Below, one piece after another: positions 1 through 64,000 of a stretch of DNA of 64,000 nt. The stretch is from an uncultured Prevotellaceae bacterium (lineage in GTDB: Bacteria > Bacteroidota > Bacteroidia > Bacteroidales > Muribaculaceae). The DNA lies in the NCBI GenBank assembly GCA_900318535.1, contig ONKU01000015.1:25953-89952 (forward strand), given 5' to 3'. Both the position numbers and the translations under genes were made by a program. Positions within the stretch are counted from its first letter, which is position 1, and every line of letters starts with the position of its first letter. Below the pieces are notes generated by a model that saw nothing but the letters and a program-made list of their open reading frames with translations, made no database searches and was not told where the DNA came from.

Positions 1-132
1 GTCGGCGCCCAAGGTCGCGAAGATGCGGCTGATGTTAGCGCTCTGCAGTGCATAGGCGATCTGCACCCCAAAGAAACCAAAGCTGATGTTCCACAGCTGG
101 TTGAATTTCAAATCCGGTTTAGTCTTCATCAT
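1..132 (-). CDS. MFS sugar transporter, N-terminal fragment
   Basis: The first 44 codons of a minus-strand gene that runs off the window edge. The peptide begins MMKTKPDLKFNQLWNISFGF and continues into a hydrophobic stretch with the motif FGVQIAYALQSANISRIF. This matches the N-terminus of SLC45-like (sucrose/maltose type) major facilitator transporters of Bacteroidetes, where transmembrane helix 1 follows a short cytoplasmic NQLWN segment. The second ATG (ending at 129) is an equally possible start. The substrate cannot be read from this fragment. A LacI-type palindrome lies upstream in the shared intergenic region, which fits a regulated sugar-uptake gene. The family call rests on a short segment. 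Confidence 0.7.
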   Translation of the reverse strand, partial: MMKTKPDLKFNQLWNISFGFFGVQIAYALQSANISRIFATLGAD

Positions 133-210
133 AGTTGTTATATTTTTAGTGTTAAGTGATAATTTCAATGAGGATTAGTTAAACTCCTACAAAAATAACA
201 CATTTGCACT

Positions 211-238
211 CAAAATTATTATAAATAATGTACTACAA
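211..238 (-). promoter_or_regulatory. possible promoter of the MFS gene
   Basis: On the minus strand TAATTTTG (211-218) matches the Bacteroidetes -7 element TAnnTTTG. A TTG (236-238) lies 17 bases upstream, slightly closer than the usual 19-21. It sits between the LacI-type palindrome and the transporter start. Weak because of the spacing. Confidence 0.35.
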
Positions 239-249
239 CCCCAAAAAAT

Positions 250-269
250 CAATGCAACCGATTGCATTG
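250..269. promoter_or_regulatory. LacI-family-type operator palindrome
   Basis: A 20-base palindrome, CAATGCAACCGATTGCATTG, with perfect 8-base arms around a CG centre. It fits the LacI/GalR-family operator form TGCAAnCGnTTGCA. It lies between the divergent MFS transporter gene and ychF, just upstream of a plus-strand promoter at 281-311. The likeliest target is the sugar transporter. The regulator gene is not in the window. Confidence 0.6.
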
Positions 270-280
270 GCGCATTTCGT

Positions 281-311
281 TTGGTCATTTGGCAAGAAAA
301 GTCTATCTTTG
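281..311 (+). promoter_or_regulatory. promoter, distal, toward ychF
   Basis: TTG (281-283), a 20-base spacer and TATCTTTG (304-311) match the Bacteroidetes promoter form exactly. Transcription would start near 318, about 110 bases before ychF, and would pass through an AT-rich hairpin at 345-364. Confidence 0.55.
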
Positions 312-344
312 CCTCTGGCGAAGGTAGGCGTCGCTTAGGGATAA

Positions 345-364
345 AAAAAGAATGAATTCTTTTT
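345..364 (+). terminator. AT-rich perfect hairpin in the ychF leader
   Basis: AAAAAGAAT, GA, ATTCTTTTT form a perfect 9-base stem ending in a T run. It overlaps the -33 TTG of the proximal ychF promoter. It could end a short transcript from the 281-311 promoter or be only a leader structure. The stem has little GC, so termination is uncertain. Confidence 0.35.
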
Positions 365-392
365 GTTCTCCGCTCAGCTTGCACTACCTTTG
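363..392 (+). promoter_or_regulatory. ychF proximal promoter
   Basis: TTG (363-365), 19-base spacer, TACCTTTG (385-392): an exact Bacteroidetes-type promoter 34 bases before the ychF start codon. Confidence 0.65.
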
Positions 393-426
393 CAAATTGG
401 AATATAATAAAAACTAGATATAGACT

Positions 427-1530
427 ATGTCATTACAATGTGGTATTGTGGGGTTGCCCAATGTGGGCAAATCAACCCTGTTTAATTGCCTGTCGAATGC
501 CAAGGCGCAGTCGGCCAACTTCCCGTTCTGCACCATCGAGCCCAATGTGGGCGTTATCACCGTTCCCGACGAGCGTCTCAACGAGCTCGCCAAGCTGGTG
601 AATCCTGCGCGCATCGTGCCCACGACGGTCGAAATCGTTGATATCGCTGGTTTGGTCAAGGGTGCCAGCCGTGGCGAGGGCTTGGGCAACAAGTTCCTGG
701 GAAACATCCGTGAGACTGACGCCATTATCCATGTGTTGCGATGCTTCGATGACGATAATGTGACCCATGTTGACGGCACCGTCGATCCCGTTCGCGACAA
801 GGAGGTCATCGACCTGGAGTTGCAGTTGCGTGACCTGGAGACCATCGAGAGCCGCATCAACCGTATCCAAAAGCAGGCCCAGACTGGTGGCGACCGCGAG
901 GCCAAGGCGCAATATGAGGTGCTGAAACGCTACAAGGACGCTCTGGAGCAGGGCCGCAGTGCCCGCACCGTAGAGTTGGTCAATAAGGACGAGGAGAAAA
1001 TTGCCCATGAGCTGTTCCTGCTGACCAACAAGCCGGTACTCTACGTCTGCAACGTGGACGACAAGAGTGCCGTGACCGGCAATGCCTATGTGGACGCAGT
1101 GCGTGAGGCTGTCAAGGACGAGAATGCGCAGATCCTGATTGTCGCTGCCCAGACCGAGAGTGAGATTGCCGAACTGGAGGATTACGAAGAGCGCCAGATG
1201 TTCCTGGCCGAGATCGGCTTGGAGGAAAGCGGTGTGAACCGCATCATCAAGTCGGCCTATGCTCTGCTCAACCTCGAGACCTTCCTCACCGCAGGCCCCA
1301 AGGAGGTGCGCGCATGGACCTATCGCCGCGGCAGCAAGGCCCCGCAATGTGCCGGTGTCATCCACACCGACTTTGAGCGCGGTTTCATCCGTGCCGAGAT
1401 CATCAAGTACGAGGACTACATCCACTATGGCAGCGAGGCCGCCGTCAAGGAGGCCGGCAAGCTGCACGTCGAGGGCAAGGACTATGTCATGCAGGACGGC
1501 GACATCGTCGTGTTCCGCTTTAATGTATAA
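427..1530 (+). CDS. ychF: YchF ribosome-binding ATPase (Obg family)
   Basis: A 367-residue OBG-family P-loop NTPase of normal length. The Walker A motif GLPNVGKSTLFN is at residues 8-19. The switch/G3 region DIAGLVKGASRGEGLGNKFL follows at about 70-90, and a coiled-coil region lies in the middle. The C-terminal TGS-type domain ends in YVMQDGDIVVFRFNV. YchF prefers ATP over GTP and binds the 70S ribosome; its homologues affect translation initiation and oxidative-stress responses. It is preceded by a near-consensus promoter and has no Shine-Dalgarno, as is usual in this phylum. It is separated from the glycosyltransferase downstream by a TTAGGAG-type repeat, so common transcription is uncertain. 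Confidence 0.95.
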   Translation: MSLQCGIVGLPNVGKSTLFNCLSNAKAQSANFPFCTIEPNVGVITVPDERLNELAKLVNPARIVPTTVEIVDIAGLVKGASRGEGLGNKFLGNIRETDAIIHVLRCFDDDNVTHVDGTVDPVRDKEVIDLELQLRDLETIESRINRIQKQAQTGGDREAKAQYEVLKRYKDALEQGRSARTVELVNKDEEKIAHELFLLTNKPVLYVCNVDDKSAVTGNAYVDAVREAVKDENAQILIVAAQTESEIAELEDYEERQMFLAEIGLEESGVNRIIKSAYALLNLETFLTAGPKEVRAWTYRRGSKAPQCAGVIHTDFERGFIRAEIIKYEDYIHYGSEAAVKEAGKLHVEGKDYVMQDGDIVVFRFNV

Positions 1531-1542
1531 TTTGGGCTTCGG

Positions 1543-1595
1543 GTGTTAGGTTTTAGATCAATAACTAACTCCTAACTCTTAACTCCTAACTCCTG
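1543..1595. repeat. TTAGGAG/CTAACTC-type intergenic repeat, copy a
   Basis: A short TTAGG-type segment (about 1545-1555) is followed by a run of CTAACTC-like units (1563-1594) in inverse orientation, so the two sides can partly pair. The array directly abuts the next start codon. Similar arrays are at 3898-3987, 7967-8007 and 54741-54813. Confidence 0.7.
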
Positions 1596-2798
1596 ATGAG
1601 ACGAGTACTCCTGGTCAATAAATTCTATTACCCGCGGGGCGGCGATTGCATCGTCGTCCTCAATACAGAGGCCCTGCTCCGTGAGAACGGCGTGGACGCT
1701 CAGGTCTTTGCCATGGAGTACCCCGATAATCTGCAGGCCCGTTATACCGACAAGTTTGCCAGTGAGGTGGCCTTTGGCGGTGGGGTAGGTAACCAGTTGC
1801 GTGCTCTCAAGCGCACGTTAGGCATGGGCGATGTGCGCAGCCGTTTCGAGGCTGTGCTCGACGATTTCAAGCCCGACGTCGTTCACCTGCACAACGTCCA
1901 CAGCTACCTCTCGCCCATAGTGGGCGAGTTGGCCCACAAGCGGGGCATCCGCGTGGTGTGGACCTTGCACGACTACAAACTGCTGTGTCCCCGCTACGAC
2001 TGCCTGCTCGACGGCAAACCCTGCGAACTGTGTTACAAGGGGGCTAAACGCAACGTGCTGTCGCACAAGTGTATGAAGGGCTCGTTGCCCGCAAGTGCCG
2101 TAGCTTGGCTGGAGGCAAAGAAATGGAACCGCAGACACCTGGAAAAAAATACCGACCTGTTCGTCTGCCCCAGTGAGTTCATGGCTGCCCAGATGAAGTC
2201 TGGCGGCTTTGATGCCTCACGGCTCAAGGTGCTCAACAACTTCCTTGACCCTGTCAAGTTCAAGCAGTATCAGGGTATGGACAGCACGGCCCCGCGCGAG
2301 GACTACTATTGCTATGTGGGGCGTTTGTCGCATGAGAAAGGCGTTGCCGACCTGCTCGACGTGGCTTCCCGTCTGCCTTACCGTCTCAAGGTTGCCGGCG
2401 GCGGTCCGCTGGCCGATGAATTGCGTGGCAAGTATGGCCCTTGCGAGAATATCGAATTCCTGGGGATGCTCGACGCGCCCGCGGTGGCACGACTGCTGTC
2501 TGGTGCGCGATTGAGCGTCATCCCGTCGCAGTGGTATGAGAACAACCCCTTGAGCGTGGTCGAGTCGTTGTGTGCAGGTACTCCAGTTGCCGGGGCGCAG
2601 ATGGGCGGCATTCCCGAACTCCTCGACAACGAGAACGGCGTCACCTTCCAGGCCTTTGACAAGGAGGCCATGTCCACGGCCATCACCATGTCGATGACCC
2701 GTCATTGGATCCACGAGGCTATTGCCAGTCGTGCCATGCAACGCTTCGCTCCCGAGGGGCACTTGAGGGCGTTGATGAACGATATTTACGGCTTTTGA
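1596..2798 (+). CDS. glycosyltransferase, family 4 (GT-B fold)
   Basis: 400 residues with a GT-B architecture. The N-terminal donor loop region has FYYPRGGDCIVVLNTE. A cysteine-rich segment at about 132-160 (LCPRYDCLL, CELCYKG, HKC) occurs in a GT4 subgroup. The C-terminal domain has YVGRLSHEKGV and the nucleotide-sugar motif NPLSVVESLCAGTPVAG. It probably adds a sugar to a lipid-linked exopolysaccharide or capsule intermediate at the inner membrane. It is followed by a radical SAM enzyme and a second GT4. The sugar and linkage cannot be told from sequence. The ATG directly follows an intergenic repeat, without a ribosome-binding site. Confidence 0.85.
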   Translation: MRRVLLVNKFYYPRGGDCIVVLNTEALLRENGVDAQVFAMEYPDNLQARYTDKFASEVAFGGGVGNQLRALKRTLGMGDVRSRFEAVLDDFKPDVVHLHNVHSYLSPIVGELAHKRGIRVVWTLHDYKLLCPRYDCLLDGKPCELCYKGAKRNVLSHKCMKGSLPASAVAWLEAKKWNRRHLEKNTDLFVCPSEFMAAQMKSGGFDASRLKVLNNFLDPVKFKQYQGMDSTAPREDYYCYVGRLSHEKGVADLLDVASRLPYRLKVAGGGPLADELRGKYGPCENIEFLGMLDAPAVARLLSGARLSVIPSQWYENNPLSVVESLCAGTPVAGAQMGGIPELLDNENGVTFQAFDKEAMSTAITMSMTRHWIHEAIASRAMQRFAPEGHLRALMNDIYGF

Positions 2799-2828
2799 CA
2801 TTCCCCTTACGTTTTTTTATTACCTTTG
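2795..2828 (+). promoter_or_regulatory. promoter of the radical SAM gene
   Basis: TACCTTTG (2821-2828) is an exact -7 element. The nearest TTG (2795-2797) is 23 bases upstream, a little far. The TTG overlaps the end of the preceding glycosyltransferase gene. Confidence 0.5.
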
Positions 2829-2829
2829 C

Positions 2830-2864
2830 ACAATATTTTACAAATATTGTAGTTAAAATATTGT
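2830..2864 (+). promoter_or_regulatory. inverted repeat with third half-site at the transcription start
   Basis: ACAATATT (2830-2837) and AATATTGT (2843-2850) are perfect inverted 8-mers around TTACA, and a third AATATTGT lies at 2857-2864. They begin right after the -7 element, so this is either an operator or a leader hairpin with two alternative 3' arms. Confidence 0.45.
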
Positions 2865-2885
2865 AAGATCTTATTGACGATAGCA

Positions 2886-3893
2886 ATGAAGAATGTGATT
2901 CAGGGCAGTCTGATCACTACTTTCAGGTGCAATGCGCAGTGCAACATGTGCAATATCTGGAAGTTCCAGACTCACCCGAGCGAAGAAATAGACGCCTCCT
3001 ACTATGAGAAACTGCCTGCGGGGTTGCGCATCAACATCACGGGCGGTGAGCCGACATTGCGTCCCGACATCGACAAGATTTTCGAAATCCTATATCCCAA
3101 ATCACGACTTCTCGAACTCAGCACCAACGGTTACAATACCCAAAAAATCGTTGAGCTGGCCAATAAATATCCCAACATCCTCATCCGCGTGAGCGTCGAG
3201 GGCCTGCCCAAGATCAACGATGCCAAGCGCGGCCTCAAGGACGGCTTTGACCACGCCCTGCGCACGATGTTGGAACTCAAGAAGACCAAGTGCAAGAACA
3301 TCGGCTTCTCGGTGGTCATCTCGCCCGACAACTACAAGGACCTGCTGCACCTCTATGACCTGTGCGTGGCACTGGATGTGGAGCTGGGCAACAGTGCGGT
3401 GCACAATTCATGGTACTTCCACAAGGAGGACAACCAGATCGAGAGTGAGGAGGCACTGCGTCAGCATGAGCTTTTCGTCAAGGCCTTGCTCACCAGCAAG
3501 CGCCGCCATTTCAAGGACCGCCTGAAGGACTATGGCCGCGCCTACTTCAACCGCTCGATTCACCGCCGTCTGCGTGGCGACACCGACGAGTACCGTCCGC
3601 CCTGCGGTGCCCTGAGCGACTTCTTCTTCATCGACCCGTGGGGCAACGTTACCCCGTGCAACGGCAGCGGCGAGGAGTGGATTATCGGCAATATCAAGGA
3701 AGATATCCTCGAGAACATCATGGCCAGCGACAAGGCGCGTGAGGCAATGGAGAAGGTGCGCAGCTGCAAGCGCAACTGCACCTTTATCGTCACCGAGCGC
3801 CACGACATGGTGCGCCGTCCCTGGATCCCCATCAAGTGGATTCTCAAGAACAAGTGGCGCATCCGCAAGGGCCAGGACCTGTGCTGGGATTGA
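2886..3893 (+). CDS. radical SAM enzyme with SPASM-like C-terminus
   Basis: About 335 residues. The 4Fe-4S/SAM motif CNAQCNMC (CxxxCxxC) lies near residue 15, and the SAM-contact motif NITGGEPTLRP follows. Cysteines near the end (CGALSDF, TPCNGSG, CKRNC) resemble a SPASM/Twitch auxiliary-cluster region. The reaction is unknown. The family uses a 5'-deoxyadenosyl radical on peptides, sugars or cofactors. Lying between two GT4 genes, it may modify a sugar nucleotide or glycan (inference from position). I chose the ATG at 2886 over the TTG at 2874. Confidence 0.8.
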   Translation: MKNVIQGSLITTFRCNAQCNMCNIWKFQTHPSEEIDASYYEKLPAGLRINITGGEPTLRPDIDKIFEILYPKSRLLELSTNGYNTQKIVELANKYPNILIRVSVEGLPKINDAKRGLKDGFDHALRTMLELKKTKCKNIGFSVVISPDNYKDLLHLYDLCVALDVELGNSAVHNSWYFHKEDNQIESEEALRQHELFVKALLTSKRRHFKDRLKDYGRAYFNRSIHRRLRGDTDEYRPPCGALSDFFFIDPWGNVTPCNGSGEEWIIGNIKEDILENIMASDKAREAMEKVRSCKRNCTFIVTERHDMVRRPWIPIKWILKNKWRIRKGQDLCWD

Positions 3894-3897
3894 GGGG

Positions 3898-3987
3898 AAT
3901 TAGAAGTTAGGAGTTAGGGGTTAGGAATTAGAAGTTGGTATTTGCCAACAACTAGGGACTAGAAACTAAGGACTAGAAACTCAAAAC
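3898..3987. repeat. TTAGGAG-type intergenic repeat, copy b
   Basis: TTAGAAG/TTAGGAG units (3899-3934) are followed by a small hairpin (GTTGG, TATTTG, CCAAC) and then by CTAG/ACTA-type units in inverse orientation up to two bases before the next ATG. The whole 90-base spacer is made of this element. Confidence 0.7.
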
Positions 3988-3989
3988 TT

Positions 3990-5054
3990 ATGAAAACGAT
4001 AGCGGTCATCGGCACGCGCGGTTTCCCTGGCATTCAGGGCGGTGTCGAGGCTCACAGCTATCACCTATATACCCACATGGACGATGTGCACGTCAGGCTC
4101 TATCGCCGTCGTGCCTATCTCACCAACCAGTCATCACAGACCTTCCCCAATATCGAGTATGTTGACCTACCCTCGACCCGCATCAAGGGCTTTGAGGCCG
4201 TGTGGCACACCCTGCTGAGCGTGGTGCACATCCTCTTTCACCGTCCCGACGTGGTGCACATCCACAACATCGGGCCAGGCATGTTTGCGCCGCTCATTCG
4301 CCTCATGGGACTGCCCGTGGTGCTGACCTACCACAGCCCCAACTATGAGCACGACAAGTGGAGTGCTCCCGCCCGCTGGCTGCTGCGTCAGTGCGAGAAA
4401 ATCTCTCTCCACTTCAGCAACCGCATCATCTTCGTCAACAAGTACCAGATGGAGAAATGCGGAGCCCTCGACAAGAGCGTTTTCATCCCCAACGGCATCG
4501 ATGCAGTCACCCGCAGCGAGTCCACATCGTTTCTTGACCAGCACGGTATCAAACACGGAGAATATCTGCTGGCCGTGGGGCGCCTCACGCCCGAGAAAGG
4601 CCTGGAATACCTCGTCGAGGCTGCCAACCGCTTGCCTCAGGTCACCCAGGTGGTCATCGCTGGTGCCAGCGACCATGACAGCACCTACCGTAAGACGCTT
4701 GAGCAGTTGGATGTCAATCACAAGGTCATTTTCACGGGATTTACCACTGGCGAGGACCTGCGCCAGCTCTATAGCCATGCCTGGTGCTTTGTCCTGCCGT
4801 CGGTCAACGAGGGTTTCCCGATGGTGCTGCTCGAGGCCATGGCCTACGGCCTGCCCATCCTGTGCAGCGACATCCCCGGCACCCGCCAGGTCGATCTGCC
4901 CGAACAAGACTACTTCACCGTCAAGGACGTTGATTCGCTTTGTGCCGCAATTTCACGCCTGCTCGACGCTCCCAGCGAGCCTCAACACTACGACCTTGAA
5001 AAATACGATTGGCAGTCAATCGCTGCTACTACCCGCCGTCAATATCCCGTCTAA
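3990..5054 (+). CDS. glycosyltransferase, family 4 (DUF1972-type N-terminus)
   Basis: 354 residues. The N-terminus IGTRGFPGIQGGVEAH is the hallmark of the DUF1972-type group of GT4 enzymes, which includes rhamnosyl- and other capsule glycosyltransferases. The C-terminal half has LLAVGRLTPEKGLEYL and the EX7E signature EGFPMVLLEAMAYGLPIL. It acts on the cytosolic face in polysaccharide assembly; donor and acceptor are unknown. Its stop codon TAA (5052-5054) overlaps the stop codon of the convergent CotH gene by two bases, so there is no spacer or terminator between the two transcription units. Confidence 0.87.
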   Translation: MKTIAVIGTRGFPGIQGGVEAHSYHLYTHMDDVHVRLYRRRAYLTNQSSQTFPNIEYVDLPSTRIKGFEAVWHTLLSVVHILFHRPDVVHIHNIGPGMFAPLIRLMGLPVVLTYHSPNYEHDKWSAPARWLLRQCEKISLHFSNRIIFVNKYQMEKCGALDKSVFIPNGIDAVTRSESTSFLDQHGIKHGEYLLAVGRLTPEKGLEYLVEAANRLPQVTQVVIAGASDHDSTYRKTLEQLDVNHKVIFTGFTTGEDLRQLYSHAWCFVLPSVNEGFPMVLLEAMAYGLPILCSDIPGTRQVDLPEQDYFTVKDVDSLCAAISRLLDAPSEPQHYDLEKYDWQSIAATTRRQYPV

Positions 5055-6364
5055 TCGCCCCACTGCGACTGGAGCCAGGCTATTTTGCGGTGGATGAATT
5101 GCTTGAAATCCCTTTTTTGTATATCGATGTCATATCTGGGCCAAAGGATAACATCGGCCTGATAAGCTGGCTTGATGGATTCAACAAACTCATCAGCAAA
5201 GCGGTCTATATCCAGTCCGTTAAAGTTTGAGCCGTAAAACGCTCGCCAGTGTTCACACACCGCTTGCTGGAAATGAGGAAAACGCGATATTTCCTTAATC
5301 CAGTGTGAAGTAAACACTGTTGGCTGGTCATACAAGAAATAACTGAAACTGGTATCTTCAAATAATCCCCAGCGATTAAAAGCATTGCCGAAGTCCCATA
5401 CTGGTCCAAAAATCAGTTTAGTGTCGTTGCCCTGTCGCTTGAACATATAACAGCTTCCCGAGAAGCGCTCAATGTCGTCCATTATTTCTGCGATGATGTA
5501 ATACATCGCCAGAGTGTCGATATCGATGTATTGCTCCCATTCAGTACTTGTCTTGTCTGGGTTATAGATAGCAGCATTGACGCGCGAGATCCAGTCGGTG
5601 AGGTATTGTTCTTGAAGTGGGGACAAGTGTTCGGGCGAATGATACGTGATGACGATAGAGTCGCCCGCATGTTCTGGCAGTTTGATGTGATTATCGCTAG
5701 GATGGTTGTCTATTTCCAGTAGCCAGCTGCCAGTTGCAATCAATAGGGAATCCGTCTCATATTCACTCTGATCCTCGATGTTGACGCGGTTTTTCCCTGT
5801 GCGTATTTTCTCTGTCAGGAAATATAACCCGATATATTTGCCGTTAAGCACGACTTCGACAGGTTCTTGTGCCGGAGTGAAAGATAAGCCTATGCGGCGG
5901 CTCAGTTCAAATCCCATTGTGTTCTTGAGTTTAGCTAGCCAGTCGTCGTAGTGGGACAGCAAGCAAAAGTGGCGGTTCTTTTTCATGCCCATCAGTTCTT
6001 GCTTCTCGTCGAGCTTGATGCGATAGGACTTCTTGGGGTGGTTCTCCCATGAGTAATTACCATGACCCTTGATTTGCATACCCAGTGTCTCTTCCTTCGA
6101 CCCCAGAGACTCAAAATCGTCAACACCCATGTTGTCGAGCCACCATTCGGCATAAAGATATTCTTCTTTGCTGCTAATGGTGCGGCCATCTTCGGTGTTA
6201 ATGTAAAGTACAGGTAGGCAACCCGAAAAACCAGTAGCTTCTCCAACTGTATCAGTTGGTGGCAGTGGGTCGGGTTCAACAACAGGTTGTGGCATATCAT
6301 CATGGCAGTTGGTCAGAATCAACATGAACGCCAACAGTGATAATGTGGATGTGAGCCTGTTCAT
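5051..6364 (-). CDS. CotH kinase-fold lipoprotein
   Basis: 437 residues. A lipoprotein signal ends at LTNC (Cys about residue 20), followed by a Pro-rich linker. The CotH-kinase domain starts near 50 with PVLYINTEDGRTISSKEEY. It has the early motifs GHGNYSWENHPKKSYRIKLD and the late motif FGPVWDFGNAFNRWG, corresponding to the kinase-like metal/ATP site. CotH of Bacillus phosphorylates spore-coat proteins; the role of Bacteroidetes members is not known. It lies 14 bases downstream of a dockerin-bearing paralogue of similar sequence, so the two form one operon. It is probably anchored in the outer membrane. Confidence 0.82.
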   Translation of the reverse strand: MNRLTSTLSLLAFMLILTNCHDDMPQPVVEPDPLPPTDTVGEATGFSGCLPVLYINTEDGRTISSKEEYLYAEWWLDNMGVDDFESLGSKEETLGMQIKGHGNYSWENHPKKSYRIKLDEKQELMGMKKNRHFCLLSHYDDWLAKLKNTMGFELSRRIGLSFTPAQEPVEVVLNGKYIGLYFLTEKIRTGKNRVNIEDQSEYETDSLLIATGSWLLEIDNHPSDNHIKLPEHAGDSIVITYHSPEHLSPLQEQYLTDWISRVNAAIYNPDKTSTEWEQYIDIDTLAMYYIIAEIMDDIERFSGSCYMFKRQGNDTKLIFGPVWDFGNAFNRWGLFEDTSFSYFLYDQPTVFTSHWIKEISRFPHFQQAVCEHWRAFYGSNFNGLDIDRFADEFVESIKPAYQADVILWPRYDIDIQKRDFKQFIHRKIAWLQSQWGD

Positions 6365-6378
6365 GATGTCACTTGGGA

Positions 6379-7896
6379 TTAGTCGTTTTGTGGCCGTTTC
6401 ACGCCTCCATTGGAATTAAAATTGTGACCAGTTCCCCACTGGCTGTTGAGCCAGTTAATCTTACTGTGGATATAGCGCTTGTATTCGCTTTTTTGGGTAT
6501 CGATGTTATAATCTGGCCACCTCACGACGTCTGCTTTGTTGGCTGGCTTGATCGACTCGACAAAGTCATCGATGAACTGGTCGAGATACATCCCGTTAAA
6601 GTCAGTGTTGTAGAATTCCCGCCAAACCTCTCTGACGAGTTGCTGGAAATGGGCGAACTTGGACATCTCTTGAATCCAGTGGGCATGTGAGAAGGTCGGC
6701 TGCTCATAGAAGAAATAGCACAACGAGTCAACTCCGAAGATGGGAACACGGGTAAAGGAGTTGCCGAAGTCCCACACTGGGCCGAACATGAGTTTGGCCG
6801 AGTCGCCGCGGTGCTTGTACATGAACAGGCTTCCAGAGAAGTACTCCAGGTCGTCGGTGATTTCACCAACGATGTAAAACCTCACCAGGGTGTCGATGTC
6901 GATATATTTTTCCCACTCGGTACTGGTTGTGTCATCAATCTGGATGGCAGCGTTGGCATCGGTAAGAAATTGTGTGATGTAATCCTTTTGTTGATTGGAA
7001 AGGGATTCGGGAGAGACCGACTCAAAGCAGAGCATATCGTCCCAGTCCCAGGGCTGGTCGTAATGCTCTTGGACATAAATCATGGGTCCATCAAAGGAAT
7101 TTAATTCAAGCATCCATCCGCCACTCACTATCTCGGGATCAGTCTCGTTGTCCTGCTGCTCCTCGATGTTGACTCGGTGCTTGCCCACACGGGGTTTCTC
7201 GGTGAGGAAATACAGCCCGATGTACTGGCCGTTAAGCACCACTTCGAGAGGTTCCTGAGCAGGGGTATAAGGCAGACCTATGCGGCGGCTTAGTTCAAAT
7301 CCGATCGTGTTTTTCAGCTTTGCCAAGTGGTCATCGGCATGAGCCAACAAGCAAAAGTGACGGTTCTTGTTCATGCCCATCAAGGGCTGTTTAGAGTCTA
7401 GCTTGATGCGGAATGACTTTTTCTCAAAGTTGTCCCACGTGTAATTGCCGCGCCCCTTGATGACCATGCCTAATGGATCGTTGGCAGAACCTAACGATTC
7501 AAATTCATCATTCCCCATGTTGTCGAGCCACCAGGTAGCTTGTGTGTAGTTTTCCTTGCTGTCGATATTGCGGTGTCCTTCGGTATTGATATAGAGCACA
7601 GGCATTGTGCCGGAGTAGGAAAGCATGGGCGGTAATTCCTTGCCCTGGATGGCTGCGATAATCATGTTGACGTCGGCGATGTTGATTTCCTGGTCACCAT
7701 TGACGTCAGTAGCATAACTGAACATGCCGTGATATTTAGCGTCACAAAAGATTGAATCAATCACAGCATTGGCATCTGCAATGTTGACTTCCCAGTCGCA
7801 GTTCACGTCTCCACGAGGTCTAAGCCCTGACTGGGCGTGTGCCGTCAGGCATGAAAATGCCGTAGAAAGGATGAATATGGTAAGAATCTTTTTCAT
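6379..7896 (-). CDS. secreted CotH kinase-fold protein with N-terminal dockerin
   Basis: 505 residues from the ATG that gives MKKILTIFILSTAFSCLTAHAQ, a clear signal peptide; an upstream ATG adding 12 residues is less likely. Residues about 28-85 hold two dockerin-like calcium-loop repeats (GDVNCDWEVNIADANAVID and TDVNGDQEINIADVNMII). The CotH domain follows (MPVLYINTEGHRNIDSKENY, GRGNYTWDNFEKKSFRIKLD, FGPVWDFGNSF). The dockerin is N-terminal here, whereas the other dockerins in this window are C-terminal. It is the first gene of a two-gene operon with the CotH lipoprotein. Protein phosphorylation at the cell surface is possible but unproven. Confidence 0.82.
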   Translation of the reverse strand: MKKILTIFILSTAFSCLTAHAQSGLRPRGDVNCDWEVNIADANAVIDSIFCDAKYHGMFSYATDVNGDQEINIADVNMIIAAIQGKELPPMLSYSGTMPVLYINTEGHRNIDSKENYTQATWWLDNMGNDEFESLGSANDPLGMVIKGRGNYTWDNFEKKSFRIKLDSKQPLMGMNKNRHFCLLAHADDHLAKLKNTIGFELSRRIGLPYTPAQEPLEVVLNGQYIGLYFLTEKPRVGKHRVNIEEQQDNETDPEIVSGGWMLELNSFDGPMIYVQEHYDQPWDWDDMLCFESVSPESLSNQQKDYITQFLTDANAAIQIDDTTSTEWEKYIDIDTLVRFYIVGEITDDLEYFSGSLFMYKHRGDSAKLMFGPVWDFGNSFTRVPIFGVDSLCYFFYEQPTFSHAHWIQEMSKFAHFQQLVREVWREFYNTDFNGMYLDQFIDDFVESIKPANKADVVRWPDYNIDTQKSEYKRYIHSKINWLNSQWGTGHNFNSNGGVKRPQND

Positions 7897-7966
7897 GATA
7901 ATGGGATTATCCGTTACACTGTTAAAACGCAAAATGGGTTGATTTATTGCCGCAATTCAATTTACC

Positions 7967-8007
7967 ATCACTCCTAACTCCTAACTTCTAACTTCTAACT
8001 CCTGACT
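7967..8007. repeat. TTAGGAG-type intergenic repeat, copy c
   Basis: Five CTAACTC/CTAACTTC-like units. The array runs into the 3' end of the minus-strand glycosyltransferase gene and supplies its stop codon and last codons. Confidence 0.7.
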
Positions 8008-9086
8008 CCCAGCATTTTGCGAGCACAGGCCACGTTGGTCAGTTCTTTGCCCTCCTTGACACATGCAGCGTGCATCTTATCATAGCCGTTGATGACCTTA
8101 ATCAGGTCATTCTCGTCCCAGTTGTCGCGCACGACGCCCAAGCCGTTGGCAGCGATGAACGGGGCTGTCGAGGGTACCGTGTTGGTCACCACGGGTGTGC
8201 CGCTGGTGATGGCCTCGGCCGTGGTGAGCATGTTCAGGTCATTGCTGGTATCCACTAGCAGAGCAAGAGCGCGGCGCAAAGGTTCCGCTAGCCGCTCGTG
8301 GCTGAGGAATCCGTGGAAAACGACGTTGCCCTGAATGCCCAACGAGGCAACCTGTTGTTTTAATTCTTGCATCTGGTTACCGTCACCGATGATGTCCAGA
8401 CGGTAGTCCCGATATGGCTCAAGAGATACAAGTCTGCTGAATTTTGTGATAATGCGGTCCACATTCTTGCCTGGAACCAATCTGGCGATGACAATAAAGG
8501 CTTTGTCGTGCTCTTCGCAAGGATAGAGCACGCTGGCGTCGGTGCCATGATCGACAATCACGTCGCTCACGTGACGGCTGTATCGGCTCATGAACTGTTT
8601 GGCGGGCAGGCTGCGAGGCACAATGGTCACATCGCGCATGAACGTCGGCACCACGACATTGTGCCAGAACTTGGAAGGCAGTTTGAACAACAGACGCTGA
8701 TGGCGCACCATCTCTTGCCAGATGAGTAATTTGGACTTGCAGACGCCAGCAGCGATGAGGGAGGAAATCTGGAAGGACTCGCTCGCGATCACCACGCCAT
8801 ATTCGGCCGAGTGCTGCTTGAGCCAGGCGCGCATGCCTTGTGGCCACGGCAGCAGGTCGGGCCTGAAAATCTTTGGCCAGCGTGACGGAAAATAGATGAC
8901 GTCAAACGGCAGATCTTCGGTTTCAGTCGGTTTGAATTCCTGTGAGGCGAGAATAGTGACTTTGTGTCCCAACTCGATAAACCCTCGCGCAAAGGTACTG
9001 ATCATGCAGTCCCAAATGGATTTTTTGGGAGTGATGACGCCTTTCTCGGCCGTCGAGAGTATGCAATTGATAATGAGTACCTTCAT
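7995..9086 (-). CDS. glycosyltransferase, family 4
   Basis: 363 residues with a GT-B fold. The C-terminal domain has FIVIARLVPGKNVDRII, LDIIGDGNQMQEL and NMLTTAEAITSGTPVVTN. The N-terminus MKVLIINCILSTAEKGVITP is unlike the other GT4 enzymes here. The stop codon TAG and the last residues (LGVRS) are encoded by the TTAGGAG-type repeat, so the native C-terminus may have been replaced when the element arrived. The gene is divergent from the hexapeptide acyltransferase. Substrate unknown; a role in the surrounding polysaccharide cluster is inferred. Confidence 0.82.
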   Translation of the reverse strand: MKVLIINCILSTAEKGVITPKKSIWDCMISTFARGFIELGHKVTILASQEFKPTETEDLPFDVIYFPSRWPKIFRPDLLPWPQGMRAWLKQHSAEYGVVIASESFQISSLIAAGVCKSKLLIWQEMVRHQRLLFKLPSKFWHNVVVPTFMRDVTIVPRSLPAKQFMSRYSRHVSDVIVDHGTDASVLYPCEEHDKAFIVIARLVPGKNVDRIITKFSRLVSLEPYRDYRLDIIGDGNQMQELKQQVASLGIQGNVVFHGFLSHERLAEPLRRALALLVDTSNDLNMLTTAEAITSGTPVVTNTVPSTAPFIAANGLGVVRDNWDENDLIKVINGYDKMHAACVKEGKELTNVACARKMLGVRS

Positions 9087-9108
9087 GCGCGGTGCTGTTT
9101 GTCAAATG

Positions 9109-9116
9109 CAAAAGTA
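9109..9116 (-). promoter_or_regulatory. -7 element of the minus-strand GT4 gene
   Basis: TACTTTTG on the minus strand, 23 bases before the start codon, matches TAnnTTTG. No TTG is found at the usual distance. Confidence 0.4.
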
Positions 9117-9187
9117 CAAAAAAAGACCAATACAACAGGACTGCGTCACTAAAAATCAATAGGCTCGGCAATTGGGAGTCTATTGTG

Positions 9188-9218
9188 TTGGTCAGTCAGA
9201 AATAAAGAAGTACATTTG
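9188..9218 (+). promoter_or_regulatory. promoter of the hexapeptide acyltransferase
   Basis: TTG (9188-9190), a 20-base spacer and TACATTTG (9211-9218): exact Bacteroidetes form, 23 bases before the ATG. Confidence 0.6.
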
Positions 9219-9241
9219 CCACGGATAAATCAAGAATTGTC

Positions 9242-9829
9242 ATGCGTAAAAAGTTCTTTTTGTTTCGTGCCTATCTTTTCCTGCCAGTTGTGATGGTCCT
9301 TTGGCTCACCTTGAACGGAGCGCAAAAGAGGCTCATCATCGCCGACCGCAACCAGTGGTACCGATGGCAACACCTCCAGGAAGGTTGGAAAGGATTTGCC
9401 TACTTGTTTGCCAATTATCCCGAGTATAGGTCACTACTATATTGGCGCATGGGAGTGAAACGCTTTTTGTTCAGCTGGTGGATGAGACCCCTGCGCGACC
9501 TGTATATCAACACCAAGGATATCGGTGGCGGACTGATTATCCAGCATGGCTTCAGCACAATCATCTCAGCTAAGAAAATAGGAGAGAACTGCAAGATTTA
9601 TCACCATGTTACATTAGGCTACAGTCATGATCTGCAGGCTCCTGTGATAGGCAATAACGTGGAAGTGTGTTGCGGGGCCAAGGTGATTGGAGGCGTTACC
9701 GTGGGCGATAATGTGCTCATCGGAGCCGGCGCCTTGGTCGTTAAGGACGTGCCCGCAAATACTGTCGTGGGAGGGGTGCCAGCCAGTGTGATTAAGACGC
9801 TGGACCATCAGCGCGACCTCACTTTGTGA
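9242..9829 (+). CDS. hexapeptide-repeat (serine O-acetyltransferase-like) acyltransferase
   Basis: 195 residues. The hydrophobic N-terminus (LFRAYLFLPVVMVLWLTL) is a likely membrane anchor. The C-terminal half is a left-handed beta-helix of hexapeptide repeats (IGENCKIYHHVTLGYSH, IGNNVEVCCGAKVIGGVTV, IGAGALVVKDVPANTVVGGV), with the histidines typical of CysE-like acetyltransferases. In polysaccharide clusters such enzymes O-acetylate sugars with acetyl-CoA. True serine acetyltransferase activity is less likely given the anchor and the neighbours. It is a single-gene unit with its own promoter. Confidence 0.8.
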   Translation: MRKKFFLFRAYLFLPVVMVLWLTLNGAQKRLIIADRNQWYRWQHLQEGWKGFAYLFANYPEYRSLLYWRMGVKRFLFSWWMRPLRDLYINTKDIGGGLIIQHGFSTIISAKKIGENCKIYHHVTLGYSHDLQAPVIGNNVEVCCGAKVIGGVTVGDNVLIGAGALVVKDVPANTVVGGVPASVIKTLDHQRDLTL

Positions 9830-9856
9830 GACGGTGGATGTTCTTCAGCAAGTCGT

Positions 9857-11554
9857 TTAACGCATATAGGAGTTGGATTTCAAGCTACGCTTCTTGACGT
9901 TGGTGATGTTCTTGAGCAGTTGGGCTTCGCCCTTTACGCCTTTCATGACGTTGTTAGTCACTTCCAGCCTGTCGAAACGCATCGCGGAGGTTGCCCCCTT
10001 GGCCCAGTGTGTCATCAGTTCGCCATTGCCGTCCTTCACTGTGACGACGTTGCTGTTGAATACTACCGTGCCGCGGTCTGCGAACTCTTGCAAGAAAAAG
10101 TTCATGTTATCACTCACCAGAGTGTTGTGTGTGAAGTTGATGTCAAATCGCTTGATGTTGTTGCAATAGATGCGTGTGTCGCCCGAGAAATAATTGTTCT
10201 GGGCATTGAATTTCGCATGCTCGCATCCCTTACTTGAACTGAAGTATCCTATGTAATACAACCCCTTGAACACATTGTCGCGCAATGTGATGTCGCCTCC
10301 CTCGGCCCCGCACCACACGGCGCGTATTCCAGCCGCTTTACCGTTGGTGGGGTTGACGGTCGCTTGATTGACAACTTTGTTGCCCTGGGCAAGATAGATG
10401 CCGCCATGAACACGCATGAAAGCGTAGGCGCTGGATCCGTAGGGGTCGATAACCGCATTGTTGTTCTTTACCGCATTATTGAGGATGATGATAGTATCGT
10501 TGCTTGAACTGGCATCATGCACCTCAATATCCTGGTGATAGTATCTGTATTCTCGGCCGACAGCTGAATTGGTAATCTGGTTTCTCTCGATGAGAATGTT
10601 ATCATGCCTGTCGGCTCGGTTGAAGCCCAGGTATATGCTGCGCGTGGCAACGTCGCTGATGTGGAATTGATTATCGCGCAATGTCAGATTGCGTGTTGTA
10701 CAGCTTTGTCCTTCATTCTCGTCTTCCTCACTGAAGAAAGAAAATACCATGCTGCAGTTTGCGTCAGGGTCTTTGTCTTTTCTTTTATAGCCTCCATAAT
10801 AAAACTCGTTGCCCTCGACTAGGATGTTTGTACGGGTGACAAAGCCTGTGACATTTCCGGTGGAGCTGTCAAGTACTGTACCAAAGAAGGCCAGTGTCTC
10901 ATCTTTCCCATATTTGTAGAACTTGTTGTTCTTGATAGTGATGTTGTGCATCTCACCCCTGAGCCACAAGCATCCTCCAGTCTCGCAGTTATTGTAGTTG
11001 GTGATAGTGTTGTTGACAAAGGTAACATTAGAGCACACCCGAAGGTCAAAATTAGTGATATAGGCATTTTCCAGATAGCTGTCCACATCATGCACATTGA
11101 CGTGGTTGGCATGATAGATCTTGACCGCATATCGTTCTGCATTTTCCCACCAGATGCCGTCATGCTCCTTGATGTCAAATGAGATATCGCTGATATCAAC
11201 GCTGATCGTATGGCTTGGTGTGCCATGAATCTTAATAAAAGCGTCAGAAGTATAGGCCTTCATGCCGTTGCGGGTGTGTCCATGGTTAAATACAATCTTG
11301 GACTGCTTGCGCCCCTTTCCCTTGATAATTACATTGCACTTGCAATCGATAGTGGCATCAATGGTGTAGGTGCCTTTCCCGAAGTTGAATATTACGGTAT
11401 CGTTATAGTTGGCAGTGCTGCACAGTTGGCGCAATTCCATGGCCAAGTCACCCTTGATGGATGCCACGTTGATAGTGTTAGTCCTGGCTTGGGTGGGCAA
11501 TGCCGTGAGCACCACCAAGGCAGTCAGCATGATGAATTGTGCTATCCGTTTCAT
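9857..11554 (-). CDS. secreted parallel beta-helix protein
   Basis: 565 residues with signal peptide MKRIAQFIMLTALVVLTALPTQA. The body is a series of right-handed parallel beta-helix rungs with recurring N-V-T/I-x-N-N patterns (NVTFVNNTITNYNN, NITIKNNKFYKYGK, NLTLRDNQFHISD, NILIERNQITNSA). This is the pectate-lyase-like fold of many polysaccharide lyases, epimerases and surface adhesins. No catalytic motif can be assigned. It is the last gene of the wzx-wza-wzc-wzy-GT4 operon, 49 bases after the GT4, so it may trim, epimerise or bind the exported polysaccharide. Function unknown. Confidence 0.75.
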   Translation of the reverse strand: MKRIAQFIMLTALVVLTALPTQARTNTINVASIKGDLAMELRQLCSTANYNDTVIFNFGKGTYTIDATIDCKCNVIIKGKGRKQSKIVFNHGHTRNGMKAYTSDAFIKIHGTPSHTISVDISDISFDIKEHDGIWWENAERYAVKIYHANHVNVHDVDSYLENAYITNFDLRVCSNVTFVNNTITNYNNCETGGCLWLRGEMHNITIKNNKFYKYGKDETLAFFGTVLDSSTGNVTGFVTRTNILVEGNEFYYGGYKRKDKDPDANCSMVFSFFSEEDENEGQSCTTRNLTLRDNQFHISDVATRSIYLGFNRADRHDNILIERNQITNSAVGREYRYYHQDIEVHDASSSNDTIIILNNAVKNNNAVIDPYGSSAYAFMRVHGGIYLAQGNKVVNQATVNPTNGKAAGIRAVWCGAEGGDITLRDNVFKGLYYIGYFSSSKGCEHAKFNAQNNYFSGDTRIYCNNIKRFDINFTHNTLVSDNMNFFLQEFADRGTVVFNSNVVTVKDGNGELMTHWAKGATSAMRFDRLEVTNNVMKGVKGEAQLLKNITNVKKRSLKSNSYMR

Positions 11555-11603
11555 ATCTTTGTGTCCTTTTTTGTTGTTTTAGACTTGATTGTGTCACTTG
11601 TGT

Positions 11604-12722
11604 TTAACGGAATCGGGCGATAACGTCGTTGAGGGTTTCGCGCAGTGCCTCAGGCGAATATTGCCGTTGATACATGTCGAGGGTCGATGTCGGGGCATCG
11701 AGCGACCGCTTGATGGCGTCGGCAAGACCCTCAATGTCACCGCTTGGGAAGAACTCCACTCCCGCGCACCCTTCACAGGTCTCTTTGAAGAAGGGCAGAT
11801 CGCTCACGACCATCGGCTTGCCAAAATAGCTGGCGATGCTGGCCACACCACTCTGTGTGGCCGAGATATAGGGATAGACGACCACGGCGGCACGGGTGAA
11901 CAGGTACCTCAACTGAGTGTCGTCGATGTAGCGGTTGACGAATGTCACGCCCTGCTCGTCGTGGCGGCGCTTGAAGTAGATGTATCCTGAGCCTGCAATC
12001 ACCAGTGGGCGCTGCTGCAACTCGGGATGGGACATATAGGCCTCGTATAGCACATGAACGCCCTTATAGAGCTGCAGATTGCCGAAGAAAAGGATGTAAC
12101 CGTCTTCCACATCGGCTGTCTCGGGAACAGTGTCCTCTCCATGCATGATGGCGTCGGTGACAAGTGTCGGGAAAGGTGCGAAATGAACCTTGTGGTACGG
12201 GAAACGCTCCTGCACTTGCCGTTGCTGTGCGCGGCTGTTGGTGATCTGGAATTGTGTTTTCTTGATGATGAGCTGCTGCGGCCATGCAATCAGCACCTTG
12301 TGCTTGAGCCAAGTGGCCAGGCCCTCAAACTTGGAGTCATGCCCTTCGGCGTCATGGATGGTGTAGAGTAGGGGGGACAGACGTTGCAGCCTCCGTATGG
12401 AATGGGCCAGCACCAGTTCTCCCGTCAAACAATAGATGAGCTGGAGGTTTCGTTCGGTCACCAGCTGCTCAATCACATTTATCAAGCGCTTGGGGCGGAA
12501 CCTGAAGGCCAGTTTCTGACTTTTGGCTTTGGGATAATCCACCCAGGTGACACTGTCGCCGGGCAAGTCGTCAAAATCGTGCTTGACGCTGTCGTCCTTG
12601 GCGACGACGAGCACATGGTCGCCTGCCTGCCACAGGGTGTGGACAATGGTGCTGGCATAGGGCCGCATGCCTGCGGCATACTCGGTGGCAACAAACAATA
12701 TGTGTCGCGCCGGGTCTCTCAT
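11604..12722 (-). CDS. glycosyltransferase, family 4
   Basis: 372 residues with a GT-B fold: N-terminus ILFVATEYAAGMRPYASTIV, donor-binding region with YILFFGNLQLYKGVHVLYEA and TQSGVASIASYFGKPMVVSD. The start overlaps the stop of the upstream polymerase gene by four bases (ATGA), indicating translational coupling. It belongs to the wza-wzc-wzy operon and probably builds the repeat unit of the same polysaccharide. Sugar specificity unknown. Confidence 0.83.
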   Translation of the reverse strand: MRDPARHILFVATEYAAGMRPYASTIVHTLWQAGDHVLVVAKDDSVKHDFDDLPGDSVTWVDYPKAKSQKLAFRFRPKRLINVIEQLVTERNLQLIYCLTGELVLAHSIRRLQRLSPLLYTIHDAEGHDSKFEGLATWLKHKVLIAWPQQLIIKKTQFQITNSRAQQRQVQERFPYHKVHFAPFPTLVTDAIMHGEDTVPETADVEDGYILFFGNLQLYKGVHVLYEAYMSHPELQQRPLVIAGSGYIYFKRRHDEQGVTFVNRYIDDTQLRYLFTRAAVVVYPYISATQSGVASIASYFGKPMVVSDLPFFKETCEGCAGVEFFPSGDIEGLADAIKRSLDAPTSTLDMYQRQYSPEALRETLNDVIARFR

Positions 12723-14215
12723 GAGGTGACGGTTGAGAGTGACGGTTGCACCTCTTCTTGCTCCTCCTGCTCTTCCCGGGCCGACATCTCGAGGAGTCGT
12801 TGCCGGGCCGCTTCTACCGATTCAAACTCGGGGTGTTCCTCGGCGGCGTAGTGGCGGTTGAGTGACAGGGCGATAAACATGAGCGAGAGACTCAGCACCT
12901 GGGGCGTGAGCGGAGCCCAATCGGTGTTACCCTGAACCAGCCAGCAACAGATGACTCCTAATCCCGACATGTTCAGGATGTTATAGTATCGGTTGCGGGA
13001 TCGTCGCGTCCGTAGCTTGAATGTCGCGATATACCAAATGACAAAACACAGGATCGGCAGGAACCCGAGGATTCCCAACTCGTCAATCAGGATAATCCAG
13101 ATGTTGTGGATGGGATTGCTGAACATGAATTCCTCAGGCTGGTAGATGTCGGCTGTATCAAAAATCTGCTCAAACATGACTGCGGAACTGTTCTCGACCA
13201 GATACACCAGATGAGAGTTAAGTCCAACGCCTACTATAGGATGGTCCATGAAAATCTCATAGCCGCAATAATAGTGCATCAGGCGTGAGGTGGTCATCTC
13301 ATCCAAGTCGTCGACATTGCTGAACAGGAAACTTAGCGGACCGGTGAGCAGCAGGGCGATGATGATGCCCAGAGGGATAATCCCTTTAAATATGCTCTGG
13401 AAACTCATCAGGCGATAGCGGCGCAGCACATACAGCGCAGCTACTGCCAGCAGCGAGAAAAACGAAGCCAGCAAAGCGCTGCGGCTTGCACTGAGCACGA
13501 TTACCAGGAATGACATGCTGGCAAAGACCAGACTCGCGCGCCGCTTGTAGGCGGTGATGTAGGTGGCAACAAAGAAAATAAAGTAATAGGATGCATAAGT
13601 GCCCAACACATTGGGGTGGCCCATCGTACAGTTGGCACCGATGCGCTCGACCGAGCGGCTTGACGCCTCCTTGACATAAAGCTTGACCACATTTTCCATC
13701 CCCAGCACGGGATAGCACATCGCCAGCAGGAAGTGCAGAATCACTGTTGCCGCTAAACCCATGAAGATGCCGTTGACCACGTTCTTTACCGTGAAGGTGT
13801 TGGTGAACAGATACATGAAAACGGCAAACGAGATCAAGAAGAAGGTGGCAACCACGGTCTGTCCGCGGGACGGGTTGTAGGGGTTGAGCAGCGTGTAGAC
13901 CGCATATCCCGCGAAGATGAAAAACAGCCACAGATTGGGACGGCGGATGCGCCATCGCTTTTCTCGGGGAATAATCCAGATGAGCAGGACCGACATCAGG
14001 TAGAACGGCCAAATCGACAGACTGGCGCCAAAAGAGCCCTCGGTCTCGGTGGCTACCTTGAAGATCGGGACATACAACATGGTGAAGCAGCACGAGAAGG
14101 TGTAGATCGCAATGAGAATCTCATAGGCGCGCTCCTTGGTAATGCGGGTGCCCTGGCGAACGATGAAGAACACCAGCGCAAAACCCAGGGTCGCGATTAT
14201 GAGTACTCTATCCAT
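12719..14215 (-). CDS. O-antigen ligase/polymerase family membrane protein (Wzy-like)
   Basis: 498 residues with about 10-12 hydrophobic segments and a large periplasmic loop. The loop holds the Wzy_C/O-antigen-ligase pattern HPIVGVGLNSHLVY followed by NPIHNIWIILIDELGILGF. The cytosolic C-terminal tail is rich in Glu/Gln (about residues 465-498). In a Wzx/Wzy pathway this protein would polymerise repeat units on the periplasmic side; a ligase role is possible but less likely beside a Wzc kinase. It lies 30 bases downstream of the wzc-like gene and overlaps the GT4 gene by 4 bases. Confidence 0.8.
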   Translation of the reverse strand: MDRVLIIATLGFALVFFIVRQGTRITKERAYEILIAIYTFSCCFTMLYVPIFKVATETEGSFGASLSIWPFYLMSVLLIWIIPREKRWRIRRPNLWLFFIFAGYAVYTLLNPYNPSRGQTVVATFFLISFAVFMYLFTNTFTVKNVVNGIFMGLAATVILHFLLAMCYPVLGMENVVKLYVKEASSRSVERIGANCTMGHPNVLGTYASYYFIFFVATYITAYKRRASLVFASMSFLVIVLSASRSALLASFFSLLAVAALYVLRRYRLMSFQSIFKGIIPLGIIIALLLTGPLSFLFSNVDDLDEMTTSRLMHYYCGYEIFMDHPIVGVGLNSHLVYLVENSSAVMFEQIFDTADIYQPEEFMFSNPIHNIWIILIDELGILGFLPILCFVIWYIATFKLRTRRSRNRYYNILNMSGLGVICCWLVQGNTDWAPLTPQVLSLSLMFIALSLNRHYAAEEHPEFESVEAARQRLLEMSAREEQEEQEEVQPSLSTVTS

Positions 14216-14245
14216 GCGTCAGTCTCCCTGCTGGTCCACAACGGC

Positions 14246-16576
14246 TTACTCCTCGTCCTTGGTATTGCCGTAGCCGTAGCCGTAGGTGTTGTCGTTGCTC
14301 GGCTTGGTGTCGTTGAGGACGATGCACATGTTCTTGAGCTGCTTGTTGGCAGCGATGCGGTTCATGAACTTGATGTGGTTGCGGCGGGTGTAGTTGGCGC
14401 GCGTCACATAGACCGTGGCATTGCTGTATTTGTCCAGAGCGAAACTGTCGCTCACCATGGCCACGGGTGCCGAGTCGACAATGATGACGTCATATTGCTC
14501 GCGCAGGTCCTTGAACAGGTCCTTCACGCGGTCTCCCAACAACAGCTCTGACGGGTTGGGAGGAATGGCACCACCCACAAACACGTCCATTCCCTCGACC
14601 TCCTTGCACTTTTGCGCAATCTGGGCAAGCGAGACATCGCTGCGCGACAGGTAAGAGGTGACGCCAGGCATCTCGTTCAGGTCGAGCATCGTGGCCAGCT
14701 TGGGTGAGCGGATGTCCATGCCCACCAGTGCCACGCGCTTGCCCAGCAGGGCAAACGATGAGGCGATGTTCATGCTGATGAACGACTTGCCCTCGCCCGA
14801 AATCGAGCTGGTGACCAGGATGACCTTGTCGTCCTCTTTGTTGAGCAGGAACTGCAGGTTGTTGCGCACATAGCGGAACAACTCGACAATGGCCGATGTC
14901 TTGCCCTCCCTGACCACGAGTTCGGTGTTGTGGCGGTTGTGATGGATGTGGCCGATGAAGGGCACCTGCGATATCTCCTCGAGTTCCTCCTGGTTGGAGA
15001 ACTTGGTGGTGAACAGGTCCTTGAGGTAGACCAGCAACAGCGGCAGCATCAGGCCAGCCAGCAGTGCAAGGGCCATCACCATCATCCTGTTGGGGCTGAT
15101 GGGGGTGAACTGGGCATAGGCGTGGTCCACAATCTTGCCCTTGGGCGTTGTGGCAGCCAGCACAAGGGCGTTCTCCTCGCGTTTCTGCAGCAGGAAGGTG
15201 TACAGGGTATTCTGGATGCCCTGTTGGCGGTAGAGTTCGCGGGCCTGCCGCTCCTCGGTGGGCACGCGGCCCAGGTCGCCGGCGGTGGAGCTGGCCTGTC
15301 CGTAAACCTTGCTGAGTTGCAGATCTACACCCTTGATAGAACTGTTGATGCTTTGCAACACGTTGTTGTGCATGGTGTTGATCTGGTCATCGAGCTGCTT
15401 GAGGGCCATATTGTCATCCTTGGCCGACAGTTGCAGCTCTTGACGCTTGGCCAGCAGGTTGTTGTAGGCCTTGATGGCTCCTGCAGCACCCGTCGAGTCC
15501 ACGCTGAAGGGGATGTATGAATTCTTGTTGGAGGGATTGGCAACAAAGTCTTTGACCATGCCTAGCAGCTGCTTCTGTGTCTCTAGCCTGACAATGGCGC
15601 GGTCGGTAATCTCCTGCTTGGTGACGGCCGACTTGACTTGCAGCTCAGGATCCACAATCTTGTGGGCGCGCTTGTAGGCCTCGATATCGGCCTCGCTGCT
15701 GGTCAGGCCCTTGTAGATGAGGGCCAGGCGCTCATCGATGAACTTGGCGGTATTGATGGCCTCTTTGTCCTTCTCTTGCTGTCCGCGCTCGTTGTAGAGC
15801 TGCATGAGCTTGTTGAGGATGTCGATGCCGCGCGACTTGTTGCTCTCGGCAATCGACAGGTTGATGCCGTTAGACTTTTTGGTGGCGAGTTTAATCTTGA
15901 TGCGGCGGTTCAGCAGTTCGCCCTTCACCTGGTTGTTGGTCAGGCTGGCCTTGATGTGACAGGGCTTGCCGGCTTTGTAGCGGTCGGTGGCCTGGATGGC
16001 AAACACGCCGTAGCTCGTCTTGATGGTCGTCGGCAAGGTAGCATTCTCAACCTTGGCAAGCTCTTTCTTGCCCTTCATGGCCTTGATGTCGGCCAGACCC
16101 TGCTTGTCGACGTCGATCTTGAACTTGAGCGAGGTCGACAGCGTGTCAAACATCTCCTCGGGAGCAATGACCTCGATGGGCGAGCCGCCATAGTGGTCTT
16201 TCTCGGGTTTGTACCAGCCCTTGTCCTCGATATAGGTGCGGTTGAGCTTAAGCTGTCTGATGACTTCGGTGCACAGCTCCTGTGATGAGAACACGACCAT
16301 CTCGTCATCGACTTTGCTGCCCTGGCCCATGAGTTTCATGCTCTTGAGCAGGTTGGCACCGGCGCCGGCACTATTATCGTCCTGGGCGACGAGCACGACG
16401 GCCTTGACGTTATAGACGGGCGTGGCCAACTTCAGATATGCGTATGCCAGGCCGATGCAGGCAATCAGCGATAACAGGAACAGCCACCAGTAGCGTTTGT
16501 ACTTGCGGATGAATGAGCTAAAGTCAATGATTTGTTCCTCTTGTTGAGCGGTAGGAGGTGTATTGAATTTTGCCAT
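14246..16576 (-). CDS. polysaccharide co-polymerase with tyrosine kinase domain (Wzc-like)
   Basis: 776 residues. A Wzz-type chain-length domain lies between transmembrane helix 1 (WWLFLLSLIACIGLAYAYL, about 30-50) and helix 2 (MALALLAGLMLPLLLVYL, about 510-530), with a long coiled-coil periplasmic part. The C-terminal BY-kinase has Walker A SSISGEGKSFISMN, Walker A' VALVGMDIRSP and Walker B YDVIIVDSAPV, and ends in a tyrosine cluster, TYGYGYGNTKDEE. The kinase autophosphorylates these tyrosines to control chain length and export through the Wza-like partner encoded just upstream (14-base gap). Confidence 0.92.
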   Translation of the reverse strand: MAKFNTPPTAQQEEQIIDFSSFIRKYKRYWWLFLLSLIACIGLAYAYLKLATPVYNVKAVVLVAQDDNSAGAGANLLKSMKLMGQGSKVDDEMVVFSSQELCTEVIRQLKLNRTYIEDKGWYKPEKDHYGGSPIEVIAPEEMFDTLSTSLKFKIDVDKQGLADIKAMKGKKELAKVENATLPTTIKTSYGVFAIQATDRYKAGKPCHIKASLTNNQVKGELLNRRIKIKLATKKSNGINLSIAESNKSRGIDILNKLMQLYNERGQQEKDKEAINTAKFIDERLALIYKGLTSSEADIEAYKRAHKIVDPELQVKSAVTKQEITDRAIVRLETQKQLLGMVKDFVANPSNKNSYIPFSVDSTGAAGAIKAYNNLLAKRQELQLSAKDDNMALKQLDDQINTMHNNVLQSINSSIKGVDLQLSKVYGQASSTAGDLGRVPTEERQARELYRQQGIQNTLYTFLLQKREENALVLAATTPKGKIVDHAYAQFTPISPNRMMVMALALLAGLMLPLLLVYLKDLFTTKFSNQEELEEISQVPFIGHIHHNRHNTELVVREGKTSAIVELFRYVRNNLQFLLNKEDDKVILVTSSISGEGKSFISMNIASSFALLGKRVALVGMDIRSPKLATMLDLNEMPGVTSYLSRSDVSLAQIAQKCKEVEGMDVFVGGAIPPNPSELLLGDRVKDLFKDLREQYDVIIVDSAPVAMVSDSFALDKYSNATVYVTRANYTRRNHIKFMNRIAANKQLKNMCIVLNDTKPSNDNTYGYGYGNTKDEE

Positions 16577-16590
16577 GTTGTGATTCTTGA

Positions 16591-17394
16591 TTATCTGACT
16601 AAAGCGATAATGAGTGATGCGATAACCGACACGCTGCTCACGACGGTCGAGATGACCGAGAGCTTGAAGGCGTTGTTCTGGTTGTACTTGGAGTTGTCGA
16701 TGCGGATTTGGTTAGGCTCGACATACACCACGTCATGCTGTTTGAGATAGAAATAGGGTGAGTTGAACACGTCGCTGCTGTTCAGGTCCAAGCGGTGATA
16801 GTTGCGCTTGCCCTCCTCGGTGCGGATGACAAACACACGGTCACGCTTGCCAAACTCGGTGAGGTCGCCGCACTGCGACAGGGCGTCGAGGACGGTGAAG
16901 TTCTGGTGACCGGCATACACGCGTTGCGGAGCACGCACCTCGCCCATGACGTCAACGCTGAAGTTGACGATATCGACACGCACATAGGGATCTTTGACGT
17001 CCTTAGACACCTGGGCTGAAATCTCTTCGGCAATCTGGTTCATGGTCTTGCCGGCGACCTTGAGACGGCCCAGCACGGGGAACATGATATAGCCCTGGTC
17101 ATCGACGATGTAGGTCTGGGTGCGCGGTTGCGTCTGGGAGCGGATGGAACTGCGCGTGGCCGGGTTATCCATCGGCACATTGTAGGCGGCTGTGGCCTCG
17201 GGAACCACCGAGGTGACACTGATGACCAGCTCGTCGTCGGGCTGTATGCGGATGCTGTAATCACCCTGAGGGTTAGGTAGCGAGCCGCTTGGTTGCTCCA
17301 GGTCGCGGAAGTAGGCGAGGGTATTGTCCTTAGTTGATGTGCATGACAACAGCGTTGCCGCTGCAATCATCATGATGACTAATCTTGATTTCAT
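16591..17394 (-). CDS. polysaccharide export outer-membrane lipoprotein (Wza-like)
   Basis: 267 residues. Lipoprotein signal with lipobox LLSC (Cys 18). The Poly_export domain starts at YSIRIQPDDELVISVTS, followed by an SLBB-type segment (VMGEVRAPQRVYAGHQNFTV). A C-terminal hydrophobic helix (LSVISTVVSSVSVIASLIIAL) would be the outer-membrane-spanning helix of the Wza ring. It exports polysaccharide across the outer membrane together with the Wzc-like kinase. It is shorter than E. coli Wza, as is usual in Bacteroidetes. Confidence 0.9.
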   Translation of the reverse strand: MKSRLVIMMIAAATLLSCTSTKDNTLAYFRDLEQPSGSLPNPQGDYSIRIQPDDELVISVTSVVPEATAAYNVPMDNPATRSSIRSQTQPRTQTYIVDDQGYIMFPVLGRLKVAGKTMNQIAEEISAQVSKDVKDPYVRVDIVNFSVDVMGEVRAPQRVYAGHQNFTVLDALSQCGDLTEFGKRDRVFVIRTEEGKRNYHRLDLNSSDVFNSPYFYLKQHDVVYVEPNQIRIDNSKYNQNNAFKLSVISTVVSSVSVIASLIIALVR

Positions 17395-17450
17395 ACGGTT
17401 ACAATAAAATGTTTCGTTTTTTTACTTTAGTAAACGAAGAACTTTGGCAA

Positions 17451-18899
17451 TTATTTTATGGAATCGTGTGTTTTGGTGAATTTTGACAAGAGCAGCTCGC
17501 GCAACTCCTTGCCGCAGGCCCAGACGATGCATCCCAGTGCGATGGCCATAAAGACTATGTCAAACAGCACATTAGGACTATAGTAGAAGGGTATTGCCCA
17601 CAGGAGCATCACGGCCACGGGAATGATGCAGCGGCGGTCGATTTTTAGGATAAAATAGCGGCGCATGTCGTGCCAGCGGTAGAAGAACAGGACCAGATAG
17701 GTCACCAGCTGGGTGATGATCACGCCATAAACGCCCAAAGGCTTGATCAAGGCGAAATTCAGCGCCACATTGACTGCAGCCGCAAGCACGATCGAGGGTA
17801 GGGTGCGTGGAGTGTCTTTGGCGCACTGGTAACCCATGTCGAAGAAGGCCGCAAGGGCGAAAATCACAGCCGACAGTCCCATGGGGTAGATGTACATGAG
17901 GCTCTCGCGGTATTCAGGGGCAACCAGCCAGTTGTAGTTGGCCTTGAGCATGAAAGCGTAACCGATAAGGATTCCTGCCAACGCGAAGATGTAGCTGTTG
18001 AACATCTTGGAGAAGAACCGGTCGCGGTCAGGGCTGTTGTATTGCAGGATAGCGGTTTCTTGCCAGGCCTGGTAGAAAATGATGGCCAGCGTGCTGATGA
18101 TGCTGGTAAAACGGATGGCCACAGCATAAATGCCATTCACGTCCAACCCTAGGAAATACTTGATAAACAGGCGGTCACTGCTTCCCGTGAGCCACCAGCA
18201 CAGGGAACCCGGCAGCAAGGGCAGCGTGTAACGGATGATGTCGAGACCCACCTGACGGGAACTGAGCGACCACCGCGTGTTGCTGGTGATGAGCCGCACC
18301 CGGCACTCGACCAGTATCAGTGCCAACAGTCGGGCAACGATATTGGCCAGGAAGATGCCCTTGATGCCCCATCCCAGAATGGCGACAAACAGGATGCTGA
18401 ACACGCCGATTCCCAGCGCCGACAGGATGCCCGTGACGGCGAAGGCCCGGTTGTTGCCAAGCCCGCGGAACACTTGGGAATACACCTCCTGCAGCGACAG
18501 GGCGATGAGCAGCCCCAGCACATAACCCAGGTAATGAATGGGGGTGGTGAATACCAGCACAAGAGTCACCAGTGCCGCCAGTGACAGGGTGGTGAACATG
18601 CTGCGGGACACAAAGGTGACGATGCGTTGACGCTTGGTGGCGTCATCGCAGTCCAGCAGGAATCTGAAGGCGCCGTCGCGCAGCTGCAGGGTGACAAATG
18701 GCAGGAGCAGGAAGCAGACGGTAAGGCACACATCGTAATAGCCAAAGTCGGACGTGTCGTGTACAAAATAGGTGTACAGCGGCACCATCATGAAGGTGAT
18801 GAGCTTGGAGCCGATGTTGCCAATGGCATAGACGCCGACGTCCTTGATGAACTTGGTGCCTCGGCTGCTTGACTTGCTATTGTTTTCTGTCATTGTCAT
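17451..18899 (-). CDS. oligosaccharide flippase (Wzx/MATE-like)
   Basis: About 482 residues from the ATG ending at 18899 (ATG at 18893 also possible). A longer in-frame start at 18977 lies upstream of the -7 element at 18911-18918 and is therefore unlikely. Twelve to fourteen hydrophobic segments; the start KDVGVYAIGNIGSKLITFMM is typical of the polysaccharide_synt family. It would flip undecaprenyl-linked repeat units to the periplasm. It is the first gene of the operon that continues with wza- and wzc-like genes. A small hairpin (TTTACT/AGTAAA, about 17427-17440) lies in the 56-base gap to the wza-like gene. Confidence 0.85.
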   Translation of the reverse strand: MTMTENNSKSSSRGTKFIKDVGVYAIGNIGSKLITFMMVPLYTYFVHDTSDFGYYDVCLTVCFLLLPFVTLQLRDGAFRFLLDCDDATKRQRIVTFVSRSMFTTLSLAALVTLVLVFTTPIHYLGYVLGLLIALSLQEVYSQVFRGLGNNRAFAVTGILSALGIGVFSILFVAILGWGIKGIFLANIVARLLALILVECRVRLITSNTRWSLSSRQVGLDIIRYTLPLLPGSLCWWLTGSSDRLFIKYFLGLDVNGIYAVAIRFTSIISTLAIIFYQAWQETAILQYNSPDRDRFFSKMFNSYIFALAGILIGYAFMLKANYNWLVAPEYRESLMYIYPMGLSAVIFALAAFFDMGYQCAKDTPRTLPSIVLAAAVNVALNFALIKPLGVYGVIITQLVTYLVLFFYRWHDMRRYFILKIDRRCIIPVAVMLLWAIPFYYSPNVLFDIVFMAIALGCIVWACGKELRELLLSKFTKTHDSIK

Positions 18900-18910
18900 T
18901 TTTGCGGCTG

Positions 18911-18918
18911 CAAAATTA
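18911..18918 (-). promoter_or_regulatory. -7 element of the exopolysaccharide operon
   Basis: TAATTTTG on the minus strand, 11 bases before the chosen wzx-like start. No TTG lies at the normal distance, so the promoter may need an activator. Confidence 0.4.
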
Positions 18919-19043
18919 TTAAAATATTTGGTTTTATGACCTCTCTTTCGCCAAATGTTTGTAATTTCGCCACTCAATACGGCATCTCGGGACCCGAATG
19001 CGGTGTTAAAGTATTACTTTTAGTGGCAAAAGTCTGACATCTG

Positions 19044-20099
19044 ATGATCAAGACCATTAACTCGTGGCGTGGACTCATGGCGGTAGCCGTGGTGCTGTTC
19101 CACTGTAATGTGGCGTGGATTTATAACGTCGCCGTGTCGGGTGTGACGTTTTTCTTCCTCTCCAGCGCCTTTTTGCTGGCCCAGCGGCATCCGTTCGAGC
19201 GTTTGGACGGCCGCACTTACGGCCGGTTTGTGCTGGGGCATGCCCTGCGGCTGTATCCGCTGCACTGGCTCGGTCTGGCCATGCTGATCGTCATTGCCCG
19301 CACGCTGTATGTCACGCCCATCGACTGGGGTGCGGTGTCGCTCAATGCGCTGCTGTTGCACGCGTGGTCCCCGGTGCACGATGTCCATTACGGCATCAAT
19401 CCGGTGGCCTGGTACATGAGTGCCCTGCTGTTCTGCTACGCCATTTATCCGCTGGTGATGCGGTGGATGAGGCGATGGCGGCTGCTTTACAAGGCGTTGC
19501 TGGCTGTGGTGCTGGTTTTGGTCCTCGGGGCCATCATGCTGCCGCTCGACATCCCTGGTCGTGAGGCGGTGTTTGTCAACCCTGCCTCCCATGTGGTTGA
19601 TCTGGTCACAGGCATCATGTTGCTGCATCTGTTCCAGACACTCAAGGCGCGCTGGCCACGTGTGGACTATCGCACAGCCACGTTCATCGAGGCAGGTGCC
19701 TTGTTGCTGCTGGTTGCTTTCATCACCGTCAACATGATCACCATGGCAGTCAGGCCGTGGGAGGACGACGTCCTGTGGCTGGTGCCGCAGGGGGCAATTC
19801 TGGTGGTGTTGGCCTGGATGAACGGGCAGGAAGGGGCCATTGGACGCCTTCTGCTGTGCTGTCCCCTGCAGTGGCTGGGCAGCATCAGCTTTGAGGTGTT
19901 TGTGCTGCAGTTCGTGGCATTCCGTCTCTTCGGCTTTGCCGTTGCCCCGGCTGCCGGGCACCTTGGCTGGAACATCTACCACCAGCTGCCGTGGTTCGTG
20001 CTGCTGATACTGCTGCCGCTCTCCTGGCTGGTGAACCGCCTGTTCACCCGTCCGTTGACCCAATACATCAAACGATATCTTAACACAGTAAACAAATGA
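19044..20099 (+). CDS. acyltransferase family 3 (O-acetyltransferase-like), copy 1
   Basis: 351 residues, about ten transmembrane segments. Family features: an early RGLMAVAVVLFHCNV with the catalytic-type histidine, then HALRLYPLHWLGLAML. The family moves acetyl or other acyl groups from the cytosol to exported glycans. The ATGA overlap with the next gene and their shared N-terminal (MIKTI) and C-terminal (VNRLFTRPL) motifs mark a tandem duplication. Close to the exopolysaccharide operon, so modification of that glycan is the likely role. Confidence 0.8.
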   Translation: MIKTINSWRGLMAVAVVLFHCNVAWIYNVAVSGVTFFFLSSAFLLAQRHPFERLDGRTYGRFVLGHALRLYPLHWLGLAMLIVIARTLYVTPIDWGAVSLNALLLHAWSPVHDVHYGINPVAWYMSALLFCYAIYPLVMRWMRRWRLLYKALLAVVLVLVLGAIMLPLDIPGREAVFVNPASHVVDLVTGIMLLHLFQTLKARWPRVDYRTATFIEAGALLLLVAFITVNMITMAVRPWEDDVLWLVPQGAILVVLAWMNGQEGAIGRLLLCCPLQWLGSISFEVFVLQFVAFRLFGFAVAPAAGHLGWNIYHQLPWFVLLILLPLSWLVNRLFTRPLTQYIKRYLNTVNK

Positions 20100-21145
20100 T
20101 AAAGACAATCACAGGCTGGCGCATCTTTTTTGTGCTGCTGATAATCCTGCATCATGTGGGGCTTGACCAGCTGGACATGATGAGTTTGGGCGTATGCTAT
20201 TTCTTTATGTCCAGCGGATTTCTGCTGGCGTTGAAATACCCGTTTGCCGAACTTGACGGCAAGATTTACCGTTCCTTTGTGTGGAAGCGTGTTTTGCGCA
20301 TCTATCCGCTGCACTGGTTCACCTTGGCATTGTGGCTCGGTGCCGCGGCATTGCTGGGGACACTGGTCATCGAGCCGCTCACGCTGGGACTCAATGCCAC
20401 CCTGCTGCATTGCTGGTCTCTGTCTTATCCCGTCTATTACTCCTATGTCAAGGTGTCGTGGTTCCTGGGGGCCTTGCTCTTCTGCTACCTGTGCTACCCG
20501 CTGCTGGCCCACTGGTTCCTCCCCTTGCGATTGCGACACAAACTGGCGGTGCTTGCAGTGCTGGCCGTCATTGCGATAGCCGTGCTTGCGGGTACCGACG
20601 ATTACAGCCGCACGGCGTTGTATGTTTTCCCGCCCATGCGTGTCATCGATTTCCTCATCGGCATGACGCTGCCCCATGTGTGCCGCGTGGCACGCAACCT
20701 TCCTGTTGTCGGTAAGGGCGAGAACGGCACCGATGCCGAACTCGTTGCCGTCGCTGTCCTGTCGTTGGCAGTGACGGTTCATGGCTCTTATCCCGGTGTG
20801 CGTCCCTGGAGCGACACGGTCATCTGGTGGATACCGCAGGCACTGCTCATTATGGTCTGCTACCTCTATGACAGGCGAGAGGGCTTTATCGGCAAGATAA
20901 TGGCTTCCAGGCCCTTGCAGTGGATAGGGACTGTGTGCTTCGAGCTGTTCATGCTGCAAGGCATTGCTGCACTCATCTACAATTATCTGGTTGCTCCGGC
21001 CTTCGGTCACCTGGGACTGGCCCGCTTGGGTATTGATCCTTACGACCTGCTCCCATGGATGATTATTCCGCTGGGTATTGTCCTTGCATGGGTAGTTAAC
21101 CGCCTGTTCACGCGTCCATTGAACCGTCTGCTCAAGAAGTGCTGA
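20096..21145 (+). CDS. acyltransferase family 3 (O-acetyltransferase-like), copy 2
   Basis: 349 residues, the paralogue of the preceding gene, overlapping it by four bases. It has GWRIFFVLLIILHHVGL with the family histidines, KRVLRIYPLHWFTLALW, and the C-terminal VNRLFTRPLNRL shared with copy 1. About ten transmembrane helices. Two divergent copies kept together suggest acylation of two positions or two sugars of the same polymer (inference). PorT follows after 94 bases. Confidence 0.8.
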   Translation: MIKTITGWRIFFVLLIILHHVGLDQLDMMSLGVCYFFMSSGFLLALKYPFAELDGKIYRSFVWKRVLRIYPLHWFTLALWLGAAALLGTLVIEPLTLGLNATLLHCWSLSYPVYYSYVKVSWFLGALLFCYLCYPLLAHWFLPLRLRHKLAVLAVLAVIAIAVLAGTDDYSRTALYVFPPMRVIDFLIGMTLPHVCRVARNLPVVGKGENGTDAELVAVAVLSLAVTVHGSYPGVRPWSDTVIWWIPQALLIMVCYLYDRREGFIGKIMASRPLQWIGTVCFELFMLQGIAALIYNYLVAPAFGHLGLARLGIDPYDLLPWMIIPLGIVLAWVVNRLFTRPLNRLLKKC

Positions 21146-21239
21146 GGACATGTCGGAAATATTGTATAAAAACATATCAGGCTATAGTTTTTTGTCCGTT
21201 TGCGCAATATTGGAAGTGAAATTGCGTTAATAGGGTTAA

Positions 21240-21986
21240 ATGGACCTGCCTAAGCTGAGACATATTGCATGCATGTTGCTGTTGTTGATGGGGTGTGCGC
21301 TGGCACAAGCCCAGGACAATGACATGATTCTGAACCGTCCCTATGCCGACGTGAAGCCGTTGCATTTCGGCTTCTCGGTGGGCATGAATTTTCAGAATCT
21401 TGCCATCACCAACAACGGCCTTGTCACCGACGACGGTGAGGAGTGGTATGCCGACATACCTGCCCACTCGCCGGGTTTCAGTGTGAACGTACTGGCCGAC
21501 TTGCGTCTCGCCGAGCACTTCAACCTGAGAATCTCGCCGGGCCTGTACTTTGGCAACAAGGTGGTGCGCTACCTCAATCACCGTGGCAATCCCGACTGGG
21601 TGGAGCAGAGCCATTACAAGCAGAGCCAGAATATCAAGTCGACCTACATTGTGGTGCCTATCGACGTGAAAATGTCGGCCAAGCGTTACCACAACATGAG
21701 GCCTTACTTTACCGGTGGCGTGATGTATGCCCACGACCTGTCCAAGGACCGCAGTGAGCAGCTCAAACTCAAGGACGCCGATGTAATGCTCACCGTTGGC
21801 ATGGGATGTGACTTCTACATGCCGTTTTTCAAGCTCTGTCCCGAAGTCAAGTTCTGCTTCGGCCTCAAGAACCTGCTGGACAAAAACCGCCCCGACTTGG
21901 AGGACAACCCCGAGATGTTGCGTTTTACCCAGAGTGTGAACAAGGTGACAAGCAATATGGTCGTCGTGACGTTCTTCTTTGAATGA
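21240..21986 (+). CDS. porT: PorT, T9SS outer-membrane beta-barrel protein
   Basis: 248 residues. Signal peptide ending ALAQAQ, then NRPYADVKPLHFGFSVGMNF, the characteristic PorT N-terminus. The rest is a small outer-membrane barrel with alternating aromatic strands (FNLRISPGLYFGNKVVRY, RPYFTGGVMYAHDL) and a C-terminal VVVTFFFE ending in aromatic residues. PorT (SprT in gliding bacteria) is needed for type IX secretion. It directly precedes porP and porKLMN, 6 bases from porP, consistent with one T9SS operon. Confidence 0.85.
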   Translation: MDLPKLRHIACMLLLLMGCALAQAQDNDMILNRPYADVKPLHFGFSVGMNFQNLAITNNGLVTDDGEEWYADIPAHSPGFSVNVLADLRLAEHFNLRISPGLYFGNKVVRYLNHRGNPDWVEQSHYKQSQNIKSTYIVVPIDVKMSAKRYHNMRPYFTGGVMYAHDLSKDRSEQLKLKDADVMLTVGMGCDFYMPFFKLCPEVKFCFGLKNLLDKNRPDLEDNPEMLRFTQSVNKVTSNMVVVTFFFE

Positions 21987-21992
21987 TTAGGG

Positions 21993-22976
21993 ATGAGAAT
22001 GAAGTTTCACAACATACGTCATCTGTTGGCCGCGGCCGTGCTCAGCACCGTCGTGGCACTTGGCGTTGATGCCCAGGTTGATGCCGCATTTTCCCACTTC
22101 TGGATGGGGCAGAGCTACTACAACCCCGCCGTGGCAGGAGAATTGAGCGCCATCAGGCTCAATTTGGGAAGCCGCATGCAGTGGGTGGACTTCAAGCATG
22201 CGCCCATGACCTTCTACTTCAGTGCCGACATGCCCTACAAGCTGCTGGAGCAGAAGTTGGGTGTGGGTGCCAAGGCCGAGTTTGAGCGCATTGGTCTTTA
22301 TACCAACACGAGAATTGGCGCCCAACTGGCATGGAAGCGCAAGATTGGCAAGGGTACCATCAGCGTGGGTATTCAGCCGGGTGTGTTCTCGCAGACCTTC
22401 CGCGGCAAGGAAGTCATCATGCCCGAGGACGAAGCTCACCAGGGCAACGATGAGGCCATCCCCAAACAGGATGTTTCGGGAACCGTCTTTGACGCCAACG
22501 CGGGTGTGTATTATACCCATCCCAAGTTCTGGGTGGGCTTTTCGGTGACCCATTTGACCTCGCCCAATATCGAGTTGAAGGTGTCTCGCGAGTCAATCGA
22601 TTACTATGAGTTTCAGGTGAGTCGCAGCTATTATTTTATGGTTGGTGGCAATATTCCCATTAATAATACGTTATTTGATATACAACCCTCGGGAATGTTT
22701 GCCGCTACTCAGAACTTTTGGACTGCTCAGGTGGCCGCAAAAGTGCGCTATAACCGAATGCTCAACATCGGAGCCGGTTACCGATGGAAAGATGCCGTGA
22801 CGGCTTTCATCGGTGTGAATCTGAAGGATGCCTACATCGGCTACGCCTATGATTACCCCGTTTCGGCAGTGAGCAAGGCAACCTTTGGCAGCCATGAGGT
22901 GTTTATCACCTATCATGTCAAGCTTGACCCCAAGGAGAAGAACAAGAATAAACAAAAAAGCGTACGCTTAATGTAA
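21993..22976 (+). CDS. porP: PorP/SprF-family T9SS outer-membrane protein
   Basis: 327 residues. Signal peptide with ALGVDAQ, then the family-defining AFSHFWMGQSYYNPAVAGE, followed by barrel strands (ISVGIQPGVFSQTF, FWVGFSVTHLTSPNI). A basic lysine-rich tail (KEKNKNKQKSVRL) closes the protein. In the core T9SS operon PorP is co-transcribed with porKLMN and interacts with the PorK/N ring or with substrates. A second in-frame ATG two codons later is also possible. Only three bases separate it from porK. Confidence 0.9.
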   Translation: MRMKFHNIRHLLAAAVLSTVVALGVDAQVDAAFSHFWMGQSYYNPAVAGELSAIRLNLGSRMQWVDFKHAPMTFYFSADMPYKLLEQKLGVGAKAEFERIGLYTNTRIGAQLAWKRKIGKGTISVGIQPGVFSQTFRGKEVIMPEDEAHQGNDEAIPKQDVSGTVFDANAGVYYTHPKFWVGFSVTHLTSPNIELKVSRESIDYYEFQVSRSYYFMVGGNIPINNTLFDIQPSGMFAATQNFWTAQVAAKVRYNRMLNIGAGYRWKDAVTAFIGVNLKDAYIGYAYDYPVSAVSKATFGSHEVFITYHVKLDPKEKNKNKQKSVRLM

Positions 22977-22979
22977 AAT

Positions 22980-24422
22980 ATGAAGAAACTAGTTTTGATA
23001 CTTTTGGTCGCTGTGGCGACCGTGTCCTGCGGTTCCATTCGCAAGGGCGGCACCGGCGGCGGTGAGGTAACCGGCGTCGGAGCTACTGTGTTTAACGAGA
23101 CCACCCCGTTTGGCATGGTACTCGTTGACGTCGGCTCGATGCGTGAAGGACCTGCCGAGAGAGACTCCATTTGGGGAATCGATTCTACGGCACACGGCAT
23201 CTCGGTAGATGCCTTCTGGATGGACGAGATGGAGGTGAGCAACTCCAAGTACAAGCAGTTCGTCTATTGGGTGCGCGACTCCATCATCCGCGAGCGTCTT
23301 GCCGATCCCGCCTACGGTGGCAATGAGGAGTTCAAGATCGAGGAGGATAAGGAAGGCAACCCCGTCACCCCGCATCTGGACTGGAGCAAGAATATCCCCT
23401 GGAAGAACCCCAGCGAGGACGAGGAACGTGCCATCGAGAGCGTGTATCGCATCAACCCCATCACCGGTGTCAAGGAACTTGACGCTGCGCAGATGAACTA
23501 CCGCTTTGAGGTCTATAACCTGACCGAGGCAGCCAAGCGCCGTCACCGCTTTGACCCCACGCGTCGTGACTACAACACCGACCACGAGGTGGACTTGACA
23601 CCGCCCACCATCAGCAAGGACACTGCCTATATCGATGACGAGGGCCGCATTGTTCGCCAGACCATCACGCGCGCCCTGCAGAGCGACTACGACTTCCTGA
23701 ACACCTACATCGTCAACATCTACCCCGACACCACGTGCTGGGTGAACGACTTTGAGAACGCTTACCAGGAGCCCTACGTGCGCATGTACTTCGCTAACGG
23801 CAACTACAACAACTATCCCGTCGTGGGTGTGAGCTGGGAGCAGGCCAACGCCTTCTGCCACTGGCGCACCGAGTTCCTGAAGAAGTCGCTGGGCAACCAG
23901 GGCATCTATGTGGAGCCTTTCCGCCTGCCCACCGAGGCCGAGTGGGAGTTTGCCGCTCGTGCCGGCCAGAACAAGAACAAGTATCCGTGGGACGGCGACC
24001 TGCCACTGACCGTGGACGAGGGCTGCTTCTACGCCAACTTCAAGCCTGACGAGGGCAACTACGTCAAGGACGGTTACATCATCTCGGCTCCCGTGGGCAC
24101 CTATGAGCCCAACGACTACGGCCTGTATGACATGGCAGGTAACGTGAGCGAGTGGACCTCTACGGCCTATACCGAGAGCATCGACCGCATGACCGACGAC
24201 ATCAACCCCGAGTACCGCTACTACGTGGCACAGGAGGACCCCTACAAGATGTCGCGCAAGATCGTTCGCGGCGGTTCATGGAAGGACGTGGTTCACAACA
24301 TACGTGCCGACCTGCGCATGTGGGAGTACCAGAACGAGCAGAGGAGCTACATCGGCTTCCGTTGCGTACGCTCCAAAGTGGGTCTTGTCAAGGGCAAGCG
24401 CAAAAACTGCTGCAAGGACTAA
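22980..24422 (+). CDS. porK: PorK/GldK, T9SS ring lipoprotein
   Basis: 480 residues. Lipoprotein signal with lipobox TVSC (Cys 20). The body is a formylglycine-generating-enzyme-like (sulfatase-modifying factor) fold: GMVLVDVGSM, FRLPTEAEWEFAARAG, YDMAGNVSEWTSTAY, IGFRCVRSK. PorK and PorN form the periplasmic ring of the T9SS attached to the outer membrane. Gene order porP-K-L-M-N is canonical. Confidence 0.95.
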   Translation: MKKLVLILLVAVATVSCGSIRKGGTGGGEVTGVGATVFNETTPFGMVLVDVGSMREGPAERDSIWGIDSTAHGISVDAFWMDEMEVSNSKYKQFVYWVRDSIIRERLADPAYGGNEEFKIEEDKEGNPVTPHLDWSKNIPWKNPSEDEERAIESVYRINPITGVKELDAAQMNYRFEVYNLTEAAKRRHRFDPTRRDYNTDHEVDLTPPTISKDTAYIDDEGRIVRQTITRALQSDYDFLNTYIVNIYPDTTCWVNDFENAYQEPYVRMYFANGNYNNYPVVGVSWEQANAFCHWRTEFLKKSLGNQGIYVEPFRLPTEAEWEFAARAGQNKNKYPWDGDLPLTVDEGCFYANFKPDEGNYVKDGYIISAPVGTYEPNDYGLYDMAGNVSEWTSTAYTESIDRMTDDINPEYRYYVAQEDPYKMSRKIVRGGSWKDVVHNIRADLRMWEYQNEQRSYIGFRCVRSKVGLVKGKRKNCCKD

Positions 24423-24483
24423 TCCGCACATTATATAAGAAAAAACAAATCATCACACTCATTATTTTATAGTTCAAGCAACA

Positions 24484-25467
24484 ATGGGTAAAATCAAGAG
24501 ATATAAAAAGAAAGCAGGCCGATTCCTGAAGAGTGACAGCGGCCAGCGTTTTTTCAACTTTGCCTACAGTATCGGTGCTGCCATCGTTATCTTGGGTGCC
24601 TTGTTCAAGATTCTGCACATGCCGCTGGGTAACTTGCTGCTCAGTGTCGGTATGGGTACCGAGGTGCTCATGTTCGTGCTCACGGCATTTGATAAGCCCG
24701 AGAAGGAATATCACTGGGAGGAAGTCTTCCCCGTGCTGGCCAGCCAGGACCCTGAGGACCGTCCCGACTTCAATACCGGCGGCGGTATCTTCATCGGTGG
24801 TGCCGGCGGCAGCGGCGAGGGTGGATATGAAGGCGGTGAAATCAACGTCAGCGTCTCTGATGCCAAGAACGCCGTGGGTCTGCCCCAGGGTGTGAACCTG
24901 AGCGAGGAGGATACCCTGTCGCTGAGCGAGAGCATCGCCAAGATGGCCGCTGCCAGCGACCAGCTCTCACGCATGGCCGAGCTGACCGACGCCACCCAGC
25001 AGTATCTGAGCCAGATGGCAGGCATCAGCGAGCAGATGAAGAAGCTGGAGGCTACCACCACCGCATTGAACGAGGTGAGCGAGACCCTGCTGGGCAGCTA
25101 TCGCGCCATCACCGACAACAGCCAGAACATTACCGAGAGCTCCACGGGCTATGTGGACCAGATGCAGGCCCTCAACCACAACATCAGCGGCTTGAACACC
25201 ATCTACGAAATCCAGCTCAAGAGCATCTCGTCGCAGCTCGAGAACATCGACCGCGTGAACCGCGGCCTGAAGGACATCCGCGACATGTACGAGAAGAGTG
25301 CTGCCGAGAGTGCCCACTATTGTGACGAGACCGAGAAGATGGCCCGCTACATGAAGCAGCTCAACAGCGTCTATGAAAAGATGGTCAAGGCGATGACGGT
25401 GAACATGTACCGTCCCATGCCCGGAATGCCCGGCATCGAGCCCGACAGCAACGACAACGACGCTTGA
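24484..25467 (+). CDS. porL: PorL/GldL, T9SS inner-membrane motor protein
   Basis: 327 residues. Two N-terminal transmembrane helices (FNFAYSIGAAIVILGALFKI and NLLLSVGMGTEVLMFVLT) flank the conserved HMPLG. A Gly-rich linker and a long cytoplasmic coiled-coil helical region follow. With PorM it forms the proton-driven rotary motor that powers type IX secretion. Confidence 0.94.
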   Translation: MGKIKRYKKKAGRFLKSDSGQRFFNFAYSIGAAIVILGALFKILHMPLGNLLLSVGMGTEVLMFVLTAFDKPEKEYHWEEVFPVLASQDPEDRPDFNTGGGIFIGGAGGSGEGGYEGGEINVSVSDAKNAVGLPQGVNLSEEDTLSLSESIAKMAAASDQLSRMAELTDATQQYLSQMAGISEQMKKLEATTTALNEVSETLLGSYRAITDNSQNITESSTGYVDQMQALNHNISGLNTIYEIQLKSISSQLENIDRVNRGLKDIRDMYEKSAAESAHYCDETEKMARYMKQLNSVYEKMVKAMTVNMYRPMPGMPGIEPDSNDNDA

Positions 25468-25537
25468 TGACAGCGCCACATCGATGATTAAACTAACGAC
25501 ATCAATCCTATTCTAACCGATAGAGAGAAACATATAG

Positions 25538-27118
25538 ATGGCAACCTCAAAAAATAAGAGCGTCAACCGCATGTCGCCGCGAGAGAAGATGATTAACCTC
25601 ATGTACATCGTCTTGACGGCCATGCTTGCCCTGAACGTGTCGAGCGACGTGCTCAACGGCTTCAGTCAGGTGCAGGACGGTTTGACTCGCTCCAACCGCA
25701 CCATCACGGCGCGTAACCAGGCCCTCTATGGACAGCTTCAGGCGTTCAATGAGAAAAATCCCGAGAAGGGCAAGGTCTGGCTTGACAAGGCGACGCAGGT
25801 GGTCGGTGAGACCGACAGGCTCTATGACTATATCGACTCGCTCAAACTCCAGATCGTTCGTGTCGCCGACGGCGAGGACGGCGATGTGACCAACATCCGC
25901 AGCCGCGACAATACCGAGGCCGCCAGTGTCGTCATGCTGGCACCCAAGGGCGGCAAGGGCAAAGCGCTCAAGGCGCGCATCGACCAGTACCGCCAGTACG
26001 TGACCTCGTTCCTCGAGGATCCCGAGAAGCGCAAGAACCTGGAGACTGCGCTCTCGACGACGCCTCCCAAGGTGGCCGGCGTGTCGATGGACCAGAAGAA
26101 GACCTGGGAAGAGACCATGTTTGACAATATGCCCTGTATCGCAGCCGTGACACTGCTCACCAAGCTGCAGAACGACGTGCGCTACGCCGAGGGTGAGGTC
26201 CTGAACCAGATGATCACCAACATTGACTTGGGTGACCTGCGCGTGAACCTGGTCAATGCCTTCGTCGTGCCCGACTCCCGCATCGTGATGCGTGGCACCA
26301 AGTATAAAGCTCAGATCGTACTTGCGGCAATCGATACCACCCAGCGTCCCACCGTCTATGTCAACGGCCATGCACTGGCCAACAATAACGGCATCTATGA
26401 GGTGGGTACCGGCAAGGCCGGAAAATACGACTATTCGGGCTGGATCGAGGTGCTGGGACGTGACGGCACGGTAACGCGCCGTGACTTCAAGTCGAGTTAC
26501 ACCGTCATCGACCCGCTGGCTACCATTAGCGCCACGATGATGAATGTGCTCTATGCCGGCATCAACAACCCCATCAGCATCGCCGTGCCCGGTGTGCCGC
26601 AAGGCAGCATCAGCGCCACGATGACCAACGGAACGCTCACCAAGAGCGGTGACGGATGGGTGGCCCATCCCACCAAGGTGGGTGCCGAGTGTGTCATCTC
26701 GGTAACTGCCGAGATGGACGGTCAGCGCACCAGTGTGGGCAGCACCACCTTCAAGGTGCGCAAGTTGCCCGACCCGTCGCCCTTCATCACCTATAAGGAC
26801 GCCAACGGCCAGACCAACCGCTTCAAGGGCGGCAAGTTCTCCAAAGCCCTGCTCATGGAGGCCAGGGGCCTTGATGCCGCTATCGACGATGACCTGCTCA
26901 ACATCGACTACAAGGTCGTTTCGTTCGAGACCGTCTTTGTGGACGCTATGGGCAACGGTATTCCCGAGGTGTCCAACGGCGCACAGTTCTCGGAGCGCCA
27001 GAAGAATCGCATGCGCGCCCTGCAGCGTGGCAAGTTCTTCCTGATTCGCAATGTCAAGGCAACAGGTCCTGACGGCATCACTCGCACCATCTCGCCGATG
27101 GACGTCACCGTGAATTAA
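25538..27118 (+). CDS. porM: PorM/GldM, T9SS motor shaft
   Basis: 526 residues. The short cytosolic MSPREKMINLMYIVLTAMLAL contains the single transmembrane helix. A helical D1 domain and several Ig-like periplasmic domains follow (for example KYKAQIVLAAIDTTQRPTVY and ISIAVPGVPQGSISATM). PorM passes rotation from the inner-membrane PorL to the PorK/N ring. Normal family length. Confidence 0.95.
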   Translation: MATSKNKSVNRMSPREKMINLMYIVLTAMLALNVSSDVLNGFSQVQDGLTRSNRTITARNQALYGQLQAFNEKNPEKGKVWLDKATQVVGETDRLYDYIDSLKLQIVRVADGEDGDVTNIRSRDNTEAASVVMLAPKGGKGKALKARIDQYRQYVTSFLEDPEKRKNLETALSTTPPKVAGVSMDQKKTWEETMFDNMPCIAAVTLLTKLQNDVRYAEGEVLNQMITNIDLGDLRVNLVNAFVVPDSRIVMRGTKYKAQIVLAAIDTTQRPTVYVNGHALANNNGIYEVGTGKAGKYDYSGWIEVLGRDGTVTRRDFKSSYTVIDPLATISATMMNVLYAGINNPISIAVPGVPQGSISATMTNGTLTKSGDGWVAHPTKVGAECVISVTAEMDGQRTSVGSTTFKVRKLPDPSPFITYKDANGQTNRFKGGKFSKALLMEARGLDAAIDDDLLNIDYKVVSFETVFVDAMGNGIPEVSNGAQFSERQKNRMRALQRGKFFLIRNVKATGPDGITRTISPMDVTVN

Positions 27119-27150
27119 TATAACTGGATTATAACCGAACAATAAAAGAT

Positions 27151-28329
27151 ATGAAAACTCTTAGATTGATTATTGCTCTCTTGCTTGTCGGCTTGGCTCT
27201 TGGCGCTGGTGCCCAGGTGACCAAACGCAGCGGCAATGACGCCCGAGGCAAGAAGGACAACAAGAAAGAGGGTGGGGTGGCGATCACCGACCGCCAGCAA
27301 TCGTTCTATGAGGTCAAGGAACCCCATGATGCTGACCTGCAGTGGATGAAGGTCATCTATCGCTCCATCGACCTGACCAAGGGCAAGAATGCCGCGCTCT
27401 ACTATCCCGAGATTCCCAACGAGGACGGCTCCAACCTGTACTTCATCATCATGCGTCTGCTGGCCAACAACCAGCTCGCGGCATACGAGTACCTGCCCGA
27501 CGGACGCGAGATGTTCACCGAGGAGTACCGTATCAAGGACGTGGGCGAGTTGTTCACCCGTTTCCAGCTCTACTTCACCGAGGCCAAGGGCAGCACCGAG
27601 AAGAACCCCCTCTATGAGTTTGAGGATGCCGACATCCGCGGCAACGAGGTGTTGTGCTACTATATCATCGAGAAGTGGGAGTTTGACACCCGCAGCAACC
27701 AGATGAGGCCCCGTGTCGAGGCTTTGTGCCCGGTGATGGTCCAGGTCGACGACTTCACCGGCGAGTCCATGCCTTATCCCATGTTCTGGGTGAAGTTGAA
27801 CGACATCCGCCCCTATATGGCCCAGCAGTATGTCTTCACAGACGATGACAACAACCTGCCGCGTTACAGCATCGACGACTTCTTCAAGTTGAACATGTAC
27901 ACCGGCGAGATCATCAAGACCAAGAACCTGCGCAACAAGCCCCTGAAGGCGCTCTATCCCGATGCCGAGGCCTACAAGCACGCCCAGGACAGCATTGAGG
28001 AGAGGCTGCGCAGCTTCAACAAGGACCTGTGGGTGCCGCCTCTGGAGGTGCTGCAGGCACGTGCCGAGGCCGAGGCAAAAGCTCAGGCAGAGGCTGAAGG
28101 CGAAGTCGAAGAAGGCGAGGAGGGCGTAGAGGCCAAGGAAGAGTCGGCCGATGAGGAAAAGACCGTTACACGCACCACCAAGCGCGGCAGCAAGTCGGCT
28201 TCCTCCGACAAGAAGTCGGCTAAGGCCAAAGCCAAGGAGAAAAAGACCAAAATCAAGGAGCGCAAGCCCAAGACGAGCACCCAGAGTGTCAACACCGGTG
28301 TGCGCTCGGTGCGCAACCGCAAGAAATAA
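27151..28329 (+). CDS. porN: PorN/GldN, T9SS ring protein with charged tail
   Basis: 392 residues. Signal peptide ending GAGAQ, then the family domain with VIYRSIDLTKGKNAALYYPE, LFTRFQLYFTEAKG and RYSIDDFFKLNMYTGEIIKT. From about residue 303 there is a low-complexity tail, first acidic (EAEGEVEEGEEGVEAKEE), then very basic (KKSAKAKAKEKKTKIKERK). PorN pairs with PorK in the ring. The tail is longer than I know in PorN/GldN and might contact DNA, peptidoglycan or other surfaces (speculation). Confidence 0.92.
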   Translation: MKTLRLIIALLLVGLALGAGAQVTKRSGNDARGKKDNKKEGGVAITDRQQSFYEVKEPHDADLQWMKVIYRSIDLTKGKNAALYYPEIPNEDGSNLYFIIMRLLANNQLAAYEYLPDGREMFTEEYRIKDVGELFTRFQLYFTEAKGSTEKNPLYEFEDADIRGNEVLCYYIIEKWEFDTRSNQMRPRVEALCPVMVQVDDFTGESMPYPMFWVKLNDIRPYMAQQYVFTDDDNNLPRYSIDDFFKLNMYTGEIIKTKNLRNKPLKALYPDAEAYKHAQDSIEERLRSFNKDLWVPPLEVLQARAEAEAKAQAEAEGEVEEGEEGVEAKEESADEEKTVTRTTKRGSKSASSDKKSAKAKAKEKKTKIKERKPKTSTQSVNTGVRSVRNRKK

Positions 28330-28373
28330 CAGGACATTCCACGCCTTGGCGGATGAATGTCTGAGCTATTAGC

Positions 28374-28402
28374 AGGCGCGGGTCGTCAATCGGCCCGCGC
28401 CT
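28374..28402 (+). terminator. hairpin after the T9SS operon
   Basis: AGGCGCGGG (28374-28382) pairs perfectly with CCCGCGCCT (28394-28402). The T-rich stretch comes about 15 bases later, so classical intrinsic termination is only likely. Confidence 0.5.
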
Positions 28403-28452
28403 GTCGTTTGATGCATTTTTTGCGTTGATGTGAAAAATATTCAGTAAAAATG

Positions 28453-28483
28453 TTGCCCGTGGAGGAAATTTGGCGTAAATTTG
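28453..28483 (+). promoter_or_regulatory. rpsU promoter
   Basis: TTG (28453-28455), 20-base spacer, TAAATTTG (28476-28483): exact consensus form. The leader to rpsU is about 185 bases, long for a 63-codon gene, and shows no Shine-Dalgarno. The whole 28330-28673 gap holds only the hairpin, this promoter and the leader. Confidence 0.65.
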
Positions 28484-28673
28484 CGGCGCTAAAAAACGAA
28501 AGGGGGTTGTAAATCCTGAGTTAAAAGACTGATTATCAATACATATCACCCGATTTGACATCGCACGGCACGTGGCTCGCTGGCGATGTGTCATCCATAT
28601 AGAGCCGCAACAAGGAAGAAAATCCAAACTATTTACAAACAAACAATACATTTAAAACAAAAACAAACTCATT

Positions 28674-28865
28674 ATGATTATTGTACCCGTTAAGGAAGGC
28701 GACAACATCGAACGCGCCCTGAAGAAATTCAAACGCAAAACTGAAAAAACCGGTGTCATCAAGGAATTGCGCAAGCGTCAGGCTTTTGAGAAGCCCTCAA
28801 TCACCAACCGCAAGAAGATGATGAAGGCCGAGTACGTGCAGCAGCTGCGCACCCGTGAGGATTAA
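28674..28865 (+). CDS. rpsU: small-subunit ribosomal protein bS21
   Basis: 63 residues: MIIVPVKEGDNIERALKKFK, then a basic C-terminal part (RKRQAFEKPSITNRKKMMKA). bS21 lies near the 3' end of 16S rRNA, and in Bacteroidia it helps hide the anti-Shine-Dalgarno. A strong Shine-Dalgarno, reported for rpsU in some Bacteroidetes, is absent here. Its own promoter and terminator make it monocistronic. Order rpsU-xer-hpf-tRNAs-tuf is usual in Bacteroidales. Confidence 0.95.
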   Translation: MIIVPVKEGDNIERALKKFKRKTEKTGVIKELRKRQAFEKPSITNRKKMMKAEYVQQLRTRED

Positions 28866-28896
28866 TCAGCTGGCAACGCACTTTTCAGCACAATAA

Positions 28897-28940
28897 ACGG
28901 CGGAAACCGAGTTAAAAATCGGTTTCCGTCATTTTTTTTT
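28897..28940 (+). terminator. rpsU terminator
   Basis: CGGAAACCGA (28901-28910) pairs perfectly with TCGGTTTCCG (28919-28928), followed by a run of nine T: a classical intrinsic terminator. Confidence 0.9.
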
Positions 28941-28950
28941 GGCACAAAAT

Positions 28951-28981
28951 TTGCATTTCACGAAAATAGTTGCTAACTTTA
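28951..28981 (+). promoter_or_regulatory. promoter of the xer-hpf unit
   Basis: TTG (28951-28953), 20-base spacer, TAACTTTA (28974-28981), one mismatch to TAnnTTTG. It begins 11 bases after the rpsU terminator. Confidence 0.5.
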
Positions 28982-29053
28982 GCACCTCAAAAAACCGCCC
29001 TTTCCCATTGCCGCTTTTGCCGCAATGGAAATTGCGCCGGTTTATTCAAGTAA

Positions 29054-29971
29054 ATGCCTATGAACGCAACAGTCGAACGCTTCCTGCAATACCTGCGCCA
29101 CGAGCGCAACCTGTCCCAGAGGACGGTAGACACCTACCGCCGCAATCTGGAGCAATGGCAGGACCAAGTCACTGCCACAGGGCGGGCGCTCGATCTGGCA
29201 TCGGTTACAGCCAACGACATACGAGAGTGGCTCATCGACCGCGCGGCGCGCGGTGACGCTCCGGCAACACTGCGGCTCAAGGTGCAGGCGCTCAGGGCAC
29301 TGTATCGTTACCTGCTGCGCCACGGCGAGGTAACAACCAATCCTGCAGCGCAGGTTGAGCTGGCCAAGCTGGCCAAACCCTTACCCAAGTTTGTTCGTGA
29401 AAAGACCGTCGATGCCGTGCTGGATGCCGACGTCGATAAGGATGACTTTACCCAGGTGCGTGACCGTCTCGTCGTGATGCTGTTCTACGAGACCGGCATC
29501 CGCCTGAGTGAGCTCATCGGCTTGCAGGATGCAGCCGTCGATGTGGACAAACGCGAGCTCAAGGTGAGGGGAAAGCGCGACAAGGACCGCATCGTCCCCT
29601 TTGGCGACGAGTTGGCCATGTGGTTGACCAGTTACCGCCGGCTGCGGGCCAGCGTGCCTGCCCAGTGCGGCAACCTGCTGCTCACGTCCAGGGGCAAGCC
29701 TCTGTATCCCTCGCTGGTCTATCATGTCGTCCACGACTCGCTGGCCAGCGCCGGCGGCACGGGTAAACTGAGTCCCCACGTACTGCGGCACACCTTTGCC
29801 ACTGTCATGCTCAACAGCGGGGCAGAACTCAACAACGTCAAGGAACTGCTGGGCCATGAGAGCCTGGCGGCCACTCAGGTGTACACCCATGTGACACTGA
29901 GTGAACTACAACATAATTATGAACTCGCCCATCCACGGGCACTAAAAAAAGGAGGTTATTATGGAAATTAA
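29054..29971 (+). CDS. xerC: tyrosine recombinase XerC/XerD
   Basis: 305 residues. N-terminal SAM-like core-binding domain (FLQYLRHERNLSQRTVDTYR), then the catalytic domain with Arg in YETGIRLSELIGL, Lys in KVRGKRDKDRIVPF, HxxR in HVLRHTFAT, His in LLGHESLAAT and the nucleophile Tyr in QVYTHVT. It resolves chromosome dimers at dif together with a partner. XerC or XerD cannot be decided from sequence alone; its place next to rpsU/hpf suggests the housekeeping XerC-like copy. An ATG two codons later (29060) is possible. The gene overlaps hpf by 11 bases. Confidence 0.85.
   Translation: MPMNATVERFLQYLRHERNLSQRTVDTYRRNLEQWQDQVTATGRALDLASVTANDIREWLIDRAARGDAPATLRLKVQALRALYRYLLRHGEVTTNPAAQVELAKLAKPLPKFVREKTVDAVLDADVDKDDFTQVRDRLVVMLFYETGIRLSELIGLQDAAVDVDKRELKVRGKRDKDRIVPFGDELAMWLTSYRRLRASVPAQCGNLLLTSRGKPLYPSLVYHVVHDSLASAGGTGKLSPHVLRHTFATVMLNSGAELNNVKELLGHESLAATQVYTHVTLSELQHNYELAHPRALKKGGYYGN
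29950..29955 (+). promoter_or_regulatory. perfect Shine-Dalgarno before hpf
   Basis: AGGAGG, five bases before the hpf ATG and inside the last codons of xerC. I saw no other ribosome-binding site of this quality in the window, where Bacteroidetes-type leaders lack one. Confidence 0.8.
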
Positions 29972-30254
29972 GATCAATGCCATCCACTTTGATGCAACCG
30001 AGAAACTCAATGACTTCATCAACAAGAAAGTTGACAAGCTGGGTAAGTACAACGAGGAAATCTCTAATGCCGAGGTCATTCTCAAGGTAGTGAAACCCGA
30101 GACGGCCATGAACAAGGAAGCGTCGGTGCGCCTGAACGTGCCCCGCAACGAGGACCTGTTTGCCAACAAGGTAGCCGATACCTTTGAAGAGGCCATCGAC
30201 AACTGCGTCGACGCCCTCAAGCGCCAGCTCGAGAAGGGCCGCCGCGACAGGTAA
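29961..30254 (+). CDS. hpf: ribosome hibernation promoting factor (HPF/RaiA family)
   Basis: 97 residues, the short HPF form: MEIKINAIHFDATEKLNDFI, then the beta-alpha-beta core and a basic end (ALKRQLEKGRRDR). It binds the small subunit in the decoding region and silences ribosomes in stationary phase. It starts inside xerC (11-base overlap) behind a full AGGAGG, suggesting coupled or separately controlled initiation. Confidence 0.9.
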   Translation: MEIKINAIHFDATEKLNDFINKKVDKLGKYNEEISNAEVILKVVKPETAMNKEASVRLNVPRNEDLFANKVADTFEEAIDNCVDALKRQLEKGRRDR

Positions 30255-30283
30255 CACACGCCCCACATATTGAAGACATATCA

Positions 30284-30317
30284 TGCCCCCTGCCCGCACA
30301 CTGCTGCCGGCAGGGGG
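30284..30317 (+). terminator. strong GC hairpin after hpf
   Basis: GCCCCCTGCC (30284-30293) pairs perfectly with GGCAGGGGGC (30308-30317). No T run follows, so it may stabilise the 3' end rather than terminate. The rest of the 30255-30585 gap is AT-rich and holds only the tRNA promoter. Confidence 0.45.
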
Positions 30318-30509
30318 CGCTGCAACAGGAGATGTGCCACTCTTCGCGGTATAATATATTATATATAATGTGATGGGGTGGGGCGGAGCTGGCTTGGCAC
30401 GAAAAATGCAGTAGCTCGTTTTCCTTGCACAATACACTGTTAATCAGGTTGTTGATGTTGTATATTGGGCTTCGTTGAAAACTTTTTTGAAAAAAAAGTG
30501 AGAAAAAGT

Positions 30510-30539
30510 TTGTCAGTTTGGAAAATGGTTGTACCTTTG
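30510..30539 (+). promoter_or_regulatory. promoter of the tRNA-tuf operon
   Basis: TTG (30510-30512), 19-base spacer, TACCTTTG (30532-30539): exact form, 46 bases before the first tRNA. Confidence 0.65.
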
Positions 30540-30585
30540 CATCCGCAAACGAGAACGCCCCGTATCTCAATGCGCAACGATAGAT

Positions 30586-30659
30586 GCCTCTTTAGCTCAG
30601 TTGGCCAGAGCACGTGATTTGTAATCTCGGGGTCGTTGGTTCGAATCCGACAAGAGGCT
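30586..30659 (+). tRNA. tRNA-Thr (anticodon TGT)
   Basis: 74 bases with a full cloverleaf. Acceptor GCCTCTT/AAGAGGC is perfect, the anticodon loop TTTGTAA carries TGT, and the T loop is TTCGAAT. First of four tRNAs before tuf. CCA is not encoded. Confidence 0.95.
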
Positions 30660-30677
30660 CAAAGAACATAACACAAT

Positions 30678-30760
30678 GGGTAGATTCCAGAGTGGCCAAA
30701 TGGGGCAGACTGTAAATCTGCTGCGTCATCGCTTCGGTGGTTCGAATCCATCTCTACCCA
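30678..30760 (+). tRNA. tRNA-Tyr (anticodon GTA)
   Basis: 83 bases, class II with a long variable arm (about 30722-30736). Acceptor GGGTAGA/TCTACCC is perfect, and the anticodon loop CTGTAAA carries GTA. Discriminator A. Confidence 0.95.
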
Positions 30761-30768
30761 CATGTTTT

Positions 30769-30841
30769 GCGGAAGTAGCTCAGTTGATAGAGCATCAGCC
30801 TTCCAAGCTGAGGGCCGCGGGTTTGAGCCCCGTCTTCCGCT
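30769..30841 (+). tRNA. tRNA-Gly (anticodon TCC)
   Basis: 73 bases. Acceptor GCGGAAG/CTTCCGC is perfect, the anticodon loop CTTCCAA carries TCC, and the T loop is TTTGAGC. Confidence 0.95.
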
Positions 30842-30861
30842 CAAGAAACAAACCGAATATT

Positions 30862-30933
<72 letters not shown>

Positions 30934-31055
30934 CAACGAGTAGAACGCTTCGCCTCTCACTGATTGCGGGTTAATGTTATCATAAGAGGTGAAGTGATTT
31001 ACGCAATAAGGTAGAGTAATATAATTCATTCAATTTACAATAACAACTAACAGTT

Positions 31056-32177
31056 ATGGCAAAAGAGCATTTTGAAAGAACAAAACCGCATGTTAACATC
31101 GGTACTATTGGTCACGTTGACCACGGTAAAACTACCCTGACCGCAGCTATCACCACCGTGCTTGCTAAGGACGGTGACATCGCCGGCGATAGCGTTCGTT
31201 CGTTCGATTCGATCGACAACGCCCCCGAGGAGAAGGAGCGCGGTATCACTATCAACACCGCTCACGTTGAGTATGAGACCAAGAATCGTCACTATGCTCA
31301 CGTTGACTGCCCGGGCCACGCTGACTATGTAAAGAACATGGTTACTCAGACCCGCGAGCACATCCTGCTCGCCCGTCAGGTGAACGTTCCCCGTCTGGTT
31401 ATCTTCTTGAACAAGTGTGACTCTCCCGACGTTGACGACGAGATGATTGAGCTCGTTGAGATGGACGTTCGTGACCTGTTGAACGAGTATGATTTCGACG
31501 GTGAAAACACCCCCATCATCAAGGGTTCGGCACTGGGTGCCCTGCAGGGTGAGCCCAAGTGGGAAGACACCGTTCGCGAGTTGATGAACGCTGTTGACGA
31601 GTGGATCCCCCTGCCCCCGCGTGATCGTGACAAGCCCTTCCTGATGCCCATCGAGGACGTCTTCTCAATCACTGGCCGTGGCACCGTTGCTACCGGTCGT
31701 ATCGAGACTGGTGTCGTTAAGGTCGGCGACGAGGTTCAGATCATGGGTCTGGGTGCCGAGATGAAGTCGGTAGTTACCGGCGTTGAGATGTTCCGCAAGA
31801 TCCTCGATGAGGGTGAAGCTGGTGACAACGTTGGTCTGCTGCTCCGCGGTATTGACTATAAGACCATCAAGCGTGGTATGGTAATCTGCCACCCGGGTGT
31901 TATCAAGCCCCACGATCACTTCAAGGCTTCGATCTACGTCCTGAAGAAGGAAGAGGGTGGTCGTCACACTCCGTTCCACAACCACTATCGTCCCCAGTTC
32001 TACATCCGTACCCTGGATGTAACCGGTGAGATCATGCTCCCCGCTGGTGTCGAGATGGTAATGCCTGGTGACAACGTCGAGATCGACGTCAAGCTGATCA
32101 CTCCGGTTGCTTGCAGCGAAGGTCTGCGTTTCGCTATCCGCGAGGGTGGCCGCACCGTAGGTTCCATCGAGGACTAA
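31056..32177 (+). CDS. tuf: elongation factor Tu with two internal deletions
   Basis: 373 residues; Bacteroides EF-Tu has about 394. P-loop [17 protein letters not shown] and GSALGAL are present, and domains 2 and 3 look normal. After VKNMVT (residue 97) the sequence jumps to [11 protein letters not shown], so the near-universal 20 residues from GAAQMDGA to TDGPMP are missing (end of helix B, core strand and loop). Near the C-terminus GRTVGSIED lacks about five residues of the usual AGQITEI-type strand. Both gaps keep the frame; a small insertion near residue 40 and one at the loop after NKCD account for the rest of the length. A folded, working G domain is doubtful. Position between tRNA-Thr and tRNA-Trp-secE-nusG is canonical. 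It may be an assembly error. Confidence 0.88.
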
Positions 32178-32236
32178 TTCCCCTAGGGAATAGTCGTCAA
32201 CCGCCTGGCGCCGCAATGGCGCAAGGCAAACGAATA

Positions 32237-32270
32237 AAAGGTCTGGCTGCATGCCAGTCAGACCTTTTTT
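32237..32270 (+). terminator. tuf terminator
   Basis: AAGGTCTGGCTG (32239-32250 region) pairs with CAGTCAGACCTT with one G-U pair, followed by a T run to 32270. tRNA-Trp starts four bases later, so read-through or a separate promoter must supply it. Confidence 0.75.
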
Positions 32271-32273
32271 AAT

Positions 32274-32346
32274 ACGGGAATAGCTCAGTTGGTAGAGCGA
32301 CGGTCTCCAAAACCGTAGGTCGTGAGTTCGAGCCTTACTTCCCGTG
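32274..32346 (+). tRNA. tRNA-Trp (anticodon CCA)
   Basis: 73 bases. Acceptor ACGGGAA/TTCCCGT is perfect, the anticodon loop TCTCCAAAA carries CCA, and discriminator is G. Canonical position between tuf and secE. Confidence 0.95.
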
Positions 32347-32370
32347 CAACAAGAAAGACGAAATAAACAA

Positions 32371-32577
32371 ATGAAGAAGTTTTTTAATAACAGGCTTACG
32401 GATATCAAGGAATCTTATAACGAACTCGTTCATAAGGTTTCTTGGCCTACTAAGAGTGAACTGGCCAATAGCACTATCGTCGTGATGGTTGCTTCCATCA
32501 TCGCGGCGCTGGTCATTTGGGTAATCGACCTGTGCATCAACGAAGTGATGCACCTCGTTTACGGCGTGGCTGCCTGA
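32371..32577 (+). CDS. secE: SecE, preprotein translocase subunit
   Basis: 68 residues from the ATG at 32371; an earlier GTG at 32344 lies inside tRNA-Trp and is not the start. Amphipathic N-terminal helix with the family motif ELVHKVSWPTKSEL, then one transmembrane helix (TIVVMVASIIAALVIWVID). It clamps SecY in the translocon. Confidence 0.93.
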   Translation: MKKFFNNRLTDIKESYNELVHKVSWPTKSELANSTIVVMVASIIAALVIWVIDLCINEVMHLVYGVAA

Positions 32578-32601
32578 TCATAGGGCGCTCCGTTATCTAC
32601 T

Positions 32602-32617
32602 GCGCACTCGTGTGCGC
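32602..32617 (+). other. perfect hairpin in the secE-nusG gap
   Basis: GCGCAC, loop TCGT, GTGCGC: a perfect 6-base GC stem with a tetraloop and no T run. Possibly an RNA processing or stability element. Confidence 0.4.
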
Positions 32618-32673
32618 GGCGTGTTTCATCCAGTACTATTATTTAACAAACTGTCACTGCACTAGTCACAACT

Positions 32674-33228
32674 ATGTCTCAAGGTAAGCATCAGTGGTAT
32701 ATCTTGCGTACCATCTCGGGCAAGGAGATGAAGGTGAAAGAGATGATTGAGGGTTACAGGAAGAATAATCCTGCGTACGCCGAGAATATCTCTCAGATTC
32801 TCGTGCCGACCGAGAAGGTCTACACAACGCGTGCCGGGAAGAAGGTTCTCAAGGAGAAAGTCATGTTCTCGGGTTATGTGTTTGTAAAGCTGGAGCTCAT
32901 CCCCGACATCGAAGTGACGCTGCAGGACACCACCAACGTGGTGAACTTCGTGCGCTCGCGTGAAGGCGAACGCCGCCCCGAGCCCGTGCCCGAGTCTCAG
33001 ATTCTGACGATGCTGGGTCACGCCGAGGCGCGCGAGATGGAGGCCGCCGATGCCGTCAACGACTATGTCGTGGGCGAGTCGGTAAAGGTCAACTTCGGCC
33101 CCTTCAGCGGCTTCATCGGCGAGATCAAGGAGATCAACGCCGAGAAGCGCGAGCTCACGGTGATGGTGAAGGTATTTGGACGCGAGACGCCGCTCAAGTT
33201 GGATCATTCGCAAGTCGAGCGTGAGTAA
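32674..33228 (+). CDS. nusG: transcription antitermination/termination factor NusG
   Basis: 184 residues. NGN domain starting QWYILRTISGKEMKVKEMI with the FSGYVFVKLEL strand, then a linker and a KOW domain (ESVKVNFGPFSGFIGEIKEI). It contacts the RNA polymerase clamp and modulates pausing, and couples to ribosomal S10. Standard length and position before rplK. Confidence 0.95.
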   Translation: MSQGKHQWYILRTISGKEMKVKEMIEGYRKNNPAYAENISQILVPTEKVYTTRAGKKVLKEKVMFSGYVFVKLELIPDIEVTLQDTTNVVNFVRSREGERRPEPVPESQILTMLGHAEAREMEAADAVNDYVVGESVKVNFGPFSGFIGEIKEINAEKRELTVMVKVFGRETPLKLDHSQVERE

Positions 33229-33261
33229 TGCCATTGCGGTCGATGTTACGCAACCGCGGCA
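33229..33261 (+). other. leader hairpin between nusG and rplK
   Basis: TGCC and GCGGT pair with ACCGC and GGCA, with a three-base bulge and a 12-base loop. It overlaps the end of nusG and lies about 45 bases before rplK. A ribosomal-protein (L1 or L11) leader structure is possible. Confidence 0.4.
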
Positions 33262-33305
33262 CTGCTTACATTGTTTTTAACACCTATATAAATTGAATTT
33301 GTACA

Positions 33306-33749
33306 ATGGCTAAAGAAATTGCTGGACAGATCAAATTGCAGATTAAGGGTGGGGCTGCAAACCCCTCGCCTCCCGTAGGTCCCGCGCTGGGTTCTAAGGG
33401 TATCAACATCATGGATTTTTGCAAGCAATTCAACGCCCGCACCCAGGCTAAGGCCGGCAAGGTGTTGCCCGTAGTGATCTCTTACTACGCCGACAAGAGT
33501 TTTGACTTCATCGTCAAGACTTCTCCCGTGCCCGTTCAGCTGCTGGAGGCTGCCAAGATCAAGGGTGGTTCTGGTGAACCTAACCGCGTGAAGGTGGCTT
33601 CGGTGACCTGGGACCAGGTGAAGGAAATTGCCGAGGACAAAATGCCTGATTTGAACTGTTTTACATTAGCCTCGGCTATGCGTATGGTGGCCGGCACAGC
33701 AAGAAGTATGGGTATCACTGTAAAGGGTCAATTCCCTGAGAACGTTTAA
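33306..33749 (+). CDS. rplK: large-subunit ribosomal protein uL11
   Basis: 147 residues. [20 protein letters not shown] and the [20 protein letters not shown] region are typical; the C-terminal rRNA-binding domain ends [12 protein letters not shown]. Part of the GTPase-associated centre. First ribosomal gene of the rplKAJL-rpoBC string. Confidence 0.97.
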
Positions 33750-33763
33750 AAACTTTATTGATT

Positions 33764-34459
33764 ATGAGTAAATTAACGAAAAATCAGAAGTTATACAACG
33801 CGAAGGTTGAAGCGGGGAAGGCTTACACCCTTGAGGAAGCTGCAGCATTGGTTAAGGAAATCACTTTCACCAAGTTTGACGCTTCCACCGATATCGACGT
33901 ACGTCTTGGTGTGGATCCCCGTAAGGCCAACCAGATGGTTCGTGGCGTTGTATCGCTGCCTCATGGCACTGGCAAGCAGGTTCGCGTTCTGGTTCTCTGT
34001 GGACCGGATGCTGAGGCTGCTGCTAAGGAAGCTGGAGCAGAATATGTCGGTCTTGACGAGTACATCGACAAGATTAAAGGCGGTTGGACCGACATTGACG
34101 TGATTATCACTCAGCCCCAAATCATGGGAAAGGTGGGTCCTCTGGGTCGCATTCTGGGTCCTCGTGGCCTGATGCCCAACCCCAAGAGCGGCACCGTTAC
34201 TCCTGACGTTGCAAAGGCTGTGAAAGAAGTGAAACAAGGTAAGATCGACTTCAAGGTCGATAAGGGTGGTATCGTACACACCTCCATCGGTAAGGTATCG
34301 TTCAGCCCCGAGCAGATTCGCGACAACGCTGCCGCGTTCATCAACACGCTCATCAAGCTGAAACCCGCCGCTGCTAAGGGTACGTACATCAAGAGCATTT
34401 ATCTTTCGAGCACCATGAGCAAGGGCATCAAGGTTGATCCCAAGTCGATTGAGGCTTAA
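33764..34459 (+). CDS. rplA: large-subunit ribosomal protein uL1
   Basis: 231 residues from the ATG at 33764 ([12 protein letters not shown]); a TTG two codons earlier is not needed. Family signature [20 protein letters not shown] at about 125-145. L1 stalk protein and a known repressor of its own operon in other bacteria. 14 bases after rplK. Confidence 0.97.
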
Positions 34460-34483
34460 ACATTTTAAAACGATTGAAACGAA

Positions 34484-35008
34484 ATGAGAAAGGAAGATAA
34501 AACCTTATTGATCGACAAGATCAAAGAGACTCTTGACCAGTACAGTGTCGTTTATCTGGCTAACACCACTTCGCTGAACGCTGAGAAGACCGTGGACTTG
34601 CGCCGCGCTGCTTTCAAGGCTGGCATCAAGATGATGGTGGTCAAGAACACCCTGTTGAAGAAGGCCATGGACGCATGTGACGTCGATTATAGTGGTCTTT
34701 ATGAGGCCCTGGCTGGCCCTACCACGCTGTTGCTGAGCGACACGGGTAACGCGCCTGCTAAACTCATCAAGGAATTCCGCGGTAAGAAGGAGACCATCCC
34801 CGCATTCAAGGCTGCTTATGTCGAGGAGACCGTCTATGTAGGCGAGCAGAATCTCGACACCCTCGTGGCCATCAAGAGCAAGAACGAGCTCATCGCCGAT
34901 GTTGTGGCATTGCTGCAGTCGCCGGCCAAGAACGTTATCAGTGCTCTGCAGTCGGGTGGCAATAAGCTCCACGGAGTCCTGGAAACCTTATCCAAAAAAG
35001 AAAATTAA
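34484..35008 (+). CDS. rplJ: large-subunit ribosomal protein uL10
   Basis: 174 residues: KIKETLDQYSVVYLANTTSL, the RRAAFKAGIKMMVVKNTLLK core, and a C-terminal helix that binds the L7/L12 dimers. Base of the stalk. 24-base gap after rplA; no separate promoter seen. Confidence 0.96.
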   Translation: MRKEDKTLLIDKIKETLDQYSVVYLANTTSLNAEKTVDLRRAAFKAGIKMMVVKNTLLKKAMDACDVDYSGLYEALAGPTTLLLSDTGNAPAKLIKEFRGKKETIPAFKAAYVEETVYVGEQNLDTLVAIKSKNELIADVVALLQSPAKNVISALQSGGNKLHGVLETLSKKEN

Positions 35009-35049
35009 TCAAAAACAAAAACAACAATCATTTTTAAATCCATACTATT

Positions 35050-35427
35050 ATGGCAGATTTGAAAGCTTTTGCAGAACAGTTAGTGAACCTTACCGTAAAG
35101 GAAGTTAACGAACTCGCTCAGATTTTGAAAGACGAATATGGCATCGAGCCCGCCGCTGCAGCTGTTGCTGTTGCTGCTGGTCCCGCCGCTGGTGCAGCCG
35201 CCGAGGCCGAGGAGAAGACTTCGTTCGACGTTGTCCTCAAGGCCGCTGGTGCACAGAAGCTCCAGGTGATCAAGAAGGTGAAAGAGCTCCTGAGCCTTGG
35301 CTTGAAGGATGCTAAGGACATGGTTGACGGTGCTCCCTCGACCATCAAGGAAGGTGCTACCAAGGACGAGGCCGACGCTCTGAAGGCTGAGCTCGAGGGT
35401 CTTGGCGCCGAGATCGAGCTGAAATAA
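35050..35427 (+). CDS. rplL: large-subunit ribosomal protein bL12 (L7/L12)
   Basis: 125 residues. N-terminal dimerisation domain, Ala/Gly-rich hinge (about 37-52), and the conserved C-terminal domain with [20 protein letters not shown] and [20 protein letters not shown]. Normal length. Followed by a terminator/attenuator and a highly structured spacer before rpoB. Confidence 0.97.
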
Positions 35428-35451
35428 TAGCACCCCGGTAACGGGTGTTTG

Positions 35452-35491
35452 GGTTAAGAATCACCACCGATAGTGGGTTCTTAACCTTTTT
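35452..35491 (+). terminator. terminator/attenuator between rplL and rpoB
   Basis: GGTTAAGAA (35452-35460) pairs with TTCTTAACC (35478-35486), with an inner CCAC/GTGG stem, then five T. Placed to uncouple ribosomal-protein from polymerase synthesis. Confidence 0.75.
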
Positions 35492-35520
35492 GTGTCAAAA
35501 TTGACCTGCACAATAAGATT

Positions 35521-35621
35521 CATCGGAGTTGTCCCGGCCATGGGGCTCTCCAAGGCCGGGACAACGAGACCGATGGACCTGACCCTCAGGCTTTTGCGTG
35601 ATTGCCGCCAGAGTGCGGCAA
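35521..35621 (+). ncRNA. structured rplL-rpoB intergenic RNA
   Basis: Three consecutive hairpins. The long one has CATCGG/CCGATG outside and a perfect 12-base stem GTTGTCCCGGCC/GGCCGGGACAAC inside. Then CCTGA-CCC-TCAGG (35578-35590) and TTGCCGC-CAGAGT-GCGGCAA (35602-35621). None ends in a T run. It resembles an RNase III processing site or a leader that senses a protein. No family recognised. Confidence 0.6.
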
Positions 35622-35696
35622 CGTGGCGAGAACCGACGATTATTCTGCTATTCCACCATCTCTCATTAGTTGAGTTCACATAATTTTTCTTTGTCA

Positions 35697-39500
<3,804 letters not shown>

Positions 39501-39516
39501 ATTACCGCAAACTACT

Positions 39517-42500
39517 ATGGCTTTCAAGAAAGATACAAAGATAAAGAACAATTTCACCAAGATCTCAATCAGTCTGGCTTCGCCCGACGAGATTCTGGAG
39601 AACTCGCATGGTGAGGTGCTCAAGCCCGAAACCATCAACTACCGTACCTACAAGCCTGAGCGTGACGGACTGTTCTGTGAACGCATCTTTGGCCCTGTCA
39701 AGGACTATGAGTGCCATTGCGGCAAGTACAAGCGCATTCGCTACAAGGGCATCGTCTGCGACCATTGTGGTGTCGAGGTCACCGAGAAGAAGGTGCGCCG
39801 CGAGCGCAGCGGTCACATCGAGCTCGTCGTCCCCGTGGCTCACATCTGGTACTTCCGTTCACTGCCTAACAAGATTGGTTACTTGCTGGGTATTCCCACC
39901 AAGAAGCTCGACATGATCATCTACTACGAGCGTTATGTCGTGATCAATCCTGCTGGTGTGAAGTATGACAATGGTACCGAGAGCAAGGAGCTGCAGAAGT
40001 ATGACCTGCTCACCGAGGACGAGTATGTTGCCATCATGGAGAAGCTCCCCAAGGACAACCAGGCTCTGGAGAACGATAACCCCGACAAGTTCATCGCCAA
40101 GATGGGTGCCGAGGCTATCTATGACCTCCTTGCTGAGCTTGACCTGGACTCGCTGGCCAACACCCTGCGTGACCGTGCCTACAAGGAGAACTCACAGCAG
40201 CGCAAGACCGAGGCCCTGAAGCGCCTGCAGGTGGTGGAATCGTTCCGCACCAGCAAGGGCGTGAACCGTCCCGAGTGGATGATCCTCAAGGTCATCCCCG
40301 TGATTCCGCCCGAGTTGCGTCCCCTCATCCCGCTGGATGGTGGCCGCTTCGCCACCAGTGACGTGAACGACCTGTATCGCCGCGTCATCATCCGCAACAC
40401 CCGCCTGAAACGACTCATCGAGATCAAGGCGCCCGAGGTCATCATGCGCAACGAGAAGCGCATGCTCCAGGAGGCTGTAGACTCGCTGCTTGACAACTCG
40501 CGCAAGTCGAGCGCCGTCAAGAGCGATGCCAACCGTCCCCTGAAGTCGCTAAGCGACAGCCTCAAGGGTAAGCAGGGACGTTTCCGTCAGAACCTGCTCG
40601 GTAAACGTGTGGACTACTCAGCCCGTTCGGTTATCGTTGTAGGTCCCGAGCTGAAGATGGGTGAGTGCGGTATCCCCAAGGACATGGCAGCCGAGCTGTA
40701 CAAGCCCTTCGTGATCCGCAAGCTCATCGAGCGCGGTATCGTCAAGACGGTGAAGAGCGCCAAGAAGATTGTGGACCGCAAGGAGCCCGTTGTTTGGGAC
40801 ATCCTCGAGAACGTGATGAAGGGACATCCCGTGCTCCTGAACCGCGCCCCGACGTTGCACCGACTGGGTATTCAGGCGTTCCAGCCCAAACTGATCGAGG
40901 GTAAGGCCATTCAGCTGCACCCGCTGGCATGTACGGCATTCAACGCCGACTTCGACGGTGACCAGATGGCAGTCCATCTGCCCCTGGGCAACGAGGCCGT
41001 TGTCGAGGCTCAGATGCTGATGCTCGAACCCCACAACATCCTTAATCCCGCCAATGGCGACCCCGTTACCGTTCCGTCACAGGATATGGTACTCGGTCTC
41101 TACTATATCACCAAGCTGCGCAAGGGCGATAAGGGCGAGGGACTCAAGTTCTACGGTCCCGAGGAGGCTCTGGTGGCCTATAACGAGGGCAAGGTTGCCA
41201 TGCATGCCATCATCAGCGTCGTTGTTGACGTTGTGAATGAGAAGGGCGAGCATGAACAGAAGCTTGTCGAGGAGACTTCGGTTGGCCGCATCATTTTCAA
41301 CGAGACGGTGCCCACCGAGATCGGCTACGTCAACGAGCTCATCTCCAAGAAGTCGCTGCGCAACATCATCACCCGTGTCATCCGCAGCTGCGGTGTGCCC
41401 CGTTCGGCCAAGTTCCTGGACGACGTGAAGAACATGGGTTACTACATGGCGTTTAAGGGTGGTCTGTCGTTCAACCTGAATGACGTGCTGATTCCCGACC
41501 GCAAGGCCGAGATTATCGCCGAGGGTGATGCCAAGGCCGACCAGATCAAGATGGACTACGACATGGGTGCCATCACCGATAACGAGCGTTACAACCAGGT
41601 CATCGATATCTGGACCAACGTGAACACCGAGCTCACCAATGAGCTGATGAAGCAGATTACTGCCGACAAGCAGGGCTTCAACTCGGTATTCATGATGCTT
41701 GACTCGGGTGCCCGTGGTTCTAAGGACCAGATTCGTCAGCTCTCCGGTATGCGTGGTCTGATGGCCAAGCCGCAGAAGTCTGGCGTTGAAGGCGGTCACC
41801 AGATTATCGAGAACCCGATTCTCGCAAACTTCAAGGAGGGTCTGTCGGTGCTCGAGTACTTCATCTCGACCCACGGCGCCCGTAAGGGTCTTGCCGATAC
41901 CGCTTTGAAGACCGCCGACGCCGGTTACCTGACCCGTCGTCTGGTCGACGTCGCTCATGACGTGATTATCAACGAGGAGGACTGTGGTACCCTTCGCGGA
42001 CTCGTTTGTCGCGAGGTGCGCAACGGTGACCGTGTTGTCGCTTCGTTGGGCGAGCGCATCTTGGGCCGTGTGTCGGTTCACGATGTGGTTGATCCCACTA
42101 CGGGTGAAATCATCGTCAAGAGCGGTGAGGAAATCACCGACGCGATTGCTGCTCGCATCGACGAGTCGCCCATCGAGTCGGTAGAGATCCGTTCCGTCCT
42201 CACTTGTGAGGCCAAGCGTGGCGTTTGTGCCAAGTGCTACGGACGCAACCTGGCATCGCACCGCATGGTGCAGCGTGGTGAGGCTGTCGGCGTGATCGCC
42301 GCCCAGTCCATCGGTGAGCCTGGTACACAGCTGACCCTGCGTACCTTCCACGCTGGTGGTGTGGCAAGCAATGCTTCGGCAGTATCCAACATCACGTCTA
42401 AGTATAACGGACGTCTCGAGATAGAAGATCTACGCACCGTTACCGATAAGGATGGTGTAGATATCGTTGTAGGTCGTATGGCCGAGATGCAGATTAAGGA

Positions 42501-43869
42501 TCCCAACACAAACATGGTACTTACCCATGCTCCCATCGAGTACGGTTCTAGGCTGTTTTTCAAGCCTGGTGACATGGTTTCCGAAGGTGACAAGATTTGT
42601 GAATGGGACGCTTTCAATGCTGTTATCGTAAGTGAGGTTAGTGGTACATTGCGTTTCAAGAACCTGATCGAGGGCGTGACCTATCGCGAGGAGTATGATG
42701 AGATCTCGGGCAATGCCGAAATCTTCATCATCGAGACCAAGGACCATAATCGTATCCCTGAGGCTTTGATTATTGCATCGAGTGATGTTTCCAAAGATAG
42801 GGCATTAGTAGAAAATGTTGATAGATTGGCTGATGGTACAATCCTGAAGTCCTACTCGCTGCCCGTGCGCGCCCACCTGATGAAGAAGGATGGTGAGGAA
42901 ATCACCGCCGGTGAGGTATTCGTGAAGATTCCGCGCTCGTTCTCGGGTGGTGCTGGTGATATCACCGGTGGTCTGCCTCGTGTAACCGAGCTGTTCGAGG
43001 CCCGCAACCCGTCTAACCCCGCTATCGTCAGCGAGATCGATGGTGAGGTGTCCTTCGGTCGCATCAAGCGCGGTAACCGCGAGATTACGGTCAAGAACCG
43101 CATTGGCGAGGAGAAGAAGTACCTTGTGCCCCTGTCGAAGCAGATTCTGGTGCAGGAGAACGACTTCGTGCGTGCCGGAACGCCGCTTTCGGACGGCGCC
43201 GTCACTCCCGCCGACATCCTTCGCATCAAGGGTCCCACGGCCGTTCAGGACTACATCGTTAACGAGGTTCAGGACGTTTACCGCACCCAGGGTGTGAAGA
43301 TCAACGACAAGCACTTCGAGGTAATCGTGCGCCAGATGATGCGCAAGGTGCGCATTATCGATCCGGGCGACACCCGATTCCTCGAGGAGCAGACCGTTGA
43401 CAAGCGTGACTTCATGGAAGAGAACGACCGCATCTGGGGCAAGAAGATTGTCACCAACAGCGGCGACAGTGAGGAGGTCCAGAATGGACAGATCATCACT
43501 GCACGCAAGCTGCGCGACATCAACTCGTCGCTGAAGCGCCGTGACATGAAACTCGTCGTCGTTCGTGACGCCGTGCCCGCTACCAGCGAGCAGATTCTGC
43601 TGGGTATCACCCGTGCAGCGTTGCAGACCAGCAGCTTCATGTCGGCAGCATCGTTCCAGGAGACCACTAAGGTCCTCAACGAGGCCGCTATCAACGGACG
43701 CGTGGACAATCTGGAGGGTATGAAGGAGAACGTGATCTGCGGTCACCTCATCCCCGCCGGAACCGGCCTGCGCGACTACCAAACGCTCATCGTAGGCGAC
43801 AAGAACGAGATGGCGCTTGCCGAGCAGGCACGCCAGGAGCGTGAACTCGCCGGGATCGGAGATGATTGA
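39517..43869 (+). CDS. rpoC: RNA polymerase beta' subunit
   Basis: 1450 residues, slightly longer than in Bacteroides. Zinc site [11 protein letters not shown] with CDHCGVE, catalytic [12 protein letters not shown], bridge-helix/trigger-loop region ([20 protein letters not shown]), second zinc site [16 protein letters not shown]. Normal and intact. An intrinsic terminator follows about 100 bases downstream. Confidence 0.98.
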
Positions 43870-43966
43870 TGACGCATCGTCGTCGTCAGGCTTCGACCCC
43901 AACGATGGGACATTAACTAGAAGGCTGAAATAATCGTATATTTTCCATAGTTAATTTGTTTATTGT

Positions 43967-44003
43967 AACTCCGGCCCGCAGCGATGCGCACCGGAGTTTT
44001 TTT
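43967..44003 (+). terminator. rpoC terminator
   Basis: AACTCCGG (43967-43974) pairs with CCGGAGTT (43991-43998), then a T run to 44003. Confidence 0.85.
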
Positions 44004-44019
44004 GTATGCGTTTTTTTTG

Positions 44020-44027
44020 TACTTTTG
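44020..44027 (+). promoter_or_regulatory. -7 element of the btuB riboswitch transcript
   Basis: TACTTTTG, exact. The nearest TTG (44002-44004) is only 15 bases upstream and inside the rpoC terminator, so the -33 element is poor. Confidence 0.45.
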
Positions 44028-44036
44028 CAGCGAGAT

Positions 44037-44222
44037 TTGGTGCCTGGGGCTTTAGACCTCGGGTGAAAAGGGAACCGGGTGGGAATCCCGGACAGACGGT
44101 GCTGCTGTGTGCCCCCTGTAGAATGATCCCTCACTTGTCCACTGAGCATGGCTTCCTTGACAAGAGGCAGCTTGGGAAGGACAAGTGCTGAACAGGGTAG
44201 GGGCGAGTCAGAAGACCTGCCA
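44037..44222 (+). promoter_or_regulatory. cobalamin riboswitch 1 (upstream of btuB)
   Basis: Conserved cobalamin-aptamer parts in order: AAAAGGGAA, the GGG/CCC stem (CCGGGTGGGAATCCCGG), ACAG...GCTGCTGTG, and the B12 box AGTCAGAAGACCTGCC (44206-44221). Only 27 bases separate it from the btuB ATG, and no T-run terminator lies between, so control is probably by blocking translation initiation when cobalamin is plentiful. Confidence 0.93.
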
Positions 44223-44248
44223 AATCGTTTATATAGAAACCCGGTATA

Positions 44249-46333
44249 ATGCGTAAAACGTTAGTAATAGCATTCTTGGCTTTGTTGTCTTTCCTGTGCG
44301 CCCATGCCCAGGAGGGTGTGCTTGCGCACCAGGCCGACTCGGTGATGGCGGCAGTGGGCCACGGTCGGCTGGACTCGATGCAGTATATCCAGAATGTCAT
44401 TATTTACGGGCGCAGGCCCTATGAGGACGTCATTCCCGCCCAGGAACTCACTGGCAAGCAGCTGGAAGGCTTGAACAGCCATTCAGTGGCCGATGCTGTG
44501 CGCTACTTTGCGGGTGTTCAGCTCAAGGATTACGGCGGTGTGGGCGGCCTCAAGACGGTGGATATCCGTTCGATGGGAACCAACCACATGGGAGTCTTCT
44601 ATGACGGTATCCAGATCGGGAATGCCCAGAACGGTCAGGTGGATTTGGGCAAATTCTCACTCGACAACATCGAAGCCATCTCGCTATATAACGGCCAGCG
44701 CAGCAATATTTTCCAGAGCGCAAAGGACTATGGCTCGGCAGGCACCATCTACCTGCGCACGCGCCGTCCCAAGTTCAGGGACGGCAAGCGCGACAACCTC
44801 AACGTGTCGTTCAAGACAGGTTCTTTTGGGCTAGTCAATCCCAGTGTGCGCTGGGAGCACAAGTTGAGCCGCTCGGTGAGTCTGTCGTTCAACAGCGAGT
44901 TCACCTATGCCACGGGCAAGTACCGCTTCCGCTACATGCGTCATTACAGCGACGGTTCCTTGGCATGGGATACAACGGCTGTGCGCCAGAACGGCGAGGT
45001 GCGCTCCTATCGCGTTGAGGGCGCCGTATTTGGCGTCATGCCTAGCGGCAAATGGCATGCCAAGGCCTACTGGTATGACAGCAGCAAGGGCATTCCTGGC
45101 GCTATTGTCAACAACGTGTGGAAGCATGCCCAAAAGCAGTGGGACAGCAATTTCTTCCTGCAGGGCGCTTACCAGCGCAAGTTCACCGACCGCTACGAGA
45201 TGATGTTCAATGCCAAGTACTCGCGTGACTACCTGCATTACCTCAACCCTGACACGACGTTGATGTACATCGACAACAAGTTCTGGCAGGACGAGATTTA
45301 CCTCTCTACGGCGAACAAATATACCATTCTCACCGATTGGGACGTGAACTTGTCGGTGGACTACCAGTGGAACAGCCTGGACGCCACGTTGACGGGCTTT
45401 GGCTATCCCATCCGCCACACGGTGCTCACTGCCTTGGCAACGGCATGGACTTGGCACGGTTTCAAGGCACAGGGCAGCCTGCTCTACACGATGGTCAACG
45501 ACCGTTCGTCGGCGCGATTCAACGGCCAGGTGGTCGGCAAGATGAGCAAGTATATGAACAAGGTCACGCCTGCCGTCTTCCTCAGTTGGCAGCCTTGGCA
45601 GGAGCGGGAATTCAACCTGCGCGCCTATTACAAGCGCATCTTCCGCATGCCCACGTTCAATGACCTGTACTATACCGACATGGGCAACATCACGCTCGAC
45701 CCCGAGTATGCCACCCAATACAACGTGGGCTTCCTTTACCGCCAGCTTGCCGACCGTGGCCTGCTCGCCGGCATCAAGTTGAGCGCCGATGCCTACTACA
45801 ACTACATCACCGACAAGATTATCGCCGTGCCCAAGGGGACTGGCCAGTACCGCTGGATGATGATGAATGTGGGAATCGTGAAAATATGCGGCATCGACGT
45901 GAGCGCCCGCACCACGTTGAATTTGCCTGCTGATGTGATTCTGGATATCAACCTGAGCTACACTTACCAGAAGGCGCAGGACTACACCAACCCTGCCGAC
46001 AACGGCGACGGCGGCACGTACAAGGGCCAGCTGGCCTATATTCCCTGGCACAGCGGTTCGGTGGTGGGTCACCTGAACTGGCGTGATTTTGACCTGAACT
46101 ACAGCTTCATCTATGTGGGTGAGCGCTATCACACCAGTGCCAACACCCGCGAGAACCACGAGCAGCCGTGGTACACCCACGACCTGTCGGCGGGTTACGT
46201 TTTCCACCTGGGTAAGACGACGCTGAAAGTATCGGGTGAGGTCAACAACCTCTTCAACCAGTACTATGACGTCATTCTCAACTATCCCATGCCAGGCCGC
46301 AACTACAAACTCATCCTCAAATTTGACATCTAA
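44249..46333 (+). CDS. btuB: TonB-dependent vitamin B12 receptor, BtuB-like
   Basis: 694 residues. Signal peptide (MRKTLVIAFLALLSFLCAHAQ), plug domain at about 60-165 (SVADAVRYFAGVQLKDYGG, VDIRSMGTNHMGVFYDGIQI, SAGTIYLRTRRP), then a 22-strand-type barrel (LSVDYQWNSLDATLTGFGYP, FNLRAYYKRIFRMPTFNDLY) ending in NYKLILKFDI. The riboswitch directly upstream and the BtuG-like gene starting on its stop codon (TAATG) assign it to cobalamin or corrinoid import. Confidence 0.9.
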   Translation: MRKTLVIAFLALLSFLCAHAQEGVLAHQADSVMAAVGHGRLDSMQYIQNVIIYGRRPYEDVIPAQELTGKQLEGLNSHSVADAVRYFAGVQLKDYGGVGGLKTVDIRSMGTNHMGVFYDGIQIGNAQNGQVDLGKFSLDNIEAISLYNGQRSNIFQSAKDYGSAGTIYLRTRRPKFRDGKRDNLNVSFKTGSFGLVNPSVRWEHKLSRSVSLSFNSEFTYATGKYRFRYMRHYSDGSLAWDTTAVRQNGEVRSYRVEGAVFGVMPSGKWHAKAYWYDSSKGIPGAIVNNVWKHAQKQWDSNFFLQGAYQRKFTDRYEMMFNAKYSRDYLHYLNPDTTLMYIDNKFWQDEIYLSTANKYTILTDWDVNLSVDYQWNSLDATLTGFGYPIRHTVLTALATAWTWHGFKAQGSLLYTMVNDRSSARFNGQVVGKMSKYMNKVTPAVFLSWQPWQEREFNLRAYYKRIFRMPTFNDLYYTDMGNITLDPEYATQYNVGFLYRQLADRGLLAGIKLSADAYYNYITDKIIAVPKGTGQYRWMMMNVGIVKICGIDVSARTTLNLPADVILDINLSYTYQKAQDYTNPADNGDGGTYKGQLAYIPWHSGSVVGHLNWRDFDLNYSFIYVGERYHTSANTRENHEQPWYTHDLSAGYVFHLGKTTLKVSGEVNNLFNQYYDVILNYPMPGRNYKLILKFDI

Positions 46334-47478
46334 TGAGACGTATATTCTACATATTGCTTCCACTGCTCTTGCTGGCTGGATGCCGCGAGGAGGTAACCAT
46401 CTTCCTGCCTGAGCACGTGTCGGTGGCACAGCCTGAATTTACTGAAATTGAGGGATTTTACTTGTTGTGTGAGGGCAATATGGGTTGGAACAAGGCCACG
46501 CTCGACTACTACGACTATGCCTACGGTGAATATGTGCGCAACATCTTCTCCTATGCCAATCCCACCGTCCCTAAGGAGATGGGCGACGTGGGCAATGACA
46601 TCGGCATCTACGGCAGCAACCTGTACTGTGTGATCAACTGCTCCAACAAGATTGATGTGCTTGACAAGTTCACTTGCCAAAAGAAGTACCAGATCAATAT
46701 CCCCAACTGTCGATTTATCCGCTTTTACGGCGGTTATGCCTATGTGACGAGTTATGCCGGACCGGTGCAGATCAACCCCAACTACGAGCAGCGCGGTTAT
46801 GTCGCCAAGATCGACACCGTGACCATGCAGGTGGTGGACACTTGTCTGGTGGGATTTCAACCCGATGAGCTCGAGATTGTCGAGGGCAAGATCTACGTCG
46901 CAAATTCGGGTGGCTATATGGTGCCCAACTACGAGAATACGGTCTCGGTCATCGATTTGGCCACTTTCAAGGAGGAGCGACGCATTCCCATTGCCATCAA
47001 TCTGTCGATGGTCAAGAGCGACCGTCACGGCATGCTGTGGATTGCTTCGCGCGGCGACTATTACACGCGTGGCAGCAAGATCTACGCCTATGACACGCGC
47101 AAGCAGCAACTCGTCGACAGCCTCGATACGCGTGTGAGCAACATGTGGCTGGACGGTGATTCGCTCTACGTGGTGAGCACGCAGTGGAGTTATGTGTCGA
47201 TGAACAATTCGTTCTCCTATGCGGTCATCAACACGCAGACGCGCCAGCTGGTGTGCGACAACTTCATCACCGACGGCACCGACAAGGACATTGTCATCCC
47301 CTATGCCGTTGCGGTAAATCCCATAACCAAAGATATTTACGTTACCGATGCCAAGGACTACGTCTCGCCGGGCCGGCTCTATTGCTTTGACCGCTATGGC
47401 GTGAAAAAGTGGGACGTGCGCACGGGCGACATTCCGGCCCACTTCGCATTTTTGGGCAACAACATCAATGAACATTAA
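46333..47478 (+). CDS. btuG: BtuG-like surface lipoprotein (beta-propeller, B12 capture)
   Basis: 381 residues. Lipobox LLAGC (Cys 17). The body is a seven-bladed-propeller-type repeat (DUF5074/YncE-like), with IYGSNLYCVINCSNKIDVLD, KIYVANSGGYMVPNYENTVS and KDIYVTDAKDYVSPGRLYCF. In Bacteroides BtuG is an outer-membrane lipoprotein that binds cobalamin very tightly and hands it to BtuB. Here the start codon overlaps the btuB stop by one base, so the pair is translationally coupled under the riboswitch. Confidence 0.88.
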   Translation: MRRIFYILLPLLLLAGCREEVTIFLPEHVSVAQPEFTEIEGFYLLCEGNMGWNKATLDYYDYAYGEYVRNIFSYANPTVPKEMGDVGNDIGIYGSNLYCVINCSNKIDVLDKFTCQKKYQINIPNCRFIRFYGGYAYVTSYAGPVQINPNYEQRGYVAKIDTVTMQVVDTCLVGFQPDELEIVEGKIYVANSGGYMVPNYENTVSVIDLATFKEERRIPIAINLSMVKSDRHGMLWIASRGDYYTRGSKIYAYDTRKQQLVDSLDTRVSNMWLDGDSLYVVSTQWSYVSMNNSFSYAVINTQTRQLVCDNFITDGTDKDIVIPYAVAVNPITKDIYVTDAKDYVSPGRLYCFDRYGVKKWDVRTGDIPAHFAFLGNNINEH

Positions 47479-47490
47479 TATATTTATGTT

Positions 47491-48702
47491 ATGAAGACAA
47501 GAAGCATACTAGTCGTTATTTTGGCTATTTTGGCCGCATCGACTTTGTGGGCTAACCATCCTTGGCTCACCCGGGTGTATGAATACCGTCCCGCCCCGGG
47601 ACAGTTCATCAACACCATGCCCATTGCAAGGGTAGGGGAGCCGGTGGACAGCGTTCTCTCGCGATGCAGGGCTGCTATCTGCGGTCGCATCGATACGGTG
47701 ACCACGTCCTTCCACGGGCAGACGATCACACGCATCGACACCGTGTGGGCCGAGAGCATGATCTCGCTGGGAGGTTATGGCGGATATGTCATTGTGGGTT
47801 TTGACCATCCGGTGGTCAATATGCACACCTATGACTTTGAAATTCAGGGCAATGCTTTCGTCAGTGAGCGTGAGTCGCATGGCGGCAGCAGCGAGCCAGG
47901 CATCGTCATGGTGGGCGTGGATGTGGACGGTGATGGCATGCCTAGCGACGGCGACAAGTGGTATGAACTGGCGGGTAGCGAGTATCATCACCCCAAGACA
48001 CAGCACGACTACGAAATCACCTATTATCGACCTGACGAGGGCAAGCAGCGTACGCCTAGCCACGTTGACCCCACCTTGAACGACACGACTTACATCCGCT
48101 GGACCAGCAACGACGTGAATCCCGACAGCGTCAGCGGCTACATGAGCCGCAACACCTTCCACAACCAGCCTTATTGGCCGCTGTGGCTGCAAGATGAGGA
48201 GACCATGTCATTCAAGGGGGCAAAACTGCGCTGCAATGCCGTCGATGTAGGTGGAAACCAGGGGAATGCATACTATGTGCAGTACTTCTTTGACTGGGGA
48301 TATGTCGATAACTTGCCCAATAATCCCGCCCGTGTCGCGTTGGAGGGCGATATCTATAATCCCGGGTTCAAAATCGATTGGGCGGTGGACGAGCAGGGTA
48401 ATCACGTAAACCTGACCCACATCGACTTCATCAAGGTCTATAACGGCATGAACCAGTACTGCGGATGGACCGGCGAGACATCGACCGAGGTGGCTGCGGG
48501 CATCGACTATCATCCCGAGGCCGAAATGCCTCAGTTCCCGGTTGGTGACGTGAATCATGACGGCGAGGTGAACATTGCCGACGTAAACTGTGTCATCGAT
48601 GTGATACTCACCGATGCCTTCACCATGGGCAGTGATGTTAATGGCGATGGCGAAGTCAATATTGCCGACGTGAACACGATCATCGACTGCATCCTGCAGT
48701 AG
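47491..48702 (+). CDS. secreted B12-locus surface protein with C-terminal dockerin
   Basis: 403 residues. Signal peptide ending TLWA. The main domain (about 25-345) has HPWLTRVYEYRPAPGQFINT, LGGYGGYVIVGFDHPVVN, SSEPGIVMVGVDVDGDGMPS and HIDFIKVYNGMNQYCGWTGE. The same domain starts the large fusion protein under the second riboswitch. Residues 352-403 are two dockerin-like calcium loops (GDVNHDGEVNIADV, SDVNGDGEVNIADV). 12 bases after btuG, so it is the third gene of the riboswitch-controlled unit. Function unknown; cobalamin capture or presentation is inferred. Confidence 0.8.
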   Translation: MKTRSILVVILAILAASTLWANHPWLTRVYEYRPAPGQFINTMPIARVGEPVDSVLSRCRAAICGRIDTVTTSFHGQTITRIDTVWAESMISLGGYGGYVIVGFDHPVVNMHTYDFEIQGNAFVSERESHGGSSEPGIVMVGVDVDGDGMPSDGDKWYELAGSEYHHPKTQHDYEITYYRPDEGKQRTPSHVDPTLNDTTYIRWTSNDVNPDSVSGYMSRNTFHNQPYWPLWLQDEETMSFKGAKLRCNAVDVGGNQGNAYYVQYFFDWGYVDNLPNNPARVALEGDIYNPGFKIDWAVDEQGNHVNLTHIDFIKVYNGMNQYCGWTGETSTEVAAGIDYHPEAEMPQFPVGDVNHDGEVNIADVNCVIDVILTDAFTMGSDVNGDGEVNIADVNTIIDCILQ

Positions 48703-48737
48703 GCGAAACGACTATCAGTTCCAGTGATAATGATCTT

Positions 48738-48766
48738 AAAGGGCCTTCGTGAGGCCCTTTATTTAT
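48738..48766 (+). terminator. terminator of the btuB unit
   Basis: AAAGGGCCT, loop TCGTG, AGGCCCTTT, then a T-rich tail. Confidence 0.85.
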
Positions 48767-48807
48767 TGCATTTCAGCAGATTTCCCTGATTTTGTAGCTG
48801 AATAATT

Positions 48808-48838
48808 TTGCATAATCAATTATTTTTACTTAAATTTG
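48808..48838 (+). promoter_or_regulatory. promoter of dockerin protein 1
   Basis: TTG (48808-48810), 20-base spacer, TAAATTTG (48831-48838). The leader is about 80 bases. Confidence 0.6.
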
Positions 48839-48925
48839 CCGCCGAAATGATTAACCTCGTTTCAGCCTTAAACACTGCTAACTAGTATTATTCTTAATCT
48901 TATATTAACACTAAATTTTTCAATT

Positions 48926-50530
48926 ATGAAGAAATGTTTTAAACTCCTTTCTGCAGCGCTCATCGCGCTGGCTTCGTTCGTGCCCGCACAGGCCTTAGAG
49001 TTGACCGTATTTGATGGCACAGATCTGTGTGGCGAAGTGCCTATGCGACCCTATTGGTTTGACCAGGAAACCTATAAGGTGCAGACCATCCTTCCCGCAT
49101 CTGAATTTGAATCGATTGTTGGTGCTTCCATTACCTCAATGAAGTTTTACGTTGCTGGTGCTAATGGCAACCTGATGAATGGTGGAAAAGTGCTAGTTTC
49201 AATTGGCAAGACTGCAATGGACGCATTTCCGAGCTATTCACCTGCATTCTCAACAGAAGAATTGACCCAAGTAGCTGAAATCACTATGACTCCCGGTGAT
49301 CCTGAAATTGTTATCGATTTTGATGAACCTTGGGTATATGAAGGCGGTAATATCATGATTCAGACTTATGTTGAAGAGGCTGGCAATGATCCCACTATGA
49401 ATTTCTTGGGTGTAGCAACTGGCGTACAGAATGCTGGTTACGGTAAATCTTATCCTACAACTACTGGTTTCTATCCCAAGACTACTTTTACCTATACTGG
49501 AGGTGTAGAAGACATGGCAAAGGTCAGCACAACTGCTCTTGACTTCGGTCAAATTTATCCGGAGCAGGTGGCTACCGAGACCTTTACTCTGAAGAATTTG
49601 GGTCAGAATGCCTTTACTCCGGTCTTTAGCGGTCTCCAGGCTCCCTTTAGTATAGCGCCTGCTCCCGCTGAGATTGCTGCAGGTAAGACTGTAGAGTATA
49701 CGGTGACATTTGCTCCTAACGCCATTGGTGAGTATAACCAGACCTTGGCAATTGACTGCGGTGCTGCCGGACAGTTTGAGATTGCTCTGACCGGTGCTAT
49801 GGTTGAGAGACCTGCCGAGGTCGTTGTTGCTGAGGGAACCGCCACTAGCTCCACTCTGCCCGTAGAGGTTGGTGCCTATAATTATTCCGCTGCTGGCAAC
49901 CAGGCCCAGATGATTTACAATGGCAACTTGTTGACTGATCTGGTGGGCAAGAAGATTAATGGCATCAAGTTCCATGCTTCTGCTCCGCTGCAGAGTTTCA
50001 ATGGCGGCCAGATCCAACTCTCGTTGAAGGTCGTTGAACAGAGCGCTTATGAAAGCAATACCCCGATTACCGACCTCACCGTAGTCGCTACTGGAGCTCC
50101 CGTTATCGGTGAGAGCGAACTCGTGTTTACTTTCGACGAGCCCTTCACCTATGAGGGTGGCAACCTGGTTGTTGAGACGCTAACCACTCAGGCTGGTGAT
50201 TATAGCTTCAGGGATAAATTCCTGGGTGTTGCCACGACCGATTATGTTTCTTATGGCCATTTTAACGACCTCGGTTGGGAAACTCACGTTTACAAGTTCT
50301 TACCGATGGCTACTTTCAGCTATGTGAAGGAAGACACTCCTCAACCCGAGGTACTCCGTGGCGACGTGAACAAGGACACTGAAGTGAATATCGCTGATGT
50401 GACCGCATTAATCGACATGCTCCTGAACGATGCCGAGATGATTCCCGAGGCCGACTGCAACAAGGACACTGAGATGAATATCGCTGATGTGACCGCGCTC
50501 ATCGACTTCCTGCTGAATGGCCAGTGGTAA
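48926..50530 (+). CDS. secreted dockerin protein with choice-of-anchor domain
   Basis: 534 residues. Signal peptide MKKCFKLLSAALIALASFVPAQA. Module A (about 50-192) and module B (about 325-470) are copies of one beta-rich domain: ...VG..I..MKFY...NGG...., FDEPWVYEGGNIMIQT / FDEPFTYEGGNLVVET, FYPKTTFTY / FLPMATFSYV. Between them lies a choice-of-anchor-D/ASPM-like domain (ALDFGQIYPEQVATETFTLK). Residues 479-534 are two dockerin loops (NKDTEVNIADVTALIDMLL, NKDTEMNIADVTALIDFLL). More A/T-rich than its neighbours. Ligand unknown. Confidence 0.78.
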   Translation: MKKCFKLLSAALIALASFVPAQALELTVFDGTDLCGEVPMRPYWFDQETYKVQTILPASEFESIVGASITSMKFYVAGANGNLMNGGKVLVSIGKTAMDAFPSYSPAFSTEELTQVAEITMTPGDPEIVIDFDEPWVYEGGNIMIQTYVEEAGNDPTMNFLGVATGVQNAGYGKSYPTTTGFYPKTTFTYTGGVEDMAKVSTTALDFGQIYPEQVATETFTLKNLGQNAFTPVFSGLQAPFSIAPAPAEIAAGKTVEYTVTFAPNAIGEYNQTLAIDCGAAGQFEIALTGAMVERPAEVVVAEGTATSSTLPVEVGAYNYSAAGNQAQMIYNGNLLTDLVGKKINGIKFHASAPLQSFNGGQIQLSLKVVEQSAYESNTPITDLTVVATGAPVIGESELVFTFDEPFTYEGGNLVVETLTTQAGDYSFRDKFLGVATTDYVSYGHFNDLGWETHVYKFLPMATFSYVKEDTPQPEVLRGDVNKDTEVNIADVTALIDMLLNDAEMIPEADCNKDTEMNIADVTALIDFLLNGQW

Positions 50531-50568
50531 TCCCTGGTTATCAGATTGAATAATCAACATCTCATTTT

Positions 50569-50605
50569 GGCAGGTTCCCGTTGTGGACGGGGACCTGCCT
50601 TTTTT
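50569..50605 (+). terminator. terminator after dockerin protein 1
   Basis: GGCAGGT (50569-50575) pairs with ACCTGCC (50593-50599) with an inner CCCGT/ACGGGG stem, then six T. Confidence 0.85.
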
Positions 50606-50638
50606 AGGTAAATATTGCACATTTGCTCGGTAAATGTT

Positions 50639-50668
50639 TTGCTATGTTCATGGGTTTCGCTAACTTTG
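50639..50668 (+). promoter_or_regulatory. promoter of dockerin protein 2
   Basis: TTG (50639-50641), 19-base spacer, TAACTTTG (50661-50668). The leader is about 90 bases. Confidence 0.6.
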
Positions 50669-50761
50669 CTGCGCAATGGGGCCTGAATGCCCTGAATACA
50701 TGAGTACCAGATTATTATTAGCATAGTTCTTTTATTATCAATATTTAAAAACTAGTTTTAT

Positions 50762-52180
50762 ATGAAGAAGATTTCTAAACTCATGACTGCAGCGCTGATC
50801 GCGCTGGCTTCTTTCGTGCCCGCTTTGGCCGGAACACTGACATTGTACAATTACGAGTCAGAGACCTACTTTGTACCCATCAATTCGATGTGGTTTGACA
50901 CTCCTGGAAACACGACTCAGGTGCTTTATCCTGCCACCGATCTGACTGACATGGTGGGCAAGGAAATCAAGGCCATCACATTCTATACCGATGAGGATGG
51001 CGTGAAAATGAACGGTGGTTCACTGGATATCTACATGGGCGAGACCTCAGTATCGGTTATGACCGATTATGTTGATGGCTTGACTCTGGTGGGAACTGTC
51101 TCATTGACTCAAAGTGCTGAAACTGAACTGACGTTGACGTTTGACACCCCATATTTGTACCAGGGTGGCAACCTCGTGTTCGGTAATGTAGTGAAGACTG
51201 CCGGTAACATGACAATGACTTATTTTGGAGGCCAGGAAGTGAATTATAACAACTGCGTTTTTTATGGCGCTGGAGGTAAGCAATTCAAGCAGTTCCTGCC
51301 CAAGACCACCTTTACCTATGGTAGTGATGAACCCGTTGAGATTACTTCTTACACGGTTGTGGGTCCTGGATCCATTTTTGGTAGCAACTGGAACACCGAA
51401 GACACCAGCAACGACATGGTTCTGGACGAGGCAACCGGCATCTACAGCTGGAATAAGGAAGACGTAGCCCTCTATGGTAACTTTGACTTTAAGGTTGTTG
51501 GTAACCACAGCTACGAGATCTATGAGTGGCCCGTTGGTCCCTATAACTGGACTGCAAACGTACCTGAGGAAGGCATGTATAGCATCGCCATCACCTTCGA
51601 CCCCAATGCTGAAGAGGACTACCGCATCACTTGCACCTTGGTTAAGACTGGCGATATCGCACCGGTTGAGCACACTTACACTGTTGCTGGTACTGAGAAT
51701 CTGTTTGGCAGCAATTGGGCTCCTGGAGACGCTGATAACGACATGGTGAAGGGTGATGATGGCATCTACACCTGGGCCAAGAACAATGTAACTTTTGCGG
51801 AACCTGCCGCTATTGAGTTTAAGGTCGTTCAAGACCACTCTTGGGACTATGCATGGCCCTCGAGCAACTGGCATCATGATATTACCGAAGCCGGCACCTA
51901 CGACTTTGTCATTACTTTCAACCCCAGCGCTGAAGACGAGAACAAGATTACCTTCACAGCTAACAAGCATGGTGAGCCCCAGGGCCTGCGTGGTGACGTG
52001 AACAAAGACAATGAAGTGAACATCGCCGATGTGACCGCTCTGATTGACTACCTGTTGAGCCAGGATGCTAGCGACGTCAACCTCGTTAACGCTGACTGCA
52101 ACCTCGACGAAGAAGTGAACATTGCCGACGTGACCGCTCTGATCGACTATCTGTTGTCACAGGCTTGGCCCAACGAGTAA
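50762..52180 (+). CDS. secreted dockerin protein with repeated beta-sandwich domains
   Basis: 472 residues. The signal peptide is almost the same as that of the preceding gene (MKKISKLMTAALIALASFVPA). The N-terminal part (about 55-185) is a third copy of the module seen in the upstream protein (TDLTDMVGKEIKAITFYTD, FDTPYLYQGGNLVF, FLPKTTFTYG). Two tandem domains follow (about 198-295 and 300-405), with YTVVGPGSIFGSNWN / YTVAGTENLFGSNWA and FKVVGNHSYEIYEWP / FKVVQDHSWDYAWP, resembling SusE-like or carbohydrate-binding beta-sandwiches. Residues 411-472 are two dockerin loops. Glycan binding is a guess. Confidence 0.76.
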   Translation: MKKISKLMTAALIALASFVPALAGTLTLYNYESETYFVPINSMWFDTPGNTTQVLYPATDLTDMVGKEIKAITFYTDEDGVKMNGGSLDIYMGETSVSVMTDYVDGLTLVGTVSLTQSAETELTLTFDTPYLYQGGNLVFGNVVKTAGNMTMTYFGGQEVNYNNCVFYGAGGKQFKQFLPKTTFTYGSDEPVEITSYTVVGPGSIFGSNWNTEDTSNDMVLDEATGIYSWNKEDVALYGNFDFKVVGNHSYEIYEWPVGPYNWTANVPEEGMYSIAITFDPNAEEDYRITCTLVKTGDIAPVEHTYTVAGTENLFGSNWAPGDADNDMVKGDDGIYTWAKNNVTFAEPAAIEFKVVQDHSWDYAWPSSNWHHDITEAGTYDFVITFNPSAEDENKITFTANKHGEPQGLRGDVNKDNEVNIADVTALIDYLLSQDASDVNLVNADCNLDEEVNIADVTALIDYLLSQAWPNE

Positions 52181-52206
52181 GCGGTAAGCATTTTATTGAT
52201 TAACTG

Positions 52207-52247
52207 TCGTGGGACAAGGCATCCGGCTCTTGTCCCGCGATTGTTTT
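52207..52247 (+). terminator. terminator after dockerin protein 2
   Basis: GTGGGACAAG (52209-52218) pairs with CTTGTCCCGC (52229-52238) including one G-U pair, then a T-rich tail. Confidence 0.8.
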
Positions 52248-52379
52248 ATTAGATCACTTAATAGGCTGGTTTTTAATAATTTTGATAGGTTGCGCTGTGG
52301 AAAAGTTTTCCGAAAAATTTTGTAAATAATTGATATTCAGTATTCTAAATTTTTACAGAGTCCAAAAAGTTTTCCAAAA

Positions 52380-52410
52380 TGAAATTTTCCTGAAATTTTC
52401 CTGAAAAATT
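52380..52410. repeat. direct repeats upstream of the nrdD promoter
   Basis: TGAAATTTTCC occurs twice in direct succession (52380-52390, 52391-52401), then a partial third copy. It abuts the nrdD promoter, where a regulator could bind. Not a recognisable NrdR box. Confidence 0.5.
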
Positions 52411-52411
52411 G

Positions 52412-52442
52412 TTTGCTGTTTCATGGGGCTGTATTATCTTTG
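52412..52442 (+). promoter_or_regulatory. nrdD promoter
   Basis: TTG (52412-52414), 20-base spacer, TATCTTTG (52435-52442). The remainder of the 52181-52517 gap holds the preceding terminator, an AT-rich stretch and the direct repeats. Confidence 0.65.
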
Positions 52443-52449
52443 CAACCGC

Positions 52450-52470
52450 AAACCGGCGAGGCCGGTTTTT
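52450..52470 (+). terminator. terminator-like hairpin at the start of the nrdD leader
   Basis: AAACCGGC, loop GAG, GCCGGTTT, then TTT: a full intrinsic-terminator shape starting within about ten bases of the predicted transcription start. If real it would act as an attenuator or stabilise the 5' end. Confidence 0.5.
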
Positions 52471-52517
52471 TATCGATAGCAATTACTGAAAAACCTTTAC
52501 TTTTTGATAAACAGAAT

Positions 52518-54725
52518 ATGATCCAGACTGTTCTTAAACGTGATGGCCGCGTCGTCGGCTACAATGAGGAAAAAATCAAGGCTGCAATCCGCAAGGCGAT
52601 GCTCGCCACCGATGCTGGCGAGGACGAAGCGCTCATCCAGCGCATTGCTGACCGCATTGGCCATCGTGGCCGTGCCCAGATGAGCGTCGAGGACATTCAG
52701 GACCAGGTGGAGCTGGAACTGATGAAGAGCCCCCGCAAGGAGGTGGCCCGCTGCTATATCAACTATCGTCAGAAACGTAGCGTTGCCCGCAAAGCCAAAA
52801 CGCGCGACCTGTTCCTGGAAATCATCAATGCCAAGAATAACGACGTCACCCGCGAGAACGCCAACATGAATGCCGACACGCCTGCCGGCATGATGATGAA
52901 GTTTGCCAGCGAGACCACCAAGCCCTTCGTCGACGACTACCTGTTGAGCGAGGAAGCACGTGAAGCCGTGCGCGGCAATTACCTGCATATCCACGACAAG
53001 GACTATTATCCCACCAAGAGTCTCACCTGCGTGCAGCACCCGCTGGACAAGGTGCTCAAGCAGGGCTACATGGCTGGCCACGGCGAGTCGCGCCCAGCCA
53101 AGCGCATCGAGACGGCCGGTGTCATCGCCTGCATCACGATGGAGACCGCCCAGAACGAGATGCACGGCGGTCAGGCGATTCCCGCCTTTGACTTCTACCT
53201 GGCCCCCTACGTACGCCGTGCCTATGTCGAGGAGGTGAAGAACCTGGAGGCGCTCATGGGGCAGGACTACAGCCGCCTCTATGACGTGAAAATCGACGAC
53301 TATGTCGAGAGCGAACTGGATTTTCTGCAGGGTGACGACCGCATCATGCACCATGCCATCAACAGGACGGTGCGTCGTGTGCACCAGGCGATGGAGGCCT
53401 TTATCCACAACATGAACACCATCCACTCGCGCGGTGGCAACCAGGTCGTGTTCAGCTCCATCAACTATGGCACCGACACCAGTGCCGAGGGACGTTGCAT
53501 CATCCGCGAACTGCTTAAATCGACTTATCGTGGTGTGGGCAACGGTTCCACGGCCATTTTCCCCATTCAGATCTGGAAAAAGAAGACCGGCGTGAGCTAC
53601 AAGCCCGATGACCCCAACTATGACCTTTATCAGCTCGCCTGCAAGGTGACGGCAAGGCGTTTCTTCCCCAATTTCGTCAATCTGGACGCCACCTACAACT
53701 ACCACGAGCAGTGGCGCGCCGACGATCCCGAACGATACAAGCATGAGGTGGCCACGATGGGATGCCGCACCCGCGTGTTTGAGAACCGATTTGGCGAAAA
53801 GACCTCCATCGGTCGCGGCAACCTGTCGTTCTCGACCATCAACATTGTGCGTCTGGCCATCGAGTGCATGGACATTAAGGACAAGCAGGAGCGCATCGAC
53901 CGCTTTTTCGCCAAGTTGGACAATATGCTGGAAGTCACTGCCCGACAGCTTGATGCCCGCTATCAGTACCAAAAGACCGCGATGGCCAAGCAGTTCCCCC
54001 TGCTCATGTCGCAGCTGTGGAACGGTGCCAGCGATCTGGGCCCCAACGACAGGGTCGAAAGCGTCATCAACCAGGGTACCCTGGGCATCGGCTTCATCGG
54101 CCTTGCCGAGTGCCTGATTGCCCTCGTCGGTCATCATCATGGCGAGAGCGACGAGGCCCAGCAGTTGGGTATCAAGATTGTGACCTACATGCGCGACCGC
54201 GTCAATGACTTCAGTGAGCGTTACAGGCACAATTATAGCGTGCTCGCCACGCCGGCCGAGGGCCTGTCTGGCAAGTTCACCCGCCGTGACCGCAAGGACT
54301 TCGGCGAAATCCCCGGCGTGACCGACAAGATTTACTACACCAACAGCAACCACGTTCCCGTCTATTACAAGTGCTCTCCCAAGCACAAGGCCGAGATCGA
54401 GGCGCCTTACCACGAGCTGACCCGCGGCGGCCACATCTTCTATGTCGAGATTGATGGCGACGCCACCCACAACCCCGAGGCGATTGCCAACGTGGTTGAT
54501 CTCATGGACAAGTACAACATGGGCTACTGCTCGGTGAACCACAACCGCAACCGTTGCATGGACTGCGGCTACGAGGACGCCACCGACGACCTGCATGAGT
54601 GCCCCAGCTGCCACGGTCACAACATCGACCGCCTGCAGCGCATCACCGGCTATCTCGTTGGTACGACCGACCGCTGGAACAGCGGCAAACTCGCCGAGCT
54701 CAAAGACCGCGTCGTACATAAGTGA
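52518..54725 (+). CDS. nrdD: anaerobic ribonucleoside-triphosphate reductase (class III)
   Basis: 735 residues from the ATG at 52518 (MIQTVLKRDGRVVGYNEEK); an ORF start at 52413 would lie upstream of the promoter. An ATP-cone domain (about 1-90) precedes the ten-stranded barrel. Zinc-type CMDCGYEDAT and CPSCHGHN are followed by the glycyl-radical region ITGYLVGTTDRWNSGK. It reduces NTPs to dNTPs without oxygen or cobalamin. The partner activase nrdG is downstream, with a repeat element in between. It sits between the two B12-riboswitch units. Confidence 0.95.
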   Translation: MIQTVLKRDGRVVGYNEEKIKAAIRKAMLATDAGEDEALIQRIADRIGHRGRAQMSVEDIQDQVELELMKSPRKEVARCYINYRQKRSVARKAKTRDLFLEIINAKNNDVTRENANMNADTPAGMMMKFASETTKPFVDDYLLSEEAREAVRGNYLHIHDKDYYPTKSLTCVQHPLDKVLKQGYMAGHGESRPAKRIETAGVIACITMETAQNEMHGGQAIPAFDFYLAPYVRRAYVEEVKNLEALMGQDYSRLYDVKIDDYVESELDFLQGDDRIMHHAINRTVRRVHQAMEAFIHNMNTIHSRGGNQVVFSSINYGTDTSAEGRCIIRELLKSTYRGVGNGSTAIFPIQIWKKKTGVSYKPDDPNYDLYQLACKVTARRFFPNFVNLDATYNYHEQWRADDPERYKHEVATMGCRTRVFENRFGEKTSIGRGNLSFSTINIVRLAIECMDIKDKQERIDRFFAKLDNMLEVTARQLDARYQYQKTAMAKQFPLLMSQLWNGASDLGPNDRVESVINQGTLGIGFIGLAECLIALVGHHHGESDEAQQLGIKIVTYMRDRVNDFSERYRHNYSVLATPAEGLSGKFTRRDRKDFGEIPGVTDKIYYTNSNHVPVYYKCSPKHKAEIEAPYHELTRGGHIFYVEIDGDATHNPEAIANVVDLMDKYNMGYCSVNHNRNRCMDCGYEDATDDLHECPSCHGHNIDRLQRITGYLVGTTDRWNSGKLAELKDRVVHK

Positions 54726-54740
54726 TTTCATGGGCTTCAA

Positions 54741-54813
54741 GCTTTAGGTGTTAGGCTTTTGGGATACGACCCTCCTGGCACCTAAAACCTGATGCCTAAA
54801 ACCTAGAACCTAA
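54741..54813. repeat. TTAGG/CCTAA-type intergenic repeat, copy d
   Basis: TTTAGGTGTTAGGCTTT (about 54743-54760), a short loop, then four CCTAAAACCT-like units in inverse orientation ending directly at the nrdG ATG. Same architecture as copies a and b. Confidence 0.7.
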
Positions 54814-55302
54814 ATGCTCCGCATTCTGCACATCGTTGAGGGTACCAGCGTTGATGGGCCGGGCCTGCGAACGTCAATCTACATGGCGGGCTGCAACCAT
54901 CGTTGCCCGGGCTGCCATAATCCCGACTCTTGGGACTTTGGGGGTGGGGAAGAGCGCACCCTCGACGAGCTGATGCGGGTCATTGCTTATAACGAGGCGC
55001 CCGTCACCCTCAGCGGCGGCGACCCCCTGCTTCAGCCCCAGGGAACACGAGCCCTCATCCACCGCATCAAGCAGGAATTGGGCTATAACGTCTGGTGCTT
55101 CACGGGTTACACCTGGGAGGAGATAGAAAAGAATCCCTCCTTGCTCGATGTGGTCAGTGAACTGGATGTCCTCGTTGACGGCCCCTTTGTGATGGCCGAG
55201 CGTGATATCAGCCTGCGATTCAGGGGAAGCCGCAATCAGCGCCTCATCGACGTCCAGCGCACGCTGGCGACGGGTCAAATTGCCCTTTGGGAGGGCGCAT
55301 GA
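54814..55302 (+). CDS. nrdG: anaerobic ribonucleotide reductase activating protein
   Basis: 162 residues. Radical SAM CNHRCPGC (CxxxCxxC, about 27-34), SAM motif TLSGGDPLLQPQ, conserved VWCFTGYTWEE and LVDGPFV. It makes the glycyl radical in NrdD. The start codon directly abuts the repeat. Confidence 0.95.
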   Translation: MLRILHIVEGTSVDGPGLRTSIYMAGCNHRCPGCHNPDSWDFGGGEERTLDELMRVIAYNEAPVTLSGGDPLLQPQGTRALIHRIKQELGYNVWCFTGYTWEEIEKNPSLLDVVSELDVLVDGPFVMAERDISLRFRGSRNQRLIDVQRTLATGQIALWEGA

Positions 55303-55319
55303 AAAAATCGTCTCATTTC

Positions 55320-55350
55320 TTGTGCGGTTGAGATAATCATTGTAATTTTG
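55320..55350 (+). promoter_or_regulatory. promoter of the second B12-riboswitch unit
   Basis: TTG (55320-55322), 20-base spacer, TAATTTTG (55343-55350), 21 bases before the aptamer. Confidence 0.6.
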
Positions 55351-55370
55351 CACCTAAGAATAACGTGTTG

Positions 55371-55560
55371 AGGTTCCTTGTGCTGCGACGAGTGGTACAA
55401 GGATCAAAAGGGAACCAGGTGAGACTCCTGGACAGTACCCGCTGCTGTAACTCCCTCGACAAGACATCGCTCGGCATGCATGCCACTGGTTGCAACATCG
55501 CGCTGCATCATCACCGGGAAGGCGCCGAAAGCGATGGGGGAGAAGTCAGAAGACCTGCCT
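55371..55560 (+). promoter_or_regulatory. cobalamin riboswitch 2
   Basis: GGTTCC start, AAAAGGGAACCAGGTGAGAC, ACAG...GCTGCTGTAACTCCC, long variable arms, and the B12 box AGTCAGAAGACCTGCC (55544-55559), identical to that of riboswitch 1. About 160 bases lie between it and the next start codon, with a CCACA/TGTGG hairpin near 55685-55701; the switching mechanism may differ from riboswitch 1. Confidence 0.93.
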
Positions 55561-55720
55561 ACACACGGCCTGTATTGTGGTTCACGTGGCATTTGAACCT
55601 TGGCGAAGCAGATGATGCGGATCATTCTCTGTCCGTTTTCATGACGTCACAACGGCCCTCAGTGGCCTCTCATGTCGCCTGATCCACAAAAAGGATGTGG
55701 AACTATTAATGTGATGTGAG

Positions 55721-58291
55721 ATGAAGAAACCGTTACTTCTCGTTTTGGCTATGATGGCGGCTTGGACGGCAAATGCCCAGAATTCGCCTTACATTGCCCA
55801 TGTTTATGACTACCTGCCTGCTCCTGGCCAGTTCGTGAACCAGTTTCCTGCCTATAAACCCGGCTTTACTCAAGACAGCATCAATGCGCTGGTCGAAGCA
55901 TCGCTGTGCGGAAAATCTGTTGGTGGAACCATCAGCCTGGGGAGTTTTGGCGGTTACATCGTCTTTGGCTTTGATCATCCGGTAGTCAATAAGCACGGCT
56001 ACGACGTTAAAATCTACGGTAACGCCATGCAAAGTCAGGCTGTGCCCGACCAGTTGGGTGGCAGTTGTGAGCCCGGCATCATCATGGTGGGCGTGGATGT
56101 GGACGGCGACGGAGTGCCCAGTAATGGCGACAAATGGTACGAAATCAAGGGTTCTGACTATGACCGGTGCCAGCACGGCTTCGAGGTGACCTACTATAAG
56201 CCAGATGAGGATAAAGTCAAGGTTCCCCACGAGAAATGGTCGTTCATCAACGATATCGAGTATGTGCACTGGACCAGCAATGACGCCAGTGATCCCGAGG
56301 GGTATGTCTGGCGCAACACCTTCCATAACCAGCCTTACTGGCCCTTGTGGAGGGAGGAAACGAAGCTCACCTTCAGGGGCACGCGGCTGCCCAATTCCTC
56401 CATCGACATGAGTAATGGCTCAGGCACCAATTGGTTCCAGCCTTTCTTTGGCGAGGGTTATGTGGACAACCTGCCTAACGCCCAGGAATCTGGTTTCATG
56501 ATTGACTGGGCCATCGATGAGGACGGCAATCCCGTTTCCCTCGATCACATTGACTTCATCAAGGTTTATGGCGCACAGCTCGACTACTGCGGATGGCTGG
56601 GTGAGGTTTCGCCCGAGGTGTGCGGTGCCGAGGATCTGCACCCCGATGCCGAGCCCGATGAGCCTGGCCCCGGCCCCGGTGACTTTACGTTTACCAACGG
56701 AATCATCTTCGTCAACGAGGACCGTTATGGCCCCAATCAGGGCTCCATCAACTATTATAATTATGACTATAACGAGATGGAGTACAACGTCTATGCCCTT
56801 GTGAACCCCACGACCAAGCTGGGTGTGACAACACAGTTCGGGCAACTGTACGGTGACAAGCTCTATCTCGTGAGCAAGCAGGCCAACAGCAGTGAGGCGT
56901 CGGGCAACACCATCGGGTCGAGGCTGGCCGTGCTTGATGCCGCTACGCTCAAGCAGCAGGGCAGCATCCTGCGTTTCGGCGAATCGCCCGACAGCGTCTA
57001 TGACGGACGCGCCTATTGTGCCCTTACGCCCACCAAGGGCTACGTGTCGACCAGTGCTGGCATCTTTGTCATCGACGTGCCCACGATGAGTGTCACGGGC
57101 GCCATCGACGGCACCTTGTCCAGCGCTAAGGGAGATTACAACAGCCTCTACCATAGCCAGTGCGGCGATATGGTGCGTTTCGGGCAGTATGTCTTTGCTG
57201 TTCAGCAGGAAAAAGGCCTGCATGTGATTGACCCCAAAACCGACGCGGTTGTGACCACCTTACCGTTCCCCGATATCGTCACCGTGTTTGTGACAGCCGG
57301 CGGTAACCTGTATGTGGCCAACAATTCTCACGAGATCTACGATTATAGCGGTGGCCCCTACGAGGCCAATTTTACCCGCATCGATCCCGTAACCCTTCAG
57401 GCCGCCGAGGTCTATCCGCTGGACGGAACGCATGGGGCCATGAGCTCATGGGGTGCTTGGCGGCCCCGCATGGTGTGTGTTGACCCTCATGCCGAGCGTG
57501 TCTATTACTACTATGACGAGTATCAGAACTATATCAGTTCCTATGACTTCACGACGCGGACGTTTACCGACCAACTCATCGTCCTGCCCGAGGGCGTCGA
57601 GATCAACTGGGACGGCACAACAGAGCGGCAGGGCCTCTACTCGGCTGCATTGAGTTTTGACCCGCACACGGGCGACATGGTGGTACAAACCACCGAGGCT
57701 GCGCCCCTGTCTTATCAGAACTTTAACCACAATTGGGTATTGTTCTATGATGCCAATACCTTGGAACTCAAGCAGCAGGTGCGTTTGCAGGATGCCTATT
57801 GGTTCCCGTCAATGGCAGTTTATCCCGACGTGTGCGCCCCGTCGCTGGCTATCGGAGACCGGCAGTTGCCACAAGGCGATTGTGAGGTGATCGACCTGAT
57901 TCATGCCGTCCATGATGCCGACAATCTGTCGGCTCTGGCCGTATCCACGGCAAGCAGTGCTGACGAGCAAATCGCCCGCGCATGGGTGGCTGGTACAGGG
58001 CTTCATGTCGAGGCCGTGTCGCCCGGAAGAACCGTTGTCACGGTCACAACCGACAGCAATGGCAAACTCGTGACGGGATCATTTGCCGTAACGGTGACAA
58101 GAACATCTATCCCCGGTGACGTGAACATGGATGGAGTGTTGACGATTGCTGATGTGACTGATCTGATCGATATCCTGTTGGGCTCGGTACTTACCGTTTA
58201 CGACATGGGAGCGGCAGATGTTGACCGGGATGGCCATATCACGATTGCAGACGTTACTGAGCTCATTGACATCTTGTTAAGTAGAAACTAA
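55721..58291 (+). CDS. fusion: B12-locus surface domain + BtuG-like propeller + dockerin
   Basis: 856 residues. Signal peptide (MKKPLLLVLAMMAAWTANAQ). Residues about 22-310 are the same domain as in the third gene of the btuB unit (YIAHVYDYLPAPGQFVNQFP, LGSFGGYIVFGFDHPVVN, CEPGIIMVGVDVDGDG, HIDFIKVYGAQLDYCGWLGE). A Pro/Gly linker follows. Residues about 325-710 form a YncE/DUF5074-like propeller (FTNGIIFVNEDRYGPNQGSI, DKLYLVSKQANSSEASGNTI, GNLYVANNSHEIYDYSGG). An Ig-like stretch and two dockerin loops (799-856) end it. No lipobox, so it is probably secreted and held by its dockerin. Cobalamin binding is inferred from the propeller and riboswitch. Confidence 0.8.
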   Translation: MKKPLLLVLAMMAAWTANAQNSPYIAHVYDYLPAPGQFVNQFPAYKPGFTQDSINALVEASLCGKSVGGTISLGSFGGYIVFGFDHPVVNKHGYDVKIYGNAMQSQAVPDQLGGSCEPGIIMVGVDVDGDGVPSNGDKWYEIKGSDYDRCQHGFEVTYYKPDEDKVKVPHEKWSFINDIEYVHWTSNDASDPEGYVWRNTFHNQPYWPLWREETKLTFRGTRLPNSSIDMSNGSGTNWFQPFFGEGYVDNLPNAQESGFMIDWAIDEDGNPVSLDHIDFIKVYGAQLDYCGWLGEVSPEVCGAEDLHPDAEPDEPGPGPGDFTFTNGIIFVNEDRYGPNQGSINYYNYDYNEMEYNVYALVNPTTKLGVTTQFGQLYGDKLYLVSKQANSSEASGNTIGSRLAVLDAATLKQQGSILRFGESPDSVYDGRAYCALTPTKGYVSTSAGIFVIDVPTMSVTGAIDGTLSSAKGDYNSLYHSQCGDMVRFGQYVFAVQQEKGLHVIDPKTDAVVTTLPFPDIVTVFVTAGGNLYVANNSHEIYDYSGGPYEANFTRIDPVTLQAAEVYPLDGTHGAMSSWGAWRPRMVCVDPHAERVYYYYDEYQNYISSYDFTTRTFTDQLIVLPEGVEINWDGTTERQGLYSAALSFDPHTGDMVVQTTEAAPLSYQNFNHNWVLFYDANTLELKQQVRLQDAYWFPSMAVYPDVCAPSLAIGDRQLPQGDCEVIDLIHAVHDADNLSALAVSTASSADEQIARAWVAGTGLHVEAVSPGRTVVTVTTDSNGKLVTGSFAVTVTRTSIPGDVNMDGVLTIADVTDLIDILLGSVLTVYDMGAADVDRDGHITIADVTELIDILLSRN

Positions 58292-58336
58292 CAGAGAATT
58301 ATCATAAAGTTTAACCTATTAAAATTCAAAATCAAC

Positions 58337-59317
58337 ATGAAGAAATTCTTTACATTTGCAGCAAGCGCCCTGATGGCTTCGACCATGTGGGCTGGTGTGG
58401 TGACCCTTGACTTGAACAGTCCCGCCAATCCCGCCACTTTGGAGTATGGTGAGAATGGCGTTTGGACCGAGTGCTACAACGATGTGGACTACACTTGGTT
58501 GGAGTTTGGCGACAACAATGGCATGTTCATGCTCTCGCACCTGATCGACGGCGAAGGCGCCTCGTGGGGCGGATACTACTGGGACGGTTTTACTCCCGCT
58601 ATCGGTGGCGACCAGACCGACTATGGTATGCCTGGCAGCAGCGCATCGTGGACGACCAACTTTGGCGGCTGCATGGCCGGCGGCGGTTGCGTCATCAATG
58701 AAGACGGCACGGTGACTGCCGATCCTGATCAGCCCTACCTCGTGGCTTACTACAGCAACTGGGCAATGGAAGGCCCCAGCAACCAGGTGATGTTCATGAA
58801 CAAGGACGGCAAGATGGCCTTTACGCCTGCTGGCGTTTACGTCTGCAACCATCCCTGGCCTTACTATGGCTGTGTGCATGGCGACGGCATGGCCCGCGCT
58901 TTTGAGGAGGGTGACTATTTCGAACTGATCGCTCACGGCGTTACGGCTGATGGCACAGAGACGATTGCAAGCATCAATCTGGTAGAGTTTACCAATGGCC
59001 AGCTCAATGCCCTCAATGATTGGACTTTCTTTGACCTCTCAAGTCTGGGCGAGGTAGAGTCGGTTTATTTCACGTTGAATTCAACCGATTCAGGTGCCTA
59101 TGGCATGAACACGGCTTCTTACTTCTGCATGGACAAGTTCCAGGTTTTGGATGATGCTCCCACGGCTGTTGAGAACATTGGTGCTGACAAGCAGGTTGCT
59201 GGTGTACAGTATGTTAACCTTTCGGGTATGACCAGCGACAAGCCCTTTGATGGCATGAATGTTGTCGTTACTACCTTCACCGACGGCACCACCAGCACCG
59301 CTAAGGTGATGAAATAA
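58337..59317 (+). CDS. DUF4465-like secreted protein with T9SS-type C-terminus
   Basis: 326 residues. Signal peptide ending ALMASTMWA. The domain has ENGVWTECYNDVDYTWLEFG, GYYWDGFTPAIGGDQTDYG and PYLVAYYSNW, the pattern of DUF4465. I recall that the B12-binding protein BtuH of Bacteroides B12 loci may belong here, but am not certain. The end (VAGVQYVNLSGMTSDKPFDG followed by NVVVTTFTDGTTSTAKVMK) looks like a type IX secretion sorting signal. 45 bases after the fusion gene, so under riboswitch 2. Likely a cell-surface corrinoid-binding protein. Confidence 0.75.
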   Translation: MKKFFTFAASALMASTMWAGVVTLDLNSPANPATLEYGENGVWTECYNDVDYTWLEFGDNNGMFMLSHLIDGEGASWGGYYWDGFTPAIGGDQTDYGMPGSSASWTTNFGGCMAGGGCVINEDGTVTADPDQPYLVAYYSNWAMEGPSNQVMFMNKDGKMAFTPAGVYVCNHPWPYYGCVHGDGMARAFEEGDYFELIAHGVTADGTETIASINLVEFTNGQLNALNDWTFFDLSSLGEVESVYFTLNSTDSGAYGMNTASYFCMDKFQVLDDAPTAVENIGADKQVAGVQYVNLSGMTSDKPFDGMNVVVTTFTDGTTSTAKVMK

Positions 59318-59361
59318 TCGACAAAGAAGTATTGTATTAGTATATAGTAACCATGATTCGT

Positions 59362-59409
59362 GGATGCGTCCCGGTGGCACTGCCAACCACCAGGACGCAT
59401 CCTGTTTTT
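59362..59409 (+). terminator. terminator of the second B12 unit
   Basis: GGATGCGTCC (59362-59371) pairs perfectly with GGACGCATCC (59393-59402), with an inner GGTGG/CCACC stem, then T5. Confidence 0.85.
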
Positions 59410-59424
59410 GGGTTTTTCTGTACG

Positions 59425-59446
59425 ACTACCGAAAACGGTAGTTTTG
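59425..59446. terminator. second small hairpin with T tail
   Basis: ACTACCG, AAAA, CGGTAGT, then TTT. It may back up the preceding terminator or act in the topA leader. Confidence 0.5.
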
Positions 59447-59530
59447 CTTTCACCTTAATAATATATTATTAAAAGATGTGGAATGCAAAAAAATCTACTT
59501 CTTGGCGGTCTCTATTTCGATTTATTGAGT

Positions 59531-59538
59531 TACCTTTG
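59531..59538 (+). promoter_or_regulatory. topA -7 element
   Basis: TACCTTTG, exact. The nearest TTG on the far side (59502-59504) is 26 bases away. Confidence 0.45.
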
Positions 59539-59579
59539 CAGCCGATTTTTAAACAACGCGTTCAATAGAGAATACAGAT

Positions 59580-61940
59580 ATGGCAAAAAACCTAGTGATT
59601 GTCGAGTCCCCCGCCAAGGCGAAGACCATCCAGAAGTTTCTGGGAAATGAGTACAAGGTGATGTCAAGTTTCGGTCACATCCGCGACTTGCACAAGAAGA
59701 ACTTCAGCATTGATGTGGAGGACGGATTCAAACCCATATATGAGATACCTGAGGACAAGGAAGAACAAGTCAAGAAACTGAAAGACGAGGCCGCTAAGGC
59801 CGATCTCGTGTGGCTCGCAAGTGATGAAGACCGCGAGGGAGAGGCTATTGCATGGCATCTGTTTGAGGTGCTTGGTTTGTCTGATGAGAATACGCGTCGC
59901 ATCGTTTTCCACGAGATTACCGAGCCCGCTATTCTGGAAGCTATTCAGCATCCCCGCAACATAGACCTGAACCTGGTGGATGCCCAGCAGGCACGTCGTG
60001 TCCTCGACCGTATTGTGGGTTTTGAGCTGTCGCCGGTGCTGTGGCGCAAGATCAAGCCGGGACTCTCGGCAGGTCGCGTGCAGAGCGTAGCCGTGCGTCT
60101 GGTAGCCGAGCGCGAGAAGGAAATCAAGGCTTTCAAGAGCGAGCCCTACTACCGCATTGCCGCTCAGTTTGCTGACGCTCAGGGCGCAGAATTCACCGCC
60201 GAGCTCAACAAGCACATGAAGGACCATGACGAGGCCCATGCATTCTTGGAGGATTGCAAGGATGCTCATTATACAGTATCAAGCGTTGCTGTCAAGCCCG
60301 TCAAGCGCTCGCCGGCTCCTCCTTTCACCACCAGCACCCTGCAACAGGAGGCTGCCCGCAAGTTAGGTCTGTCGGTCAAGCAGACGATGAGGCTCGCCCA
60401 GCGGCTTTATGAGGAAGGTTTGATTACCTACATGCGTACCGACTCGGTCAACCTGAGCAAGCTGGCTTTGGGCGCTATCAGCAAGGAGATCAAGGAGGGT
60501 ATCGGTGAGCAGTACCTCAAGCTGAGGCATTACCGCACGACCAGCAAGGGCGCTCAGGAGGCTCACGAGGCCATCCGTCCCACCTATGTCAGCAACCACA
60601 CCATCACGGGCACGCCCCAAGAGAAGAAGCTCTATGACCTCATCTGGAAACGTACCATCGCTTCACAGATGGCTGACGCTCAACTCGAGAAGACGACTGC
60701 AAACATTGCTGTGGACGGTCGCAAGGAGTACTTTGTCGCTGAGGGCGAGGTTGTCAAGTTTGACGGCTTCCTCAAGGTCTATTTGGAGAGTAATGATGAT
60801 GCCGTGGATGCACCTAAGGATGTGCACACCTTGCCGGCCCTGAAAGACGGCGATGCTATTGAGGCTCAGGTGATCAACGCCATTCAGCGCTTCACCCAGC
60901 AGCCTAACCGATACACCGAGGCATCTCTGGTAAGGCGATTGGAGGAACTGGGCATCGGACGCCCCTCAACTTACGCGCCCATCATCTCCACAATTCAGGA
61001 GAGGCAGTATGTCGAGAAGGGTGAGGACAAGGGCCACAAGAGGGAATATGAGATCATCACCCTCAAGGGCGGTAAAATCACCGAGGGCAAGAAGAGCGAA
61101 ATCTTCGGTGTGGAGAAGGGCAAGCTGATCCCGACCGATGTGGGTATGGTTGTCAATGACTTCCTGGTGAAGTATTTCCCCGCAATCATGGACTACAACT
61201 TCACCGCCAAGGTGGAGAACGAGTTCGATGAGGTGGCACAGGGCAATGTCGAGTGGAAAAAGGAAATCGCTGACTTCTACGGTGACTTCCACCCCAGCAT
61301 CAGCAAGGTGTCCTCGTTGCGCCTGGAGCACAAGGTGGGTGAACGCCTGCTGGGTAACGATCCGGAGACCGGCCTGCCTGTCATGGTCAAGATCGGTCGT
61401 TATGGCCCTCTGGTGCAAATGGGCAGTGCTGACACCGAAGTCAAGCCCAAATTCGCATCACTGCAGAAGGGGCAGAGCATCGAGACCATTACCCTCGAAG
61501 AGGCTGTCAAGCTGTTTGAGTTGCCTCGTGACCTGGGTGAGTTCGAGGGCTCACAGGTTACCATCGGCGTGGGACACTTCGGACCGTATGTAAAGCATAA
61601 CGGTAAGTATGCGTCAATCCCCAAGGAGTATTCGCCCACAGCAATCACTCTTGATGAGGCCGTGGAGATCATCAAGGCTCAGCGTGAAGCTGAGGCCAAG
61701 AAAGTCATCAAGACCTTTGACGAGGAGCCTGAACTCAAGGTGCTCAATGGACGCTATGGACCCTACATCGTCTACAAGAAGCAAAACGTGAAAATTCCTA
61801 AGGGCAAAGATGCCGAATCGCTGACCCTGGAAGAGTGCCGCGAGATTGTTGCCGATGAGGCCAATCTGTCTAAGGGTGGGGCACGTAAGCGCGCTACGCG
61901 GGCCCGTACCACCTCCCGGAAAACGGCTAAAAAAGAATAA
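59580..61940 (+). CDS. topA: DNA topoisomerase I
   Basis: 786 residues. TOPRIM domain with LVIVESPAKAKTIQKFLG and the acidic triad in LVWLASDEDREGEAIAWH; the active tyrosine is in LITYMRTDSVNLS (about 285). GLSAGRVQSVAVRL and EASLVRRLEELGIGRPSTYA are typical. The C-terminal part has three to four TopA repeats without zinc cysteines (KIGRYGPLVQMG, GVGHFGPYVKHNGKYASIPK, LNGRYGPYIVYKKQNVKIPK) and a basic tail. It relaxes negative supercoils. Confidence 0.97.
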   Translation: MAKNLVIVESPAKAKTIQKFLGNEYKVMSSFGHIRDLHKKNFSIDVEDGFKPIYEIPEDKEEQVKKLKDEAAKADLVWLASDEDREGEAIAWHLFEVLGLSDENTRRIVFHEITEPAILEAIQHPRNIDLNLVDAQQARRVLDRIVGFELSPVLWRKIKPGLSAGRVQSVAVRLVAEREKEIKAFKSEPYYRIAAQFADAQGAEFTAELNKHMKDHDEAHAFLEDCKDAHYTVSSVAVKPVKRSPAPPFTTSTLQQEAARKLGLSVKQTMRLAQRLYEEGLITYMRTDSVNLSKLALGAISKEIKEGIGEQYLKLRHYRTTSKGAQEAHEAIRPTYVSNHTITGTPQEKKLYDLIWKRTIASQMADAQLEKTTANIAVDGRKEYFVAEGEVVKFDGFLKVYLESNDDAVDAPKDVHTLPALKDGDAIEAQVINAIQRFTQQPNRYTEASLVRRLEELGIGRPSTYAPIISTIQERQYVEKGEDKGHKREYEIITLKGGKITEGKKSEIFGVEKGKLIPTDVGMVVNDFLVKYFPAIMDYNFTAKVENEFDEVAQGNVEWKKEIADFYGDFHPSISKVSSLRLEHKVGERLLGNDPETGLPVMVKIGRYGPLVQMGSADTEVKPKFASLQKGQSIETITLEEAVKLFELPRDLGEFEGSQVTIGVGHFGPYVKHNGKYASIPKEYSPTAITLDEAVEIIKAQREAEAKKVIKTFDEEPELKVLNGRYGPYIVYKKQNVKIPKGKDAESLTLEECREIVADEANLSKGGARKRATRARTTSRKTAKKE

Positions 61941-61960
61941 AGATTTTCAAGCATTGCTTT

Positions 61961-61998
61961 AAGGTGTGTGTGACAACATGTTGTCGTACACACCTTTT
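61961..61998 (+). terminator. topA terminator
   Basis: An 18-base nearly perfect stem centred on ACATGT (AAGGTGTGTGTGACAACA against TGTTGTCGTACACACCTT, two G-U pairs), then TTTT. The remaining part of the 61941-62277 gap is AT-rich; a weak TAATTTTA (62089-62096) is the only promoter candidate. Confidence 0.8.
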
Positions 61999-62277
61999 GC
62001 TTTGCTCCATTGAATGGGTGTAAATAAAATCCAGTCCAAATTGCGAAAATAATTCTGCTTTTTTCACGTGTATTAGAAAAAATCATCGTAATTTTACCGA
62101 CTGAAGTGGAATTCCAATGGGTTTTTCATCTTCGGAAACTATTTTATTCGATGCGCAAATTATTGACGTAATGAAATTTAGTCTATAAAACTTAAAGTGA
62201 ATTTTAGGGATTTTTGCGACATCGATGACAGGAATTGAATACAACTAAAACAAACCAAACAAAAAACAGTAAAAATT

Positions 62278-63669
62278 ATGTCATTTTTCAAATCTATCAA
62301 GAGCGCTTTTGGCTCTGACGGTGACGACTACGATGTGTATGGCCAGCCCACAACGTTTGTAAATCCTTTCAGCAAAGACAAGAATGTGGCCGAGCACGAG
62401 CGTGACAAGGACGACGAGATCAAGATCGAAGTGGACAAAAAGGAGGAATATGCCATCGATGCCGAGTTTGCCGACAAGGCGGCAAAGCTCATGAATGAGC
62501 ATACCCACGCTGTGATCGACATGCTCAAGGGAAACTGGAAGAAGGAGCGTGAGGACCTCATGGCGATGGTCGAGGAGGCCAAGAAAAACATTGAGGAGTC
62601 CAAGGAGAAGATGCAGGCCAACGAGGCAAACCGCCGCCAGGCGCAAAACCGCGCAAATGACCTCGCTGCAAAGATCGCTGAGCTGGAGGCCGACCATGAA
62701 AAATTGGATATCGAGAAGAAGAGCCTCGAGAGCCGTCTGAAGGCGATGGAGGTGCGCAGTGAGGGTGCTGATGACCTGAGCAAGCAGGTCGAGGAGCTCA
62801 ACGCCACCATCGAGGACCTGAAAAAGCAGGTCGCCGAGCGTGATGCCGAAATCGAGCGCCGCGACAATATGCCGTTGCCTGCCGATGACGCTCCCACCAT
62901 CGAGCAACTCACTCAGCAGGTCGAGCAGCGCGACGACTTGATTGAGCGCATGAGGAAGAACATCGCCGAGATGGAGCAGAAGCTTGATGCGGCTGCCGAG
63001 GATCTCAAGGCTGCTGAAGAGCTGCAGAAGACGGTAGAGCAGGTCGAGGAGTTCAAGGACAAGAAGAATTCTGAGATCGCTTCTCTCCGCCAGCAGATTA
63101 TCAACCTCCAGAAGCGTGCGTCAGAGTATGACGAGCTGCGCAAGGCACACCTCGTTCTTAAAGATGAGAACGAAGGTCTGCAAAAGACCATCGACCAGCT
63201 CGAGGCTTCGGCTAAGCAGAATGCCGAGGTTCAGAATCGTCGCAGCATTGAGACGGGCAACATCATCGACGGCCTCAAATCGCAGCTGGCCACGGCGAAT
63301 GCTACCGCCGAGGACTTCAAGCGCAAATATAATTCGCTGAGCGTGGACGGCAATGAACGTGCAGCCAATTTCGCAAAGATCACTGCCGAGCGTGACGACG
63401 TCAAGGCTGAGCTCAAGCGCACCCAGGTGACGCTGCAGAAGAAGCAGCACGAGGCTCAGGCCATGATGGATGCTCTGGCTGAGAAGGACCGTCGCATCTC
63501 TGCACTCACCCAGCAGATCGATGAAATGAGTAAGGCCGCGTCCGCAGCGCCTGTTGCCAGTGAGCCCGATGACCCCGCGATGCGTGCTATCGACGACATC
63601 GACTGGGAGGATGACGGCTCCATGCCCCCTCATCCCGGTGAGGACCCTAAGCAGCTGTCGCTGTTTTAA
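62278..63669 (+). CDS. coiled-coil protein of unknown function
   Basis: 463 residues, no signal peptide. N-terminus MSFFKSIKSAFGSDGDDYDV, then a short DUF-like part and, from about residue 75 to 420, an almost unbroken heptad coiled coil rich in Glu, Lys, Gln and Ala (ELEADHEKLDIEKKSLESRL). The acidic C-terminus has DDIDWEDDGSMPPHPGEDPK. The first 40 residues look like a docking segment. It resembles cytoskeletal, DivIVA- or SMC-like scaffolds in composition, but no family is recognised. Own terminator; no clear promoter. Confidence 0.7.
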   Translation: MSFFKSIKSAFGSDGDDYDVYGQPTTFVNPFSKDKNVAEHERDKDDEIKIEVDKKEEYAIDAEFADKAAKLMNEHTHAVIDMLKGNWKKEREDLMAMVEEAKKNIEESKEKMQANEANRRQAQNRANDLAAKIAELEADHEKLDIEKKSLESRLKAMEVRSEGADDLSKQVEELNATIEDLKKQVAERDAEIERRDNMPLPADDAPTIEQLTQQVEQRDDLIERMRKNIAEMEQKLDAAAEDLKAAEELQKTVEQVEEFKDKKNSEIASLRQQIINLQKRASEYDELRKAHLVLKDENEGLQKTIDQLEASAKQNAEVQNRRSIETGNIIDGLKSQLATANATAEDFKRKYNSLSVDGNERAANFAKITAERDDVKAELKRTQVTLQKKQHEAQAMMDALAEKDRRISALTQQIDEMSKAASAAPVASEPDDPAMRAIDDIDWEDDGSMPPHPGEDPKQLSLF

Positions 63670-63697
63670 TGCTTGACATTACTATATAATATGGTAA

Positions 63698-63732
63698 AAA
63701 GGGGGCGGAATCACTTGTGGTCCGCCTCCTTT
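63698..63732 (+). terminator. terminator after the coiled-coil gene
   Basis: AAAGGGGGCGGA (63698-63709) pairs with TCCGCCTCCTTT (63721-63732) with one G-U pair; a short T run follows. Confidence 0.75.
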
Positions 63733-63844
63733 CTCGAGAACTCCGAGTAGCAGGCCTCGATCGGCCTTTTTTCTCAATAAATCGGGGAAAACTACTGCCG
63801 AAATGTTATCAAATGTTATTTTTGAAACTTTTTCCCTGAATTAT

Positions 63845-63875
63845 TTGGTCAGTTTGTAGGGCGGTAGTAATTTTG
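63845..63875 (+). promoter_or_regulatory. strong promoter of a downstream unit, probably rRNA
   Basis: TTG (63845-63847), 20-base spacer, TAATTTTG (63868-63875). No gene starts before the window ends, so the leader is at least 120 bases. Confidence 0.6.
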
Positions 63876-63963
63876 CATCGCTTTTGCGGCTCACAATATG
63901 ACAAATTGCGTGAGCGATTTTTTTGACGCCTTTTTCGGGCGGTCTGTTGTGCCGGAAAAGCTT

Positions 63964-63975
63964 AGTTCTTTGAAA
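63964..63975 (+). promoter_or_regulatory. boxA-like antitermination sequence
   Basis: AGTTCTTTGAAA resembles boxA (TGCTCTTTAAC) and the leader found before 16S rRNA genes of Bacteroidales. With the long leader it suggests an rRNA operon just past 64000. Confidence 0.5.
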
Positions 63976-64000
63976 TGTTTGCAATGAGGAAATTGACAGT

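Follow-up and report, generated by a model that had tools for sequence, protein, structure and literature searches.

The tuf locus and its surroundings

The window analyzed here, i.e., the whole stretch of 64,000 nucleotides, comes from contig ONKU01000015.1 of an uncultured Prevotellaceae bacterium, and the source assembly (GCA_900318535.1, hereafter G000) is a draft of 43 contigs with 2.92 Mb and a completeness of 92.3%; its relatives place it in the order Bacteroidales. The window contains tuf, which encodes EF-Tu, and the gene order 3' of tuf is tRNA-Trp, secE, nusG, rplK, rplA, rplJ, rplL, rpoB, and rpoC. The coordinates of these features are summarized in Table 1, together with the tuf lesions found inside contigs of the genus. 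We take secE and nusG to be the genes so named on the basis of family knowledge, gene order, and motifs, and rplK, rplA, rplJ, rplL, rpoB, and rpoC are likewise presumed identities, based on similarity and order. When the genes from rplK to rpoB were compared with those of three relatives (secE and nusG were left out of this comparison), no gap of more than 4 residues was detected, and a general decay of the window was therefore ruled out.

Table 1. Features of the tuf region in the window, and tuf lesions located inside contigs in five genomes of the genus
Feature	Position in the window	Strand	Description
tRNA-Thr(TGT), tRNA-Tyr, tRNA-Gly, tRNA-Thr(GGT)	30586..30934	+	Upstream of tuf; all four present
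tuf (EF-Tu) ORF	31056..32177	+	ATG at 31056, stop at 32177; 373 aa; profile matches
Junction of the 60-bp gap	31346..31347	+	Residues 98–117 of the 399-aa relative absent
Junction of the 18-bp gap	32164..32165	+	C-terminal GQITGI (6 residues) absent
tRNA-Trp	32274..32347	+	Downstream of tuf
secE and nusG	32371..33228	+	ORFs; standard neighbors of tuf
rplK, rplA, rplJ, rplL, rpoB	33306..39500	+	ORFs compared with three relatives
tuf lesion of G000			60 and 18 bp absent
tuf lesion of G019 (L014 / L082)			108 bp absent around switch I
tuf lesion of G095 (L069)			117 bp absent
tuf lesion of G108 (L070)			3' end and stop lost
tuf lesion of G105 (L073)			3' end lost

Some further features were observed in the window. 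At 42765–42843, rpoC contains an AT-rich stretch (35% GC) that encodes 27 residues in place of about 10. The loop is thus 17 residues longer, at a place that is length-variable across the genus, and among the 25 genus loci with a readable loop, the long AT-rich form was found in G000 only. The corresponding segment is apparently longer in G116 too, and in eight genomes part of the loop is missing from the alignment. There are also two cobalamin riboswitches, at 44021–44238 and 55354–55576, and a “tRNA-Stop” reported by ARAGORN at 44022 is a false call within the first of them.

Two in-frame gaps in the recorded EF-Tu

The translation of the tuf ORF scored 623.9 bits with the equivalog model TIGR00485, above the cut-off of 522.4 bits, and the EF-Tu of an intact relative scored 707.9 bits. 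It matched the Pfam domains PF00009, PF03144, and PF03143, of which the PF00009 match was split into two stretches. The G-domain motifs of EF-Tu were found in the translation. The preliminary description of this DNA had stated that the frame is open from ATG to stop, and this was confirmed; the span that it assigned to the gene, 31341..32166, lies within the ORF but covers only part of it.

By comparison with intact relatives of the genus, the first gap is exactly 60 bp long and begins directly after VKNMVT, in agreement with the preliminary description, and it removes 20 residues of the G domain. It is located after the switch II region and before the helix starting with QTREHILL. A complete G domain would contain GAAQMDGA...ATDGxMP at this place. 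As had been noted, the segment from GAAQMDGA to TDGPMP is missing, but the closest relatives read GAAQMDGAIVVVAATDGVMP across the gap, and the ending ...TDGPMP is the commoner one. When solved EF-Tu chains were aligned, the match ended near chain residue 96 and restarted near 113. From the established structure of EF-Tu, we take the lost segment to contain a G-domain core strand. When 23 full-length EF-Tu sequences of named records were aligned, at least 90% conservation was found in 14 of the 20 missing columns. The second gap had been estimated at about 15 bases; it is in frame and C-terminal as described, but its length is 18 bp, and the end of domain 3, GQ(I/V)T..I, is lacking because GQITGI is absent.

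The reading frame is kept across both gaps. No N occurs in the window, including the two junctions, and each junction can be slid by only 0–2 nt, i.e., there is at most 2 nt of microhomology. Recombination between repeats was considered as a cause of the deletions and rejected, given this short slide and the fact that neither gap is flanked by the repeats within tuf. The presence of both gaps in the recorded tuf sequence is far beyond chance.

We also compared 371 codons of the gene with those of 12 intact relatives, and found 25–59 synonymous and 3–11 non-synonymous codon differences; pairs of intact relatives gave similar synonymous/non-synonymous ratios. Judged from these codon differences, the rest of the gapped gene appears to be under purifying selection like the genes of its relatives, and it resembles a functional tuf. 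The best-matching relative varies along the gene, as might be expected of a mosaic of several species, and at such a level of conservation this is not decisive. The structure was also modeled, as the preliminary description had suggested. The AlphaFold2 model of the 373-aa protein had a mean pLDDT of 79.6, which dropped to 51 at residues 81–90 and to 45 at residues 91–100; this drop near the first gap is weak evidence, because it comes from a single model without an intact control.

Search for a second tuf

According to one of the three options in the preliminary description, another tuf copy carries the function. Searches of the 2.92-Mb assembly with the PF00009 profile, by protein, and by DNA all failed to reveal a second tuf. 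The PF00009 search detected one EF-Tu, the rest being other translational GTPases, and the DNA search with the tuf of an intact relative returned the locus itself plus chance-level matches only. For the missing 60 bp, a DNA search of G000 likewise gave no trace elsewhere beyond chance-level matches.

Among the 45 genomes of the genus with a full-length tuf, 44 had one full-length EF-Tu copy. The exception, G115, has a second full-length EF-Tu frame, which is a diverged paralogue. In two other genomes (G036 and G005), second partial EF-Tu pieces were present, running off contig ends. The genome assembled as one contig (G062, 3.34 Mb) has a single tuf of full length.

These data bear on the possibility that the deletions are real, that the work is done by another, intact tuf in the part of the genome missing from the assembly, and that the copy in G000 is a recent, dispensable allele. 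At the given completeness there is room for a hidden copy, the second EF-Tu sequences in G115, G036, and G005 provide a precedent, and in-frame gaps would be tolerated in such an allele. However, one full-length copy is the rule in the genus, including the one-contig genome; the copy in G000 lies in the standard operon context and has no relaxed selection; and neither the missing 60 bp nor, as described below, the extension of the G115 paralogue was traced in G000. We therefore consider this possibility to be unlikely.

The paralogue of G115 (G115:C9, L133:7099–8934, + strand) is an observation in its own right. It encodes a diverged EF-Tu of 612 aa with a C-terminal extension of 213 aa that matches PDC-S48. 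A protein with related C-terminal repeats is encoded 3' of it, and further on there is an AAA ATPase that matches the IetA defence models of PADLOC. A match to the extension was found in 6 of the 101 genus genomes, and none in G000. This diverged EF-Tu might be a candidate for a defence-linked EF-Tu decoy or guard.

State of tuf across the genus and the family

We surveyed tuf in 101 genomes of the genus including G000, and considered tuf to be absent when there was no EF-Tu match better than 1e-30. The gene was full-length in 45 genomes, partial in 26, and absent from 30. As a control, a 174-aa segment of rpoC, 11 kb from tuf and shorter than tuf, was present in 87 of the 101 genomes at 1e-15 (in G028, the match is apparently cut short). 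The tuf locus is thus broken or altered in many related assemblies, and the control locus much less so. At the level of the family, 149 genomes were sampled, and 108 of them yielded an EF-Tu match at 1e-40; among those with a completeness of at least 90% and a contamination of at most 5%, the number was 87 of 110.

The 26 partial genes comprise 21 that are truncated by a contig end and five with lesions that lie inside a contig and differ from genome to genome (Table 1). Moreover, in G019, G095, and G108, one or two tRNAs of the cluster adjoining tuf are also absent, and all four upstream tRNAs are present in six other clusters scanned and in the window. Because the lesions differ between species and extend into tRNA genes, it is hard to read them as an adaptive trimming of EF-Tu. 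In two genomes of another genus of the same family (G176 and G194), runs of 100 and 344 N occur inside tuf, which is suggestive only as a sign of assembly trouble.

Two side observations were made in this survey. In G011 (L023 / L081), the first tuf codons are duplicated just upstream of a full-length tuf, resulting in a preceding 22-aa frame. Among the matches listed, the tuf of a record titled Staphylococcus sp. MAG (L141) was 85% identical to the Bacteroidales query, and this is probably a mislabeled record.

The preliminary description had also advised looking for the same deletion in related genomes. The 60-bp junction was searched as a degenerate pattern, which found the window's own site once; it was detected in none of the 392 other genomes of the order, i.e., only in G000 among 393. 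There was no match in the GTDB r220 contigs either, a set from which the source record itself is possibly absent.

The uniqueness of the junction is relevant to another of the three options, a natural EF-Tu variant. Under this reading, the deletions are real, and the sole EF-Tu of the organism would function although the stretch linking the switch II region to helix C is missing. The open frame with two in-frame gaps, the constraint on the rest of the gene, the absence of another tuf from the assembly, and a TIGR00485 score above the cut-off are in accordance with such a variant. Against this, the lost segment is strongly conserved and presumably contains a G-domain core strand, the model has low pLDDT values next to it (again in a model without an intact control), the close relatives are full length, and the junction is unique. 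Furthermore, excerpts of a previous article (PMC5574714) present EF-Tu as an essential protein that is finely tuned. A sole EF-Tu that lacks a core strand region and part of a C-terminal strand and still drives translation, with the tuf genes of several species each trimmed in frame in a different way, is in our judgment very improbable, and the variant reading as a whole is equally hard to uphold. If it were true, it would overturn what counts as indispensable in a translational GTPase.

Contig ends, shared sequence, and lesion lengths

We next considered where contigs end inside tuf. The set comprised 36 contig ends (26 from the genus and 10 from elsewhere in the family), of which 35 were checked and one (G156:C12) was assumed. 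Sixteen of the 36 fell in one 60-residue window within residues 65–126 (permutation P = 0.002). There were 13 ends at a distance of up to 20 residues from the 60-bp gap, against 5.4 expected (P = 0.0015), and four inside the gap itself, against 1.8 expected (P = 0.10). The surroundings of the 60-bp gap are thus a place where other contigs end.

The sequence around the gap is also shared between species. The 99 nt to the left of the 60-bp junction had an exact match in 4 of the 43 loci examined, and exact sharing between species extended to 83 nt on the right of the junction and to 232 nt elsewhere in tuf. Flanks shared exactly between species are the setting in which related genomes overlap in k-mer space and chimeric contigs form; chimeric contigs due to shared k-mers of related species are described in excerpts of a review (PMC7299287).

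The lengths of all four gaps located strictly inside the coding sequence (60, 18, 108, and 117 bp) are multiples of three, for which the chance is 1/81. Codon phasing is also seen in the contig ends inside tuf, since 19 of the 35 ends coincide with a codon boundary (P = 0.0085). This is likely because most differences between species are found at third codon positions, which results in phased branch points of the graph. This phasing lowers the surprise of four in-frame gaps but does not remove it. We also ranked the conservation of the lost stretches among windows of equal length across 29 genus tuf genes. Windows at least as conserved as the lost stretch accounted for 28% in the case of the 60-bp gap and 91% in the case of the 18-bp gap (for which the window was 2 nt off), so the idea that the most conserved part of tuf was lost was rejected. 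The corresponding values were 76% for G019 and 57% for G108, and only G095 stood out, with 4.5%.

Because the junctions contain no N and have so little microhomology, no specific assembler step can be identified from them. With no such step identified, and since the junction k-mer needs some source in the reads, it could be supposed that the sequenced DNA contained a real, damaged minority allele or a PCR chimera that was picked over the majority sequence. However, two lesions in one gene and the differing lesions of sister genomes are better explained by an assembly problem of the whole locus, and we regard this supposition as extremely unlikely.

Interpretation

Based on these results, the tuf of G000 is very probably an ordinary gene that was recorded in damaged form as a result of metagenome assembly. 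In this interpretation, tuf would be an essential, single-copy gene, and the organism's own EF-Tu would be full length. Species of the genus have almost the same tuf sequence, so that reads from those occurring together would agree exactly over long distances, and the assembly graph would break or tangle within the gene. The flanks may then have been joined in such a way that the 60 bp were skipped, as were the 18 bp near the 3' end. This mechanism presupposes reads that contain the missing bases, related species in the sample, and an assembly step that was responsible.

The evidence that we count in favor of a misassembly comprises the draft state of the assembly, the failure to find another tuf in it, the survey of tuf against the rpoC control, the hotspot of breaks, the exact sharing of sequence between species, the differing lesions in sister genomes, the N runs in G176 and G194, the full-length tuf of the one-contig genome, the unique junction, and the signature of purifying selection. 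Counted against it are the junctions without N and with little microhomology, the four in-frame gaps, the lost stretches that are not the most conserved ones, the genes from rplK to rpoB without such gaps, and the complete tRNA cluster of G000. The three options of the preliminary description are partly supported: a collapse of the assembly is supported, indirectly, by tuf being a break point in the genus, by the different lesions, by the clustered contig ends, and by the junction being seen in G000 only; a second tuf was not found in the assembly; and a natural variant is unlikely. In the literature searched, including excerpts of PMC9179125, PMC7299287, and PMC5574714, we found no description of tuf loss in metagenome assemblies.

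The biological importance of this locus is probably nil, as the gene would be an ordinary one, and its value is one of caution. Although tuf is a common marker and expression reference, it is full length in fewer than half of the genus genomes surveyed, and five of these genomes have internal lesions. Genes with lesions of this kind can still score above an equivalog cut-off and mimic exotic protein variants.

Comparison with known systems

Like other bacterial EF-Tu proteins, the 373-aa protein has the three domains represented by PF00009, PF03144, and PF03143 together with the TIGR00485 match, and it is 99% identical to the EF-Tu of its genus relatives over the aligned residues; it differs from them in lacking reference residues 98–117 and the six C-terminal residues. 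The locus has the standard order tRNA-tuf-tRNA-secE-nusG of bacterial EF-Tu loci. Compared with collapsed or chimeric metagenome contigs, the joins in tuf are distinguished by the absence of N and the minimal microhomology. As in such contigs, however, numerous genomes of the genus have their breaks and lesions concentrated in a single, highly conserved gene with the tRNA cluster beside it.
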